From Acidimicrobiales bacterium (GTDB lineage Bacteria; Actinomycetota; Acidimicrobiia; Acidimicrobiales; SZUA-35), in the NCBI GenBank assembly GCA_020629695.1, contig JAHDCV010000010.1, forward strand, positions 1 to 58,107: a stretch of DNA of 58,107 nt, given 5' to 3'. A program made the translations under genes and the position numbers. Position 1 is the first letter of the stretch. Each line of letters begins with the position of its first letter. The notes under the pieces were generated by a model. The model was not told the DNA's origin. It saw only the letters and a program-made list of their open reading frames with translations, and searched no databases. Below, in pieces: positions 1 to 58,107 of this stretch.

Positions 1-188
1 TCCTCGGCATCGCCGTGGTCAGCTACACGGCGACTGGTCTCGTCGGCGACAAGTGGGGGTCCGCCGGACAAGCGATCTTCATCGCTGGTTTCCTCGGCGT
101 TGCGCTTTCAATCGCAGTCTTTGTTTTGGTGCGCAGGCTCCGACGGCCGTCGTCGGCTGAAGAGAGACGATCGGCGGAGTCGCCGTAG
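1..188 (+). CDS. C-terminal end of a small membrane protein (AtpZ/AtpI-like?)
   Basis: An open frame enters from outside the window (codons in phase with base 3) and stops at TAG 186-188, giving about 61 residues. It shows a Gly-rich hydrophobic stretch with G-x2-G-D-K-W, a second hydrophobic helix (about residues 24-45), then a basic tail with R-R-L-R-R. The two-helix layout with a GDxW turn resembles small AtpZ/AtpI-type proteins, but this is shape only and the N-terminus is not visible. Third codon positions are less GC-rich than in the housekeeping genes to the right. It lies outside the tRNA-bounded element. Confidence 0.45.
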   Translation, partial: LGIAVVSYTATGLVGDKWGSAGQAIFIAGFLGVALSIAVFVLVRRLRRPSSAEERRSAESP

Positions 189-367
189 TCCAGGTGGACA
201 GGCCCGCTGGCAATCAACGATCCGTACCTCGGCGTTCAGCGCTGCCGAAACTGCTGCTTCCTTTGGCCGAGTGTTCGTCTCGCCTTTCCTCGATGGCCGC
301 CATCTCCTCAGTACGTGGAGATCTGCCGTCAGGTGTCGAGGCTGCCTACGGTCAATACTGAGGTGTT

Positions 368-1540
368 GTGAGCTCCGACGGTGTGCCTGCGATTGAATCA
401 CTTGTGGATGTCGGTCGTCTTGAGGCGGCGGCGGGCAGGTCGCTGACGGCTGATTCTCTGCGGCTCGATCGAGCTCCTGTGGAGGTTCTGTATCCGAGGT
501 TTGCCGCAACAGTGATGCTGGATGAGCGGCATCTGCCAGATGAACCGTGGGGTGGCTCTCCTGAGTGGCTGGCGAGACGAATCGAGGGGCTTGTTCAGCC
601 GGCGGATCGACCGGTTGAGGTTCGGGTCCTTGCCGGGAACCCGGTGGTTGACGGGGTGGGCGACATCCTGCGGGACGATCCGGGGCCGGTGCTCGTCGAG
701 CTTCGACTCTCGGGCAAGCGCATCCAGTTCCGCCCGGACTTCTGGCGCGGTCATCTCGACTGCTCGCACATCGCACACGCCGTCAATCGGTTGGTCGGAG
801 AGTCTGTTCTGGGTGCCGGGCTCGATGGTGGGGGCACGTTCGCGTACAGAACGAGCTCCGCCCTCGAGGACCATCTCCGATCGTTGTCGGGGCCGGGTGG
901 AGCGTTTCTCGAGCACGCCGCCGAGGTGATCGATGCATACCGACCCGTCGGGTTCTTCGAGGGCTCGCCGCCTGAGCCCGAGGAGGCGGCGAGTTGGTTG
1001 GCATCAGAGGTTGTCGGGCGGTCGCTACTGGCGCTCAGTGGGAGCTGCTACCGGCCGGGTGCGAACTCCTCGCTCGCGGCGGAGGCTCGGTTCGAGAACG
1101 AACTCCTGATGCTCGCAGTGGACCAGCGTCTCGTTTGGTACGTCGATGACTACGAGATCGACGTCGATCCGGTCACGATCGCGCTCGACACGCTCTCGGC
1201 CTGGGCGAAACTCGACGACGAGGGCAACCGACTCCTCGGCTTGAGCGCGCTCGAGAGCGCACCGTTCGAGATCTCCGTCTCGGGCTCGCTGAACGGGAGC
1301 GATTTCGAGCTGAACTTCCGCGGTTCGGGCGACGTCCCGACGACAGATCTTCAGGCGCTGTTCAACGCCCATTGCGATCCGGATCGCCGATTGCTCACCT
1401 GCTTCACCGATCGCCAGGACCTCTTTGGGATCGTTGCGACCTCAGCTCAATGTGAGGTCCTCAACGCTCGTGGCTTGGCGTTGTCTGAGGTCTTTGATTG
1501 GAACGTCGGCCCGAGGAGCTGGGCTCGGGCCGCAGACTGA
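368..1540 (+). CDS. hypothetical protein, 390 aa
   Basis: The frame starts at GTG 368 (V-S-S-D-G...) and has an acidic, soluble composition with no signal peptide or clear membrane segment. I recognise no family. The middle contains a Trp/Tyr-rich patch (L-V-W-Y-V-D-D-Y) and the C-terminus ends W-A-R-A-A-D. Codon use is weakly biased in the first 250 bases and strongly biased later, so the gene is likely real but the start is less certain. Bases 189-367 upstream hold no recognisable gene or clear promoter. It sits just outside the left att repeat, so it belongs either to the chromosome or to an older island at the same tRNA. Confidence 0.55.
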   Translation: MSSDGVPAIESLVDVGRLEAAAGRSLTADSLRLDRAPVEVLYPRFAATVMLDERHLPDEPWGGSPEWLARRIEGLVQPADRPVEVRVLAGNPVVDGVGDILRDDPGPVLVELRLSGKRIQFRPDFWRGHLDCSHIAHAVNRLVGESVLGAGLDGGGTFAYRTSSALEDHLRSLSGPGGAFLEHAAEVIDAYRPVGFFEGSPPEPEEAASWLASEVVGRSLLALSGSCYRPGANSSLAAEARFENELLMLAVDQRLVWYVDDYEIDVDPVTIALDTLSAWAKLDDEGNRLLGLSALESAPFEISVSGSLNGSDFELNFRGSGDVPTTDLQALFNAHCDPDRRLLTCFTDRQDLFGIVATSAQCEVLNARGLALSEVFDWNVGPRSWARAAD

Positions 1541-1684
1541 GCGGTCGGTGGGCTGCAACTTCGCCGAATCGAACCCAGACCGGGAGGGCCCAGCACCGCG
1601 ACTACGACCTCTGCTCGAGGTCGTTCGGCTCAGACAGCGCTGCTCTGATGGCGTCCGCAGCTGGCCGTCTAGCTGGGGAAACTC

Positions 1685-1732
1685 GGTAGGCCGCCCGGGT
1701 CTCGAACCCGGCACCTTGGGATTAAAAGTCCC
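1685..1732. repeat. attL: orphan 3' tRNA-Lys fragment
   Basis: These 48 bases are identical to 10621-10668. They comprise the complement of the tRNA 3' end, acceptor strand, T-arm and anticodon loop. Beyond base 1732 similarity to the tRNA stops, so this copy cannot encode a tRNA. It marks the left boundary of the element. Confidence 0.92.
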
Positions 1733-1834
1733 AATCTGGGGGTCAGACGGGTGCAAGGTGGGCGGTGTTTCCCCAGCGTATCGAGCCGACGTGCCAGAGT
1801 CGAGAAGGGTTCTGCAGAGTCGCCCAGGGGCGCG

Positions 1835-1855
1835 TTCGCGTAGGTTTCGCGTAGG
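1835..1855 (+). repeat. candidate arm-type integrase site, left
   Basis: The 21-mer TTCGCGTAGGTTTCGCGTAGG is itself a tandem of TTCGCGTAG-like units. It recurs with two differences at 10560-10580, just inside the other end of the element. A third partial copy (CGCGTAGGTT) lies at 1890-1899. Lambda-type integrases bind short direct repeats flanking the core, so this is the natural reading, but binding is inferred. Confidence 0.5.
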
Positions 1856-1926
1856 CCGTCCGAGAGGTTTGGCGGACTGTCACACCACGCGCGTAGGTTC
1901 GGCGGTGCAGAGGGTCTGTGCCTCTG

Positions 1927-1960
1927 GAGCCCCGGGTGTTGCCTTACGCGCCCGGGGCTC
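1927..1960 (-). terminator. perfect 10-bp hairpin (cluster member 3)
   Basis: Arms GAGCCCCGGG (1927-1936) and CCCGGGGCTC (1951-1960) pair perfectly around a 14-base loop. There is no clear T-tract on either side. It is the last of three hairpins met by transcripts leaving the minus-strand lysis-like cassette, so termination is plausible. Confidence 0.45.
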
Positions 1961-1983
1961 TGCTGTGCAGTCGCCCGGACGCG

Positions 1984-2021
1984 GCACCGCCCCCGCCGGG
2001 TGGTGGTGGCGGGGGCGGTGC
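1984..2021 (-). terminator. perfect 14-bp hairpin (cluster member 2)
   Basis: Arms GCACCGCCCCCGCC (1984-1997) and GGCGGGGGCGGTGC (2008-2021) pair perfectly around a 10-base loop. This is the strongest stem of the three in this non-coding stretch. It lacks a T-run, as do many actinobacterial terminators. Confidence 0.5.
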
Positions 2022-2071
2022 ACTGACGACGGTGTCGTCGGGGAATACCCGAGCCGACCGGAGACGCGACA

Positions 2072-2100
2072 GAACCCCCGGACCAGAGGCCCGGGGGTTC
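2072..2100 (-). terminator. perfect 10-bp hairpin (cluster member 1)
   Basis: Arms GAACCCCCGG (2072-2081) and CCGGGGGTTC (2091-2100) enclose a 9-base loop. It lies about 40 bases downstream of the stop codon of the minus-strand gene ending at 2140, the usual position for a rho-independent terminator. Apart from the three hairpins and the arm-like repeats, the 400 bases between 1733 and 2139 hold no gene I can support. Confidence 0.6.
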
Positions 2101-2139
2101 GAGGGAAGCCGCCTCGCCCTTTGGCGAGCGAGAGCTGGG

Positions 2140-2529
2140 TCAGCCGGCGGGTGGGCGCCAGGCGGGTTCGATGCCGTGCTGTTCGAGCTGGCCGGTCAGG
2201 ACGGCCACGCCGTGACGGAGGTCGCCGACGGTGCGGTCTCGGGCGGCGCCGTCGTCCTCGAGCTGGCGGATCTTCGCTCGGAGCTGGTCGATCTCGGCGT
2301 TCATCGCCTGGCGCATCTCGGCGATCTCGGCCCGGGCGGCGTCGAGCTGGGTCTGGATGGGGTCGACGAGGCCGAGGGCGATGTCGGAGAACGCCTGGGC
2401 GGTGGCGGCGGCGTTGTTGTCGGCCTCGGTGTTGAGCTTCCGGCCTGCGGCGCGCCGGTTCCACCACGCTGCGAGTCCGGCGGTCGAGGCGAGGAGCCCG
2501 GCGATGATCTGGACGGCTCGGTCACCCAC
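2140..2529 (-). CDS. membrane-anchored coiled-coil protein, 129 aa
   Basis: It starts at GTG 2529. Residues about 5-25 form one hydrophobic helix ending in W-W-N-R-R, followed by a long Ala/Glu/Gln-rich helical region with heptads (I-A-E-M-R-Q-A-M, I-D-Q-L-R-A-K-I-R-Q-L-E). This single-TM plus coiled-coil layout is common among phage spanin-like or small accessory lysis proteins, but no specific family is recognised. It is the last gene of a four-gene minus-strand cassette (truncated amidase, two membrane proteins, this) and is followed by three hairpins. Confidence 0.7.
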   Translation of the reverse strand: MGDRAVQIIAGLLASTAGLAAWWNRRAAGRKLNTEADNNAAATAQAFSDIALGLVDPIQTQLDAARAEIAEMRQAMNAEIDQLRAKIRQLEDDGAARDRTVGDLRHGVAVLTGQLEQHGIEPAWRPPAG

Positions 2530-2538
2530 CGTGGGCCG

Positions 2539-2865
2539 TCAGTCCGTGGTGCGTCGTCGTGCGCCGGCCATGCCGTTCACGACCAGGGCGGTCATGAGGG
2601 CGACGTCGGCGAGGACGAGCGCGATGAACGCCGGCCGGAACCACTCGCGGGGGACGTCAGCGGCGCCGGCGAGGAGGAGGATCGCGTAGAGCACGGAGAA
2701 CACGACGTAGACGAGCGCCTTGGCCGCGAGGTACGTCATCGGTGATCGCCATCCGAGCGTCATCCCTCGAGCGTGGAAGAGGTGCGCAGTCGCGATCGTC
2801 GCGACGACGACGGCGACAGCGGAGGCGAGCGTGATCGGGAGGAGCACGTCGTCGAACACGGTCAC
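2539..2865 (-). CDS. small polytopic membrane protein, 108 aa (holin-like)
   Basis: GTG 2865 overlaps the stop of the preceding gene in a GTGA junction. Three hydrophobic segments are visible (about residues 8-28, 46-68 and 77-99) with a basic tail A-R-R-R. Length, hydrophobicity and position downstream of an amidase remnant fit a phage holin, but holins share little sequence, so function is inferred from context only. Confidence 0.7.
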   Translation of the reverse strand: MTVFDDVLLPITLASAVAVVVATIATAHLFHARGMTLGWRSPMTYLAAKALVYVVFSVLYAILLLAGAADVPREWFRPAFIALVLADVALMTALVVNGMAGARRRTTD

Positions 2866-3299
2866 GGGCGGGCCGCCCTCACGGTGCGGAGCCGGCTGAT
2901 GCGGTCGCCGGGTGCGAGCTCGTCGACGTCGACCTTGATCGACGGGAGCCGGGGTGCAAGCCAGTCAGCAGCGATCGTTCGCCACCAGCGCTTCTTGTGG
3001 GAGTCGTGCGCTCCGGTGATGGCGATGTTCGCGGCGACGTACAGGCCGGAGTAGACGCTGAGCACGGCGCCGATGGCGACCAGGTCGCCCTGGAGCACAC
3101 CGGCGGGGATACCGTCGATGACCCACCGAGCACCGATCGATGCGGCGGCGACGACGTGGGCGAACACGGAGCGGACGGCGGTCTTCACCTCGGGTGATGC
3201 GCCGCGCTCCGTGAAGGCGTCGACGAACACGGGGGTGATGTAGACGGCGACGATCGTGGTGATGGCCTGGGCGACGAGTTCGGGTGTGATCTCCATCAT
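2862..3299 (-). CDS. membrane protein, 145 aa (possible holin-type)
   Basis: ATG 3299 overlaps the stop of the upstream amidase fragment (ATGA). Hydrophobic helices occupy about residues 10-28, 45-65 and 75-98, followed by a basic segment (H-K-K-R-W-W-R) and a charged tail. It looks like part of a translationally coupled lysis cassette with the genes on either side. No conserved family motif is recognised. An alternative start at ATG 3296 is possible. Confidence 0.7.
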   Translation of the reverse strand: MMEITPELVAQAITTIVAVYITPVFVDAFTERGASPEVKTAVRSVFAHVVAAASIGARWVIDGIPAGVLQGDLVAIGAVLSVYSGLYVAANIAITGAHDSHKKRWWRTIAADWLAPRLPSIKVDVDELAPGDRISRLRTVRAARP

Positions 3300-3895
3300 C
3301 GAGCCCCGTTCGCCTTGGCGTACTCGAGCTCGGCCCGGATCTTGGCCTGCTTCGCGTTGCGGTCACCGGGCGTGTCGTTCCACACGCTGGTGAGCCACAC
3401 GTCGCCGGGCGGGTCCGGCTCGCGGTCGAGGACGTCGAGGTACGCCTGGCGCACGTTCGGGCCGGCCTCGGCGGCGAGCACGATCTGTCGGATGTCGGCC
3501 ATGGTGAACTCCTCCTCGGAGTCGTGGGCGGGTGGTGCGGGACGGATCACGATCGGTGCCGCGGGGCGGGCGTCGGTGACGAGGTCGCGGACCGGGCGGG
3601 TGAGGGTGTGGACGTCGATCTTCCGGGTGGTGAGCGACGCGTGATCGGTGCAGTGCTCGGGTCGGAGACCGGCGGAGTCGGCGAGGAGCCGCATGACGAG
3701 CGCGGCGGTGGGTTCGAACTCGGCGAGCCGCTGCAGGCCGTCGTCGGGGTGGTAGGCGAGCACGACCCCGAAGAAGTCCTGGTTCGAGTAGCTGCTGCGG
3801 TGCCACCGCCGCGGGCGGGCGTGTGGCCACTGGCCGGCGAGCACGGAGGCCTTCGCGGTGGTGGAGACCTTCCCGACTCCACCGGAGGAGCTGTC
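3296..3895 (-). pseudogene. N-terminally truncated phage-type N-acetylmuramoyl-L-alanine amidase
   Basis: The recognisable core runs from a G-x-G-K motif near 3880, through N-Q-D-F-F-G-V, to T-D-H-A-S-L-T-T-R-K-I-D, the second zinc-ligand region of Amidase_2/PGRP endolysins (H then RK-x-D). About the first 50 residues, which should carry the first zinc histidine, are absent, and the frame above about 3895 is only antisense to the ImmA-like gene. Codon bias is strong up to that point and then decays, marking a junction. A C-terminal segment begins at M-A-D-I-R-Q and follows a GAGGAGGAG tract, so that part could also be translated separately from ATG 3502. Catalysis is probably lost. Confidence 0.65.
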
Positions 3896-4213
3896 GGTGG
3901 CTCGTTCGCCGGCCGGCGCGTGATTCTGCTCGACACGAGCCTTTCGAGGGTCGAGCGGAAGTGCGCGCTGGCGCACGAGCTCGTGCACGTCCAGCGCGGT
4001 GGCGGGTCGTGCGACCCGTACCGGGAGAAGGAGGAACGGATCGTCGACCGCATCGTCGCCGAGCGCCTGGTCCCGCTCGGCGAGCTGATGGCGTTCTGCC
4101 ACGCCCGGGAGGTGGTCGAGCCGTGGGAAGTGGCCGAGCACTTCGACGTCACGGACGATGTCGCCCGGCTCGCTCTCGAGCGGCTGCAGGCGCCGGAGGA
4201 GTGGGCGGCGTGA
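3821..4213 (+). CDS. ImmA/IrrE-type zinc metallopeptidase, probably 5'-truncated
   Basis: The frame carries the ImmA/IrrE signature: R-V-I-L-L-D, then E-R-K-C-A-L-A-H-E-L-V-H with HExxH, a downstream E-K-E-E-R-I-V-D helix supplying the third ligand, and a C-terminal helical domain. ImmA-type peptidases typically cleave phage repressors. The first in-frame start is GTG 3821, but 3821 to about 3895 is antisense to the amidase remnant, so the native N-terminus was probably replaced by a rearrangement. GTG 3920 is the other option. No ImmR-type repressor is found next to it. The catalytic core looks intact. Confidence 0.65.
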   Translation: MWPLAGEHGGLRGGGDLPDSTGGAVGGSFAGRRVILLDTSLSRVERKCALAHELVHVQRGGGSCDPYREKEERIVDRIVAERLVPLGELMAFCHAREVVEPWEVAEHFDVTDDVARLALERLQAPEEWAA

Positions 4214-4490
4214 CCTGCATGTGGCTGGACTCCAACTCCCCGCAGGAGCAGTGCGCATGCCTTCCGAGCGCTCTCGTGACGGTCAGCCGCAGTGAGTTGT
4301 CGGATGGTTGCGGTGGCACGCTTTCCTGCGGGGGGACTGGAGCGACGCTCGTGGCGGCCACTTGTGCCGATGGCCAATTGTGGAGAGGTTGCCTGCCGTG
4401 TCTTCGGCGCTACTTCGCCGCTCGTGGCCTCCCCCGCCTTCAATTGCGCTCCACGTCAGGCGTCGGCCAGCGCTACGAGTACTCGCAACT

Positions 4491-4649
4491 GTGAGGCAGG
4501 AGCTCCGGCGCCGTGGCACGACGCCGGAGCGGTTGCGTGCGGCGAAACTGGAGGGTGCTCGCCGGCGGCTGGAGGATTTGGAGCTGCGTGGTGTGGATCC
4601 GCTCCTGGTTGAGGAGGCTCGCGCACGGGTCGCCGAGCTCCAGGCGTAG
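4491..4649 (+). CDS. small charged helical protein, 52 aa
   Basis: Starting at GTG 4491 the frame gives a highly charged, Arg/Glu/Leu-rich peptide (R-Q-E-L-R-R-R-G-T-T-P-E-R-L...) that is helical throughout, with no family match. It is supported only by composition and position just before a promoter-like site. Bases 4214-4490 between it and the ImmA-like gene hold nothing recognisable. Confidence 0.3.
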   Translation: MRQELRRRGTTPERLRAAKLEGARRRLEDLELRGVDPLLVEEARARVAELQA

Positions 4650-4654
4650 CGTGC

Positions 4655-4684
4655 TTGACCCTCTCTGATCATTCGGAGTAGACA
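4655..4684 (+). promoter_or_regulatory. candidate promoter of the protease/inhibitor operon
   Basis: TTGACC (4655-4660) is followed after 18 bases by TAGACA (4679-4684), a reasonable primary-sigma promoter. It lies about 30 bases before the strong ribosome binding site GAGGGG (4701-4706) of ATG 4712. It is a pattern match only. Confidence 0.4.
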
Positions 4685-4711
4685 GCCGTGAAGCAACTAA
4701 GAGGGGTGGTT

Positions 4712-6151
4712 ATGAAGATTAGTTTCGCTTTAGTAGCGGTGGTCGCTGCGCTTGTGGTGGCGGGATTGCCAGCTGCTGGGTCTGCTGCGCAGGGCGAAGG
4801 CGCACGCGGCCTGGGTGCGGAATGCGCTGCCGTTCGACCGTCTGCGGCTGAGCCCCAGGGCCGGTTCCGGCAGGGTCTGGGGTTGCCTGCCACTCCGGCG
4901 GGCGATGTCTCTGAGGCGTTGCAGCAGACAGGTCTTCCCGTGACAGCAGCGGAGTTCGCCTTGATCGATCGTGCGTCTCTGGTGCGGGAGGAGGTGTCGG
5001 CGATGGATCTTCGTGTGACTGCCTCAGAGGTTCTGGGGGATGCGTTCATCGGGATTGCCTGGGAGGGCGCGCGTGGTTGGCTGGTGTTCTACGAGCCCGG
5101 CACAGTTAAGGGGGCGCCAGCTGCGCTGCGGAAGGCTCTGGGGCTAGAGAGCGGCCAGCTCCGCGTCGTGCCCGTTCCCGGCGGCGTGCCGGCGGTGCAG
5201 CACTCTCGGAATCTTGACTATGTGGTGTCGGTCCAGGAAGAGCTCGCTGAACTGGGCGCACCGAAGCACTCGCTCGACGAGCGGTGTGGCTTGCTTGAGA
5301 TCGGTGTGCTGTCCTCGGCGAATACTCGATCCGTTGAGGATCTCCTGCTGGAGGGCATCCCGAACAGGAACTGGTTCGAGCTGGTCGAGATCACGGAGGA
5401 GGACCTCCCGACCCCCGACAATCGAGGTCAGAGCGAGGCGGACTATGTCGGCGGGAAGAGGCTGCAGATCGCCTCGCAGCCGGCGTATTGCACGGCGAGT
5501 CTTGGCTTCTACAAGGACCTCCCTGGGGGCGGCCGTGAGTGGTGGGGCGTGACGGCAGCTCACTGCCTTCCAGATCAGCTGGCATACACATCGGGGGCCT
5601 TCAGAATCACAACGCAGCAGTGGCGGATCGGCGGGGTCGATATCGGCGTCGTTCCGGGCGGCACCGCTAACTACTACGTGTACGGCGGTCCGATGGATCT
5701 GGTCGTCACGCAACTCAACCGACCGGTCGTCGATCGGCACTACATCAGAGATGCCGCTGTCGACACCTTCACTGACCTCACGTGGTGGCAGTGGCATGTC
5801 AATCTTGACGCTGATGGCGACACGGTGTGTCAATCAGGTCAGGCGACGAACCAGATCCGATGCGGGTCGATCACAGATCGCAACGCCGGATATTGGCTCA
5901 ACTCCAACCAGTCGAAGATCGGAGTGGCGATCAACATCAACGGGATCCGCGAGGCTGAGTTCACCTCAACGACCCAAGGTGGCGACAGTGGCGGCTCCGT
6001 CTGGCATGTCCAGAGCTCCTCGACCTCGAACCTTGCTGGAGTGCATCACGGCAGCAACGACACATACTTCTACTACACGCACGCCTCTTACCTTCTGTCG
6101 ACGTTCGGACTGACATCCGTGGTCGAGTGCGATTGGGCTGGGACGTGCTGA
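4712..6151 (+). CDS. secreted trypsin-like (S1 family) serine protease with propeptide
   Basis: ATG 4712, with GAGGGG seven bases upstream, is preferred over GTG 4688. The protein has 479 residues with a signal peptide (hydrophobic residues about 4-27, Ala-rich cleavage region), an N-terminal region of about 230 residues that looks like a propeptide, and a chymotrypsin-fold domain. The triad is visible: His284 in V-T-A-A-H-C, Asp329 in P-M-D-L-V-V, Ser426 in G-G-D-S-G-G-S. Several Cys residues suggest disulfides. It is probably exported and self-activated. It is followed four bases later by an inhibitor-like lipoprotein. Codon use is less GC-biased than the chromosome, suggesting transfer. 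Confidence 0.88.
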   Translation: MKISFALVAVVAALVVAGLPAAGSAAQGEGARGLGAECAAVRPSAAEPQGRFRQGLGLPATPAGDVSEALQQTGLPVTAAEFALIDRASLVREEVSAMDLRVTASEVLGDAFIGIAWEGARGWLVFYEPGTVKGAPAALRKALGLESGQLRVVPVPGGVPAVQHSRNLDYVVSVQEELAELGAPKHSLDERCGLLEIGVLSSANTRSVEDLLLEGIPNRNWFELVEITEEDLPTPDNRGQSEADYVGGKRLQIASQPAYCTASLGFYKDLPGGGREWWGVTAAHCLPDQLAYTSGAFRITTQQWRIGGVDIGVVPGGTANYYVYGGPMDLVVTQLNRPVVDRHYIRDAAVDTFTDLTWWQWHVNLDADGDTVCQSGQATNQIRCGSITDRNAGYWLNSNQSKIGVAININGIREAEFTSTTQGGDSGGSVWHVQSSSTSNLAGVHHGSNDTYFYYTHASYLLSTFGLTSVVECDWAGTC

Positions 6152-6155
6152 GAGC

Positions 6156-6515
6156 ATGATTGGTCGTGTCCTCTTGGCTGCTGTCTTGTTGTGCACGGCT
6201 TGCACCTCAGCGAGCGAGTCGTCTTCCGAGGCCTCGACAACATCCGTCGAGCCGGCAACAACCGTGCCCTTGACGTCGTCAACGGTCCCGGTGCCGACAA
6301 CGATCGATATGGCTGCGTTCGAGGCTGCGGGCGAGAGCCGTGACTTCTGGGAGATGGTGGGTCTCGAGGAGGCCATCGTCGTCGATTGGGCAGAGCGGAG
6401 CGGGTTCGAGGAGTTCCTCGAGCCGGGTGACGTTGCCGTCGGGATCTTTGTGCCTCGGCGAATCCGTATACAGGTCGACGAGGACGGAATTGTGACTCGG
6501 GTGATGGCTGGCTGA
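6156..6515 (+). CDS. lipoprotein with I78/potato-inhibitor-I-like domain (candidate protease inhibitor)
   Basis: This 119-aa protein has a lipoprotein signal ending L-L-C-T-A-C (Cys16), a Ser/Thr/Pro linker to about residue 48, and a compact C-terminal domain. The domain pattern V-G-L-x2-A, helix, L-E-P-G-D, then P-R-R-I-R-I-Q-V-D-E-D-G-I-V-T-R-V and a terminal Gly matches the I78/potato inhibitor I fold, in which the loop before the R-I-R-I strand blocks serine proteases. The start codon lies four bases after the protease stop, so the two are one transcript. A surface-tethered inhibitor protecting the producer is the natural inference. Small domains of this kind are common in actinobacteria, so the match is moderate. 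Confidence 0.75.
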   Translation: MIGRVLLAAVLLCTACTSASESSSEASTTSVEPATTVPLTSSTVPVPTTIDMAAFEAAGESRDFWEMVGLEEAIVVDWAERSGFEEFLEPGDVAVGIFVPRRIRIQVDEDGIVTRVMAG

Positions 6516-6523
6516 ACGCGATT

Positions 6524-6557
6524 GAGCCCGGGCCGTTGAAAGGGGTGGCCCGGGCTC
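6524..6557 (+). terminator. terminator of the protease/inhibitor operon
   Basis: Arms GAGCCCGGGCC (6524-6534) and GGCCCGGGCTC (6547-6557) pair perfectly around a 12-base loop, nine bases after the inhibitor stop codon. Confidence 0.75.
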
Positions 6558-6719
6558 ATCGGTTGGTGCCGCCACGGTAGGACGCCGACCGACTGCTGGT
6601 CGATGGGTCGGGATCCCCGGACACCGGGCCGTTCGGCCTACGTGTCGGCGGATCGCGACGCGAGCTGAACCTTTGCGGAGGTAGTCCGCTGCGAGTCGGA
6701 TCTCGTGCGGACGTCGTGC

Positions 6720-7100
6720 CTACGTCAGCAAAGGATTTCTGATTCGCTTCGAGCGCTCCTCGGCGCGACGGTCGAGCTCGTCATCTATCGAGATTGGTTG
6801 TGGCCGATCTCCTGCCGGGAGGGCATCGATCAGTCCCGGCCGTCGGCGCCGAAGCTCGGAGAGGTACACGAGTGCCGAGCGGCGCGTTCGCTCGATGTCG
6901 TTGCGATCCAATTCATCGATGTGGCCGTCCTTCGCAAGGACGATCAGCGTGTCGATCACGTCGACGACCTGCTGCGTGAGATAGTCGCTCACGAGGTTGT
7001 CGTCGTAGTCCTCGAGAGGCCGGAGGTCGCTCATCTTGCTCGAGAGGTCCGTGAGGATCTCCAGCCAGATCGGGACACTGGGGCTATCGGCGTCGTTCAT
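6720..7100 (-). CDS. hypothetical acidic helical protein, 126 aa
   Basis: ATG 7100 is preferred over GTG 7106 because GGGAGGTGG lies directly upstream with correct spacing. The product is acidic and helical (Y-L-T-Q-Q-V-V-D-V-I-D-T-L-I-V-L), with a basic Arg-rich C-terminus (R-R-R-R-P, then S-K-R-I-R-N). It has no signal, TM or known domain. It is a separate minus-strand gene between the protease terminator and the GAF protein, so it is element cargo of unknown role. Confidence 0.6.
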   Translation of the reverse strand: MNDADSPSVPIWLEILTDLSSKMSDLRPLEDYDDNLVSDYLTQQVVDVIDTLIVLAKDGHIDELDRNDIERTRRSALVYLSELRRRRPGLIDALPAGDRPQPISIDDELDRRAEERSKRIRNPLLT

Positions 7101-7243
7101 GTCCACCTCCCTTGCTACGGCATGAGTGGCGAAAAACCTGACTCGGAATCAGCAAAGCAGGGCTCCTTGAGTAGGTGCCCCGAGGCCTCAACCACGGCCT
7201 GCGCTCCACACGCATCATGCGAGAGCTTGCCACACCCGGACGC

Positions 7244-7903
7244 TCAGTCAACATCGAACCGGAAGAGATCAATCTGCACACGGGACACGGCTCGCGCCAC
7301 GTCAACGAGGTCAGCTCGGATGCGATCTCTGTCAACAGTCGGTCCGACCTTGGCTGAACCGGAGACCACGGCCACCACCCGGCGGCGCGCATTCAGGCAG
7401 GGTGCAGCGACCACGATCTCGAGGTCCTCGTACTTCTCGATCTGGTCGGGTGAGAGGTTGAACTTGGCGTCCGTGAGCTCGTCTTGGCCGATTGCTACCT
7501 CAGACTCCTGGTTGGCCCACACGAACCCCACGCACCCCGTGCCGATCTCCCAATCGGTTCCGGGTGTTTGCCTGTCCTGGCTGTATGAGGGGATCAATCG
7601 CCCGGTCTTCTTGGAGAGCGAGTAAACCCGAAACTGGAGGCCGTGGAGAGCGCTCGTCTGCGGCACTGCGAATAGCGCATCCAGAAGCGCGACGGCGGCG
7701 TTCTTCCTCTCATCCTTCACCTTCCGTTCAAAGTCGAAGAAGAGGCTCATCACGCGGCGGAACTGGGCTCCGGCCGCCAGCTGGACCACGACGATCGCCA
7801 CGGCAGTGGCTCCGAACGCAATGAAGCGCACCCACTCCTGCGCCCACCAGTAGGCCGTTCGCTGAAGGCGGACAGAGGTGGACCCGTCCTCGCCGGGGGT
7901 CAC
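7244..7903 (-). CDS. membrane-anchored GAF-like sensor protein, 219 aa
   Basis: It starts at GTG 7903. One hydrophobic helix (about residues 24-45) follows a Trp-rich segment. After a charged linker helix (F-E-R-K-V-K-D-E-R-K), residues about 90-200 look like a GAF domain: R-V-Y-S-L, a G-x-G-C-V-G-F-V-W turn, D-L-E-I-V-V-A-A-P and V-V-A-V-V-S-G-S-A-K. No kinase, cyclase or effector domain follows, so it may sense a small ligand and act through a partner. The 54-aa TM protein upstream ends 18 bases before this start, indicating co-expression. Confidence 0.65.
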   Translation of the reverse strand: MTPGEDGSTSVRLQRTAYWWAQEWVRFIAFGATAVAIVVVQLAAGAQFRRVMSLFFDFERKVKDERKNAAVALLDALFAVPQTSALHGLQFRVYSLSKKTGRLIPSYSQDRQTPGTDWEIGTGCVGFVWANQESEVAIGQDELTDAKFNLSPDQIEKYEDLEIVVAAPCLNARRRVVAVVSGSAKVGPTVDRDRIRADLVDVARAVSRVQIDLFRFDVD

Positions 7904-7921
7904 GACCAGGGCGCTCGTCTC

Positions 7922-8086
7922 CTACGGGAGGATCGTGTAGGCCGCGGTCACCGTCAGGAACACGAGGGTCGGAAGGAACAGCGCCCATCGCGACCCCCGG
8001 ATCCGATCGACCTTCGGCACGACGGCTTGGCGCCAGAAGACCGTAAGGGCCAGTCGCGCCCGCTTGACTCGCTGCTTGCCCGGCAT
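7922..8086 (-). CDS. small single-TM protein, 54 aa
   Basis: ATG 8086 has a GAAGG-type ribosome binding site just upstream (8087-8095), and the frame ends at TAG 7924-7922. The peptide is basic at the N-terminus (M-P-G-K-Q-R-V-K-R-A-R) and ends with one hydrophobic helix (W-A-L-F-L-P-T-L-V-F-L-T-V-T-A-A-Y). It directly precedes the GAF membrane protein, with only 18 bases between, and follows the integrase stop by 27 bases. No family is recognised; it may be a membrane partner of the GAF protein. Confidence 0.55.
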   Translation of the reverse strand: MPGKQRVKRARLALTVFWRQAVVPKVDRIRGSRWALFLPTLVFLTVTAAYTILP

Positions 8087-8113
8087 CACCTTCACCCGCC
8101 TCGAACGACCGGG

Positions 8114-9355
8114 TCAAGATATCGGAGAGCCTTCGGATGATCGAGCACTGCTCGACTCGGCGACGAGGCGGCCGAGTTCGGTGCCGATCTGGTCGGCTGC
8201 GGCGTGCTGGGAGGCGTCGAGGGCGCCGATGTAGAAGCGCTCGGTAACGGCGGTCGAGTTGGTGTGGCCGAGCTGGTCGGCGAGTACCTTCGGTGAGACG
8301 CCGGCGTCGGCGCCGAGGGTGGCGGCGATGTGACGGAGCCCGTGGAGCCACACCTCGGAGTCGGCGATCCCGAGCCGTCGCCGGTCGCGGGTGATCTTGG
8401 TGGTGATCGAGTCGACGAACCACGGCTTGGTCGGGTCTCGTGGCGAGGGGAAGAGCCAGGCGTCGCCGGGGAGGCGGGCGTGTGGCATGCCGACCACGAG
8501 CCGGTGATCGGCGACTCGTTCGGTGAGGAGCCGCTCGAGGAGTTCGACGGCCATGGGGTCGAGGGCGACGGTGCGGGCTCGGCGGGCGGTCTTGGGTGCT
8601 TGGATGGCGCGGCCGGTCTGGGCGATCGAGCGGCGGACGTGGAGCCGTCGGTGTTCGAGGTCGATGTCGCCGGTCTGGAGTCCGGCGAGTTCGGAGCGGG
8701 CGAGGCCGGCGGATCCGGCGAGCCAGAGCATTGTGAACCACGAGACGCCTTGGGTCATGGCGTCGGCGAGGAACCGTGCGGTGGCGTTCCGGTCGGGCTG
8801 GGGTGCGGCGGGTGGGGTGATCTGGATGAGCGGGGCGAGGAACTCGACGTCGGTGATCTTCCCGTTGCGTCGGGCCCAGCGGAACACGGCTCGGACGATC
8901 CGGATGGTCTGGTTGATGGTGTTGGCGCTGAGGGGTTCGCCGGCGCGGTGGGCTCGTGTGAGTCGTGCGTCGCGGGTGAGCCAGTCGTACCACTCGGCCA
9001 TGGCGACGGTGTCGAGGTCGGCGAGCGGGCGTTGGCCGAGGTAGGGGACGACGTAGGCGCGGAGCTTCTGTTCGTAGCGGGTCCACGTGTCGGGGCGGAG
9101 CTTCTCGGTGGCTTGGTTCCACTCGAGGTAGTCGGCGACGAGGTGTTCGACGGTGGCGCCGGCGTGGCTGCGGCGCTGTCGGTTGGCCCAGGTTTCGGCG
9201 AGCTTGTCGGCTTCGGTCTTGGTGCGGGCGGTGATGGTGGTGGAGCGGCGCCGGTACTTCCCGGTGACGGGGTCCTTGCCGAGCGAGACGGTGGCGAGCC
9301 ACACACCCTTCCGGCCGTCGGGATGTGCCCGAAGCCCCCAGCCCTTACGTGGCAT
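8114..9355 (-). CDS. tyrosine recombinase / integrase
   Basis: This 413-aa protein has an N-terminal arm-binding type domain (K-G-V-W-L-A-T-V-S-L-G), a SAM-like core-binding domain (about residues 68-170) and a catalytic domain. Catalytic residues visible are Arg220 (G-L-A-R-S-E-L), H338-G-L-R341-H342, L-G-H in the box-2 region and the nucleophile Tyr375 (T-E-R-F-Y). It would catalyse integration at the tRNA-Lys 3' end using the 48-bp core. It overlaps the upstream pentapeptide gene by 11 bases, so the two are co-transcribed. No excisionase gene is recognised nearby. Confidence 0.95.
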   Translation of the reverse strand: MPRKGWGLRAHPDGRKGVWLATVSLGKDPVTGKYRRRSTTITARTKTEADKLAETWANRQRRSHAGATVEHLVADYLEWNQATEKLRPDTWTRYEQKLRAYVVPYLGQRPLADLDTVAMAEWYDWLTRDARLTRAHRAGEPLSANTINQTIRIVRAVFRWARRNGKITDVEFLAPLIQITPPAAPQPDRNATARFLADAMTQGVSWFTMLWLAGSAGLARSELAGLQTGDIDLEHRRLHVRRSIAQTGRAIQAPKTARRARTVALDPMAVELLERLLTERVADHRLVVGMPHARLPGDAWLFPSPRDPTKPWFVDSITTKITRDRRRLGIADSEVWLHGLRHIAATLGADAGVSPKVLADQLGHTNSTAVTERFYIGALDASQHAAADQIGTELGRLVAESSSARSSEGSPIS

Positions 9356-10532
9356 CGTCGCCTCGGTCGAGCCCTGTCGCTGTCTCGAGACCAGTTGCTC
9401 CGTCGAAGATGGCTCCCATCAAGTTGGCTTCATCAAAACGAGCGCCTCTCAGCTTGGCTTCAGTGAGCACTGCAAACCGAAGGTTTGCGTTCCAGAGGTT
9501 GGTCTCGGACAGATTCGATCTTGTGAGCACCGCATTCTGGAGGGCTGCCTGTGTGAGGATCGCAGCCTCTAGATCGGCCTCCCGTAGGTTGGCTTCCTTG
9601 AGGTTCGCTCCATCCAGCGAAGTGTTGGCTACTTGAGCCCAGCTGAGGTCGGCGCTCCAGAGGTTCGCCTGGGTGAAGTCCGCTTCCTGGAGGTTGGCGG
9701 CTTTGAGGTCTGCCCGAACAAAGTCGGCTGACTGGGCATCTGATTGGCGGAGATCGGCCTCCCAGAGCATGGCGCCTTGCAGCTTCGCCCCCGAGAGCTT
9801 TGCTGCTCGAAGGTCGGCCCTCCGGAGTTCGGCTCCTCGTAGATCCGCTGCCTGCAGGTCGGCCTCGCTGAGATTGGCGCCGTTCAGGTCTGCGTTGGAG
9901 AGGTTCACCCCGTGAAGGTCGAAGCCACGAGCTTGGACTCCGCGGAGTGAAACGCGAAGACCGAGACGGCCAAGCACTTGCAGGGCCGCTTCTCGATCTG
10001 CGGCTGGCTGGGGTTGGGCCCGTGCCTCTGGCTCGTTGAGGTCCTCCTGGTCGTCGTCTTGGACGAAGGCCTGGAGGACATCGCGCACCGTTACGGCGAA
10101 CCGGCTGGGAGCGTCCGATGCGAGCGCCTCGAGGGCGTAGACGCCCCCGATTCGGATTGCGGCAGCCTTGTTGCCGAGCTGCTCGACGGCTCTGGCGTAC
10201 CGGTCCGTCTGGTCGCCGGAGACCGCGACCTCGGCTTGGGTCTCCATGGCCCGGATACGCCGGTAGGAGAGCCACACGGCGAGCAGGCCGAGCACGCCGA
10301 GGCCGATTCGGAGACCGGTCTGCACGACGAAGATCCGAGCGTCGAGCGCAGTGCGGTCGACGACCTCACTCTGGGTGCCAGTGACGACGGCGTCACCGAC
10401 GAGCCACTCGGCGATCGCCGGAGCGAAGGCGATCGAGAGCCCGACGACGGCGCCGGCGCCGAGGATGATCCCGCCGCCACTGGCGACGTCCTTCCACCGG
10501 CTCGGTGCACCACGTCGTTGCGTCTCACCCAT
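9345..10532 (-). CDS. membrane-anchored pentapeptide-repeat protein, 395 aa
   Basis: Two TM helices (about residues 18-45 and 72-92) precede a cytosolic helical segment with R-Y-A-R-A-V-E-Q-L-G-N-K and I-R-I-G-G-V-Y-A-L-E-A-L, typical of a widespread family of membrane pentapeptide proteins. About 200 residues of A-(D/N)-L-x-x repeats follow (e.g. A-D-L-R-G, A-N-L-S-E), forming a right-handed quadrilateral helix. Its last 11 bases overlap the integrase start. The function of this family is unknown; DNA-mimic or scaffold roles are possible. It is the gene closest to the right att site. Confidence 0.85.
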   Translation of the reverse strand: MGETQRRGAPSRWKDVASGGGIILGAGAVVGLSIAFAPAIAEWLVGDAVVTGTQSEVVDRTALDARIFVVQTGLRIGLGVLGLLAVWLSYRRIRAMETQAEVAVSGDQTDRYARAVEQLGNKAAAIRIGGVYALEALASDAPSRFAVTVRDVLQAFVQDDDQEDLNEPEARAQPQPAADREAALQVLGRLGLRVSLRGVQARGFDLHGVNLSNADLNGANLSEADLQAADLRGAELRRADLRAAKLSGAKLQGAMLWEADLRQSDAQSADFVRADLKAANLQEADFTQANLWSADLSWAQVANTSLDGANLKEANLREADLEAAILTQAALQNAVLTRSNLSETNLWNANLRFAVLTEAKLRGARFDEANLMGAIFDGATGLETATGLDRGDDAT

Positions 10533-10559
10533 GGGTGGATTCTAGACAACCGCGCTGTC

Positions 10560-10580
10560 TTCGCGTAGATTTCGCGTATG
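10560..10580 (+). repeat. candidate arm-type integrase site, right
   Basis: TTCGCGTAGATTTCGCGTATG matches the 1835-1855 site at 19 of 21 positions in the same orientation. It lies 40 bases inside the right core and 28 bases upstream of the pentapeptide gene start, so integrase binding could also affect transcription of its own operon. Confidence 0.5.
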
Positions 10581-10620
10581 ACGCCGCTGCGCGATTGGCC
10601 GATTCGGTGGTGTTTGTCCT

Positions 10621-10668
10621 GGTAGGCCGCCCGGGTCTCGAACCCGGCACCTTGGGATTAAAAGTCCC
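10621..10668. repeat. attR core within tRNA-Lys
   Basis: This copy of the 48-bp direct repeat forms the 3' part of the intact tRNA-Lys gene. The match to 1685-1732 begins at 10621 (10620 is T, 1684 is C) and ends at 10668. Confidence 0.92.
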
Positions 10669-10696
10669 CTGCTCTAGCCAGATGAGCTAGCGGCCC
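10623..10696 (-). tRNA. tRNA-Lys (TTT anticodon)
   Basis: Reading the minus strand, acceptor GGGCCGC pairs with GCGGCCT. The D-arm GCTC/GAGC, an anticodon arm with loop C-TTT-AA, and T-arm CCGGG-TTCGAGA-CCCGG are all present. The discriminator A and CC follow. The anticodon stem ends in a G-A mismatch. Its 3' part is the integration core of the adjacent element. Confidence 0.96.
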
Positions 10697-10769
10697 ACCG
10701 GCGAGGCTACCGGCCCACGGTCGCACCGGTTCGTGCCCCGGCGTCGCCCGACGGCCGTTGGCTGGCAAC

Positions 10770-11927
10770 ATGAAGGCCGTGTCCCGCCGTCCCCATTCGA
10801 CCGCCCCGTTCGGATCCTCCGTTTCGCGGGTGGTTGCGCTCGTCGTGTTGGTGCTGGGGGCGGCCTGCACCGAAGTCGGCGACCCCGTGATCGGGTCGGT
10901 GACCGCGACGACGGTGGTCCGGGTCGTCGATGGCTCCGACGCCGGGGCCCTCGAGGCCGAAGTCGCCGTGGGTCCGACCGCGACGACGATCTTCAGCCCC
11001 CGCGCCGACCCGGACTACGTGCCCACGCTGCTCGTCACCGCGGGCGGCACGGTGTTCCAGGTGGACGATGCGACGATCGCACCCCTCGTCGACGCCGACT
11101 CGCTCCGGGTCCTCGATGCCGCCGACGACCTGAATGGTGGCCTCGTCGCCGAGACCTCGTCCGACGTGTCCGGTTCGACGATCGAATGGTTCGCCTCGGG
11201 TGGCACGAGCTTCGCCCGAGTCGACGCCACCGGCGGCGGTCTGCTCGACGTCACCTACGCCGACGGGAGCCCAGAAGCGCTCGTCCTCCTCGACGACGGC
11301 GTCGAACGGGTGGAACGCATCTCGCTGGTCTCGACGGTCCGCACACCGCTGGCCCCCGTCGGCGACGGGGAGACGTTGCTCGACGTGTCGGCGTCGTCGG
11401 GTCGGTATCTGCTGGTGACCGCCGACCAGGCCTGCGGTGGCCTGCGCTTCCTCGACGCGAGCGGCGATGAACTGAATCTCGTCGGCCCGCCGGCACCCGA
11501 GTGCCCCGTGCCCCGCCGGCCCGCCATCGGACTCGCGGCACTCAGCCCCGACGGCGACGCCGTCGCCTACACCGAGCTCACCTATCGTTCGGATGGGCTC
11601 GTGACCTCGACCGACGTCGTGATCTGGGAACTCGGGCAGGACACCGAACTCGCCCGGGTGACCGTCGGCGGCGACGGCGAGACCGTGCGTGATCTGGCCT
11701 TCGACGGCCAGCGTGTCGCGATCCTGCGGACCGATGTCACCGAAGCCGACGGTGATGTGGCCGCGGTCGAGCGTGATGTGGTGGAGCTCTACGACCCGGC
11801 TGGTGGCGCCGAGCTCGTGTCGTCGGTGCCGCTGGCCGATGCGACCGCCATCCGCTTCGCCCGGCTCCCCGTCGCGGTCAGCTTCACCGACACCCCCATC
11901 GCCGAGGCGGGCACCGACGATGGCTAG
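10770..11927 (+). CDS. secreted lipoprotein, propeller-like, 385 aa
   Basis: ATG 10770 is chosen over the TTG at 10758. The N-terminus is basic, then hydrophobic (V-V-A-L-V-V-L-V-L-G-A-A-C), a lipobox with the acylated Cys near residue 33. The mature part is acidic and rich in repeated strands of the type L-S-P-D-G-D-A-V-A-Y and D-L-A-F-D-G-Q-R-V-A, suggesting a beta-propeller. No specific family is recognised. It is the first chromosomal gene right of the tRNA, and its last bases overlap a 55-aa ORF. Confidence 0.7.
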   Translation: MKAVSRRPHSTAPFGSSVSRVVALVVLVLGAACTEVGDPVIGSVTATTVVRVVDGSDAGALEAEVAVGPTATTIFSPRADPDYVPTLLVTAGGTVFQVDDATIAPLVDADSLRVLDAADDLNGGLVAETSSDVSGSTIEWFASGGTSFARVDATGGGLLDVTYADGSPEALVLLDDGVERVERISLVSTVRTPLAPVGDGETLLDVSASSGRYLLVTADQACGGLRFLDASGDELNLVGPPAPECPVPRRPAIGLAALSPDGDAVAYTELTYRSDGLVTSTDVVIWELGQDTELARVTVGGDGETVRDLAFDGQRVAILRTDVTEADGDVAAVERDVVELYDPAGGAELVSSVPLADATAIRFARLPVAVSFTDTPIAEAGTDDG

Positions 11928-12087
11928 CCTCGTCCGGGTGAACATCCCCCAGGTGCCCACCGATGCCGTCGAGGCCGTCGATCTGATCGGAACCGAAGAG
12001 CGTGATCTGCCGACGCTCCAGGACCTCGATGCGCTCGTGGCCGAGCTCGACGAGCTGGACCGCCGCCTGGCCGAGGTGGACGACTGA
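11920..12087 (+). CDS. small acidic helical protein, 55 aa
   Basis: ATG 11920 overlaps the stop of the lipoprotein gene by eight bases; GTG 11938 is an alternative start. The peptide has a polar N-terminus (V-N-I-P-Q-V-P) and an acidic amphipathic C-terminal helix (L-V-A-E-L-D-E-L-D-R-R-L-A-E-V). Codon bias is strong and the overlap suggests coupling. No family is known to me. Confidence 0.5.
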   Translation: MASLVRVNIPQVPTDAVEAVDLIGTEERDLPTLQDLDALVAELDELDRRLAEVDD

Positions 12088-12090
12088 CGA

Positions 12091-12594
12091 TCAGTCGTCC
12101 GGTTCCATCGCTTTGGCGATCAGGTAGCCGCGCGCTCGCTCGGTGCGCGGATACCGGTGCACGATGGCCCAGAACTCGGGGCCGTGTCCGGCGACGTCGA
12201 GGTGGGCGAGTTCGTGCACGATGACGTAGTCGAGCACCCAACCGGGCATTCCCGCGAGGCGGTCCGAGATCCTGATGTCCCCGGTCGACGGTGTGCAGCT
12301 ACCCCATCGCCCCGACTGATTCGAGACCCAGCGGATCGAGGTCGGCGACCGTAACCCGTGGCGACGAGCGAGTGTCGAGGCCCGCACGTCGAGATCGACG
12401 GCCTCGGAACGGTGGCGCCGCTCGAACTTGGCGACCATGTCGGAGACCAGCTCGGACTCCCGTCGGCGACCGAGGCCGGCGGGTACGCGGACGACGAGCT
12501 CGCCGTCGACCAGGCGTGCGCTGACGGTCTTCTTGCGGCGCGCCGAACGGATCACGACGACCGGCGGTGTGGGGTTCGCCGGTGCGCGGGTCAC
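12091..12594 (-). CDS. YgjP/DUF45-type zinc metallopeptidase-like protein
   Basis: GTG 12594 overlaps the TGA of the upstream phosphatase gene in a GTGA junction, giving 167 residues. Family motifs are visible: R-W-G-S-C-T-P (the W-G-S-C box), then I-V-H-E-L-A-H-L with HExxH, and G-H-G-P-E-F-W supplying the third zinc ligand. This is shorter than typical 230-aa YgjP proteins, but the core is complete. Targets in bacteria are unknown. It forms a two-gene operon with the histidine phosphatase and converges on the 55-aa gene. Confidence 0.85.
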   Translation of the reverse strand: MTRAPANPTPPVVVIRSARRKKTVSARLVDGELVVRVPAGLGRRRESELVSDMVAKFERRHRSEAVDLDVRASTLARRHGLRSPTSIRWVSNQSGRWGSCTPSTGDIRISDRLAGMPGWVLDYVIVHELAHLDVAGHGPEFWAIVHRYPRTERARGYLIAKAMEPDD

Positions 12595-13202
12595 AGGATC
12601 GAACCATCCGCCGGTGGCGGTGTCGCGACCAACTCGATCCGCTCGCCGAGGTGCATCCCCCCGTCGGGTGCGACCGTCACGACCCGACCACCGAGGTTGG
12701 GCACCCGGCCGCCGTCGGCGCCCAGGTGTCGTTCGAGATGTCGGATGACGCCGCCATGGCAGACGACGAGGACGGTCGCTCCGGCCATCGAGGTCGCGAC
12801 GGCGGTCAGCGAGACGAGTACCCGTTCGAGGAAGACGTCCTCCGGCTCGGCATCGGTCGGCCACTCATGACGGCCGATCGCACCCGGGGCGATCGCCTCG
12901 ATCTCGGCGGTGGTGAGACCCGACCACGAACCGATTTCGCGCTCGCGGAGACCGTCGACGGTGATGATCGGCCCGATGCCGAGCCCGGTCGCGAGGATCT
13001 CGGCCGTCTCGTGGGCCCGGAGCTGGGGACTCGCGACGACCGCATCGACGTCGCCGAGGACCCGACCGGCTTCGAAGGCCTGATCCCGGCCGAGCTCGGA
13101 CAACGACGGATCGGCCTGGCCCTGCCATCGACCGACGGCATTCCACTCGGACTGGCCGTGGCGGACGAGGAACAGCGTGGTCACCGGACGCACGCTACTC
13201 AT
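12591..13202 (-). CDS. histidine phosphatase family protein (phosphoglycerate mutase-like)
   Basis: This 203-aa protein starts with the R-H-G motif (L-V-R-H-G-Q-S-E-W-N) carrying the phosphorylated histidine. It has A-S-P-Q-L-R-A-H-E-T-A, L-R-E-R-E-I-G-S-W and the second catalytic His in V-V-C-H-G-G-V. It belongs to the broad branch that includes cobalamin and acid phosphatases; the substrate cannot be read from sequence. It is transcribed divergently from moaD with 32 bases between starts, and the downstream metallopeptidase overlaps it. Confidence 0.9.
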   Translation of the reverse strand: MSSVRPVTTLFLVRHGQSEWNAVGRWQGQADPSLSELGRDQAFEAGRVLGDVDAVVASPQLRAHETAEILATGLGIGPIITVDGLREREIGSWSGLTTAEIEAIAPGAIGRHEWPTDAEPEDVFLERVLVSLTAVATSMAGATVLVVCHGGVIRHLERHLGADGGRVPNLGGRVVTVAPDGGMHLGERIELVATPPPADGSIL

Positions 13203-13234
13203 GGCGGCTGACAGCGGCGGTTAGGGTTTCGTGT

Positions 13235-13471
13235 ATGGCAACGCTCCGCCTCTTCGCCCAGGCCAGGGAAGCCGCCGGCACGGCCAAGGCGGAGTTCGAT
13301 GCGACGACCGTCGGTGAGGTCCTCGATGCGGCAGCCGACGAATTCGGCTCCGACTTCGTGGCCATCCTCGCCGGGTCGAAGGTCTGGCTGAACGGGGACC
13401 CGGCCACCCGCGAACAGGCGGTGAGCGGGCGCGACGAGGTCGCCGTCCTCCCGCCCGTGTCCGGCGGATGA
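13235..13471 (+). CDS. moaD: MoaD/ThiS-type sulfur carrier protein
   Basis: This 78-aa ubiquitin-like protein ends in V-S-G-G, the C-terminal Gly-Gly that is thiocarboxylated. The fold pattern is typical of MoaD (L-R-L-F-A-Q-A-R-E-A-A-G at the start, G-R-D-E-V-A-V-L-P-P near the end). It would donate sulfur for molybdopterin synthesis, but no other molybdenum cofactor genes are in the window, so another sulfur-carrier role is possible. Its stop overlaps the next start (ATGA). Confidence 0.85.
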   Translation: MATLRLFAQAREAAGTAKAEFDATTVGEVLDAAADEFGSDFVAILAGSKVWLNGDPATREQAVSGRDEVAVLPPVSGG

Positions 13472-14508
13472 CCGACGACGAACACGGCACGGCGCCGATC
13501 GAGCACGCTCCGACATCAGCAGAGCCCGATCCGCTGGTGGTGCACGGCCTGGCCCCACCGGACGAGGGTTGGCCCGACGACGGATGGGAAGCCTCGGTGA
13601 CCGGAGAGCTCGCCGACCTCGGCCAGCTGGACACGACCAGGTCGACCGTGTTGGCCGGAGCACCTCTCGCCTTCGACGAGGAGCAGGGCCCGAATCCGCT
13701 CCAGAAGGTCCGAGACGCCCGCCGGAGGTCGGCCGAAGGGCGCTATCTCAAGCGTCAGCGCCGCTGGGAGACCCAGCGCTACGCCGTGCCCTACGACGTC
13801 GCGGGGCCGAAGGTCACGCTCGGTGTCATCTGGTTCGTGCTGCTCATGGCGAGCCTCCGCTACGGCAGCTGGCTCGCGTTGCTCACGCTGGTCGTGGCCG
13901 CCATGATCGCGGGTCTCCAGACGGGGTTCGCGTGGTCCCGGCACGAACTCTCCGACCGCCGCATGACGGCGATCGCCGCGCTCGTCGTCGCTGCCGCCGG
14001 CTTCGGTCAACGGCTCGGACTCGGTGCCGTGCTCATCGTCGCCGCCCTCGGACTCGCCGCCTACGCCGTCGTCACGGTCGGCACCACCGCCTCGGGCACT
14101 CGGTTCGCCGAGACCCTGATCCGATCCTCCCTCCCCGCGGGTCTCGCCGCCGGTTCGTTGCTCGCGCTCCGCGTCGACGAGCCGGGTGCGTTCCTCGCCG
14201 TGGTCGCACTCGTCAGTGCCTACGAGACGGGCGACTTCCTGATCGGTTCGGGTTCACCGAACGCCATCGAGGGCCCAGTGGCCGGTCTCGTGGCCATGGC
14301 GGTGATCGGCTACGGGTTCACGGTGTTCCCGCCCGACCCGTTCACGTCGACGTCGATGCCCGCATTCGTCCTGCTCGCGGCGATCGGCGCGGTGCTCGGG
14401 CCCGTCGCGGCGTCGGCCATCCTGCCCCGGGGGATCGCCTGGGCCCCGGGCCTTCGCCGCCTCGACTCCCACCTCCTGACGGCACCGATGTTCCTGCTGC
14501 TCACCTGA
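13468..14508 (+). CDS. CdsA-like polytopic membrane protein
   Basis: The 346-aa protein has a charged N-terminal cytosolic region of about 115 residues and then about eight hydrophobic helices. Near the C-terminus Y-E-T-G-D-F-L-I-G-S-G followed by N-A-I-E-G-P-V-A-G resembles the CdsA signature (S...D...G...SP-K-T-x-E-G), but the usual K-T pair and downstream acidic residues are missing. It may be a degenerate or neofunctionalised CDP-diglyceride synthase relative. Start ATG 13468 overlaps the moaD stop. Confidence 0.65.
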   Translation: MTDDEHGTAPIEHAPTSAEPDPLVVHGLAPPDEGWPDDGWEASVTGELADLGQLDTTRSTVLAGAPLAFDEEQGPNPLQKVRDARRRSAEGRYLKRQRRWETQRYAVPYDVAGPKVTLGVIWFVLLMASLRYGSWLALLTLVVAAMIAGLQTGFAWSRHELSDRRMTAIAALVVAAAGFGQRLGLGAVLIVAALGLAAYAVVTVGTTASGTRFAETLIRSSLPAGLAAGSLLALRVDEPGAFLAVVALVSAYETGDFLIGSGSPNAIEGPVAGLVAMAVIGYGFTVFPPDPFTSTSMPAFVLLAAIGAVLGPVAASAILPRGIAWAPGLRRLDSHLLTAPMFLLLT

Positions 14509-14578
14509 CAGGGTGGGGCGAATCGGTCGTCCGGGACGCGCCGCGGCCGTCGCCCCGTGCTGCCGGTACATTGGTCGG

Positions 14579-15109
14579 GTGATTCCTGAGCTCGATGCCC
14601 TCCTCGCCGACTCCGACGCCTCGGCACTGGCCGACTGGCCGATGGATCGGCTCCGTGCCGTGCGGGCCGACTGTGCGGAGGGCGAGACCGCCGTGTCGTT
14701 CGCCCGTCGTCTCTCCCAGGGCCGGCTCGACATCGTCGGACACGAGGCTCGGCGCCGCCAGGGCACGGCCGCCGGTGATGTGAACGAGCTGCTGTTCGAG
14801 CTGCCGGACATCCTCACCGACGGGGTCGGTGGTGCCGCCGGGACACGCCGTGTGACGGTGGAGGATCCGGGGGCGATCGCCGAGGCGCTCGTGTCGGAAC
14901 TCGATGGCATCGCGAGCCCGTCCGATCTGGCCGGTGTGAGCGACCTGACCGATGATCGACTGGCCGCGCTGATCGCGTCCCTCGGGAACTTCGAGCAGGC
15001 GTTGTCGAGCATCCGTCGCTCGTTGTTCGATCGCATCGACGATCTCCAGGGTGAGATCGCTCGTCGCTACCGCGACGGCGAAGCCTCCGTCGACTCGCTG
15101 CTGAGCTGA
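14579..15109 (+). CDS. RsiG-like c-di-GMP-binding anti-sigma factor
   Basis: GTG 14579 gives 176 residues and fits homologous starts better than upstream codons. Residues 36-51 match the RsiG c-di-GMP motif E-x3-S-x2-R-x3-Q-x3-D exactly (E36, S40, R43, Q47, D51), within L-R-A-V-R-A-D-C...Q-G-R-L-D-I. A second helix has E139, S143, R146, F150, D154, the same spacing but with Phe replacing Gln. In Streptomyces RsiG uses c-di-GMP to sequester the sigma factor WhiG. No WhiG gene is in this window. It is followed nine bases later by an XRE regulator. Confidence 0.85.
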   Translation: MIPELDALLADSDASALADWPMDRLRAVRADCAEGETAVSFARRLSQGRLDIVGHEARRRQGTAAGDVNELLFELPDILTDGVGGAAGTRRVTVEDPGAIAEALVSELDGIASPSDLAGVSDLTDDRLAALIASLGNFEQALSSIRRSLFDRIDDLQGEIARRYRDGEASVDSLLS

Positions 15110-15117
15110 GGCGGACC

Positions 15118-15519
15118 ATGGCCGACGATCCCAACCCCGACAGCACCGATGTCGGCGACGACGCGTCGTCCGACGCCGAACGCAAGGGTGCGGATCTCGG
15201 CGGGTTCATCCGTGAGCAACGCCGCCTCGCCGAACTGTCGGTCCGTCGGCTGGCCGAGCTCGCTGGTGTCTCCAATCCGTATCTGAGCCAGATCGAGCGT
15301 GGCCTCCGGCGTCCGTCGGCCGAGATCCTCCAGCAGATCGCCAATGCGCTGCACATCTCCTCCGAGAGCCTGTATGTCCGGGCGGGCATCCTCGATGCCG
15401 ACCGCGGGCCCGATCCGACCGACCTCGAAACCGCCATCCGGCGCGCCGGCGAGCTGAGCGAGGAGCAGCGCAAGGCGCTGCTCCAGGTGTATCGGTCCTT
15501 CGTCGTGACCGACGACTGA
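15118..15519 (+). CDS. XRE-family transcriptional regulator
   Basis: The 133-aa protein has an acidic disordered N-terminus, then a helix-turn-helix domain at about residues 28-90 (F-I-R-E-Q-R-R-L, L-A-G-V-S-N-P-Y-L-S-Q-I-E-R-G, L-A...S-S-E-S-L-Y) and a short C-terminal helix. It resembles small actinobacterial XRE regulators of the Rv0474 type. It lacks the RGD-x8-RxxD c-di-GMP motif of BldD. It lies in a run with RsiG upstream and mshA downstream. Confidence 0.85.
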   Translation: MADDPNPDSTDVGDDASSDAERKGADLGGFIREQRRLAELSVRRLAELAGVSNPYLSQIERGLRRPSAEILQQIANALHISSESLYVRAGILDADRGPDPTDLETAIRRAGELSEEQRKALLQVYRSFVVTDD

Positions 15520-15537
15520 GGCATCCGGGAAGAATCG

Positions 15538-16785
15538 ATGGCGGGCGCGACGTTGCAACCAACCGTGCGGTCCGTCGCGGTGCTCTCGCTCCACACCTCC
15601 CCGCTCGCCCAGCCGGGGACCGGGGATGGTGGTGGCATGAACGTGTACGTACGCGAGCTCGTGTCGGCGTTGGCCTCGGCGGGGATCCGCACGCGTGTGT
15701 TCGTACGGCGCTGGTCCGATGATCTGCCGAAACGCGTCGTGGTGGAACCGAACTTCGAGGTCGTGCACGTGCCCGCTGGTCCGACCGACCTGGCGAAGGA
15801 GGATCTCCCCTCGATCGTCGGTGAGTTCGCCGACGGGGTGTGCGCCGAACTCGAGCGGGAACCAGCCGACGTGGTGCACGCGAACTACTGGCTGTCGGGT
15901 GTGGCCGGCCTGGAGGTGAAGGACCGTCTCCGCGTGCCGTTGGTGACGACGTTCCACACGCTGGCTCGTGTGAAGGCCGAGCTCGGCGACCCCGAGCCCG
16001 AGGCGCGGGCTCGCGCCGAGGCCGCAGTGATGTCGTGCGCCGAGGTCGTCGTGTCGAACTGCGACGCCGAGACCGACGACCTGATCCGCCACTACGGCGC
16101 CGACCCGGGCCGGATCGAGGTGGTGACTCCGGGGGTCGACCATGCGTTCTTCTCGCCCGGCTCGCAGCGTGGTGCCCGCGCCGCGATCGGGGTCGGCAAC
16201 GAACACATGGTGTTGTTCGTCGGCAGGATCCAGCCGCTCAAGGGGCTCGACGTCGCCGTGCGGGCACTCGCCGAGCTCGAGGACCGGCAGGCGACCCTGA
16301 TGGTCGTCGGGGGAGCGTCGGGGGCCCAGGGCGAGCAGGAGCTGAGCCGCATCCACGACCTGGTCGACGAACTCGACGTCGCCGCTCGAATCCGCTTCGT
16401 GCCGCCCCAGCCTCACCATCTGCTCTCGACCTTCTACCGGGCGGCCGACGTCAGCATCGTGCCGAGCCGGTCGGAGTCGTTCGGGCTCGTCGCGCTCGAG
16501 GCGCAGGCCTGCGGCACGCCGGTGGTCGCCTCCGCCGTCGGCGGTCTGCTGACCCTCGTCGATCCGGGCCGGACCGGCTACCTCGTCGAGGACCGTGATC
16601 CGGCCGTCTTCGCGAAGCACATCGATCACATCCTCGGCGATCCCCTTCACGCCCGTCGCCTCTCGACCACGGCGGCACGCCGGGCCCGGGCCTACACCTG
16701 GACGACCTCGGCGTCCTCGTTGCGCTCGGTCTATGCCCGAGCCATCGAGCGCGATCTGGTGCCCTGCGAAACCGCGGCCGCCTGA
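15538..16785 (+). CDS. mshA: D-inositol-3-phosphate glycosyltransferase MshA
   Basis: This 415-aa GT-B, GT4-family enzyme has the MshA N-terminal signature G-D-G-G-G-M-N-V-Y-V-R-E-L, the acceptor-site region T-T-F-H-T-L-A-R-V-K, and a C-terminal UDP-sugar site (F-V-G-R-I-Q-P-L-K-G, then E-S-F-G-L-V-A-L-E-A-Q-A-C-G). It transfers GlcNAc to inositol-3-phosphate, the first step of mycothiol synthesis. The mycobacterial order mshA then YbjN-like protein is retained here. Length is normal (about 420-480). Confidence 0.92.
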   Translation: MAGATLQPTVRSVAVLSLHTSPLAQPGTGDGGGMNVYVRELVSALASAGIRTRVFVRRWSDDLPKRVVVEPNFEVVHVPAGPTDLAKEDLPSIVGEFADGVCAELEREPADVVHANYWLSGVAGLEVKDRLRVPLVTTFHTLARVKAELGDPEPEARARAEAAVMSCAEVVVSNCDAETDDLIRHYGADPGRIEVVTPGVDHAFFSPGSQRGARAAIGVGNEHMVLFVGRIQPLKGLDVAVRALAELEDRQATLMVVGGASGAQGEQELSRIHDLVDELDVAARIRFVPPQPHHLLSTFYRAADVSIVPSRSESFGLVALEAQACGTPVVASAVGGLLTLVDPGRTGYLVEDRDPAVFAKHIDHILGDPLHARRLSTTAARRARAYTWTTSASSLRSVYARAIERDLVPCETAAA

Positions 16786-16824
16786 TCCTCCCCGCCCGAC
16801 GAGTCGCTCGGTACCGTCGCCGCC

Positions 16825-17292
16825 ATGGGAACCGACGCACGTTCAGCGGCCGAGCTCGACCGTCTGGAAGCCCGCCTCGACCGTTGGCTGGCCGATCAGC
16901 TCGCCGGCAACCCGATGGTCGCCGCCGTCGAGCGCGACGTCGCGGGCAGTCGGCGGTGGTTCGTCCGCGTGCTCGGCGAGGAGAAGGACGTCTTCACCGT
17001 TCGCTTCCATCTCCGCCAACGAACGCTCTACTACGAGACCTATCTGATGCCCGCCCCGATCGAGAACCATCGAGAGGTGTTCGCCCACCTGCTGGGCCGG
17101 AACTGGGGGCTCTACGGCGTGCAGCTGGCGATCGGTGACGAGGAGGCCGTGTACCTCATCGGTCACCTGCCGACGTCCCTCGTCGACGACGACGCCGAGC
17201 TCGACCGCGTGCTCGGCACGGTCTACGAGGCCACCGAGCGATGCTTCCGGCCGGCCATGCGGATCGGATACGCGTCCAAGTTCGCTGGTTGA
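16825..17292 (+). CDS. YbjN-domain protein
   Basis: This 155-aa protein has a YbjN/type III chaperone-like fold pattern, with R-W-F-V-R-V-L-G-E-E-K-D-V-F-T-V and a C-terminal Y-E-A-T-E-R-C-F-R-P-A-M. It sits 39 bases downstream of mshA, as its homologue does in mycobacteria. The role is unknown; conserved linkage suggests a link to thiol metabolism. Confidence 0.8.
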   Translation: MGTDARSAAELDRLEARLDRWLADQLAGNPMVAAVERDVAGSRRWFVRVLGEEKDVFTVRFHLRQRTLYYETYLMPAPIENHREVFAHLLGRNWGLYGVQLAIGDEEAVYLIGHLPTSLVDDDAELDRVLGTVYEATERCFRPAMRIGYASKFAG

Positions 17293-17425
17293 CCTTCAAC
17301 TTCGTTTGTTTCTTACGAACTGCGCGGATAGGTTGTCGTCGTGCCGGTCCGGCGGTGACGACGGTCGTCGGGGAAGCGCCGCCGTTCGGCGTCGGGCCGG
17401 CACACCCACCCGCTACGTTCGGGCC

Positions 17426-18202
17426 ATGACAGCACTGCAGGTCATCGGTGGCGGCCGAATGGGGACGGCTCTGCTCGGCGGTCTCGCCGGCGGATGGGCG
17501 CCGGTCGGACAGCTCGCCGTGGTCGAACCCGATTCGTCGAATCGAAGCGCGCTCGCGGCGATCTGCCCCGGTGTGCAGATCCGCACCGAACCGCTCGAGG
17601 GCGTGGATGCGGTGATCGCCGTGAAGCCCCACCTGGTGGCGGAGGTGCTCGGTGGCCTGCGAGGGGTCGACCGAGTGCTCTCGATCGCGGCCGGGATCAC
17701 CACGGCGGCGATGGAGGCCGCCTGCCCGAGTGCACGCGTCGTGCGTTCGATGCCGAACACGCCGTCGCTGGTCGGCCTGGGTGCATCGGCCGTGGCCGCC
17801 GGAAAGAGCGCGACGGACGACGATCTGGAGTGGGCCACCGGCATCCTCCGTGCCGTCGGTGCGGTCGAGGTGGTGACCGAGGCGATGCTCGACGCCGTCA
17901 CGGGGCTCTCCGGGTCGGGTCCGGCCTATGTGTTCCTGATCGCCGAGGCGATGATCGATGGTGGTGTCGCCGCCGGCTTGCCTCGCAGTGTCGCCACCAC
18001 CTTGGCGATCCAGACGGTGCGAGGTGCGGGCGAGATGCTCACCGGTGCGTCGTCGCCGAGTGAACTGCGAGCGGGTGTCGTGACTCCCGCCGGTACCACG
18101 GCGGCGGGACTGAGCGTTCTGGAACAGCGAGCGGTGCGTTCGGCCGTGATCGACGCCATCGCAGCGGCTCGGGATCGATCGATCGAGCTCGGCGCCGACT
18201 GA
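17426..18202 (+). CDS. proC: pyrroline-5-carboxylate reductase
   Basis: ATG 17426 gives 258 residues. The N-terminus has the Rossmann motif V-I-G-G-G-R-M-G-T-A. V-R-S-M-P-N-T-P and the C-terminal signature V-T-P-A-G-T-T-A-A-G-L are both characteristic of ProC, as is T-G-L-S-G-S-G-P-A-Y. It reduces pyrroline-5-carboxylate to proline with NAD(P)H. The 133-base gap upstream (17293-17425) contains an imperfect inverted repeat GTTTGT/ACGAAC at 17304-17320 that could be an operator. Confidence 0.92.
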   Translation: MTALQVIGGGRMGTALLGGLAGGWAPVGQLAVVEPDSSNRSALAAICPGVQIRTEPLEGVDAVIAVKPHLVAEVLGGLRGVDRVLSIAAGITTAAMEAACPSARVVRSMPNTPSLVGLGASAVAAGKSATDDDLEWATGILRAVGAVEVVTEAMLDAVTGLSGSGPAYVFLIAEAMIDGGVAAGLPRSVATTLAIQTVRGAGEMLTGASSPSELRAGVVTPAGTTAAGLSVLEQRAVRSAVIDAIAAARDRSIELGAD

Positions 18203-18238
18203 GGCGTTGCCGAACCCCGACCGCTACCGTCGCCGGTG

Positions 18239-19114
18239 ATGGCTCCCCGGTTCGACACGATCTCGTTCCTCTCGGACTACGGCACCGCGGATGAGTTCGT
18301 GGGTGTGGTGAAGGGTGTGATCGCGTCCCTGGCTCCCGAGGTTCGGGTTCTCGACATCAGCCACGAGGTCGCACCCCACGATGTGCGGGCGGGATCCCTG
18401 ATGCTCGCTCGCGCCGCCCAGTACCTGCCGCCGGGCGTGGTGTTGGCCGTGGTCGATCCGGGCGTGGGCACCGAGCGCAAGGCCGTGGCGGTCGAGGTCG
18501 GACAGGGGCAGAGCTATCTGGTCGGACCGGACAACGGGCTGCTCGCGTCGGCGGTGTCGATGGTCGGCGGCGCCGACCGAGCCGTGGTGCTCGACGACCC
18601 CGATCACCATCTGCCCGCGCCGGGCGCGACCTTCGCCGGGCGCGACGTGTTCGCCCCCGTCGCTGCGGCGCTGTGCAACGGCACACCGCTCGAGGAGCTC
18701 GGGACCCTCATCGACCCGGCGGCGTTGTTGCCGGGCGTCGTGCCCGTCAGCCAGAACGACGAGGACGGCTCGATCCGGGCCGAGGTGCTCTGGGTGGATC
18801 GATTCGGCAATCTGCAGTTGAACGTGGATCCGATCGAGATCGCTGCCTGGGGACCGGCCGTGACGGTCGAGGCGCCCAGGGGGAGCCGGACGAGCCAGCG
18901 GTGCACGACCTACGGCGAGATCCCGACCGGTGGGGTCGGGCTGGTGATCGACTCGTACGGATTGTTGTCGATCGCCGTCGATCGCTCGTCCGCCGCGCTT
19001 GAGCTCGGCGCCGACGAGGGTGATGCGATCACCCTGCGTCCGTCCGAGGGCGGTGGCGTGTCGGTCCCCGTCCAGTTGACGTCCCGACCGACGATGGGGG
19101 AGCGACCGACATGA
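18239..19114 (+). CDS. SAM hydrolase (SAM hydroxide adenosyltransferase, DUF62 family)
   Basis: ATG 18239 gives 291 residues; GTG 18236 is directly before it. Family hallmarks include F-L-S-D-Y-G, V-V-D-P-G-V-G-T and G-P-D-N-G-L-L, with a C-terminal beta domain containing D-R-F-G-N-L-Q-L-N. The family cleaves SAM to adenosine and methionine using hydroxide, and is related to chlorinases and fluorinases. Its stop overlaps a 28-aa hydrophobic micro-ORF. Confidence 0.88.
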   Translation: MAPRFDTISFLSDYGTADEFVGVVKGVIASLAPEVRVLDISHEVAPHDVRAGSLMLARAAQYLPPGVVLAVVDPGVGTERKAVAVEVGQGQSYLVGPDNGLLASAVSMVGGADRAVVLDDPDHHLPAPGATFAGRDVFAPVAAALCNGTPLEELGTLIDPAALLPGVVPVSQNDEDGSIRAEVLWVDRFGNLQLNVDPIEIAAWGPAVTVEAPRGSRTSQRCTTYGEIPTGGVGLVIDSYGLLSIAVDRSSAALELGADEGDAITLRPSEGGGVSVPVQLTSRPTMGERPT

Positions 19115-19197
19115 GACCAGCAACCGTGATCACACTCGCGATCCTGCTGCTCGCACTGCTGACCGCAGGTGTCGTGCAGCTGGTCTTCCTGGTCTAG
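19111..19197 (+). CDS. 28-aa single-TM microprotein
   Basis: ATG 19111 overlaps the SAM hydrolase stop in an ATGA junction and the frame closes at TAG 19195-19197. The product is M-R-P-A-T-V followed by an uninterrupted hydrophobic helix rich in Leu, Ile, Val and Ala with one Gln near the end. A GGGGAG ribosome binding site lies at 19096-19101. It is too short for most gene finders, but its coupling and membrane character support it. Confidence 0.5.
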   Translation: MRPATVITLAILLLALLTAGVVQLVFLV

Positions 19198-19221
19198 ATC
19201 TCCCGGCCAGGAGACGCTCAC

Positions 19222-19917
19222 TCAGAGGCCGAGGCCCGCGAGGTCGCTGCCGACGGCGTCGAGCAGATCGGCCACCGCGACGATCGGCCGATCGTCCGCA
19301 GGTGCTGGTGCCGGTGCCGGAGCAGGTGGTTCGTCGCCGTCGTCGGCGGGTGCCGGTTCGGGATCCGCGGGCGGTTCCTCGAAGGCGAGGATCTCCGGGG
19401 CTTCGTCGAGCACCAGTGTCGGGTCGGCCGGTTCGCTCACCATGAATCGGTGGGTCGTCCACATCGTGCCCTCGGCGTCGTAGCTCACGCCGATGCCGAC
19501 GCTCTCGAACTCGCTGTCGACGATGTTGCGGAAGTGGGACGGTGACGCCACGAACGCGTCGACCAGCACGCTGACATCGGGGCCGTAGCCCACGTTCTCG
19601 CCCAGCTTGGTCCAGTAGACGGTGATGCCGACGCTGAGATCAGCGGCATGGGCGAGTGCGGTTCGTCCGGCACCGTCGTTCGCGTTGGCGACCATGGTGT
19701 CGGTCCAGCTCCGTGCGGCGAGGGTGAGCTCGGCATCGAGGCGAAGCGGCGGCAAGCCCTCTGCGGCCCGGATCTCGTTCAAGGCATCCACGAAGGCCTG
19801 TTCGGCGGTGACGTCGGCGGCACCTGCGGTGCCGGACCCGAATGCGATCGAAGCGACCAGCAGCAGGACAGCGACGACTGCATGGAGGGGCCGACGGCGT
19901 GGCGAGGATCGAAGCAC
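19222..19917 (-). CDS. secreted CAP-domain (SCP/PR-1-like) protein
   Basis: GTG 19917 gives 231 residues with a basic N-terminus and signal peptide (V-V-A-V-L-L-L-V-A-S-I-A-F-G) ending near A-G-A-A. The CAP domain spans about residues 38-160: L-N-E-I-R-A-A-E-G-L, H-A-A-D-L, G-E-N-V-G-Y-G and W-x-S-like A-S-P-S-H-F-R-N-I. The tail is long and low-complexity (Pro, Ala, Asp repeats). Role unknown. It converges on the micro-ORF and is divergent from the acyl-CoA synthetase with 104 bases between. Confidence 0.87.
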   Translation of the reverse strand: MLRSSPRRRPLHAVVAVLLLVASIAFGSGTAGAADVTAEQAFVDALNEIRAAEGLPPLRLDAELTLAARSWTDTMVANANDGAGRTALAHAADLSVGITVYWTKLGENVGYGPDVSVLVDAFVASPSHFRNIVDSEFESVGIGVSYDAEGTMWTTHRFMVSEPADPTLVLDEAPEILAFEEPPADPEPAPADDGDEPPAPAPAPAPADDRPIVAVADLLDAVGSDLAGLGL

Positions 19918-20021
19918 GACATGGTGATCGACCTCTCGTGGTGACGCTGTGGCCCTTTGGGACCACCGAGAGTGGTTTCGGGACCATCGTCCAGGGGGCA
20001 GGATGTGCTCAAATACCCCCC

Positions 20022-21476
20022 GTGAATCTGACTGCGCGTCTGCTGGCCCATTCGTCCGACGAGACGGCGATCGTCTGTGGGGATCGCCGCCTGTCGCGCG
20101 CCGAGCTCGGGGAGCTCGTCGCCCGGGCGCGCGGGGGCCTCGCCGCCGCCGGTGTGGCACGCGGCCAGCGCGTCGGGCTGCTGGGCGGCCACGACGAGCG
20201 GTTCATCGTGGTGCATCTCGCCGTCGTCGGGTTGGGGGCGGTGACCGTGCCGCTCAACCCACGGTCGCCCGCCGCCGAGCTCCGTCGGGAGCTCGTCGAA
20301 CTGGACCTGCACCACCTCGTGCTCGACGGCGACGCCGTCTCGATGGAGGCCGACCTGCTCGATTGGACCGGTGCACCTCCGCTCGTCCAACTCGGAGCCG
20401 GCGGGTTCGGCGACCTCACCGCCGCTGAGCCTGCGGCGATCGAGGAATGCGGCCCCGACGACCCGGCCGTCTTCCTGCTCACATCCGGGACCGCCGGTCC
20501 GTCCCGCCCGGCCGTGTTGACCCATCAGAACCTGTCGATCAGTCTCGATTCGGTGCTCTCGACGGGAGCATTCGATCCGGCCACGCCACAGGCGGTGCTG
20601 TGCATCGTGCCGATGTTCCACGTCTTCGGGCTGAATGTGACGATCCATCTGGCACTCGCCGCCCAGGCGACGATCGTGATGACCGAACAGGTCGATGGGG
20701 TCCATCTCGCCGGCCTCGTCGAGGCGGAGCACATCACGATCCTGCCCGCGCCGCCGAACCTGTGGGCCATGTTGGCCGAGGCCGACGGGCTCGACGCGTC
20801 GTCGTTCGGCTCGGTCCAGATCGCCTTCTCGGGTGCCGCCCGGCTCGACCGCTCGGTGCGTGACGCGGTCGAGGCCCGGCTCGGTCTCCGGATCGCCGAG
20901 GGGTACGGACTCACCGAGACCTCCGCGATCCTGGCGTCATCGGTCGGCCACGAGGTGCCGGTCGGGTCGGTCGGCCCGCCCATGCCCGGTGTCGAGGTCC
21001 GCCTCGTCGACGAGATGGGTGCGGACGTGTTGATCGGCGACGTGGGTGAGGTCTGGGTCCGCGGCCCCATGGTGTCGCCGGGTTACTGGACCGCTGACGG
21101 TCTCACCAACGACGGCGACTGGTTCCGCACGGGCGATCTGGCCGTGGTCAACGACGACGGCTTCCTGTCGATCGTCGACCGGATCAAGGATCTGATCATC
21201 GTGTCGGGCTTCAACGTGCACCCGATCGAGGTCGAGCGAGTGCTCGTGGAGCATCCGACTGTCGTTCGGGCCGCGGTGGTGTCGGAGCCGGACGACCGGA
21301 CGGGCGAATGTGTCGTGGCCCATGTGGTACCCGCCGCCGGCGCCACGGTCGATGTCGCGGAACTCATCCGCCATTGCGATCGCCAGTTGGCTCGCTACAA
21401 GGTGCCCCGTCGGATCGAGATCGCGACCGCCCTTCCCGAGACGGCCATCGGAAAAGTGAAGCGGCGCGAGCTCTGA
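20022..21476 (+). CDS. acyl-CoA synthetase-like AMP-forming ligase
   Basis: GTG 20022 gives 484 residues. The ANL-superfamily core is visible: P-loop-like T-S-G-T-A-G-P-S-R-P-A-V-L-T-H, G-Y-G-L-T-E-T-S, W-F-R-T-G-D-L-A and the C-terminal catalytic Lys in I-G-K-V-K-R-R. The P-loop departs from the usual T-S-G-T-T-G-x-P-K-G, with R-P-A in place of K-G, which may lower or alter ATP use. The acid substrate cannot be read. It is 65 bases upstream of rex. Confidence 0.85.
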   Translation: MNLTARLLAHSSDETAIVCGDRRLSRAELGELVARARGGLAAAGVARGQRVGLLGGHDERFIVVHLAVVGLGAVTVPLNPRSPAAELRRELVELDLHHLVLDGDAVSMEADLLDWTGAPPLVQLGAGGFGDLTAAEPAAIEECGPDDPAVFLLTSGTAGPSRPAVLTHQNLSISLDSVLSTGAFDPATPQAVLCIVPMFHVFGLNVTIHLALAAQATIVMTEQVDGVHLAGLVEAEHITILPAPPNLWAMLAEADGLDASSFGSVQIAFSGAARLDRSVRDAVEARLGLRIAEGYGLTETSAILASSVGHEVPVGSVGPPMPGVEVRLVDEMGADVLIGDVGEVWVRGPMVSPGYWTADGLTNDGDWFRTGDLAVVNDDGFLSIVDRIKDLIIVSGFNVHPIEVERVLVEHPTVVRAAVVSEPDDRTGECVVAHVVPAAGATVDVAELIRHCDRQLARYKVPRRIEIATALPETAIGKVKRREL

Positions 21477-21541
21477 ACTCCGGCAGAAACGGGTGGAAAC
21501 GCCCGTTCGTGAACTTGTGAAATCGAGATAGCCTCGACCCC

Positions 21542-22207
21542 GTGACGGATCAGGTCTCAGCGGCAACCGTGGGGCGCCTGCCGGCGTATCTCCGGGCGCT
21601 GCTCGATGCCGACGCCGACGGTGATGCCACGGTGTCGTCGGAACACCTGGCCCAGCGGACGGGCGCCAACCCGGCGACGGTCCGACGCGATCTCGCCTCG
21701 CTCGGCATCACCGGCACCCGTGGTGTCGGGTACGACGTGAAGTACGTGGTGTTCCGGATCAACTCCGAACTCGGGTTGTCGTCGGAATGGCCCGTGATCA
21801 TCGTCGGGGTCGGCAACCTCGGCCGTGCGCTGTCGAACTACCGGGGCCTGTCGAGCCGTGGGTTTCCCGTCAAGGCGCTCATCGACATCGATCGATCGTT
21901 GGTCGGCCTCGAGATCTCCGGCCTCACCGTCCGGCATCTCGACGAACTGTCCGACGTCGTCGACGAGGTCGGTGCCGCGGCCGCGATCATCGCCGTCCCG
22001 CCCGACTCCGCTCAGGCGGTCGCCGACGCGCTCGTCGCCGCTGGGATCCGATCGATCCTCGACTTCACGGCGTCGTCGCTCGACCTGCCCGCCCACATCG
22101 CGGTCCGTCCGGTCGATCTCGCCACCGAGCTCCAGATCCTGAGCTTCTATCAACAGCGCGGCAGCGCGGTCGGTGACGGCCACGGCATGCCTCTGGAGCA
22201 CGCATGA
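21542..22207 (+). CDS. rex: redox-sensing transcriptional repressor Rex
   Basis: This 221-aa protein has an N-terminal winged helix (V-S-S-E-H-L-A-Q-R-T-G-A-N-P-A-T-V-R-R-D-L) and a C-terminal NAD(H)-binding Rossmann domain (I-I-V-G-V-G-N-L-G-R-A-L), plus the swapped C-terminal helix (L-S-F-Y-Q-Q-R). Rex binds TTGTGAA-n4-TTCACAA-type palindromes when NADH is low and represses respiratory genes. A matching site lies upstream of the bc-complex genes at 32806-32825. Its own upstream region has a single TTGTGAA half-site at 21515-21521. It heads the heme genes, as in many actinobacteria. Confidence 0.93.
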   Translation: MTDQVSAATVGRLPAYLRALLDADADGDATVSSEHLAQRTGANPATVRRDLASLGITGTRGVGYDVKYVVFRINSELGLSSEWPVIIVGVGNLGRALSNYRGLSSRGFPVKALIDIDRSLVGLEISGLTVRHLDELSDVVDEVGAAAAIIAVPPDSAQAVADALVAAGIRSILDFTASSLDLPAHIAVRPVDLATELQILSFYQQRGSAVGDGHGMPLEHA

Positions 22208-22298
22208 GGTCGGCGTCGTTCCGCTCCGTGGTCGTGACGAACCTCACGGGCCCCCGAGTGGTGCGAACCGCCCGATCGTTGAGAGACTGGTCGCCGTC

Positions 22299-23555
22299 AT
22301 GAGCATCGTCGCCATCGGCCTGAACCATCGCTCGGCTCCGCTCGAGCTGCTGGAGCGCATGGCGCTGTCTGTCGACGACGCCGTGAAACTCTCGGGCGAG
22401 GTCGCCAACGGCGCCTCGATCTCCGAGACCGTGGTGCTCGCCACCTGCAACCGCACCGAGGTGTACGTCTACGCCGAGCGGTTCCACGACGCGTTCGAGG
22501 AAGTGCGCCACGCCCTCGGTGTGGTGTCCGGGGTCGACCCGATGGACTTCGACGGCCACCTCTACGTGCACTACGCCGACGAGGCCGTCGATCATGCGTT
22601 CCAGGTCGCCGCGGGACTCGACTCCGCCGTCCTCGGGGAACACGAGATCCTCGGCCAGGTCCGGGCGGCATGGGATCGTGCTCGCGTCGGCGGGACGACC
22701 GGATCGGCCCTCGATCTGTTGTTCACCCACGTGCTCATCGGCGGAAAGCGTGTGCGCTCCGAGACCGAGATCGGGCGCCGCACCGCGTCGATCTCCCAGG
22801 CTGCGGTCGAACTGATCGAAGCCCAGGGTGTGCGGATCGACGGCGCTCGGGTCCTGATGGTCGGCGCTGGCGAGGTGGGTGCCGGGGTCATGGCCGCCCT
22901 CGCCCGGCGTGACGAATGCGAGCTCACGCTCGTCAACCGGACCCAGGCGAATGCCGCTCTGCTGGCCGATGATCTGGGCGCCCGGGTCGGTTCGTTCGAC
23001 GCCCTCGCCGACGAACTGCGTTCGGCTGACATCGTCGTGACCGCGACCGCCGCACCGGGCGCGGTGATCACGCCCGAGCTCGCTGTGGAGGCGGGCCTCG
23101 GCCAGCACCCGACCCTGCTGCTCGATCTCGCCGTACCCCGAGACGTCGACCCCGTCGTCGCCGATCTCGACGGTGTGGATCTGCTCGTTCTGGGTGATCT
23201 CCAGGCGTTCGCCTCCCGCAACCTCGAGGCACGACACGCCGCAGCTGCCGAAGCCCGAACCGTGCTGTCGACACAGATCGACAAGTACGTCGCCGCAGGT
23301 ACGGCCCGGGAGGTGGCGCCGCTGATCGCCGCGCTCCACCAGTCCGCCGAGTCGATCCGGGTCGGCGAGCTCGAGCGCCTGTCGAACCGGCTCGGTGCCC
23401 TCGACGATCGCCAACGTGAGGCGGTCGAGGCACTCACCGTCGGCATCGTGAAGAAGATGCTGCACGAGCCGACCGTTCGTCTTCGCGATGCGTCGGGTTC
23501 CCGGCAAGGCGATCGCCTCGCCCAGGCGCTCCGCGAGCTGTTCGACCTGTCGTGA
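22299..23555 (+). CDS. hemA: glutamyl-tRNA reductase
   Basis: ATG 22299 gives 418 residues. It has the N-terminal G-L-N-H-R-S-A-P-L-E, the active-site Cys in V-V-L-A-T-C-N-R-T-E, V-L-G-E-H-E-I-L-G-Q-V and the NADPH domain G-A-G-E-V-G. It converts glutamyl-tRNA to glutamate-1-semialdehyde, the first committed heme step. It is 91 bases after rex and overlaps hemC by four bases. Confidence 0.95.
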   Translation: MSIVAIGLNHRSAPLELLERMALSVDDAVKLSGEVANGASISETVVLATCNRTEVYVYAERFHDAFEEVRHALGVVSGVDPMDFDGHLYVHYADEAVDHAFQVAAGLDSAVLGEHEILGQVRAAWDRARVGGTTGSALDLLFTHVLIGGKRVRSETEIGRRTASISQAAVELIEAQGVRIDGARVLMVGAGEVGAGVMAALARRDECELTLVNRTQANAALLADDLGARVGSFDALADELRSADIVVTATAAPGAVITPELAVEAGLGQHPTLLLDLAVPRDVDPVVADLDGVDLLVLGDLQAFASRNLEARHAAAAEARTVLSTQIDKYVAAGTAREVAPLIAALHQSAESIRVGELERLSNRLGALDDRQREAVEALTVGIVKKMLHEPTVRLRDASGSRQGDRLAQALRELFDLS

Positions 23556-24424
23556 AGCTCCGGGTGGCCACCCGGCTGAGTCCGCTCGCCCGGTGGCAAG
23601 CCGACTTCGTGGCCGATCGACTGCGGGCGATGGACCCCGACCTCGAGGTCGAGCTGGTGGCTCGCACCTCCGAGGGTGATCGGCGCCAGGACGTGCCGAT
23701 CTCCGAGATCGGCGGCAAGGGTGTCTTCTCCAAGGAGATCCAAGCGCTGGTGCTCGAAGGCGAGGCCGACATCGCCGTGCACTCGGCGAAGGACCTCCAG
23801 GCCGTCACACCGCAGGGCCTCGTGCTCGCCGCGGTGACCCCACGCGCCGATGCGCGCGACGCCCTCGTCGGCTCCACGCTCGCCGACCTGCCGTCCGGCG
23901 CGGTCGTCGGGACGGGCTCGAACCGTCGCCGGGTCCAGCTCGAGAGCCTGCGGCCGGACCTGCGTGTGGTCGGCATCCGGGGCAACATCGCCACACGCCT
24001 CGGACGACTCCAGGGCGACGATCCGCTCGACGCGATCGTGATGGCCGCCGCCGCGCTGGATCGGCTCGAGCTGGATGGCCTCGTCGTCGACCGATTGGAG
24101 CCGGACCTCTTCATCCCCCAGGTCGGTCAGGGCGCCCTGGCGATCGAATGCCGAAGCGACGATGCGGCCACGATCGACCGGCTCACCCAGATCGACGACG
24201 TCGACAGCCACCGGCTCCTCGACGCCGAGCGGGGGTTCCTGATCCGCCTCGGGGGCGACTGCGATCTGCCGGCCGGCGCCCACGCGGTGCTCGCCGGAGA
24301 TCGGATCACCATGACGGGAGTGCTCGCGGTCGACGGGAGAGTCGCCCGCCACCGTCTCGGTGGTGAGGACGGCCCGGCGCTCGGGGCGGCCCTCGCCGAT
24401 CATCTCCGCGCCGAATTGTCGTGA
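23552..24424 (+). CDS. hemC: hydroxymethylbilane synthase (porphobilinogen deaminase)
   Basis: GTG 23552 overlaps the hemA stop. Motifs: R-V-A-T-R-L-S-P-L-A, H-S-A-K-D-L, G-T-G-S-N-R-R-R, R-G-N-I-A-T-R, Q-V-G-Q-G-A-L-A-I-E. Cys237 in G-G-D-C-D-L-P is the attachment site for the dipyrromethane cofactor. It polymerises four porphobilinogens. Length of 290 is slightly short but complete. Confidence 0.95.
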   Translation: MKLRVATRLSPLARWQADFVADRLRAMDPDLEVELVARTSEGDRRQDVPISEIGGKGVFSKEIQALVLEGEADIAVHSAKDLQAVTPQGLVLAAVTPRADARDALVGSTLADLPSGAVVGTGSNRRRVQLESLRPDLRVVGIRGNIATRLGRLQGDDPLDAIVMAAAALDRLELDGLVVDRLEPDLFIPQVGQGALAIECRSDDAATIDRLTQIDDVDSHRLLDAERGFLIRLGGDCDLPAGAHAVLAGDRITMTGVLAVDGRVARHRLGGEDGPALGAALADHLRAELS

Positions 24425-25173
24425 CCCTCACGCCGTCGCTCGCAGGGCTCGAGGTCGTGATCGCACGGTCCGAACCGGCGATGGCGACGACGGTCGAGGC
24501 ATTCGAGGCACGCGGGGCCCGGGTGACGGCGGCCGTGACGGCGACCCACACACCCGCGAGTGACGGCGGCGCGGCCCTCGTCGCCGCCCTGGAGCGGCCG
24601 CCCGCCGGTTGGCTCGCCGTCGCGTCGGCGGCCGCCGTCGCCTCGCTGAGCGGGCTCGCCGCCGACCTGCGACCGTGGCGTGTGGCCGTCATCGGGTCCT
24701 CGACCGCCGACCGGGCGGCCGCCGCCGGCCTGCGCGTCGAGCTCGTCGCCCGAACCACGACCGGCGCCGGCCTCGTCGAGATGCTCGAGGATCGGACGGT
24801 CGATCGTCTCGTCGCTCCGGTCGTCGAGAACGAACCCTCGGCGCTCGCGGGGGCGATCGTCGGATCCGCGCTGGCCGAGCGGTCCGAGATCATCGCCGCC
24901 TATCGGTCCGAGCCGAAAGATCTGTCGCGATTCGCCGACCGGATCGCGGACGCCCACCTCGTCGTCGCCTTCGCCCCGTCGGGTGTGCGGCGCCTCGCCG
25001 AGGTGGGTCGCCCCCGACACCTCGTCGCGATCGGACCGACCACGGCGGCACCGGCGATCGAGTGGCTCGGATCACCGCGCGTGTCCGTTGCCGAGCGCCA
25101 CGATCTCGCCGGCGTGCTCGAGCAGGTCGAGCGGTGGTGGGCGGTCGGGAACGACCTAGGGTCCGCATCATGA
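24421..25173 (+). CDS. hemD: uroporphyrinogen-III synthase
   Basis: The GTG start 24421 overlaps the hemC stop. The 250-aa protein has the two-lobed HemD pattern with weakly conserved motifs: L-A-V-A-S-A-A-A-V and the C-terminal V-A-I-G-P-T-T-A-A. HemD family sequences diverge strongly, so its place between hemC and hemB supports the call. Confidence 0.85.
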   Translation: MTLTPSLAGLEVVIARSEPAMATTVEAFEARGARVTAAVTATHTPASDGGAALVAALERPPAGWLAVASAAAVASLSGLAADLRPWRVAVIGSSTADRAAAAGLRVELVARTTTGAGLVEMLEDRTVDRLVAPVVENEPSALAGAIVGSALAERSEIIAAYRSEPKDLSRFADRIADAHLVVAFAPSGVRRLAEVGRPRHLVAIGPTTAAPAIEWLGSPRVSVAERHDLAGVLEQVERWWAVGNDLGSAS

Positions 25174-26156
25174 GCTTCCCGGATCGCCGGCTCCGCCGCC
25201 TCCGGCGCACGCCTGCGCTGCGCCGCCTCGTCGCCGAGACCCGTCTCGGTGTCGATGATCTGATCGCCCCGATGTTCGTACGCGAACTCGGCGACGTCCC
25301 GCTCCCGATCGCCTCGCTCCCCGGGGTGGTCCAGCACACGCTCGACTCACTCCGAGCCGAGGCCGAACGCCTGGCGACGCTCGGGGTGCCCGCGATCGTC
25401 CTGTTCGGGATCCCGGCGACCAAGGACGCCGAGGGCTCGCAGGCCTGGGCCTCCGACGGCATCGTGCAGCGCGCGCTCGGCGCACTGCGCGCCGACCTCG
25501 GCGACGACGTCGTCCTGATCGCCGACCTCTGTGTCGACGAGTACACCTCTCACGGCCACTGCGGCATCGTCGGTGCCGACGGCATCGTCGACAACGACGC
25601 GACCCTCGAGCTCTATCGACGGGCCGCGGTCGCCCAGGCCGACGCCGGCGCTCACGTCGTGGCTCCGTCGGGGATGATGGACGGGCAGGTGGCCGCGATC
25701 CGCGCCGCACTCGACGACGCCGCGCACGCCCACATCCCGATCCTCGCCTACGCGGCCAAGTACGCCAGCGCGTTCTACGGGCCGTTCCGCGACGCCGTCG
25801 AGGTCCAGATCGCCGACGGTGGCGATCGCACCACGTACCAGCAGGATCCGAGGAACAGCCGGGAGGCGATGCTCGAGATCGAGCTCGATCTCGCCGAGGG
25901 AGCCGACATGATCATGGTGAAGCCGGCGGTCGCCTACCTCGACATCGTCCGCCAGGCCCGGGACGTAACCGACGTGCCGATCGCCGCCTACCACGTGTCC
26001 GGCGAGTACGCGATGTTGAAGGCCGCCGCGGCGAACGGGTGGATCGACGGCGACGCGGTCGCCCTCGAGACGCTCACGTCCATCAAGCGTGCCGGTGCCG
26101 ACATGATCCTGACCTACCTGGCCGGCGAGGTCGCCGAGCTGCTGTCCCGACGCTGA
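25170..26156 (+). CDS. hemB: delta-aminolevulinic acid dehydratase (porphobilinogen synthase)
   Basis: ATG 25170 overlaps the hemD stop (ATGA); 328 residues. Schiff-base lysines are visible in A-Y-A-A-K-Y-A-S-A-F-Y and M-V-K-P-A-V-A-Y. The metal-site region reads D-L-C-V-D-E-Y-T-S-H-G-H-C-G, with Asp in place of the second zinc Cys, suggesting reduced zinc dependence. It condenses two ALA into porphobilinogen. Confidence 0.95.
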   Translation: MSFPDRRLRRLRRTPALRRLVAETRLGVDDLIAPMFVRELGDVPLPIASLPGVVQHTLDSLRAEAERLATLGVPAIVLFGIPATKDAEGSQAWASDGIVQRALGALRADLGDDVVLIADLCVDEYTSHGHCGIVGADGIVDNDATLELYRRAAVAQADAGAHVVAPSGMMDGQVAAIRAALDDAAHAHIPILAYAAKYASAFYGPFRDAVEVQIADGGDRTTYQQDPRNSREAMLEIELDLAEGADMIMVKPAVAYLDIVRQARDVTDVPIAAYHVSGEYAMLKAAAANGWIDGDAVALETLTSIKRAGADMILTYLAGEVAELLSRR

Positions 26157-26167
26157 GGAGCGACATC

Positions 26168-27493
26168 GTGACCGACAACGATCCCATCGCACCGGCCCCG
26201 GCGGGTTCTCTGCCCGAGAGCGCCGGCCTGTTCGATCGGGCGAAGCGAGTGTTGCCGGGCGGCGTGAACTCGCCAGTCCGGGCCTTCGGGTCCGTGGGCG
26301 GCACGCCCTACTTCGTCGCGAAGGCCGAGGGTGCACACATCTGGGACGAGGACGGCAATCGGTATCTCGACTACGTGCAGTCCTACGGGGCGTCGATCCT
26401 CGGTCACGCCGATCCGGCCGTGCTGGCGGCCGTGCATGCCGCCGCCGACCTGGGTACCTCCTACGGGGCGCCGACCCGCAACGAAGTCGAGCTCGCGGAA
26501 CTCGTGGCAGAGCGGGTGCCCGGCATCGAGATGCTGCGGATGACCTCCTCCGGTACCGAGGCCGCGACCTCCGCGATCCGGCTCGCCCGCGGCGCGACCG
26601 GTCGTGACGGCATCGTGAAGTTCGCCGGCAACTACCACGGCCACGTCGATTCGCTCCTCGTCTCCGCCGGGTCGGCTGTCGCCACCGGCCCGGAGTCCTC
26701 GGTGGGCGGGGTGCCGGCCTCCGCCGGCGTCACCGAGGGCACGGTCGCGCAGACCCGGGTCGTGGACTACAACACCGTGCCGACGCTCGACGAGTCGATC
26801 GCCGTCGTCGCCATCGAACCGATCGCCGCGAACATGGGCGTCGTCGGACCCGAGCCCGGTTTCCTCGAAGCCGTCCGGGCCGAGTGTGACCGGGTCGGAG
26901 CCCTGCTGCTGTTCGACGAGGTGATCACGGGCTTCCGGCTGGCCAGCGGTGGTGCCGCGGAGTTCACCGGGGTGCAGCCCGACGTCTGGTGCTTCGGCAA
27001 GGTGATCGGTGGTGGCCTTCCCGTCGGGGCGTTCGGCGCGAGCCGGGAGGTCATGTCGTCGGTCTCACCGCTGGGTCCCGTCTTCCACGGTGGCACGTTG
27101 TCCGGGAACCCGCTCGCAACGGCTGCCGGCCTGGCGGCGATCCGCCAGCTCGACGCCGCGGCCTACGAACGCTTGAACGGGCTCGCCGCCCGACTGGCCG
27201 ATGGTCTCGGCGAGGCCATCGGTGGTGCCGGTCTGCCGGTCCAGGCGCTGTCGATCGGGCCGCTCGTCGGGCTGTTCTTCGCCGACGCACCCGTCCGCAA
27301 CTTCGCCGATGCGACCGCCGCGGCGCAGTCCGGTTGGTTCCCGGGTTTCTTCCACGGGATGCTCGCCGAGGGCATCGCGCTCGCCCCCGGTCCCTACGAG
27401 GCGCTCTTCCCGAGCCTGGCCCACACCGATGCCGACATCGACCAGACGGTCGAAGCCGCAGCGCGGGTCGCCGCCCGGTTGGCCGCCCGCTGA
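26168..27493 (+). CDS. hemL: glutamate-1-semialdehyde 2,1-aminomutase
   Basis: GTG 26168 follows a GAGGAG ribosome binding site, 12 bases after hemB. The 441-aa PLP enzyme has the N-terminal P-G-G-V-N-S-P-V-R-A, S-S-G-T-E-A, N-Y-H-G-H-V-D and the PLP lysine K278 in C-F-G-K-V-I-G-G-G. It makes 5-aminolevulinate from the HemA product, closing the C5 pathway. The order hemA-C-D-B-L is standard for actinobacteria. Confidence 0.95.
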   Translation: MTDNDPIAPAPAGSLPESAGLFDRAKRVLPGGVNSPVRAFGSVGGTPYFVAKAEGAHIWDEDGNRYLDYVQSYGASILGHADPAVLAAVHAAADLGTSYGAPTRNEVELAELVAERVPGIEMLRMTSSGTEAATSAIRLARGATGRDGIVKFAGNYHGHVDSLLVSAGSAVATGPESSVGGVPASAGVTEGTVAQTRVVDYNTVPTLDESIAVVAIEPIAANMGVVGPEPGFLEAVRAECDRVGALLLFDEVITGFRLASGGAAEFTGVQPDVWCFGKVIGGGLPVGAFGASREVMSSVSPLGPVFHGGTLSGNPLATAAGLAAIRQLDAAAYERLNGLAARLADGLGEAIGGAGLPVQALSIGPLVGLFFADAPVRNFADATAAAQSGWFPGFFHGMLAEGIALAPGPYEALFPSLAHTDADIDQTVEAAARVAARLAAR

Positions 27494-27520
27494 GTCGGGC
27501 GACCGGGGCCGGTCACCGGC

Positions 27521-29809
27521 TCAGGGCAGGGTGCCGGTCTTGGTGATGAACTCGGCGGATGCGGCGAACTCGCCAACCATCTCGCCGCGGTCCATACCGG
27601 CGGCGAGTCGATCCGACCAGAAGGCGAGACCGGCGGCATCCGGGCTGCGGTCGAGCACGTTGTGGTACACGACGAGCACGAAGGCGTCGTCGGTCAACGA
27701 GCCGTAGTTGGCGTCGAACTCGGTGGACTGGGCGAACCCCCGGGCCACGTCGGCCGTCGAACTGCCGGCCGCGAGCTGGCCCGACCAGAAGTCCAGACCG
27801 GTCGCATCGGGGAGACGTTTGAAGAAGGCCAGATAGAGACGTGTCGCCGGGCCTTCGAACGGGCTCTGCGCCTGGGCCGTCTCGGTCCGAGCGACGAACT
27901 CGGCCGACTCGGCGAAGCCGGACATGACTTCGCCGCGGCTGACGCCGAGGTCGAGCTGGCTGATCCAGAACGCCCGACCCGCCGCGTCGCCCGGGCGGCC
28001 GAGCACGTTCTGGTAGACGAGGTCGATGAACTGGGTGTTCGTGAGGGGCCCGTAGGTGGCGGCGAACTCGGCCGAGCCGGCGAACGAGTTCGAGATGTCC
28101 GACGCGGGTGAGCCGGCGATGCGCTGGGTTCGCCAGTGGTTCAGGCCGCCCGGGTCGGGATCGCGCTGGAGGTAGGCGTTGTAGAGCCGGGCGATCTCGC
28201 CGTCGAGGGGCACGGGGCGGACGTTGTCGCCGAAACCGAGCGGCTGCGACTGGCCCCATGCACCGCTGCCGAGGCTGTTGGTGGCCCGAACCCGGAACTG
28301 CCAGATGCCCTCACCCAGACCGCTGAGCTGCATCGAGGTGGCGGAGGTCGAGCCGGCCGACACCCAGGCGCCGCCGTCGAGTGATCGCTGCACCGTGTAG
28401 CTGTCGATCGGCGCACTGCCCTCGTTCGGGGTCGACCACGACACCGTGATCGACGAGCCGGAGCCGGATGCGGTCACGATGTCCGGGCGATTCGGCTGGC
28501 CCGGCGTGACGATGGTCTGCGAGGCGATCGAGCCGGCGTCGGTGCCGAACATCGGCGTGACGCGCAGTTCGGTGGAGGTGCCGGTCTGGAGGCGGACCAG
28601 GGTCGCCGAGTTGGCGGTCGTCGTGCGTGTGCCGACGACCTGGCCGAACTGGCGGGCCTCGACGAGGTAGCTGGACGGCTGTGAGGCCGGTGGTGGAGAC
28701 CAATGGATCACGACCGTCTCACCGGAGGTGCTGATGCTGTCGATCGACGGCGGGTTGGCGGTGATGTTGACACTCCAGCCGAGATCGGCCATGGCCGCGA
28801 GCGTCGGTGCGTCGAGCGTTCGCCCGACCTCGGAAGTGGTGAGGCTCGGTGTCATCAGCGCGCCGGGTGTGCCGGCCGGATACTGCGCCTCGTCGAAGTG
28901 GGAGTACGACGAACCCTCCTGCCACAGGCCGGGGGCGTAGATCTCGTAGCGGTCGCCGGACGAGGTCTCGAAGTGCAGGTTCCCTGCGGTCAGGTAGGCG
29001 CTCGGGTTGGCGAGCGACAGCAAGGGGGAGTTGGCGTGCTCGACGTGCTCGTCGTAGACGAAGACCTCGGCGTTGCTGATCGAGCCGTTCTCCGCCGCGC
29101 CCAGGAAGCCCAGGCCATGCCCGACCTCGTGGAGCATGACCGTCTCGAGATCCAGTTGGCCGAAGCCCGGGCTGCCGTTCCCGGTGTACCAGGTGCCGCC
29201 GTAGAGATCGGCGTTCAGGTGGACCTCGACTTCGGGCAGTGAGCCGTTGGCGTCGTAACCGAGGAACTGGTTGACGAGGCCCATCGGGTAATACGACGCG
29301 GTCGGCAGCGCCTGGACGTGCCCGTATGCGTCCAGCAGTGCGTTGTCGACCATGCCGTTGGGTCCGGCATAGCCCAGCAGTCCGTTGTTGTTGAACGCGT
29401 GCCAGTACACCCGGATGTCGATCGCGTTGTTCGTGTCGATGCCCTGGCTCCAGGTGGCGACGGCGTCTTCGATCGCGGCTCGGGCGTCGGCGGGCGGCAC
29501 GGTCGAGCCGTAGCTGACGTTGATGCCGGCCGAGCCGGCGGCGGCGACGGGGCCCACGCCCAGGGAGGCGTTCACGTCGGCACGGAGATGCGCGACGTCG
29601 GTGAGATGGTCGACCTCGGCTCGCACGGCGGAGGTGATGGCGGCGCCGGTCGTCTCGATGACGAACGTCGGCTCGCTCGGCAACGCCTGGGCCATCACGA
29701 CCGACTCGTCGGCAGCGGCCACCGTGCCGACGCCGAGGGCCGGCACGGCCAGGCCGGCGACGGCCAGGGTCAGTAGTCGGAGTCGTCGGAGGGTGAGGGC
29801 GTCGCGCAC
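27521..29809 (-). CDS. secreted metzincin-like metallopeptidase with FN3 and DUF4214 modules
   Basis: This 762-aa protein has a signal peptide (about residues 1-33), a catalytic domain with HEVGH at 227-231 followed by G-L-G-F, a later S-H304-F-D-E and L-M-T-P, which fit the third ligand and Met-turn of metzincin-like peptidases. Two fibronectin-III-like domains (about 350-525) precede two to three DUF4214 repeats (D-P-D-P-G-G-L-N-H-W, N-V-L-G-R-P-G-D-A-A-G, D-A-T-G-L-D-F-W). Likely secreted and acting outside the cell; substrate unknown. Its upstream neighbour is a paralogue. Confidence 0.85.
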   Translation of the reverse strand: MRDALTLRRLRLLTLAVAGLAVPALGVGTVAAADESVVMAQALPSEPTFVIETTGAAITSAVRAEVDHLTDVAHLRADVNASLGVGPVAAAGSAGINVSYGSTVPPADARAAIEDAVATWSQGIDTNNAIDIRVYWHAFNNNGLLGYAGPNGMVDNALLDAYGHVQALPTASYYPMGLVNQFLGYDANGSLPEVEVHLNADLYGGTWYTGNGSPGFGQLDLETVMLHEVGHGLGFLGAAENGSISNAEVFVYDEHVEHANSPLLSLANPSAYLTAGNLHFETSSGDRYEIYAPGLWQEGSSYSHFDEAQYPAGTPGALMTPSLTTSEVGRTLDAPTLAAMADLGWSVNITANPPSIDSISTSGETVVIHWSPPPASQPSSYLVEARQFGQVVGTRTTTANSATLVRLQTGTSTELRVTPMFGTDAGSIASQTIVTPGQPNRPDIVTASGSGSSITVSWSTPNEGSAPIDSYTVQRSLDGGAWVSAGSTSATSMQLSGLGEGIWQFRVRATNSLGSGAWGQSQPLGFGDNVRPVPLDGEIARLYNAYLQRDPDPGGLNHWRTQRIAGSPASDISNSFAGSAEFAATYGPLTNTQFIDLVYQNVLGRPGDAAGRAFWISQLDLGVSRGEVMSGFAESAEFVARTETAQAQSPFEGPATRLYLAFFKRLPDATGLDFWSGQLAAGSSTADVARGFAQSTEFDANYGSLTDDAFVLVVYHNVLDRSPDAAGLAFWSDRLAAGMDRGEMVGEFAASAEFITKTGTLP

Positions 29810-29863
29810 GTCCGGTGCATCGGCAAACCGTTCCCGTCGCTTGAGGCGTGGCCGCTCGCGTCG

Positions 29864-31498
29864 TCAGGGATAGGGGATCTCGCAGGCGATCCCGTCGCCG
29901 TCCGGATCCAATCCGGCGACGTCGCCGTCGTCGTCGAAGTGGTCGAACCAGCGTTGCGCCTCCGCCGCCGAACCGAAGTCGACGCAGTTCACCGCATCGC
30001 CGGGGGCGATCACCGCCGCCGTCGGGGACCACGGGTACCGGAGCTTGAACTCGGCATTCGCCACGATCCAACGGACCACGCCGTCCTGCGAGAGCCCGCG
30101 GTCCATCTCTCCGAGCCAGTAGTCGAAGCCCTCCTGATCGGGTACCCGATCGAGCATGTTGAAATAGAGGAGGGTGAGGAAGTCCGAGTTGGTCAGGGTC
30201 CCGTAGCGGGCGATGAACTCGGTCGACTGCGCGAATCCGTAGGCGAGGTCGTCCAGACTCGCCCCCGACCTGGTCTGCGAGATCCAGTACACGGCACCCG
30301 GGGCGTCGGGATCCCGGTCGAGGAACGCCTGGTACAGCCGCAGCGTGTCCGCGTCCACCGGGCTGTAGTCCCAGGCGCCGAGGATCTGCGCCAGCGTCTG
30401 GCTGGACGCGACCGATCCTGCGAGCGTCGATGACTCGAGCCGCCATCCCATGTCGGCCAGGATCGAGCGCAACGGGCCGTCGATCGCGCGGTTCATCTGT
30501 CCGGCATCGCCCGCCGGGGTCATCAGACTGCCCTCGGTGCCGAACGGGAAGCTGTCCTGGTCGAGGTGCGAGTAGGACGATCCCTGCTGCCACAGCGGTG
30601 GCGCGAACATCTCGAATCGCTCACCGCCCCGGAGCTGGAAGAACAGCGATCCACCCGTGAGGTAGCGACTGGGGTCGACCAACTGGGCCAGGGGGGTCTG
30701 ATCGTGGTGGACGTGCTCGTCGTAGACCCAGAATCCGTCAGCGGCGTAGGTGGCGTTGTCGGCGCCACCGTAGAAGCCCAGACCGTGCAGCAGTTCATGC
30801 AGGACGACGGTCTCGATGTCGACCCGATCGCTCGGTGGTGCGGTCGGATCCGTGTGCCACCGCCAGCCGTAGAGGTCGGAGTTCAGGGTCACGAAGATCT
30901 CGGGCCCGTCGCCGTTGGCGTCGGCACCCAGGTACTGGTTGATCAGACCGATCGGGTAGACGCTCGAGGTGGGGAGCACCTCGGGCAGGCCGACCGATCG
31001 GAGGGTCTGCACCGTCGGGTCCGAGGAGTGATTCGCCGCGGCCGAGACCGGTCCGGCGAATCCCCACAGGCGGTTGTTGTTCTGGGGCTCCCAGTAGAAC
31101 CGCACGTCGAGGGCGACGTCGGTGACGAGCGTCGCGTTGACCGTCGCGATCGCCCGATCGATCGCCGAGCGGACATCGGCAGGGGGTGTGGCCTCGGGGG
31201 CGTAGCTCGCGAACACGTCCCGCCCGGTGCTCGCCGCGACACGTCCGGGCAGCAGATCGGCCCGATCGAGTGCCATCGCCCGGTCGAACGTCGCTCGGGC
31301 GGCCTCTCGCTCGACGGTCGTGGGCGCACCGTCTTCGGTGTCGACCACCAGCCGGGGAGCGTCCTCGAGCGGGCGCGGGGTCGGTTGTTCCTGGGTGGCG
31401 GCCACCGGAGCGGCCACGATCACGCTGGTGAGCGCGCAGGCCACGGCGACACCCACCCGCACTCGACGAGGGCGGTCGATGGGGGCGGGGCGTGCCAT
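29864..31498 (-). CDS. secreted metzincin-like metallopeptidase with DUF4214 and excalibur-type tail
   Basis: ATG 31498 is preferred over 31555 because a signal peptide begins there (basic start, V-G-V-A-V-A-C-A-L-T-S-V-I-V-A-A). Of 544 residues, the catalytic domain has HELLH at 234-238 then G-L-G-F, S-H311-L-D and L-M-T-P, like its downstream paralogue. One or two DUF4214 repeats follow. The C-terminus has N-C-V-D-F and D-P-D-G-D-G-I-A-C-E, an excalibur calcium-binding motif. It lacks the FN3 domains of its neighbour, 54 bases downstream. Confidence 0.85.
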   Translation of the reverse strand: MARPAPIDRPRRVRVGVAVACALTSVIVAAPVAATQEQPTPRPLEDAPRLVVDTEDGAPTTVEREAARATFDRAMALDRADLLPGRVAASTGRDVFASYAPEATPPADVRSAIDRAIATVNATLVTDVALDVRFYWEPQNNNRLWGFAGPVSAAANHSSDPTVQTLRSVGLPEVLPTSSVYPIGLINQYLGADANGDGPEIFVTLNSDLYGWRWHTDPTAPPSDRVDIETVVLHELLHGLGFYGGADNATYAADGFWVYDEHVHHDQTPLAQLVDPSRYLTGGSLFFQLRGGERFEMFAPPLWQQGSSYSHLDQDSFPFGTEGSLMTPAGDAGQMNRAIDGPLRSILADMGWRLESSTLAGSVASSQTLAQILGAWDYSPVDADTLRLYQAFLDRDPDAPGAVYWISQTRSGASLDDLAYGFAQSTEFIARYGTLTNSDFLTLLYFNMLDRVPDQEGFDYWLGEMDRGLSQDGVVRWIVANAEFKLRYPWSPTAAVIAPGDAVNCVDFGSAAEAQRWFDHFDDDGDVAGLDPDGDGIACEIPYP

Positions 31499-31549
31499 GC
31501 CATCGACCGTAGGCCACGCCGACCGGATCGTGGGGCCGGCCTGCGGACG

Positions 31550-31584
31550 CGACACGGCCCCGCCGGATCGGCGGGGCCGTGTCG
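31550..31584 (-). terminator. strong terminator of the cytochrome c gene
   Basis: Arms CGACACGGCCCCGCC (31550-31564) and GGCGGGGCCGTGTCG (31570-31584) form a perfect 15-bp stem with a 5-base loop, 24 bases past the stop of the minus-strand cytochrome c gene. It separates that gene from the metallopeptidases. Confidence 0.8.
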
Positions 31585-31608
31585 ACGATGGTCGTGTGCT
31601 GCGGCCGG

Positions 31609-32487
31609 TCAGCCGGCGGCGACTTCTTCCTCGCCACCGTGCCCGTGGGGCCCGGGGCAGATGAAGTCGCCGACCTTGAAGTCCTCGGCGGATGCCGTGG
31701 CCTCCGGCGTGTAGGTCGGGTCGGCGCAGGCGAGCAGGTCGTCGAGGTGGTCGCCGACGAGGGCATCGTTCGAGTGCGCCTCGAGCTCCTCGATCCAGGC
31801 CTGATAGGCCTCGGAGCTCGTGTCCTCACCGGCCAGGGTGACTCGCTCGTGCAGCACGATGAGTTCGAGATCGTGCACGGTCAGGTTGGGGTGGGCCGGC
31901 ATGCCGCCACCTCGGGCGCCGGAGACGCGCACGCCACCGTCGCGGGCCGGGTCGCCGTAGGCGAGGCCATCGATGGCATTCGACCCGCGGGCGATGTGGA
32001 CGATCATGTCGATCGGCTCCGGGAAGGTGGCCACGACCTCGTTGTCGCTGAGCTTGTAGCCGACACCGCCGGCGCCGCCGGCGCCATGGCAGCCGGCACA
32101 GCCGACCTCGGCGTAGAGCACGGCGGCCTCGCCGAAGATGGTCTCGCCCTCGGGCGGGGCCTGCATCGTCCCGGCGTAGAACATCGCCCAGATCGGCACG
32201 GTCGCCACGAGCAGCATGGCGAACACCGGCATCCGCTTCCGTTCCTTGGCCGCCGTCACGTAGTGCGGCTCGGGAGCGGGCGGCTCGGGCTCGGGGTCCA
32301 CGATCGCCGGGACCTTGTCCAGCGGCGACGGCTTCGGAGCCGGAGCGGCCGCTGCGGCCACGGGTGCGTTGGACCCACCGTCACCGCCACCGGCACCGCC
32401 GGCGTCGGCTGCGTCGTCCCCACCGAGGCCGAGTGCCTGCTTGCGGTCCTTGCTCCTCTTGAGGAGATGTTCGGGAATCTCGGTCAC
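31609..32487 (-). CDS. membrane-anchored mono-heme cytochrome c
   Basis: GTG 32487 with GGAGG upstream gives 292 residues. The N-terminus carries I-P-E-H-L-L-K-R-S-K, a motif repeated in the cytochrome b C-terminal subunit (34586). A low-complexity Ala/Pro region and one TM helix (about 90-108) follow. One heme motif is visible (C130-A-G-C-H), with a Met-ligand candidate in G-G-G-M-P-A-H. The C-terminus is His/Glu-rich with two Cys. It is transcribed away from the bc-complex run from a shared 348-base intergenic region and probably serves the same chain. Confidence 0.85.
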   Translation of the reverse strand: MTEIPEHLLKRSKDRKQALGLGGDDAADAGGAGGGDGGSNAPVAAAAAPAPKPSPLDKVPAIVDPEPEPPAPEPHYVTAAKERKRMPVFAMLLVATVPIWAMFYAGTMQAPPEGETIFGEAAVLYAEVGCAGCHGAGGAGGVGYKLSDNEVVATFPEPIDMIVHIARGSNAIDGLAYGDPARDGGVRVSGARGGGMPAHPNLTVHDLELIVLHERVTLAGEDTSSEAYQAWIEELEAHSNDALVGDHLDDLLACADPTYTPEATASAEDFKVGDFICPGPHGHGGEEEVAAG

Positions 32488-32835
32488 GTGGTCCTCCGAC
32501 GGACTGCCGCCCCGGACCGGGCGCGACTGAAGCGGTGTTTCCGATGGGCAATCGTAGGCGGTCGGTCGGCAAACCGGCCAGACCGCGGTGTCCCATCGGC
32601 GACATCTTCCCGCGATGGAGCAGGCGCGGTCCCTTCCGGACTGCGGCCGACCGCCGACGACCCGGGATCTGCCTGCCGCTCCATGAGTGGATCGCGCGGC
32701 CGACGGTGGTTGCATGCGTCTTCGTTTGGTAGACACCCCGTACGGAAGCGGCGACGGTCGCGTCCGTCCTCGGGTTTGCTCCCCGGAGTTCCGCGCCAGA
32801 TACACTTTGTGCACCGATTCACAAACGGAGGACCG
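32488..32835. promoter_or_regulatory. divergent control region of the respiratory cluster
   Basis: This 348-base non-coding stretch separates the minus-strand cytochrome c gene from the plus-strand bc/nuo run. The right end holds the Rex site and -10 box (listed separately). I see no convincing promoter for the minus-strand gene and no ORF with real codon bias here. Confidence 0.6.
32801..32825 (+). promoter_or_regulatory. Rex operator overlapping the -10 box of the bc/nuo run
   Basis: TTTGTGCACCGATTCACAAA (32806-32825) is a 20-bp palindrome with one mismatch, matching the Rex consensus TTGTGAA-n4-TTCACAA apart from one base. It directly follows the -10-like TACACT (32801-32806), so a bound Rex dimer would cover the transcription start. 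The ribosome binding site GGAGG (32828-32832) follows, four bases before ATG 32836. The cognate repressor gene rex is in the same window. Confidence 0.8.
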
Positions 32836-33279
32836 ATGGTCGCCCTGATCGTGTCGATACTGCTGACCGTGGCCATGACCGCAGCGATCCCGTGGTACGG
32901 CAACCGTCGCCCGGTGGGCACACCCTTCACCTGGGGCGAGGCCATGGTCGGCTCGGTGTACGTCTTCTTGTTGATGTACTTCGCCTACGGCATCGTGCCC
33001 CACCAGTGGCTCACCCTCGCGGAGAACGAGTGGAGCTGGCGTGCGGACCGCATCGTCTACGGCGTCGGCGACTTCATGCGTCCCAAGGCCGAGGGCGGAT
33101 GGCTCCCGCTGACCATCACCTACCGGACCCTCTCCGACTCGATCGCCTCGCTCTTCTACGTCGTCTTCATCGGCGGCCACGTCGCCATGTGGCGGATCTG
33201 GCAGACCCGCAACCAGAAGAAGGCCGGCACCGACGTCGTCACGTCGACCTACGGCCGCCCGTTGGTCAAGCAGGGCTGA
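32836..33279 (+). CDS. membrane protein of the bc complex operon, 147 aa
   Basis: ATG 32836 follows GGAGG by four bases. About three hydrophobic helices are seen (residues 1-20, 35-56, 105-125), with conserved-looking polar spots (P-W-Y-G-N-R-R, G-I-V-P-H-Q-W, Y-V-V-F-I-G-G-H-V). I do not recognise a family. As the first gene behind the Rex operator and four bases before the ferredoxin gene, it is probably a subunit or assembly factor of the quinol-oxidising complex. Confidence 0.75.
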   Translation: MVALIVSILLTVAMTAAIPWYGNRRPVGTPFTWGEAMVGSVYVFLLMYFAYGIVPHQWLTLAENEWSWRADRIVYGVGDFMRPKAEGGWLPLTITYRTLSDSIASLFYVVFIGGHVAMWRIWQTRNQKKAGTDVVTSTYGRPLVKQG

Positions 33280-33283
33280 TCCG

Positions 33284-33700
33284 ATGACCGTCACCGATGC
33301 CAACCCGCCACTCCCGGAATTCCGCGACGACTACGTGCTCGTCGAGGTCGATGCCGACTACCTCGCCAAGGCCGTCAAGCCGAAGCAGTTCATCCACATC
33401 GATCAGTCCGAGTGCATCGCGTGTGAGGGTTGCGTCGACATCTGCCCGTGGAAGTGCATCCACATGCAGCCGACCGAGGCCATCTCGGAGTCGTACGGAA
33501 TCGCCAAGCCCGGCGACGATCCCTCCGATGCCTTCGTCTTCACCATCGACGACGACGTGTGCACCCGCTGTGCACTCTGCGTCGATCGTTGCCCCACCGG
33601 TGTGATCATCCTCGGCAAGGTCGGCGACGCGTCGGCCACCGGTGACCATCACCAGCGAACCAACACCCACGGTTACGGCTACGGCATGCGCCTCGGCTGA
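33284..33700 (+). CDS. 2x[4Fe-4S] ferredoxin-like protein in the bc operon
   Basis: This 138-aa protein carries two cluster motifs: C-I-A-C-E-G-C-V-D-I-C-P followed by W-K-C, and C-T-R-C-A-L-C-V-D-R-C-P. The region between them is about 45 residues, longer than in small ferredoxins. It has no TM segment or signal, so it would sit on the cytoplasmic face. Ferredoxins are not standard bc1 or b6f subunits; its place in the operon suggests it docks on the complex and passes electrons to or from it. Confidence 0.88.
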   Translation: MTVTDANPPLPEFRDDYVLVEVDADYLAKAVKPKQFIHIDQSECIACEGCVDICPWKCIHMQPTEAISESYGIAKPGDDPSDAFVFTIDDDVCTRCALCVDRCPTGVIILGKVGDASATGDHHQRTNTHGYGYGMRLG

Positions 33701-33750
33701 ACTGCACCGTCAACGAATCGTTCCCCACGACACGCGAGAGACACTCCAAG

Positions 33751-34542
33751 ATGGCAAAGTCGATCCAAGACAAGCCGACGATCGCCGAGCGGTTGCAGAC
33801 CGCGTCGACCCAGACCGTCGACAACCTCCAGGGCTCCCAGTTCTGGAACTCGGTGTTCCGTCCCGGTTCGGTGTTCCGCAAGGGCTACACCGACAGCCCG
33901 CGAAACCGTTCCTACGTGATCATGAACTCGGTGCTGTACCACCTGCACCCGGTGAAGGTGAAGCGCCACGCGGTCAAGGTCAGCTACACGCTGTGCCTGG
34001 GCGGCCTGTCGTTCTTCATCTTCATCCTGCTGACGGTCACCGGCATCTTCCTGATGTTCTTCTACCGGCCGACCGCCGCAGCGGCATGGGACGACATCCA
34101 GTCGCTGCAGACCGCCGTCACCTTCGGTCTGCTCGTGCGGAACATGCACCGATGGGCCGCCCATCTGATGGTGCTCTCGGTGTTCCTGCACATGGCCCGC
34201 GTCTTCTACCACGGTGCCTACAAGGCGCCGCGAGAGTTCAACTGGGTCATCGGTGTGATCCTGCTGAAGCTCACGCTCCTGCTCTCCTTCACCGGCTACC
34301 TGCTTCCGTGGGATCAGCTCGCTCTCTGGGCCGTGACGGTGGGGACCAACATGATGGGCTTCACGCCGGTGCTCGGTGATCAGGTGAAGTTCGTCCTCCT
34401 CGGCGGTGCCGTGATCGGGACCGACACCTTGCTGCGTTGGTACGTGCTCCACGTGCTGATGCTCCCCTTCGTCATCGTCATCTTCATGGCCATCCACTTC
34501 TGGCGAGTCCGGAAGGACGGCGGCATCTCGGGTCCGCTCTGA
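33751..34542 (+). CDS. cytochrome b, N-terminal (b6-like) subunit
   Basis: This 263-aa subunit has four core TM helices with the paired heme histidines (R-N-M-H-R-W-A-A-H in helix B region, and H in V-L-H-V-L-M-L-P and A-I-H-F-W-R) and the L-L-P-W-D-Q segment. Splitting cytochrome b into this and a separate C-terminal subunit follows b6f-type organisation rather than the fused QcrB of mycobacteria. Confidence 0.9.
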   Translation: MAKSIQDKPTIAERLQTASTQTVDNLQGSQFWNSVFRPGSVFRKGYTDSPRNRSYVIMNSVLYHLHPVKVKRHAVKVSYTLCLGGLSFFIFILLTVTGIFLMFFYRPTAAAAWDDIQSLQTAVTFGLLVRNMHRWAAHLMVLSVFLHMARVFYHGAYKAPREFNWVIGVILLKLTLLLSFTGYLLPWDQLALWAVTVGTNMMGFTPVLGDQVKFVLLGGAVIGTDTLLRWYVLHVLMLPFVIVIFMAIHFWRVRKDGGISGPL

Positions 34543-34585
34543 GCGACCTCCCGACGCCGACCCGACGACCGCGAAAGAGAACCCC

Positions 34586-35362
34586 ATGACCGAGATCCCC
34601 GAACACCTCCGCAAGCGAGCCGAAGAGGCCCGGAAGAAGGCCGAAGCCGCGAAGGGCGACGCCGGCGCGGCCGCCGATGCCCCGGCCGAGTCGGCTGCAT
34701 CCTCCGAGGCCGCCTCGAAGATCCCCGCGCACCTGCTCGAGCGGTCGAAGTCGGCCAAGCAGAAGCAGGCGGCCGGAGCCGCCGTGGCACCGGCCGACAG
34801 CGGCGCCGGTGTCGCCGTGGCCGCGGCGACCGCCACGGCCCAGGCGCCGGCCATGACCGGTCCCGCCGGACACACCCAGCGTCTCCTGACGGTCGTGAAG
34901 TCCGGGTCGATCCAGGACATCAAGATGAAGCCGCAGGACAAGGTCCACGTCTGGCCGCACCTGATCATCATCGAGTTCGGCGCCGCGCTCTTCGTCACGG
35001 CGTTCACGATCTTCTTCTCCATCTGGGTGAACGCCCCACTTCTGGAGCTCGCCAACGTCAACCAGACGCCGAATCCCTCCAAGGCACCGTGGTACTTCCT
35101 CGGTCTGCAGGAGCTGCTGACGATGTTCCACCCGATGGTCGCCGGTGTGACCATTCCGGGCATCGGGCTCGTGGCGTTGGGCCTCTCGCCTTACATCGAT
35201 CGAAATCCCTCCAACCGACCGGAAGATCGGAAGTTCGCGGTGAGTCTCTTCACCGTGCACATGATGTTCTGGGCCGTGCTCACGATGATCGGGTCGTTCT
35301 TCCGGGGACCTGGCTTCCTCTTCATCTTCCCGTGGGCCGAAGGCCTCTTCTTCGAGCTGTAA
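34586..35362 (+). CDS. cytochrome b C-terminal (subunit IV-like) with a disordered N-terminal extension
   Basis: The 258-aa protein begins M-T-E-I-P-E-H-L-R-K-R and has a second related motif K-I-P-A-H-L-L-E-R-S-K (about residues 45-55) in a charged, Ala-rich 90-residue extension. The conserved core then has N-P-S-K-A-P-W-Y-F-L-G-L-Q-E-L-L, the Qo-site motif (PEWY equivalent), and three TM helices. The extension is absent from ordinary subunit IV. Confidence 0.9.
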   Translation: MTEIPEHLRKRAEEARKKAEAAKGDAGAAADAPAESAASSEAASKIPAHLLERSKSAKQKQAAGAAVAPADSGAGVAVAAATATAQAPAMTGPAGHTQRLLTVVKSGSIQDIKMKPQDKVHVWPHLIIIEFGAALFVTAFTIFFSIWVNAPLLELANVNQTPNPSKAPWYFLGLQELLTMFHPMVAGVTIPGIGLVALGLSPYIDRNPSNRPEDRKFAVSLFTVHMMFWAVLTMIGSFFRGPGFLFIFPWAEGLFFEL

Positions 35363-35374
35363 AGGATTCACGAC

Positions 35375-36244
35375 ATGGAGATCCTCATCATCGGCGGTGT
35401 GATCATCGCCCTCCTGGCCGTCGTCGCCATCGGCGTCACGCTGCGCCAGTCCGACACCGAGGGTGCGATCGGACAACTCTCGTCCGAGACCATCCGCAAG
35501 GACCGTCCGGTCGACCTCGACGAGGTCGCCGAGGACGCCGAACCGGCGATGACCGGTGCCGCGGTCGAAGCCGCGGCCCGCACCGCCCATCGCGGTGAGC
35601 TGGTGGCCGCGTCGGCCGCCCCGCCGGTCGCCTACGTCCCGCCCGACCCCGAGACGCTCGGCGTCACCCGTCGGCAGTTCCTGAACCGGGGCATCATCAC
35701 GATGTTCGGCCTCGGCCTGTCGGGATTCGGTGCCGCCGTGATCGGCTTCCTCTGGCCGTCGGGCTCGAGTGGCTTCGGCTCGAAGATCAACGTCGGCAAG
35801 ATCGCCGACATCCAGACCTCGATCGAGGCTGGCAACGGCTTCTTCTACGTGCCCGAGGGCCGGATGTGGGTCACCGAGTATCCGACGTCGGCGGTCGAGA
35901 AGGCGCGCACGCAGTACAGCTTCTTCCCGCAGGTCCAGGGTGGTCTGGAGGCCGGCGTCACGGCGCTGTTCCAGACCTGCCCGCACCTCGGTTGCCGAGT
36001 GCCCGAATGCCAGACGTCGCAGTGGTTCGAATGCCCCTGCCACGGCTCGCAGTACAACCGGGTCGGCGAGAAGAAGGGTGGTCCCGCCCCACGTGGCATG
36101 GACCGCTTCCCCATGAGCGTCAACGCGGCCGGTGATCTGATCGTCGACACGGGTAGCGTGATTCAGGGGCCCCCGATCGGGGTCAACACCACCGGCCAGG
36201 AGGCCGAGGGTCCGAACTGCCTCAGCGGGGGTGAAGGTCACTGA
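35375..36244 (+). CDS. Rieske iron-sulfur protein
   Basis: This 289-aa protein has an N-terminal TM helix (residues 3-22), a cytosolic segment, T-R-R-Q-F-L-N-R-G (Tat-like) with a second TM, and the [2Fe-2S] domain with C202-P-H-L-G-C207 and C220-P-C-H-G-S. The two Cys-His boxes are only 12 residues apart. It shuttles electrons from quinol at the Qo site to the cytochrome c. Its stop overlaps the next start (TGATG). Confidence 0.92.
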   Translation: MEILIIGGVIIALLAVVAIGVTLRQSDTEGAIGQLSSETIRKDRPVDLDEVAEDAEPAMTGAAVEAAARTAHRGELVAASAAPPVAYVPPDPETLGVTRRQFLNRGIITMFGLGLSGFGAAVIGFLWPSGSSGFGSKINVGKIADIQTSIEAGNGFFYVPEGRMWVTEYPTSAVEKARTQYSFFPQVQGGLEAGVTALFQTCPHLGCRVPECQTSQWFECPCHGSQYNRVGEKKGGPAPRGMDRFPMSVNAAGDLIVDTGSVIQGPPIGVNTTGQEAEGPNCLSGGEGH

Positions 36245-37770
36245 TGACCGAAGCAGCGTTTCGCTCCATCGGCCTCGTCGTCGGAGCGCTGGTACTCCTC
36301 ACCTTCCTGGTCCTCTGGATCCGGAACGTCCGCGACTCACGTGCGGAGCTCGGCTCCGAGATCGAGCTCGCGCCGAACAAGAAGCCCTACCTCTCCGATG
36401 CGGAGCTCGAAGGGCCCAAGCTGGACCGATCCCTGTCGTTCGCCCTCGTGGTGCTCGGCCTGTGCTCGCTGTCGCTGCCCTTCTACTGGCTGGCTGAGCC
36501 CGGTCGGCAGGACGGAGCCATCGAGAACTGGGACGCGACGCATCATCGTCGCGGCGAGAACCTCTACACCAACGGTGCCCAGTGCGTGAACTGTCACGCT
36601 GCGGGCGGTGTGGGCGGTGTCGCGTCGTACGTCTTCCAGGACGCCGACGGTCAGTTCATCGCCAACGCCCAGTGGAAGGCGCCGGCGCTCAACAACGTGC
36701 TGCTGCGGTACTCCGAGGCCGAGGTCGAGTACATCCTCAACTTCGGTCGGCCCGGTTCGCCGATGGCCGCCTGGGGCACGCCCGGTGGTGGCCCGCTCAC
36801 CACGCAGCAGGTCGACTCCGACCTCATGACCTACATCCGCGACTTCCAGGTCCAGTCGCTCGATCCGATCGACATCCAGTCGGCCGGTGACGAGGCCGAT
36901 CCGAACGACGCCGAGTCGATCGCCGCCCAGGCCGAAGCCGACGAGATCGAAGCCGCGATCCGCGCCGAGGTCGAGCGTTCCCTCGCCGCCGGGGAGTTCG
37001 AGACCGAGGGCGAGGCCGTGTTCAACATGGGTCTCTACTCTGGCTACGCCGCCGGCGCCTACAGCTGCGCCCGGTGCCACACCGCCGGTTGGTCTCTCGG
37101 GGCCGACGTCATGGAGCAGGTCGGCGTCGACGTGCTCGGTGAAGGTGTCGCGGGTTGCGCGGGTGGCAACCCGTCCGGCATCGGCTTCTCGATCTGTGAC
37201 GGCGCCGTGTTCAACCACTTCCCGGACGACACCTGGCTGATGCCCGACGGTTCATGGCCGGGCGAGGAGATGCGAGGCATCGGACCGAACGGCGAAGCCG
37301 GCGTGCTCGCTCTCGACAACACCCTCATCCTGCTGGACGACAAGGGCATCCCGGTCGACGCGACCGGCGAGGCCTACATCATCACCGGAGACGGTGATCT
37401 GGCCGACTGTGGCTTCGTGTCGGCGCTCTGGGCCGATGACAACGGCAACGTCTACCCATACGACCCGGCGACCCGCCTCGTCGTGGACGACTCGGCCAAC
37501 GGCTTCGTCGAGGTGCCCGAGTTCACGGCTCCTGCCGACGCGGCCGGCGTGATCGAGTTCGCCGACGGCCGGATCGGTACCGGGTGTGAGGTCATCGAGA
37601 TGCCGCCGCGGACCAGCCAGGCCATGTACGAGTTCGTCTACAACGGCGCCGAGGCCGGCCGTGGCTACGGCCGTGGCGGCCAATCCGGCCAGGGCATGAT
37701 GCCAGGCTTCGGCTCCACCCTCCCGCCTGACTACATTCAGGCCGCCGTCGATTACGTCCGAGGCTTGTGA
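36244..37770 (+). CDS. membrane diheme cytochrome c of the bc complex
   Basis: The 508-aa protein has two TM helices (about 5-25 and 60-83) and two heme motifs, C114-V-N-C-H and C275-A-R-C-H, separated by an acidic Glu/Ala-rich linker (about 215-255). The C-terminal end has G-R-G-Y-G-R-G-G-Q-S-G-Q-G-M-M-P and an amphipathic helix. A diheme cytochrome replaces a c1/f subunit as in actinobacterial QcrC, though its domains are longer and its TM is N-terminal. Confidence 0.88.
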   Translation: MTEAAFRSIGLVVGALVLLTFLVLWIRNVRDSRAELGSEIELAPNKKPYLSDAELEGPKLDRSLSFALVVLGLCSLSLPFYWLAEPGRQDGAIENWDATHHRRGENLYTNGAQCVNCHAAGGVGGVASYVFQDADGQFIANAQWKAPALNNVLLRYSEAEVEYILNFGRPGSPMAAWGTPGGGPLTTQQVDSDLMTYIRDFQVQSLDPIDIQSAGDEADPNDAESIAAQAEADEIEAAIRAEVERSLAAGEFETEGEAVFNMGLYSGYAAGAYSCARCHTAGWSLGADVMEQVGVDVLGEGVAGCAGGNPSGIGFSICDGAVFNHFPDDTWLMPDGSWPGEEMRGIGPNGEAGVLALDNTLILLDDKGIPVDATGEAYIITGDGDLADCGFVSALWADDNGNVYPYDPATRLVVDDSANGFVEVPEFTAPADAAGVIEFADGRIGTGCEVIEMPPRTSQAMYEFVYNGAEAGRGYGRGGQSGQGMMPGFGSTLPPDYIQAAVDYVRGL

Positions 37771-38663
37771 TGTTGCTGCTCGCCCAGATCTCCGAAGGCA
37801 TCGCCTTCGATCCGTTCCTCCGAGGGTTCCTCAGTGTGCTCGTCGGCGTGATCGTCCTCATCGGCGGCACCTATCTGCTCGTCGCCACGAACACCGGCAC
37901 CCGATCGGGCTTCCTCATCTCCATGGCTGCGCTCTTCGGCTGGTTCATGCTGATGGGTGTGGTGTGGGTGATCTACGCCATCGGCTGGGTCGGCGAAGCC
38001 CAGACCTGGGAACTCGTCGAGATCAACCGGGGTGACCTGACCGTCGCCGAGGAAGAAGCCGTCGACGGTCTCGTCGGGGTCGATCTCGCCAGCCAGGCCA
38101 CCTCGTCCGATCCGGACGAGGCACAGATGCAGGCGCTCGAGTTCGCCGAGACCCAGGACCTCGACGGTTGGGCCTACCTGACCTCGTCGGATTCGATCCG
38201 TGGTGAGGCCACCTCGTCGGCCGACGCGTACCTGGTGGAGAACGAGATCTTCGGATCGACGGCCGAGTACGTGCCGACGCAGTTCGGTGCGTTCACGTGG
38301 GGCGGCAAACCCTCTGCTGCCGACGATGACGGCATCTTCACCCGGGCCGGCATCAAGATCCGCAACGTGCTCCAGTTCTGGAGCCCCCGCGAGCTCGTGG
38401 CCGTCCAGGTCCAGGGCATCGTCGAGCAGCCCACCGAGCCCGGCCAGGCACCGCCCGTCGCCACGGCCGACGCCGACAAGCCGGTGGTCACCGTCGTGAT
38501 GGAACGTGACCGGGGTGGCCCGATCCCGTGGCTGGTCGGTGGCGCTCGCTTCACGCCGATGATGTTCACGATCTTCTCGACGCTGATCTTCGCCGTGCTC
38601 TGCTGGGCGCTGCACACCCGCGACAAGCGCGAAGCCGAGATCCTCGCCGCAGCCGCGGCCTGA
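37770..38663 (+). CDS. membrane protein of the bc complex operon, 297 aa
   Basis: ATG 37770 overlaps the preceding stop; GTG 37767 is alternative. Two N-terminal TM helices (about 18-40 and 48-70), a 180-residue extracytoplasmic acidic domain, and one C-terminal TM (about 263-285) ending in charged residues. No heme or iron-sulfur motif is seen. I recognise no family. The gene lies between the bc subunits and nuoA, so it probably belongs to the bc complex. Confidence 0.75.
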   Translation: MLLLAQISEGIAFDPFLRGFLSVLVGVIVLIGGTYLLVATNTGTRSGFLISMAALFGWFMLMGVVWVIYAIGWVGEAQTWELVEINRGDLTVAEEEAVDGLVGVDLASQATSSDPDEAQMQALEFAETQDLDGWAYLTSSDSIRGEATSSADAYLVENEIFGSTAEYVPTQFGAFTWGGKPSAADDDGIFTRAGIKIRNVLQFWSPRELVAVQVQGIVEQPTEPGQAPPVATADADKPVVTVVMERDRGGPIPWLVGGARFTPMMFTIFSTLIFAVLCWALHTRDKREAEILAAAAA

Positions 38664-38682
38664 CCCAGGGAGCGACCGCCTC

Positions 38683-39153
38683 ATGTCCCAGTACCTTCCG
38701 GCGCTCGCCCTTCTGATTCTCGCAGCACTGTTCGCGGCGTTGAGCTTCGTCGGTTCGCGACTCCTGGCGCCGCGGAATCCGACGGTCCCGAAGGAAGCTC
38801 CGTACGAGTGCGGCATCATCCCCGGCCGGGAACCGCCGCAGCGCTTCCCGGTGCGCTTCTACCTCGTGGCGATGATCTTCATCGTGTTCGACATCGAGAT
38901 CATCTTCCTCTATCCCTACGTGCTCGTGTACCGGGAGCTCGCGCTCGCCGGTCTGGTCGCCATCGCGATCTTCGCGGCGCTCGTGTTCGAGTCGTTCGTC
39001 TATCTCATCTCGAAGGGCGCACTCGACTGGGGTCCGCCGTCGACGGCCCGCCAGATCGATCCCTCGCTCGTCTCGGCCGAACGAACCGCTTCGACCACGA
39101 TCCGCAAGGTCGGCCTCGAAGGCCGCCTGCCCCACAACGAGGTCGCTGCCTGA
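38683..39153 (+). CDS. nuoA: NADH-quinone oxidoreductase subunit A
   Basis: This 156-aa three-TM subunit carries Y-E-C-G (the loop Cys that switches in the A/D transition) and [12 protein letters not shown]. The C-terminal extension of about 35 residues is longer than in E. coli. It is the first of fourteen complex I genes, 19 bases after the bc-operon gene. Confidence 0.95.
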
Positions 39154-39737
39154 TGGGTTTCGCCGATGTCTCCGACAAGGGCCTGGCTGGCCTCGAGCAC
39201 AACGTGCTCACCGGTCAGCTCGAGAAGCTCGTCAACTGGAGCCGTGCTCGTTCGTCGTGGCCGGCCACGTTCGGCCTGGCCTGCTGCGCCATCGAGATGA
39301 TGGCCACCGGTGGCTCGCACTACGACCTCGCCCGGTACGGCATGGAAGTCTTCCGGGCCTCCCCACGCCAGGCCGATGTGATGATCGTCGCCGGTCGGGT
39401 GAGTCAGAAGATGGCGCCGGTGCTCCGCCAGATCTATGACCAGATGATGGAACCCAAGTGGGTCATCTCGATGGGCGTCTGCGCGTCGTCCGGCGGCATG
39501 TTCAACAACTACGCGATCGTGCAGGGTGTCGATCAGATCGTCCCCGTCGACGTCTACGCCCCCGGCTGCCCGCCCGGCCCCGAGACACTGCTGCACGCGA
39601 TCAACACGCTGCACCACTCGATCGAGACCGGTGAACTCCTCAGCCGACGCAACGCCAACGGCGGTGGGGCCGGCATCACCGTCGAGCAGCGGGACGGTCA
39701 GGGAGAACCCAAGCTGATCACCCTGGGTGCACGCTGA
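39153..39737 (+). CDS. nuoB: NADH-quinone oxidoreductase subunit B
   Basis: ATG 39153 overlaps the nuoA stop. The 194-aa subunit has the N2 cluster ligands in [20 protein letters not shown] and P-G-C-P-P-G-P-E. It delivers electrons to quinone at the N2 site. Confidence 0.96.
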
Positions 39738-40219
39738 TGAGCTCGCTCGACGGTGTCCCGACGATCATGTCGGGCGACACCACGCTGATCTTCCCGGCCG
39801 CGGAGGACTGGTATGCCACCGCCGAAGCGCTCTTCGCCGACGGCTGGAACGTCTGTGTGGACATCACCGCGGTCGACTATTCGGCGTACGGCGCACCCCG
39901 GAACCTGCCCGAGGATGTGCAGCCGGAACGATTCGAGGTCGTCGCCAACTTCCTCTCGCACGAACGGCGGGCCCGCCTCCGAGCCCGCACGCAGGTGTCG
40001 GGCGACGCGCCGACGATCGAGTCGCTCGTGATGATCTACCCCGGGGTCGACACCCTCGAGCGGGAGATCTTCGACATGTTCGGCATCACCTTCACGGGCC
40101 ATCCGGATCTCTCCCGGATTCTCATGCCCGAGGACTGGGTGGGCCATCCGCTTCGCAAGGACGCCGCTGTGGGATCGATTCCCGTGCAGTTCAAGGCGCC
40201 GTCCACCGCTCAACGCTGA
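39737..40219 (+). CDS. nuoC: NADH-quinone oxidoreductase subunit C
   Basis: ATGA overlap with nuoB; 160 residues. The family signature E-R-E-I-F-D-M-F-G-I-T-F-x-G-H-P-D-L and D-W-x-G-H-P-L-R-K-D is complete. NuoC is separate from NuoD, as in other actinobacteria. Confidence 0.95.
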   Translation: MSSLDGVPTIMSGDTTLIFPAAEDWYATAEALFADGWNVCVDITAVDYSAYGAPRNLPEDVQPERFEVVANFLSHERRARLRARTQVSGDAPTIESLVMIYPGVDTLEREIFDMFGITFTGHPDLSRILMPEDWVGHPLRKDAAVGSIPVQFKAPSTAQR

Positions 40220-40240
40220 TCCCTCCAGGGAGCACCTTCC

Positions 40241-41566
40241 ATGACCGTGACCGAGCCTGCCTCCGCGCCCGAAACCGACGGAGCCACCGAGACCGCCGCC
40301 TCCGTTCCGCAGTACGAGCGTCTCCCGCGTCGCCACAGCGTGCTTCGTATGTCCGAGGTGCAGGCGGCGGAGCTGTCCGACGCCCCGCTCGACGGCGAGA
40401 ACGACCAGACGATGCTCATGAACATGGGCCCGTCGCACCCCTCCACGCATGGCGTGCTCCGGCTCATGCTGGAACTCGACGGCGAGACCGTCGTCAGATC
40501 GAAGCCCGTCGTCGGCTACCTCCACACCGGTATGGAGAAGACGGCCGAGCACCTCACCTATCTCCAGGGGCCCACCAACGTCACGCGTATGGACTACGCG
40601 GCGCCGTTGTTCAACGAACTCGTCTTCTCCCTCGCGGTGGAGGACCTGATCGGTCTCGAGGTTCCCGAGCGTGCGACCTGGATCCGGATGCTCATGTGCG
40701 AGCTCAACCGGATCGCATCGCATCTGCTCTTCATGGCGACCAACGGCATGGATCTCGGCGCCGTGTCGATGATGATCTACGGATGGCGTGAGCGCGAAGA
40801 GGTCCTCCGGTTCTTCGAGAAGGTCACCGGCCTCCGGATGAACCACAACTACATCCGTCCAGGCGGTGTGGCCGCCGATCTCCCCGATGGCTGGCGCGAC
40901 GATGTGCTGGGCCTGCTCGAGATGCTCCCGCCCCGCCTCGAGGAGTACGACATCCTCATGACCGGTCAGCCGATCTGGCGTGAGCGGCTCCAGGGTGTCG
41001 GCGTGTTCACCGCCGCCGAAGCCAACGCGCTGTCGGCCACCGGTCCCGTGCTCCGCTCGACCGGCGTGGCTTGGGATCTCCGCCGGGATCAGCCCTATCT
41101 CGCGTATGAGGACGTCGAGTTCGACGTCGTGGTGGGCACCTACGGCGATGCCTTCGATCGGTACGCGATCCGACTCAACGAGATCCGCGAGTCGATGCGC
41201 ATCGTGCACCAGATTCTCGACAAGATGCCGTCCGGCGACTACCGGTCGGCCGACGCCAAGGTGACCCCGCCGCCACGTGCCCGCATCGACGAGTCGATGG
41301 AAGCACTCATCCATCACTTCAAGATCTTCACCGAGGGCTTCAAGGTCCCCGAGGGGGAGACGTACGTGGCCGTGGAGAGCCCCCGGGGCGAGCTCGGCTG
41401 CTACATCGTCTCCGACGGTGGCCCGAAGCCGTACCGCATGCACATCCGGGGGCCGTCGTTCGTGAACCTGCAGTCCCTGCCGCACATGATGGCGGGCGGC
41501 ATGATCGCCGACGCCGTCGCCGTCATCTCCAGTGTCGACCCGATCATGGGTGAGGTGGACCGATGA
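40241..41566 (+). CDS. nuoD: NADH-quinone oxidoreductase subunit D
   Basis: The 441-aa subunit has the 49-kDa motifs M-G-P-S-H-P-S-T-H-G-V (the quinone-site His), E-R-A-T-W-I-R-M-L-M-C-E-L-N-R-I and the C-terminal D-P-I-M-G-E-V-D-R. The about 50-residue N-terminal extension before that core is not conserved in the family. Confidence 0.96.
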   Translation: MTVTEPASAPETDGATETAASVPQYERLPRRHSVLRMSEVQAAELSDAPLDGENDQTMLMNMGPSHPSTHGVLRLMLELDGETVVRSKPVVGYLHTGMEKTAEHLTYLQGPTNVTRMDYAAPLFNELVFSLAVEDLIGLEVPERATWIRMLMCELNRIASHLLFMATNGMDLGAVSMMIYGWREREEVLRFFEKVTGLRMNHNYIRPGGVAADLPDGWRDDVLGLLEMLPPRLEEYDILMTGQPIWRERLQGVGVFTAAEANALSATGPVLRSTGVAWDLRRDQPYLAYEDVEFDVVVGTYGDAFDRYAIRLNEIRESMRIVHQILDKMPSGDYRSADAKVTPPPRARIDESMEALIHHFKIFTEGFKVPEGETYVAVESPRGELGCYIVSDGGPKPYRMHIRGPSFVNLQSLPHMMAGGMIADAVAVISSVDPIMGEVDR

Positions 41567-42177
41567 GCCGTCTGAACGCGGCCAACGTCACGTTGGCCAA
41601 CGAGATCATCTCGCACTACCCGAAGAAGAAGTCCGCGTTGATCCCGCTGCTGCACCTCGCCCAGGAGCAGGACGGCTATGTCGCCGACGACGCGATGGAA
41701 CACATCGCGGAGCTCGTCGAGGTCACGCCGGCGGAGGTGCTCGGCACCTGCTCGTTCTACGAGATGTTCAAGCGGCACCCCGTGGGCACCTACATGATCA
41801 ACGTCTGCACGAACATCTCGTGTCAGCTCCTGGGCGGCGAGGAGCTCCTGCACCACGCAGAGCAGACGCTCGGCATCCGGCCCGGTGGCACGACCGATGA
41901 CGGGATGTTCACCCTCGAAGACGTCGAGTGCATCGCCGCCTGCACCGAGGCGCCGTGCCTCCAGGTCAACTACCGCCACGAGTACCGCCTCTCGACCGAC
42001 GACTTCGACCGCCTCGTCGCCGATCTCCGGTCGGGCAAGCGCAGCGACATCCCGGCCCACGGCACCCTCGGGACCGTGCGCCAGCACATCCCGGCCGACC
42101 GCCGGGCCGGTATCAAGCATCCCGATGACGAGGGCACCCCCGCCTGGTTCGCCTCCCGTCAGCCGGCCGAGAGCTGA
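41563..42177 (+). CDS. nuoE: NADH-quinone oxidoreductase subunit E
   Basis: The ATGA start overlaps the nuoD stop. The 204-aa [2Fe-2S] thioredoxin-fold subunit has N-V-C-T-N-I-S-C and C-I-A-A-C as cluster ligands, after the helical H-I-A-E-L-V-E-V-T domain. It contacts NuoF. Confidence 0.94.
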   Translation: MSRLNAANVTLANEIISHYPKKKSALIPLLHLAQEQDGYVADDAMEHIAELVEVTPAEVLGTCSFYEMFKRHPVGTYMINVCTNISCQLLGGEELLHHAEQTLGIRPGGTTDDGMFTLEDVECIAACTEAPCLQVNYRHEYRLSTDDFDRLVADLRSGKRSDIPAHGTLGTVRQHIPADRRAGIKHPDDEGTPAWFASRQPAES

Positions 42178-42184
42178 GGGCACG

Positions 42185-43639
42185 ATGAGCAGCCACACCA
42201 ACGACGGTCACACCAACGACTATGTCCCCCACGCTCCGGGGTATGTCGACAACGAGGGTCCCAAGGTCGTCACCAGCCGGTTCACCTACGAGGACTCGTT
42301 CACACTCGAACGTTCCCTCGCCACCGGTGGGTACGACGGTCTGAAGGCCGCCCTCGCCAAGTCGCCCGCCGAGGTCGCCCAGGAGGTCAAGGACGCCGTC
42401 GTCCTCGGCCGTGGTGGTGCCGGCTTCCCCGCCGGCGTGAAGTGGGGCTTCATGCCCCAGATCTGGCCCCGCTACCTCGTCGTGAACGGCGACGAGTCGG
42501 AGCCGGGCACCTACAAAGACCGCCTCCTGATGGAGCGCGATCCGCATCAGCTCATCGAGGGGTGCATGATCGCGTGCTACGCCCTGGGCCTGAACCAGTG
42601 CTTCCTCTACGTGCGTGGTGAGATGCCGCTGGCTCACGAGCGGATCGCGACCGCCCTCAACGAGGCCTACGCCGCCGGTTACGTCGGCAAGAACGTCATG
42701 GACACCGACGTGTCCATCGACATCGTCCTCCACTGGGGCGCCGGCGCCTACATCGTCGGCGAGGAGACCGCCCTCATCGAGTCGCTCGAGGGCAACCGGG
42801 GCCAGCCCCGCCTCAAGCCGCCGTACTTCCCCGCCGCCAAGGGCCTCTACTACCAGCCGACGATCGTCAACAACGTCGAGACGCTGGCCAACCTGCCCTG
42901 GCTCATGGTCAACGGCGCCGAGGCGTACAAGACCATGGGGTCCGAGGCCTCGCCCGGCACCCGCATGCTCGCGGTGTCCGGCCACGTGAAGCGCCCGGGT
43001 GTCTACGAAGTCGAACAGGGCGTCGTGACGTTCCGCGAGCTGTTCTACGACGACAACTACTGCGGCGGCATCCGGGACGACAACGATCTGAAGATGTTCA
43101 TCCCCGGTGGTGGCTCCGCTCCCTGGTTCTTCGAGGACCAACTCGACATCCCGATGGAGGGCCGCACCGTCGGCGCCGCCGGCTCGATGCTCGGCTCGGG
43201 TGCCCTCGTGGTCATGGACGAGACCACCGACGCTGTGAAGGCGGCGCTGCGGGTCGTCCGGTTCTTCGCCCGGGAGTCCTGCGGGAAATGCACGCCGTGC
43301 CGAGAGGGCACGAGCTGGGAGGAGAAGGTCCTCCAGCGCATCCTGGACGGCCACGGCCGCCCGGAGGACATCGACCTCCTGCTCGAGATCGGCACCAACA
43401 TCTCTCCCGGGACCTATCCGGTCGCCTCCTTCGGCGACGCCGGCCTCGACGCCGTGCCGTTCCCGCCGAAGCAGACCACCATCTGTCCGCTCGGACCGTC
43501 CTCGGTGGCGCCGATCACCTCGGCGATCCGTCGATTCCGCGACGAGTTCGAGGCGAAGATCGACGCATCGGCCGACGGTGGCGTTGCCGCCGTCGACGCC
43601 GAGTCCGAACCCGTCGTCGCCGCTGCCGGAGGCCACTGA
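42185..43639 (+). CDS. nuoF: NADH-quinone oxidoreductase subunit F
   Basis: ATG 42185 gives 484 residues. NADH/FMN site motifs G-R-G-G-A-G-F-P-A-G-V-K-W and N-G-D-E-S-E-P-G-T, and the N3 cluster motif C-G-K-C-T-P-C-R-E-G are present. The His/Asn-rich N-terminal 25 residues are extra. Confidence 0.96.
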   Translation: MSSHTNDGHTNDYVPHAPGYVDNEGPKVVTSRFTYEDSFTLERSLATGGYDGLKAALAKSPAEVAQEVKDAVVLGRGGAGFPAGVKWGFMPQIWPRYLVVNGDESEPGTYKDRLLMERDPHQLIEGCMIACYALGLNQCFLYVRGEMPLAHERIATALNEAYAAGYVGKNVMDTDVSIDIVLHWGAGAYIVGEETALIESLEGNRGQPRLKPPYFPAAKGLYYQPTIVNNVETLANLPWLMVNGAEAYKTMGSEASPGTRMLAVSGHVKRPGVYEVEQGVVTFRELFYDDNYCGGIRDDNDLKMFIPGGGSAPWFFEDQLDIPMEGRTVGAAGSMLGSGALVVMDETTDAVKAALRVVRFFARESCGKCTPCREGTSWEEKVLQRILDGHGRPEDIDLLLEIGTNISPGTYPVASFGDAGLDAVPFPPKQTTICPLGPSSVAPITSAIRRFRDEFEAKIDASADGGVAAVDAESEPVVAAAGGH

Positions 43640-46062
43640 TGACCGCCACCGAGAACGCCCCCGCCACCACCGGTGTGCCGTTCACGCTGAACGGCGTCGA
43701 GCTGGAGGCGAAGCAGGGGGAGAACCTGCTCGACGCCTGCGACCGACTCGGCGTGCACATTCCCCGCTTCTGCTACCACCCGCGGATGACGCCGGTCGGC
43801 ATGTGCCGCATGTGTCTGGTCGAGATCGACACCGGTCGCGGCCCGGCACTGCAGCCCGGCTGCATGATGACCGTCAGCCCGAACATGGTGGTCAACACCG
43901 AGTCCGAAGCGACCGTCAAGGCCCAGGACGGGGTGCTCGAGCTGCTGCTCATCAACCACCCGCTCGACTGCCCGGTCTGCGACAAGGGCGGCGAGTGCCC
44001 CCTGCAGGACAACGCCTTCGCCTACGGCCCCGGTGAGAGCCGGTTCGTCGAGGAGAAGCGCCACTACGAGAAGCCCATCCCGATCTCCGATCTCGTCTTC
44101 CTCGACCGGGAGCGTTGCATCCTCTGTGATCGCTGCACCCGGTTCGCCGACGAGGTCGCCGGTGATCCGCTGATCCACTTCGTCGACCGAGGGGCGCAGA
44201 CCCAGGTCAACACGTTCCCGGATCATCCCTTCTCCTCGTACTTCTCGGGCAACACCGTGCAGATCTGTCCGGTGGGCGCACTCACGGCGAAGCCGTACCG
44301 CTTCAAGGCCCGTCCGTGGGACCTCACCGGGGTCGAGTCGACGGCAGCGGTCGATGCCACCGGCGCCCGGGTCGCCATCCAGTCGTCGCAGAACCGGCTC
44401 GTCCGGGTGCTCGGTGTGGATTCCGACGCCGTGAACTGGGGTTGGTTGTCCGACAAGGAGCGCTTCATCCACGAAGCGACCGACGCCGAGGACCGTCTCA
44501 CCGATCCGCTCACCCGTGACGATGCGGGCGAGTTCGTGGTCCGTCGCTGGACCGACGCGACCAAGATCGCCGCCGAGGCGCTCCAGGGCCCGGCCGAGCG
44601 CATCGGCGTCATCGGTGGCGCCCGCCTGCCCCTCGAGGCGCAGTTCCTCTGGGCCCGTCTCACCGACGAGCTCGGTATCACGAGCCGCGATGCCCAGCTC
44701 GGCGACGGGCTCGATCCGGCGATCCTGTCGGGTGCACCGCGTGCCACGATCGACCGGGCCTGCACTCCCGGCGGCACCGTGGTGCTGCTGGGTGCCGACC
44801 CGAAGGAAGAGCTGCCGTCGCTGTTCCTCCGTCTCCGCCACGCGGTGGCCGAAGACGGCGTGAAGCTGATCGAGCTGACGCCACGTGCCTCGAGTCTGTC
44901 GAGCTACGCCAAGGCTCGCTTGTATGCCGCGCCGGGCGCCGCCGCCGAGGTCGCCGCCGCCATCAGCACCGACGCCTCCGCCTCCGTCGGCGGCGTCGAC
45001 GCACAGGAGCTGGCCAAGGCCGCCGAGCTGCTCGGGGCCGACGGTCCGGTCACGGTGCTCGTCGGACGGGCGAACCTCGCCGAGACCGCCGATCTGACGG
45101 CCGCCGCGCTGGTCGCCCTCCACGACGTCGCACCAGATCTCGCCGTGCTGTCGGGGCTCCGCCGAGGCAACATCCACGGCGCCATCGAGATGGGTCTCGT
45201 GCCCGGGTCCGCCGAGGGCGGGGACGGTGCGGCCGGCAAGTCGACCGAGGCGATGCTCGCCGCGGCCGCCGCCGGCGAGATCGACACCCTCGTGTTGCTC
45301 GGCGCCGACCCGATGGCCGACGTGCCGAATCGGGAGCTGGTCGAATCCGCCTTCGCCGCCGTGGCGACGGTGGTTTCCATCGACACGTTCAACACCGCCT
45401 CCACGGCTCGGGCCGACATCGTGCTGCCCGCCGCCGCGTGGGGTGAGGTCGATGGCACCTTCTGCAACCTGGAGGGTCGCCTCAGCCCACTCTCGGCGAA
45501 GGTCACCTCGCCCGGCCAAGCCCGTGCCGACTGGATCATCGCGGCCGAGCTCGCCCTCGCCACCGGCCACGATCTCGGGGTCGGTTCGCTCGGCGAGGTC
45601 CGGTCCGCCATGGTCGAGACGGTCCCCTCGCTGGCCGGTGTCGACTTCGACGGCCTCGTGTCCGATGCCGACGGCCCGGTGATCGGCGGCGACCGCGCCT
45701 GGTCGTTGTCCGCACCGTCGGTGTCGGTCCCACCGGTCGACGGCTACGGTCTGCGCTTGCTCGTCGACCGCACGCTCTGGGACGAAGGCACCATGGTCCA
45801 TCACGCCCCATCGCTCGCACATCTGGCCACCACGGCGACCGTGTCGGTCGCCCCCGCCGTGCTCGACCGGCTCGGCGTCCAGCCCGGTGACCAGGTCACG
45901 CTCAACCACGAGAACGGTTCGGTCGATCTGGCCGTGGCCGCCGACGGTCGCCTGCCCGACGGCGTCGCCCGCATCCCGTTCCGGGCCGCGGGCTTCGACG
46001 CCGGCACGCTGATCGGCGAGGGCCCCGTCGTGGACGTCCGACTGGATCGGGCATCGTCGTGA
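43639..46062 (+). CDS. nuoG: NADH-quinone oxidoreductase subunit G
   Basis: ATG 43639 overlaps the nuoF stop; 807 residues. The N-terminal [2Fe-2S] and [4Fe-4S] ligands are seen in F-C-Y-H-P...C-R-M-C, H-P-L-D-C-P-V-C-D-K-G-G-E-C and C-I-L-C-D-R-C-T-R-F, followed by a large molybdopterin-fold domain that has lost its cofactor function in complex I. Confidence 0.94.
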   Translation: MTATENAPATTGVPFTLNGVELEAKQGENLLDACDRLGVHIPRFCYHPRMTPVGMCRMCLVEIDTGRGPALQPGCMMTVSPNMVVNTESEATVKAQDGVLELLLINHPLDCPVCDKGGECPLQDNAFAYGPGESRFVEEKRHYEKPIPISDLVFLDRERCILCDRCTRFADEVAGDPLIHFVDRGAQTQVNTFPDHPFSSYFSGNTVQICPVGALTAKPYRFKARPWDLTGVESTAAVDATGARVAIQSSQNRLVRVLGVDSDAVNWGWLSDKERFIHEATDAEDRLTDPLTRDDAGEFVVRRWTDATKIAAEALQGPAERIGVIGGARLPLEAQFLWARLTDELGITSRDAQLGDGLDPAILSGAPRATIDRACTPGGTVVLLGADPKEELPSLFLRLRHAVAEDGVKLIELTPRASSLSSYAKARLYAAPGAAAEVAAAISTDASASVGGVDAQELAKAAELLGADGPVTVLVGRANLAETADLTAAALVALHDVAPDLAVLSGLRRGNIHGAIEMGLVPGSAEGGDGAAGKSTEAMLAAAAAGEIDTLVLLGADPMADVPNRELVESAFAAVATVVSIDTFNTASTARADIVLPAAAWGEVDGTFCNLEGRLSPLSAKVTSPGQARADWIIAAELALATGHDLGVGSLGEVRSAMVETVPSLAGVDFDGLVSDADGPVIGGDRAWSLSAPSVSVPPVDGYGLRLLVDRTLWDEGTMVHHAPSLAHLATTATVSVAPAVLDRLGVQPGDQVTLNHENGSVDLAVAADGRLPDGVARIPFRAAGFDAGTLIGEGPVVDVRLDRASS

Positions 46063-47315
46063 TCGGTCAGCCGTACCTCATCGACGTCGACTGGGGCGAC
46101 CTCGTCCAAGCGGTGATCACCGCGGTGATCTCGTTCGCCGTCCTCCTCGTCTCGGTCATGCTCATGGTGTGGTTCGAGCGCAAGGTCGTCTCCCGCCTCC
46201 AGAACCGCATCGGTCCGAACCAGGCCGGTCCGTTCGGCCTGCTCCAGACGCTGTTCGACGGCACGAAGCTCTTCTTCAAAGAGGACCTGATCCCCGCCGA
46301 GGCCGACCGGTTCGTCTTCAAGCTCGCGCCGTACCTCGCGTTGGTGCCCGCGTTCCTGATGTTCACGATCATCCCGGTCGCCGGCGACTTCTCGAACGGT
46401 CACGACGGCTCGGTGATGGTCGGTGGCGAGAAGATGTTCTTCCAGGTCATCGACCCGCCCGTCGGCATCCTGTTCTTCCTGGCGATGTCGGCGCTCGGCG
46501 TCTACGGCATCATGCTCGCCGGCTGGTCGTCGGGCTCGAAGTACCCGCTCATCGGCTCGGTCCGGGCCTCGGCCCAGGTGATCTCCTACGAAGCCGCTCT
46601 GGGGCTGGCCCTGGCGTCGGTGCTGCTCGTGACGGGCACGCTCTCGACCAACGGCATCGTCCAGGCTCAGTCGGGTGGCTTCACCAGCTGGGCGCTCGTC
46701 ACGACCGGCTTCGTGCCGTTCGTGATCTTCGTGATCGCGGGCACCGCTGAGCTGAACCGGCCGCCGTTCGACCTCGTCGAAGCGGAGCAGGAGATCGTCG
46801 GCGGCTTCCACACCGAGTACTCCTCCATCCGGTTCGCGCTGTTCTTCCTCGCCGAGTTCATGAACGTGGTCACGATGTCGGCCATCTTCGTGACGCTGTT
46901 CCTCGGCGGTCCCGCTCCGGCCTGGGACTTCCCGTGGATCGACCTCCCGCTGCCCGGAGCGCTCATGGGCTTCATCTGGTTCTTCGGGAAGCTCCTGATC
47001 TTCCTGTTCATGTTCGTCTGGTTCCGGGCCACGCTGCCCCGTCTCCGCTACGACCAGCTCATGGACCTCGGTTGGAAGGTGCTGATCCCGCTGGCCCTCG
47101 GCTGGCTGCTGGTGCTCGCCGGGATCCGGGTCGCTCAGGACAACAACATCGGGCTCGCCGACACGGCCTTCGGTGACACCCTGATCATCCTGGTGATCGG
47201 CCTCGCCGGTCTCGCCGCCGGTGCCGGCCTGCTGGCCGCCGCCATCAAGAACGCCCGCAACGAAGCCAGCGCGGTCGCCCTGCCGACCTCCGGCATCGTC
47301 GGAATGGAGGACTGA
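46059..47315 (+). CDS. nuoH: NADH-quinone oxidoreductase subunit H
   Basis: GTG 46059 overlaps the nuoG stop. The 418-aa eight-TM subunit has E-R-K-V-V-S-R-L-Q-N-R-I-G-P-N and the quinone-channel region T-A-E-L-N-R-P-P-F-D-L-V-E-A-E-Q-E. It links the quinone site to the proton pumps. Confidence 0.96.
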   Translation: MIGQPYLIDVDWGDLVQAVITAVISFAVLLVSVMLMVWFERKVVSRLQNRIGPNQAGPFGLLQTLFDGTKLFFKEDLIPAEADRFVFKLAPYLALVPAFLMFTIIPVAGDFSNGHDGSVMVGGEKMFFQVIDPPVGILFFLAMSALGVYGIMLAGWSSGSKYPLIGSVRASAQVISYEAALGLALASVLLVTGTLSTNGIVQAQSGGFTSWALVTTGFVPFVIFVIAGTAELNRPPFDLVEAEQEIVGGFHTEYSSIRFALFFLAEFMNVVTMSAIFVTLFLGGPAPAWDFPWIDLPLPGALMGFIWFFGKLLIFLFMFVWFRATLPRLRYDQLMDLGWKVLIPLALGWLLVLAGIRVAQDNNIGLADTAFGDTLIILVIGLAGLAAGAGLLAAAIKNARNEASAVALPTSGIVGMED

Positions 47316-48016
47316 TGGGTTACCTCGAGGGCTTCGCCGTCACCTTCAAGAAGTGGGGCGAGGGTGTCACGACCCGGGAGTACCGGGCAGGCCGCAAGAA
47401 CCGCAAGGGTGAGATCTCGGACAAGGACACCAAGCGTCCGAAGCCCGAACGCGCCCACGGCCGTCATGTGCTCAACAAGTACGAGGACGGCATGGAGAAG
47501 TGCATCGGCTGCGAACTCTGCGCCGGTGTCTGCCCCGCCAACTGCATCTACGTCCGTGGCGCGGAGAATCCCGTCGACGACCCGAAGTCGCCGGGTGAAC
47601 GCTTCGGCTATGTCTACGAGATCAACTACCTCCGATGCATCCACTGCGACCTGTGCGTGGAGGCCTGCCCGACCGAGGCGATCACCGAGTCGAAACTGTT
47701 CGAGTTCAGCTTCACGAATCGCCAGGACGCCATCTACACCAAGGACGAGCTGCTCGTCGGTGACGACGGCAAGCCGCAGCAGATGCCCTGGGAGGACTGG
47801 CGCCCGGGTGAGGACGAGATGACGTCGGGCTGGATGCGGGCCACTGCGCCGTCCGGCAAGGCCGAGTACCTCGGCGTGACCGGCTGGTCCGGTGAGCTCG
47901 GCTACGGCGTGCGCGCCGGGGACCTCCCCCAGGACGAGAAGGACGCCGTCTCGGTGACCATCTCCACCTCCGACGACCACGGCCACGACGGCCACGACGA
48001 CGGAGGCCACCACTGA
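47315..48016 (+). CDS. nuoI: NADH-quinone oxidoreductase subunit I, His-rich tail
   Basis: The 233-aa subunit has the two clusters N6a/N6b in C-I-G-C-E-L-C-A-G-V-C-P-A-N-C and C-I-H-C-D-L-C-V-E-A-C-P. About 60 residues beyond the usual core are added, ending S-D-D-H-G-H-D-G-H-D-D-G-G-H-H, a possible metal-binding tail. Confidence 0.95.
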   Translation: MGYLEGFAVTFKKWGEGVTTREYRAGRKNRKGEISDKDTKRPKPERAHGRHVLNKYEDGMEKCIGCELCAGVCPANCIYVRGAENPVDDPKSPGERFGYVYEINYLRCIHCDLCVEACPTEAITESKLFEFSFTNRQDAIYTKDELLVGDDGKPQQMPWEDWRPGEDEMTSGWMRATAPSGKAEYLGVTGWSGELGYGVRAGDLPQDEKDAVSVTISTSDDHGHDGHDDGGHH

Positions 48017-48597
48017 TGATCGACGTCATCGTCTTCGCGATCTCCGCGCTCATCATCATCGGCGGGGCGATCGGTGTGATCGCCCTCCCGAACCCCGTGC
48101 ACGCCGCCCTCAGCCTCATCGCCACGTTCTTCGGGGTCGCGGTGCTCTTCGTCCAGCAGGAGGCCCACTTCCTGGCGCTGGTGCAGGTCGTCGTCTATGC
48201 CGGCGCCATCGTCGTGCTGTTCCTGTTCGTGATCATGCTGCTGGGCGTCGACCGTGCGCAGGAGCTCGGCGTCGAGCCGCTGGCCGGCCAACGTGCCGCC
48301 GGCGTCGCCGTCGGTGCGGTGCTGCTGGCCCTCGTGGTCGGTGGTCTGTTCCTGTCGGGTGATCCCGATCGGGGTGGTGCCGTGGCGCTCACCGGTCAGT
48401 CCGGCCAGGTCGTGCCGACGGTCGAGGGGGAGCAGGACGTCATCCAGCTCGCTCGCGATCTGTTCACACGCCACCTGCTCACCTTCGAGGCCACGGGCAT
48501 CCTGCTGACGGTGGCCACCGTCGGTGCCGTCGTACTCGTCCGGGCTCGAGGCGCCGAGGATCTGATCCTCGACGAACCGGGCACCGCACAGCACTAG
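48016..48597 (+). CDS. nuoJ: NADH-quinone oxidoreductase subunit J
   Basis: ATG 48016 overlaps the nuoI stop. This 193-aa, five-TM subunit has the conserved Y-A-G-A-I-V-V-L-F-L-F-V-I-M-L-L, containing the pi-bulge helix. A 77-base gap with only a weak hairpin (about 48636-48650) follows before nuoK. Confidence 0.94.
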   Translation: MIDVIVFAISALIIIGGAIGVIALPNPVHAALSLIATFFGVAVLFVQQEAHFLALVQVVVYAGAIVVLFLFVIMLLGVDRAQELGVEPLAGQRAAGVAVGAVLLALVVGGLFLSGDPDRGGAVALTGQSGQVVPTVEGEQDVIQLARDLFTRHLLTFEATGILLTVATVGAVVLVRARGAEDLILDEPGTAQH

Positions 48598-48674
48598 CAA
48601 GTTCACGGGCCGGGCGGCCCACTGATGGAAGTCTCGCCCCACGGGGCGGTTTGAGGGAGAGGGAACAGAGCTCG

Positions 48675-48980
48675 ATGGAGGTCACCGAGACGTGGTACCT
48701 GCTGCTCAGCGCGCTTCTGTTCGCGTTGGGCGCGACGGGACTGCTGATCCGCCGCAACCCGCTGGTCATGTTCATGTGCGTCGAGCTGATGCTCAATGCC
48801 GTGAACATCAGCTTCGTTGCGTTCTCGAACGCCCTGGATGACCTGTCGGGTCAGACCGCGGTGTTCTTCGTGCTGGTGGTCGCGGCCGCCGAGGTCGTGG
48901 TCGGTCTGTCGCTCACGGTCGCCGTCCTCCGACGGCGACCCGAGGCCACGGCCGATGACATCGCGAGCTTGAGGGGCTGA
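48675..48980 (+). CDS. nuoK: NADH-quinone oxidoreductase subunit K
   Basis: ATG 48675 gives 101 residues. Three TM helices with the conserved glutamates in M-C-V-E-L-M-L-N-A-V-N and A-A-A-E-V-V-V-G-L. A GAGGGAGAGGG ribosome binding site lies upstream at 48653-48663. Confidence 0.95.
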   Translation: MEVTETWYLLLSALLFALGATGLLIRRNPLVMFMCVELMLNAVNISFVAFSNALDDLSGQTAVFFVLVVAAAEVVVGLSLTVAVLRRRPEATADDIASLRG

Positions 48981-48981
48981 C

Positions 48982-52957
<3,976 letters not shown>

Positions 52958-52958
<1 letters not shown>

Positions 52959-54532
52959 TGTTCGCGCAAGCCGCAACCAGCCCCGAGGTCGTCTGGTCAC
53001 TCCTCTGGCCGCTGCTCTTCCTCTCGATCGGCGGCGTCCTCCTCGTCACCGTGACCTCGGTGATCCCCGCACTCCGTCGACCGGGCATGCCCGCCGCCCT
53101 GACGATCCTCATCGGCGGCGCCTCGTTCGTGTCGACGATTCCGGTCTGGCGCCGGGTGGCCGACACCGAAGGGCCGACCACCGTCGTCGCCGGCGCCATG
53201 AGCGTCGATGCGTTCACCGTCGTGATGACCGCGATCATCGCCGCTTCGGTGGTGCTGACCGCGTTGGTGCTCGACGACTACCTGCGTCGTGAGGGCCTCG
53301 ACGGCCCGGAGTGGTACGTGCTGCTCCTCATGTCGGCCTCGGGCGGTGTGCTGATGGCCGCCGCCGACGACTTGATCGTGTTGTTCATGGGTCTCGAGAT
53401 CCTCTCGATCGCCGTGTACGTGCTGGCCGCGTTGCACCTGCGTCGGACCGACTCGCAGGAAGCCGGCTTCAAGTACTTCGTGCTCGGCGCCTTCTCCTCA
53501 GCGCTGTTCCTCTATGGCATCGCACTCGTCTACGGCGCCACCGGCTCGACCCAGATCGATCAGATCGCGGCGAATCTCCGTCTCCCGAACGAGGCCGGTC
53601 TGACCCCGATCGAAGACGCCTCCCTGCTCCTCGCCGGTGTCGCGCTGCTGCTCGTCGGGTTCGCGTTCAAGGTCTCGGCCGTGCCGTTCCACGTGTGGAC
53701 GCCCGACGTCTACCAGGGGGCACCCACGCCGATCACCGGATTCATGGCCTCGGCCGTGAAGGTCGCCGGTTTCGCCGGTCTCGCCCGGGTGTTCGTCATC
53801 TCGTTCTCGGAGTTCGGCTCCGGTGATCTGATCCAGGACGACTGGCGCCCGATCCTCGCGATCCTCGCCGGCCTCTCGCTCGTGCTGGGCGCATTCATGG
53901 CCGCCGGGCAGTCCGACGTGAAGCGCATGCTCGCCTACTCCTCGATCGTGCATGCCGGCTTCCTGCTCATCGGTGTGCACGCCGCGGGCCACGGCGACGC
54001 CGGCGTGGCCGATGCCGGCGGCCGGGCGCTCGTGTTCTATCTGATCACCTACGCCGCGATGGTCGTCGGTTCGTTCGCCGTGGCCACGGTGGTGGCCGGC
54101 CGGGGCGACGCCGACCACGGGGTCGACGCCTACCGGGGCCTGTTCCGCAAGCATCCCGCTCTCGCCCTGATGATGGCGGTGCTCCTGTTCAGCCAGGCCG
54201 GGATCCCGTTCACCAGCGGGTTCATGGCGAAGTTCCGGGTGCTCGGCGCTGCGGTCGACGGGGAGGCCTACGTGCTCGCCGGTGTGGCCATGCTCGCCGC
54301 CGTCGTGGCCGCCCTGCTCTATCTGCGCATCATCGTGGCGATGTTCCTCGACGATGCCGACGACGAGGGTGGCGATGAACAGGTCGCCGGTTCGGTCCGC
54401 AAGATCGACGTGCCCGTCGGTGCAGCCATCTCCATCGTGCTCGCCGTCATCGTGACGATCGGCCTCGGGGTGCTGCCCGACCTCGGCCGGGGTGTGGTCG
54501 CCGCGGCGGCCGACGTGCTCGTCAATCGCTGA
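52958..54532 (+). CDS. nuoN: NADH-quinone oxidoreductase subunit N
   Basis: ATG 52958 overlaps the nuoM stop; 524 residues. The third antiporter-like pump has L-E-I-L-S-I-A-V-Y, F-K-V-S-A-V-P-F-H-V-W-T-P-D-V-Y-Q-G-A-P and S-D-V-K-R-M-L-A-Y-S-S-I. It ends the complex I operon and converges on dusB with 54 bases between. Confidence 0.95.
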
Positions 54533-54586
54533 TCGACGCTGGACACCCTCGCCTCCGCCGGTGCGGTTGGACCGACGTTGGTCTCG

Positions 54587-55702
54587 CTAGCCGCCGCTGG
54601 CTGCGCTGTCGCCCTCGGGATTGGCCCGAGCGGCGTCGTCGCGGTCGCTCAGCCATCCCTCGGGTAGCACGACCTTCTGTGGCCCCTTCGTGTGGCCCCG
54701 GGCGACCTTCCGGTTCTCCTCGGGCAGCGGGGAGTCCTCGATCGTGGCGAGGAGCTCGGCGAGCTGGTCGAGGCTCTCGACCTTGCCGAGGCGGCCACGG
54801 ATCTCGCCGCCGACGGGGTAGCCCTTGAGGTACCAGGCGGTGTGCTTGCGGAACTCCCGCACGCCCCGATGGGGGCCGAACCACTCGACGAGGAGCTCGG
54901 CGTGTTCGGCCATGATGGTCACGACCTCGTGCGTCGTCGGCGCTTCGGGCAGCTCCTCACCCTGGAACGCCGCCGCCAGGCGGCCGAACAACCAGGGCCG
55001 GCCGAGGCAACCCCGACCGACCACGACACCGTCGCAACCGGTCTCGGCCATCATCGCCAGGGCGTCGTCGGCGTCCCAGATGTCCCCGTTGCCGAGCACC
55101 GGGATCTCGGCCGGCACGACCTCACGCAGGCGGGCGATGGTCGACCAGTCGGCGTGGCCCGAGTAGAGCTGGGCGACCGTGCGGCCATGCAGGGCGACGG
55201 CGGCCACGCCGCAGTCGGCGGCGATGCGGCCCGCATCGAGGTAGGTGTGGTGGCCGTCGTCGATCCCGACCCGCATCTTCACGGTGACCGGCACGTCACC
55301 GGCGTTGGAGACGGCCGACGTCACGATCTCGGTGAAGAGTCGCCGCTTCCACGGCAGCGCGCCGCCGCCCCCGTTTCGGGTCACCTTGCGGACGGGGCAA
55401 CCGAAGTTCAGGTCGATGTGATCGACCCGCTCCTCGCCGACCAGCATCTCGACGGCTTTGCCGACATAGACCGGATCAACACCCGCGAGCTGGAGTGAGC
55501 GGGGGGTCTCATCCGGATCGAATGACGCCAACTTGTCCGTCTTGTCGTTGCGTTCGCAGAACGCCCGGGCCGAGATCATCTCCGAGACGTAGAGCCCGGC
55601 GCCGTAGCGCCGACAGAGCCGCCGGAACGGCGCGTTGGTCACGCCGGCCATCGGGGCCAGCACCACGGGGATCTCGACGTCGATCGGGCCGATGCGCAAC
55701 AT
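54587..55702 (-). CDS. tRNA-dihydrouridine synthase (DusB type)
   Basis: ATG 55702 gives 371 residues. FMN-binding TIM barrel with A-P-M-A-G-V-T-N-A-P-F-R, D-L-N-F-G-C-P-V-R-K (catalytic Cys), H-G-R-T and G-N-G-D-I, G-R-G-C-L-G-R-P-W. It reduces uridines in tRNA D-loops. Family members are 320-370 aa. Confidence 0.93.
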   Translation of the reverse strand: MLRIGPIDVEIPVVLAPMAGVTNAPFRRLCRRYGAGLYVSEMISARAFCERNDKTDKLASFDPDETPRSLQLAGVDPVYVGKAVEMLVGEERVDHIDLNFGCPVRKVTRNGGGGALPWKRRLFTEIVTSAVSNAGDVPVTVKMRVGIDDGHHTYLDAGRIAADCGVAAVALHGRTVAQLYSGHADWSTIARLREVVPAEIPVLGNGDIWDADDALAMMAETGCDGVVVGRGCLGRPWLFGRLAAAFQGEELPEAPTTHEVVTIMAEHAELLVEWFGPHRGVREFRKHTAWYLKGYPVGGEIRGRLGKVESLDQLAELLATIEDSPLPEENRKVARGHTKGPQKVVLPEGWLSDRDDAARANPEGDSAASGG

Positions 55703-55769
55703 GACGGTCAGAAGTCTGCCCGAAGCGTGGGGCTGTCCCGACACCGCACGAGTCCGCGAGACTGTCCGG

Positions 55770-57251
55770 ATGCCCGCCGCCGAGCCTCGCTCGCTCACTC
55801 CGCTCACGCATCCGGTCTTCCTCGTCGCCCTCGTGGTCCTGGCCGCCAACGATCGTCTCGGCAAGGTCTGGTTCCCCGGCGTCGTGACCGGGAAGGTGAG
55901 TGATCTGGCCGGCCCGATCGTGCTCGCCACCGTGGTCGGCGTGCTCGTCGGGTGGCTCCGCCCCCGGGCGGCCGTGCCGCTCGCACTGACCGTCCCGACC
56001 GTGCTGATGGTGGCGGCCAAGACCTCCGAGGGTGGTGCGGCCGCCCTGGTGTGGGTGCTGGATGCAACGACGCCGTGGGCGAACGAGATCGTCGCCGACC
56101 CGTGGGATCTGCTGGGCCTCATCGGACTCGCCGCGGTTCCCCGCATCCTGGCCACGCGGTCGCCCTCGGAACCGCTGGTGGCGGAGAGCCCCCCGAGATC
56201 GACGCGCACGTCCTCGAACCGGACCCCCGCCGCGGCACGATGGACGATCCTCGCAGTCGGGGTCTGGGCGTGTGCTGCGACCAGCGCCGCACCACCCAAC
56301 GTGCATGATCGGATCGGGCTGACCGACGACGGGATCGTCGCCCTCGACACCGACCAGGGCGGTCCCGCCCTCCGTGCACCCGACCCGAACGGTCCGTGGA
56401 CGATCGAGGCGGCACCACCCGAGTCGGCCTTGCTGACCACGAGTCGGTCGACCGAGATCTGTCTCGAGCGCAGCCCGGGTGTCTGCATCCGGACCGGGCC
56501 GTCCCTACGGATCGAGGAGTCCGCCGACGGGGGAGCGACGTGGCGCACGGTCTGGCAACTCGATCCGGCCGAGAGCTGGGTCGGCCAGACCCGCGCCGAT
56601 GCGTCATCGCTCGGCGCCGACCAGCTCGAAGCGGGCGAGGTCCTCGAGCTCGCCGACGGTCGGGCCGTGGTCGCGATGGGGGTGTTCGAACCGGTGAGTC
56701 GTGGTGTCGACGGTGTGTGGGGGCCCGAACCCGCGGCACTTCGCGACGTGCCCGACGGTGCGTGGTTGTTCCTACCGCCGACCGCGCTCGGACTCATCCT
56801 GAGCCTCACGCTCGTCTGGCCGTCGGCGACACACGTGCGGACCCGCATTCTCGGCATCGTCTCGACCGTGTTGGCCGTCCCCGCGGTGGTCGGGTCGATG
56901 TACGCCTGGTTGCTCAGTCCCTACGACGGGTTCACCCTCTTCCCGTTCCTGATCGTCATCCTCGGGACCACGGCGATCCAGCTCCTGGTGGTCCTGATCG
57001 GCTGGGGGTTCCGGATCGCGGATGCGGACCGTCGGGTCCTGGTCGTCGCAGGGCTCGGCGGCACGGTCCTCGCCACGGCGATCGTGTTGGTGCTGACGGT
57101 CGTCGTCCTGCTGACCTGGCAGGCCGGCGCCATCGGCTGGGTTCTCACCCGGATCGGTGTCAGCCTGATCACCGTGTTCGGATCCGTGGCCGCCTCGATC
57201 GGGCTCGCCGCGATGCTTGCCCCCGCCGTCACCGAACCCCAGGAGCTGTGA
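55770..57251 (+). CDS. polytopic membrane protein with extracellular domain, 493 aa
   Basis: ATG 55770 is divergent from dusB by 67 bases. Four or so N-terminal TM helices (about 15-140), a Ser/Thr-rich loop, a 200-residue extracytoplasmic domain (A-A-P-P-N-V-H-D-R-I...) and five C-terminal TM helices are seen. I recognise no family. Its stop overlaps the next gene's start, suggesting co-expression with a flavin-dependent oxidoreductase. Confidence 0.7.
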   Translation: MPAAEPRSLTPLTHPVFLVALVVLAANDRLGKVWFPGVVTGKVSDLAGPIVLATVVGVLVGWLRPRAAVPLALTVPTVLMVAAKTSEGGAAALVWVLDATTPWANEIVADPWDLLGLIGLAAVPRILATRSPSEPLVAESPPRSTRTSSNRTPAAARWTILAVGVWACAATSAAPPNVHDRIGLTDDGIVALDTDQGGPALRAPDPNGPWTIEAAPPESALLTTSRSTEICLERSPGVCIRTGPSLRIEESADGGATWRTVWQLDPAESWVGQTRADASSLGADQLEAGEVLELADGRAVVAMGVFEPVSRGVDGVWGPEPAALRDVPDGAWLFLPPTALGLILSLTLVWPSATHVRTRILGIVSTVLAVPAVVGSMYAWLLSPYDGFTLFPFLIVILGTTAIQLLVVLIGWGFRIADADRRVLVVAGLGGTVLATAIVLVLTVVVLLTWQAGAIGWVLTRIGVSLITVFGSVAASIGLAAMLAPAVTEPQEL

Positions 57252-58107
57252 TGCCGCAACCAGAACCCCGGACGATGCTCGGCGCGATGCTGCGGCGCGA
57301 GATCCGGCCCGTTGCGCTCTCGGAGCTCGCCGCGGCGGCATCGACGCTCGACGAGCTCTGGATCGTCGAGGATCTCCCGTTCGCCGGTGGGGTGGCGCAG
57401 CTCGGCGCCGTCCTCGAGGCGACCGCGGCCGCTGGCACCGTCGTGGGTCACGGCATCGCCCCCGCGCCCTTCCGCACGCCGGCGGCGTTGGCCATGGAGT
57501 GGGCCACGCTGGCCGAGATGTACCCGGGCCGCCTGCACGGCGGCATCGGCCACGGCGTGCAGAGGTGGATGGCCCAGCTGGGGGAGCGGGTCGAGTCGCC
57601 GCTCACGCTCCTCGAGGAGACGATCGTCGCGACCCGGGAGCTGCTCGCTGGCCACCGGGTCGACAGCCAGGGGCGCTACGTGACCGTCCGTGACGTCGAG
57701 CTCGTGTTTCCGCCCTCGACGGTGCCGCTCGTGTCGGCCGGGGTGATGGGGCCCCGGTCGCTCGAACTCGCCGGCCGGGTCGCCGACGGCACGGTGTTGC
57801 CGGAGGGGCGCACCGCCGACGACATCCGGGCCTCCCGTGCGGCCATCGACCGGGGCCGGGCGGCGGCCGGTCGGACCGACCCACACCGGCTGACGGTCTT
57901 CGTCGGGTTCCACTGTGGGCCGATGGATCGTCTCGGGCCACCGCCGCCCGACGCACCGCCCGGGCATGCGATCGTGACGCCCGACATCGCCGAGGCCGCC
58001 GCCGAGCTGGCCGCTCTGGCCGACGCCGGCGCCGACAGCCTGGTGTTGGTGCCGTTCGACGAGGACCTCGAGCGGGGTCTGCGCCAGCTCGCTGACGAGA
58101 TCGTCCC
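57251..58107 (+). CDS. luciferase-like (LLM class) flavin-dependent oxidoreductase, 3' cut by window end
   Basis: ATG 57251 overlaps the previous stop. The frame is open to the window end (about 285 residues). A TIM-barrel LLM pattern is visible: V-V-G-H-G-I-A-P-A-P-F-R-T-P, G-R-L-H-G-G-I-G-H-G-V, P-L-V-S-A-G-V-M-G-P-R-S-L-E-L-A-G-R-V-A-D-G-T-V-L-P. Such proteins use FMN or F420; which one and the substrate cannot be told. The remaining C-terminus lies outside. Confidence 0.8.
   Translation, partial: MPQPEPRTMLGAMLRREIRPVALSELAAAASTLDELWIVEDLPFAGGVAQLGAVLEATAAAGTVVGHGIAPAPFRTPAALAMEWATLAEMYPGRLHGGIGHGVQRWMAQLGERVESPLTLLEETIVATRELLAGHRVDSQGRYVTVRDVELVFPPSTVPLVSAGVMGPRSLELAGRVADGTVLPEGRTADDIRASRAAIDRGRAAAGRTDPHRLTVFVGFHCGPMDRLGPPPPDAPPGHAIVTPDIAEAAAELAALADAGADSLVLVPFDEDLERGLRQLADEIV

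What the first reader, a model, noticed from the sequence alone, without database searches (positions are those of the whole stretch)
4712..6515. Secreted serine protease paired with a lipoprotein inhibitor as element cargo
A trypsin-fold protease (triad His284/Asp329/Ser426) is followed four bases later by a lipoprotein whose C-terminal domain matches the I78/potato-inhibitor-I pattern, sharing one promoter-like site and one strong terminator. A surface-tethered inhibitor next to an exported protease looks like a self-protection (toxin/immunity-like) pair on a mobile element; I know of no described system with this layout.
Basis: partly seen in the sequence, partly recalled or inferred. Interest (0 to 1): 0.7.

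Follow-up and report, generated by a model that had tools for sequence, protein, structure and literature searches.

The report
Mobile protease with its own inhibitor
A small mobile DNA element in a bacterial genome carries an exported protein-cutting enzyme next to a small exported protein that looks built to block it, and distant relatives of the pair sit on other kinds of mobile DNA, which suggests a travelling enzyme-and-safety-catch (or weapon-and-shield) module.

Summary
In detail: 4712-6151 encodes an exported S1-like serine protease (His284/Asp329/Ser426) and 6156-6515, four bases on, a small exported, probably membrane-anchored protein. Its I78/potato-inhibitor matches are below Pfam's cut-offs, but the predicted fold matches the eglin c/CI-2 family alone. 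The protease's N-domain resembles the alpha-lytic protease pro region. Both lie in an 8,984-bp element bounded by a 48-bp repeat of tRNA-Lys.

New here: the pairing recurs in five diverged lineages (proteases 21-39%, inhibitors 15-34% identical) and three gene arrangements, and is repeatedly mobile: a tRNA-Lys integrative element (window), a complete Tn3-family transposon with 5-bp target duplication, a transposase-less (perhaps Tn3-derived) element with 131-bp inverted repeats and 5-bp duplication, and a 6.4-kb block 99.9% identical between two genera. A same-genus genome keeps the inhibitor (dN/dS about 0.08 in the domain) but only the last ~25 codons of the protease. Linked inhibitors vary in loop length; unlinked ones hardly do.

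I read it as a mobile protease with cognate envelope protection. Toxin use is plausible, unproven. Cysteine-protease/inhibitor pairs on Bacteroides mobile elements are published, so this is a new variant of a known kind.

The parts
4712..6151 (+). S1-like serine protease gene, 479 aa, exported, probably a zymogen
   Evidence: ORF; profile of 7 relatives matches S1 structures; no Pfam hit for the window protein itself
4916..5416 (+). N-terminal domain (about residues 69-235) resembling the alpha-lytic protease pro region
   Evidence: top 3 rows of VIA (Z 8.5, 8.3, 7.6; next, unrelated, 6.7) on a low-confidence model; relative in G450 matches PF02983 below cut-off
5447..6148 (+). catalytic domain; His284 codon 5561-5563, Asp329 5696-5698, Ser426 5987-5989
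6156..6515 (+). inhibitor gene, 119 aa, exported, imperfect lipobox (Cys16)
6300..6512 (+). C-terminal domain with predicted eglin c/CI-2 fold
   Evidence: AF2 model and fold searches
6411..6458 (+). predicted protease-binding loop, variable in length among linked inhibitors
   Evidence: partly the low-confidence stretch of the model
6524..6557 (+). GC-rich hairpin after the inhibitor gene, no T-run
1685..1732 (.). 48-bp direct repeat, left end of the element (copy of the tRNA-Lys 3' part)
10621..10668 (.). 48-bp direct repeat, right end, inside tRNA-Lys
10620..10696 (-). tRNA-Lys(TTT), integration site
8114..9355 (-). tyrosine integrase of the element
   Evidence: PF00589 55.5 bits, PHROG integrase
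3524..4213 (+). ImmA/IrrE-type (M78) metallopeptidase on the element
   Evidence: PF06114 25.9 bits over cut-off 22, phrog_87
2140..3299 (-). three small genes at the left end, one with weak matches to phage families including a 'hol-like' one

Best explanation
This is a mobile two-gene module: an exported S1-like protease made as a zymogen with an alpha-lytic-type pro region, and a cognate eglin c/CI-2-fold inhibitor that is exported and held at the cell envelope. Shown: the genes, their recurrent linkage, carriage by several elements; predicted: the inhibitor fold and the pro region. Inferred: the released mature protease attacks proteins outside the producer (other cells or food); the anchored inhibitor binds active enzyme at the producer's own surface by a substrate-like loop and so protects the carrier. 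An element that brings both genes gives a new host the enzyme and the protection at once, which would explain why they travel together and why the inhibitor can outlive the protease.
For: Linkage: 6 of 16 distinct protease loci have an I78/CI-2-like gene beside them, in five lineages and three arrangements. Independent check: a profile of 20 unlinked I78-like domains alone, run on 1,619 distinct frames of the window and the protease-bearing loci, has the linked inhibitors as its seven best rows (51.9 to 9.0 bits); with each lineage left out of training in turn, that lineage is still found at E 4e-17 (G450), 1.6e-8 (G030), 4.5e-5 (G036), 4.1e-5 (G372/G245) and 8.4e-4 (window; G014 3.7e-5). Fold. 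Protease family. Pro region. Mobility. Orphan inhibitor under constraint. Loop diversification.
Against: 10 of the 16 protease loci, mostly the more distant ones, show no such neighbour. A model made from the first four lipoproteins scored the G372/G245 partner (10.6 bits) no better than an unlinked lipoprotein fetched for its similarity (L005, 10.5 bits); only G450 (16.7 bits) stood clear. Protease and inhibitor distances do not co-vary over five pairs (Mantel r -0.03, 71 of 120 permutations as high). That all four broken pairs are broken in the protease is no more than gene length predicts (probability 0.41). Pfam I78/potato-I cut-offs not met. AF2 failed on the catalytic domain (pLDDT under 50). 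The window lipobox is imperfect. No binding, inhibition or killing data.
Confidence: 0.62

Rival explanations
1. Selfish toxin-immunity element: the protease is a proteolytic bacteriocin that kills or lyses neighbours lacking the element, and the anchored inhibitor is the immunity protein; the pair spreads because it penalises non-carriers.
For: Carried by different mobile elements; inhibitor retained without the protease on an att-bounded stretch in G014, and an unlinked I78-like gene in G036 that is most like the G030 inhibitor (36%); diversified loop in linked inhibitors.
Against: No killing data; no delivery domain seen; breakage pattern not significant; an ordinary digestive protease would need the same shield.
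Confidence: 0.3
2. The protease is a nutritional or colonisation exoenzyme (a travelling ecological trait) and the inhibitor only prevents self-damage; no competition between cells is involved.
For: Signal-like N-terminus and an alpha-lytic-type pro region, as in secreted exoproteases (the comparison with exoproteases is recalled); the Bacteroides pairs are discussed in terms of virulence and self-protection.
Against: Does not by itself explain the retained inhibitor in G014.
Confidence: 0.33
3. The inhibitor is aimed at foreign proteases (of predators, hosts or rival bacteria), not at its neighbour; the two genes are a combined attack/defence cargo.
For: I78-like matches (E<=0.01) occur in 36 of 397 genomes, one of them elsewhere in the window's own genome (G000:C23), and 0 of the 26 loci L048-L073 had an S1-like frame by a crude motif test, which also missed the known G030 case because its flank is cut; no co-divergence.
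Against: Linkage kept in five lineages and three gene orders is hard to explain without interaction; loops of linked inhibitors differ in length from the nearly uniform loops of unlinked ones.
Confidence: 0.15
4. The small protein assists folding, activation or retention of the protease rather than protecting the cell.
For: Immediately downstream in the window and G036.
Against: The protease appears to have its own pro region; divergent and convergent arrangements; predicted inhibitor fold.
Confidence: 0.07
5. Chance adjacency of two cargo genes.
For: I78-like domains are not rare.
Against: Five diverged lineages; rough chance per locus about 1e-4, from 46 match rows in 397 genomes at an assumed 3.7 Mb each.
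Confidence: 0.02

Closest known systems
Bacteroides C10 proteases (Bfp/Btp) with staphostatin-like inhibitors (Bfi/Bti), PMC2873492 and PMC3462683
   Same: Exported protease with pro region next to a small exported inhibitor, either side of the protease gene; bfp1 and bfp4 co-transcribed with inhibitor genes; bfp4 on a conjugative-transposon-like insertion, bfp3 on an excising prophage at a tRNA; two B. thetaiotaomicron inhibitors predicted lipoproteins; self-protection proposed (passages)
   Different: Cysteine (papain-like) protease and staphostatin-like inhibitor instead of S1-like protease and CI-2-like fold; no mobile element found for the B. thetaiotaomicron pairs; mobility of the bfp4 insertion not established; no Tn3-type carriers in the passages seen
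Staphopain/staphostatin and SpeB/Spi
   Same: Protease and dedicated inhibitor genes adjacent and co-transcribed (as stated in PMC3462683)
   Different: Cysteine proteases; inhibitors thought to act in the cytoplasm; not presented there as mobile cargo
Protealysin/emfourin
   Same: Protease with an inhibitor gene beside it (recalled; of PMC9505478 only the listing and start of the abstract were seen)
   Different: Metalloprotease, intracellular
Serralysin with its periplasmic inhibitor (Inh/AprI); streptogrisins and SSI (all recalled, no call)
   Same: Secreted protease with an envelope or secreted inhibitor in the producer
   Different: Other protease or inhibitor folds; not known to me as element cargo
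Alpha-lytic protease
   Same: S1-like catalytic domain by profile and a pro region of similar predicted fold
   Different: Window protease gets no Pfam match and has an inhibitor gene beside it
Eglin c, CI-2, AFUEI (potato inhibitor I / I78)
   Same: Predicted fold
   Different: Sequence below family cut-offs; exported with an N-terminal anchor-like segment; loop shorter than in the unlinked I78-like domains compared

Membership tests
Potato inhibitor I / I78 fold | Eglin c/CI-2 fold | tested here: met
   AF2 model (pLDDT 69.8, pTM 0.58): Foldseek rows 1-49 of the 50 shown are this family by title, row 50 unrelated with probability 0.06; no row has E<=0.001. VIA rows 1-48 of 50 are this family by title (Z 6.3-3.2), row 49 unrelated Z 2.5; all Z are under 8
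Pfam PF11720 I78 / PF00280 potato_inhibit | Curated score cut-off | tested here: not met
   15.9 of 23.6 and 15.2 of 24.5 bits; best linked relative 16.8 of 24.5, G036 and G030 none. Not filed as a member; said only to have the fold
Potato inhibitor I / I78 | Inhibition of a serine protease through the loop | not testable with these tools
   no assay; the loop holds the low-confidence part of the model
S1 (chymotrypsin-like) proteases | His-Asp-Ser triad in order with TAAHC and GDSGG motifs | tested here: met
S1 (chymotrypsin-like) proteases | Profile similarity to solved S1 proteases | tested here: met
   A5 profile: Der p 3 E 1.3e-8, factor IX 2.5e-8, alpha-lytic protease 3.4e-6
Pfam PF00089 Trypsin | Curated score cut-off | tested here: not met
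   0 families for the window protein; the relative in G037 passes, 22.0 over 20.6 bits. Hence 'S1-like'
Alpha-lytic-type pro region | Pro-region fold before the catalytic domain | tested here: inconclusive
   three pro-region structures head the VIA list on a low-confidence model; PF02983 18.1 of 23.4 bits in G450, none in the window protein
Bacterial lipoprotein | Lipobox before the acylated Cys (pattern recalled) | tested here: not met
   window and G014 have Cys at -3 and fail; G036, G030 and G450 inhibitors fit; G372 has a hydrophobic segment without Cys. Called 'probably anchored', not 'a lipoprotein'
tRNA-integrating element (window) | Integrase, tRNA and matching att repeats | tested here: met
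   excision not tested
Tn3-family transposon (G030 pair) | Tn3 transposase, resolvase, terminal inverted repeats, 5-bp duplication | tested here: met
   PF01526 443 bits, PF00239 144.8 bits; 56-bp, 91% inverted repeats; GTAGA both sides
Toxin-immunity pair | Effector harms non-carriers and partner neutralises it | not testable with these tools
   needs assay; only linkage and unlinked inhibitors were seen
Bacteroides C10 protease / staphostatin-like pairs | Cysteine protease with staphostatin-like inhibitor | tested here: not met
   serine protease motifs and CI-2-like fold

The most novel reading that the evidence does not exclude
A class of mobile proteolytic bacteriocins: alpha-lytic-type exoproteases that act as element-borne weapons, each with a private envelope-anchored eglin-like immunity protein whose binding loop diversifies with the protease, swapped between tRNA elements, Tn3 transposons and transposase-less cassettes, and leaving orphan immunity genes behind.
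Probability: 0.27. Interest if true: 0.82.

Novelty: new variant of a known kind. Interest (0 to 1): 0.62.

Why it matters
The protease-plus-private-inhibitor pairs I know of are mostly of cysteine and metalloproteases. Here an S1-like protease of the alpha-lytic kind is coupled to an eglin/CI-2-like inhibitor in a group whose named records include uncultured Acidimicrobiales (record titles), and the couple is cargo of several different mobile elements. It gives a testable case of whether exoproteases act as transferable weapons with immunity, and a natural series of inhibitor loops of different length for studying specificity.

Tried and rejected
No match to the window protease in phages, plasmids or IMG/VR contigs, to the inhibitor in plasmids or phages, or to the G030 pair in plasmids. 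PADLOC: 0 families for 7 element proteins. The first genome-contig scan found nothing; the second, by profile, 5 loci. Of the 17 match rows outside G000 and G014, 11 lie within residues 1-67 (signal and linker); L005 and L009 were read and had no protease beside them. The A4 profile has no I78-type match among PDB sequences, so the fold claim rests on the model.

Preferential loss of the protease: four broken proteases (G014 deletion, G036 frameshift and stop, G245 apparent ISL3-type insertion, G372 internal deletion) and no broken inhibitor look striking, but gene length alone gives 0.41, so I do not lean on it. Co-divergence was tested and not seen.

Rows dropped before counts: the loop comparison used 20 unlinked domains; L060 (looks I78-like, left out by my script), L064 and L065 were excluded, weaker rows fell under the script's threshold, and match rows without a fetched locus were not used. 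G245 and G372 count as one lineage (6,369 bp at 99.92%); cross-binning of two metagenome assemblies is not excluded. G245's protease lies on two contigs that overlap by 141 identical bases; that they adjoin is inferred. The unlinked set was gathered with a profile of the linked ones, which may favour uniform loop lengths and helps.

Full report
What is there. The window protein itself has no Pfam match and only weak single-sequence matches to trypsins (best E 0.012), but a profile of seven relatives matches solved S1 proteases (Der p 3 E 1.3e-8, factor IX, trypsin, alpha-lytic protease 3.4e-6), and the relative in G037 passes Pfam's Trypsin cut-off. AlphaFold2 failed on the catalytic domain (pLDDT under 50) and gave a low-to-moderate model of the N-terminal domain, whose three best structural matches are all the pro region of alpha-lytic protease (Z 8.5, 8.3, 7.6; next, unrelated, 6.7, whose notes warn that Z near 8 can be unspecific). 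So it is most likely a secreted zymogen of the alpha-lytic kind.

Four bases on, 6156-6515 encodes a 119-aa protein: hydrophobic N-terminus ending in CTAC, a Ser/Thr-rich linker and a 71-residue domain. Pfam I78 and potato inhibitor I both match its last third, below cut-off. The modelled domain (pLDDT 69.8) matches this fold alone: Foldseek rows 1-49 of the 50 shown are, by title, CI-2, eglin c, plant inhibitors and AFUEI, row 50 is unrelated with probability 0.06; no row reaches E 0.001. VIA agrees (rows 1-48, Z 6.3 to 3.2). The lipobox of the window protein is imperfect, while the linked proteins of G036, G030 and G450 have a regular one (pattern recalled). No sigma-70-like promoter was found, and the hairpin after the gene is stable but without a T-run.

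The element. A perfect 48-bp repeat (1685-1732 and 10621-10668) copies the 3' part of tRNA-Lys(TTT) at 10620-10696 and bounds 8,984 bp that hold a tyrosine integrase, a pentapeptide-repeat gene, an M78 (ImmA-like) peptidase and small genes with weak phage matches. In the same-genus genome G014 one contig holds three copies of that sequence; one interval carries an 81%-identical inhibitor with, just upstream and in frame, only the last ~25 codons of the protease. No other match to the window protease was found in G014 (81% complete). Apart from att copies and scraps under 60 bp, the 444 bp ending exactly at the inhibitor's stop codon are the only DNA that contig shares with the window at E<=1e-3, and the integrases are 31% identical: the cassette sits in different elements. 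dN and dS between the two inhibitor genes are 0.10 and 0.51 overall, 0.05 and 0.60 in the domain, 0.19 and 0.41 in signal and linker (NG86); the loss cannot be dated, so this shows constraint on the inhibitor but not for how long without the protease.

Linkage elsewhere. Protein and profile searches (39 family genomes; 395 and 390 class; 397 order; 50 and 1 of other families; 281 phylum; overlapping sets; plus a pattern scan of genome contigs) gave 16 distinct protease loci. Six have an I78/CI-2-like gene beside the protease: the window; G036, abutting downstream; G030, divergent; G450, directly downstream; G372 and G245, convergent, these two being one lineage. Ten do not: G037, G631, G657, G133, G353, G097, G245:C140, G300 and G062 (flanks scanned with the inhibitor models; loci of about 2.5 to 3.7 kb) and G758 (read by eye). 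The ten are more distant from the window protease than most of the six; G450 is distant too and is paired. Pair members are 21-39% (proteases) and 15-34% (inhibitors) identical between lineages.

Is the neighbour really the same kind of gene each time? A model from the first four lipoproteins scored the G450 partner 16.7 bits and the G372/G245 partner 10.6 bits; other frames of the whole window reached 6.2, but an unlinked lipoprotein fetched for similarity (L005) reached 10.5. A stricter test supports it: a profile of 20 unlinked I78-like domains alone, run on 1,619 distinct frames of the window and protease-bearing loci, gave the linked inhibitors as its seven best rows (the seven printed; 51.9 to 9.0 bits, the weakest E 0.11), and leaving each lineage out of a joint profile still finds it at E 4e-17 to 8.4e-4.

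Mobility elsewhere. In G030 the pair, a resolvase and a Tn3 transposase (443 bits) lie between 56-bp, 91% inverted repeats starting GGGG, with GTAGA on both sides: a complete Tn3-family transposon whose cargo is this pair. In G036 the pair and one other long frame lie between 131-bp, 98% inverted repeats starting GGGG, with TCTTG on both sides; no transposase-like frame was seen among those listed. G372 and G245, of different genera, share 6,369 bp at 99.92%; 47-bp repeats there look by eye like a tRNA 3' end, though ARAGORN finds no tRNA gene on those contigs. G450 shows no mobile gene by eye on its 8.2-kb contig.

Loop. Between the conserved helix Ala and the Arg after the loop, the five linked lineages span 23, 26, 27, 30 and 30 residues, while 20 unlinked I78-like domains span 27 (18) or 28 (2). 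Mean pairwise identity in the loop is 0.18 for linked against 0.41 for unlinked, while helix (0.33, 0.39) and strands (0.34, 0.43) differ less. This fits inhibitors adapted to private targets; the profile-based choice of the unlinked set may exaggerate it. I78-like matches not beside such proteases are common: 36 of 397 genomes have a match at E<=0.01, linked ones and some doubtful rows included. The fold alone does not imply the pair.

Mechanism. Best reading: the protease is secreted as a zymogen, matures outside, and the anchored inhibitor occupies active enzyme at the carrier's own envelope; the two move together because an element is tolerated only with both. Whether the benefit is killing of non-carriers or digestion is open. 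Against over-reading: no co-divergence (r -0.03), and the excess of broken proteases is explained by length.

Known systems. The nearest are Bacteroides C10 proteases with staphostatin-like inhibitors. [quoted passage not shown] thetaiotaomicron inhibitors are predicted lipoproteins (no mobile element found for those), and that self-protection is proposed. The idea is thus known; the protease and inhibitor folds, the host group and the Tn3-type carrier are new here as far as I could search. Searches for I78 or potato-inhibitor proteins paired with bacterial proteases or mobile elements listed no such pair by title and start of abstract (one search returned the Bacteroides papers; open-licence papers only).

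Noticed in passing
L026 (G014:C8) 4723-14953: Three copies of the tRNA-Lys 3' sequence in one contig, as in a tandem array of small integrative elements; one interval carries the orphan inhibitor and an integrase.
   Followed up: partly
L041, L042, L078 (G631, G657, G353): More distant S1-like proteases each followed by a large protein with a Cys-containing signal-like N-terminus, not I78-like; perhaps another protease-partner pair.
   Followed up: no
L096 820-2427 (G758): S1-like protease followed directly by a small exported-looking protein with a weak Ig-like match (below cut-off); perhaps a different inhibitor type.
   Followed up: partly
L086 4434-5281 (G450) and L079 600-1442 (G097): Two distant S1-like proteases both have nearby genes that look alike (acyl-carrier-like plus acetyltransferase-like by eye; no Pfam match for the one tried).
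   Followed up: no
L048-L071, e.g. L050 2-1677: I78-like domains with a nearly uniform loop at the C-termini of larger proteins, one with a PKD domain, in genomes of the same order.
   Followed up: partly
L085 3837-4178 (G036:C166): Unlinked I78-like gene most similar to the Tn3-borne G030 inhibitor (36%), no protease in the stretch read.
   Followed up: partly
G000:C23:37720-37893: A second, unlinked I78-like match (E 0.00117) elsewhere in the window's own genome; not fetched.
   Followed up: no
window 9345-10532: Pentapeptide-repeat gene (PF00805 152.6 bits) between the integrase and tRNA-Lys, overlapping the integrase start.
   Followed up: no
L030 102-1268 and L088 4100-4300 (G245): ISL3-type transposase gene next to the truncated N-terminus of the protease reading frame; the protease seems cut by the insertion.
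   Followed up: partly
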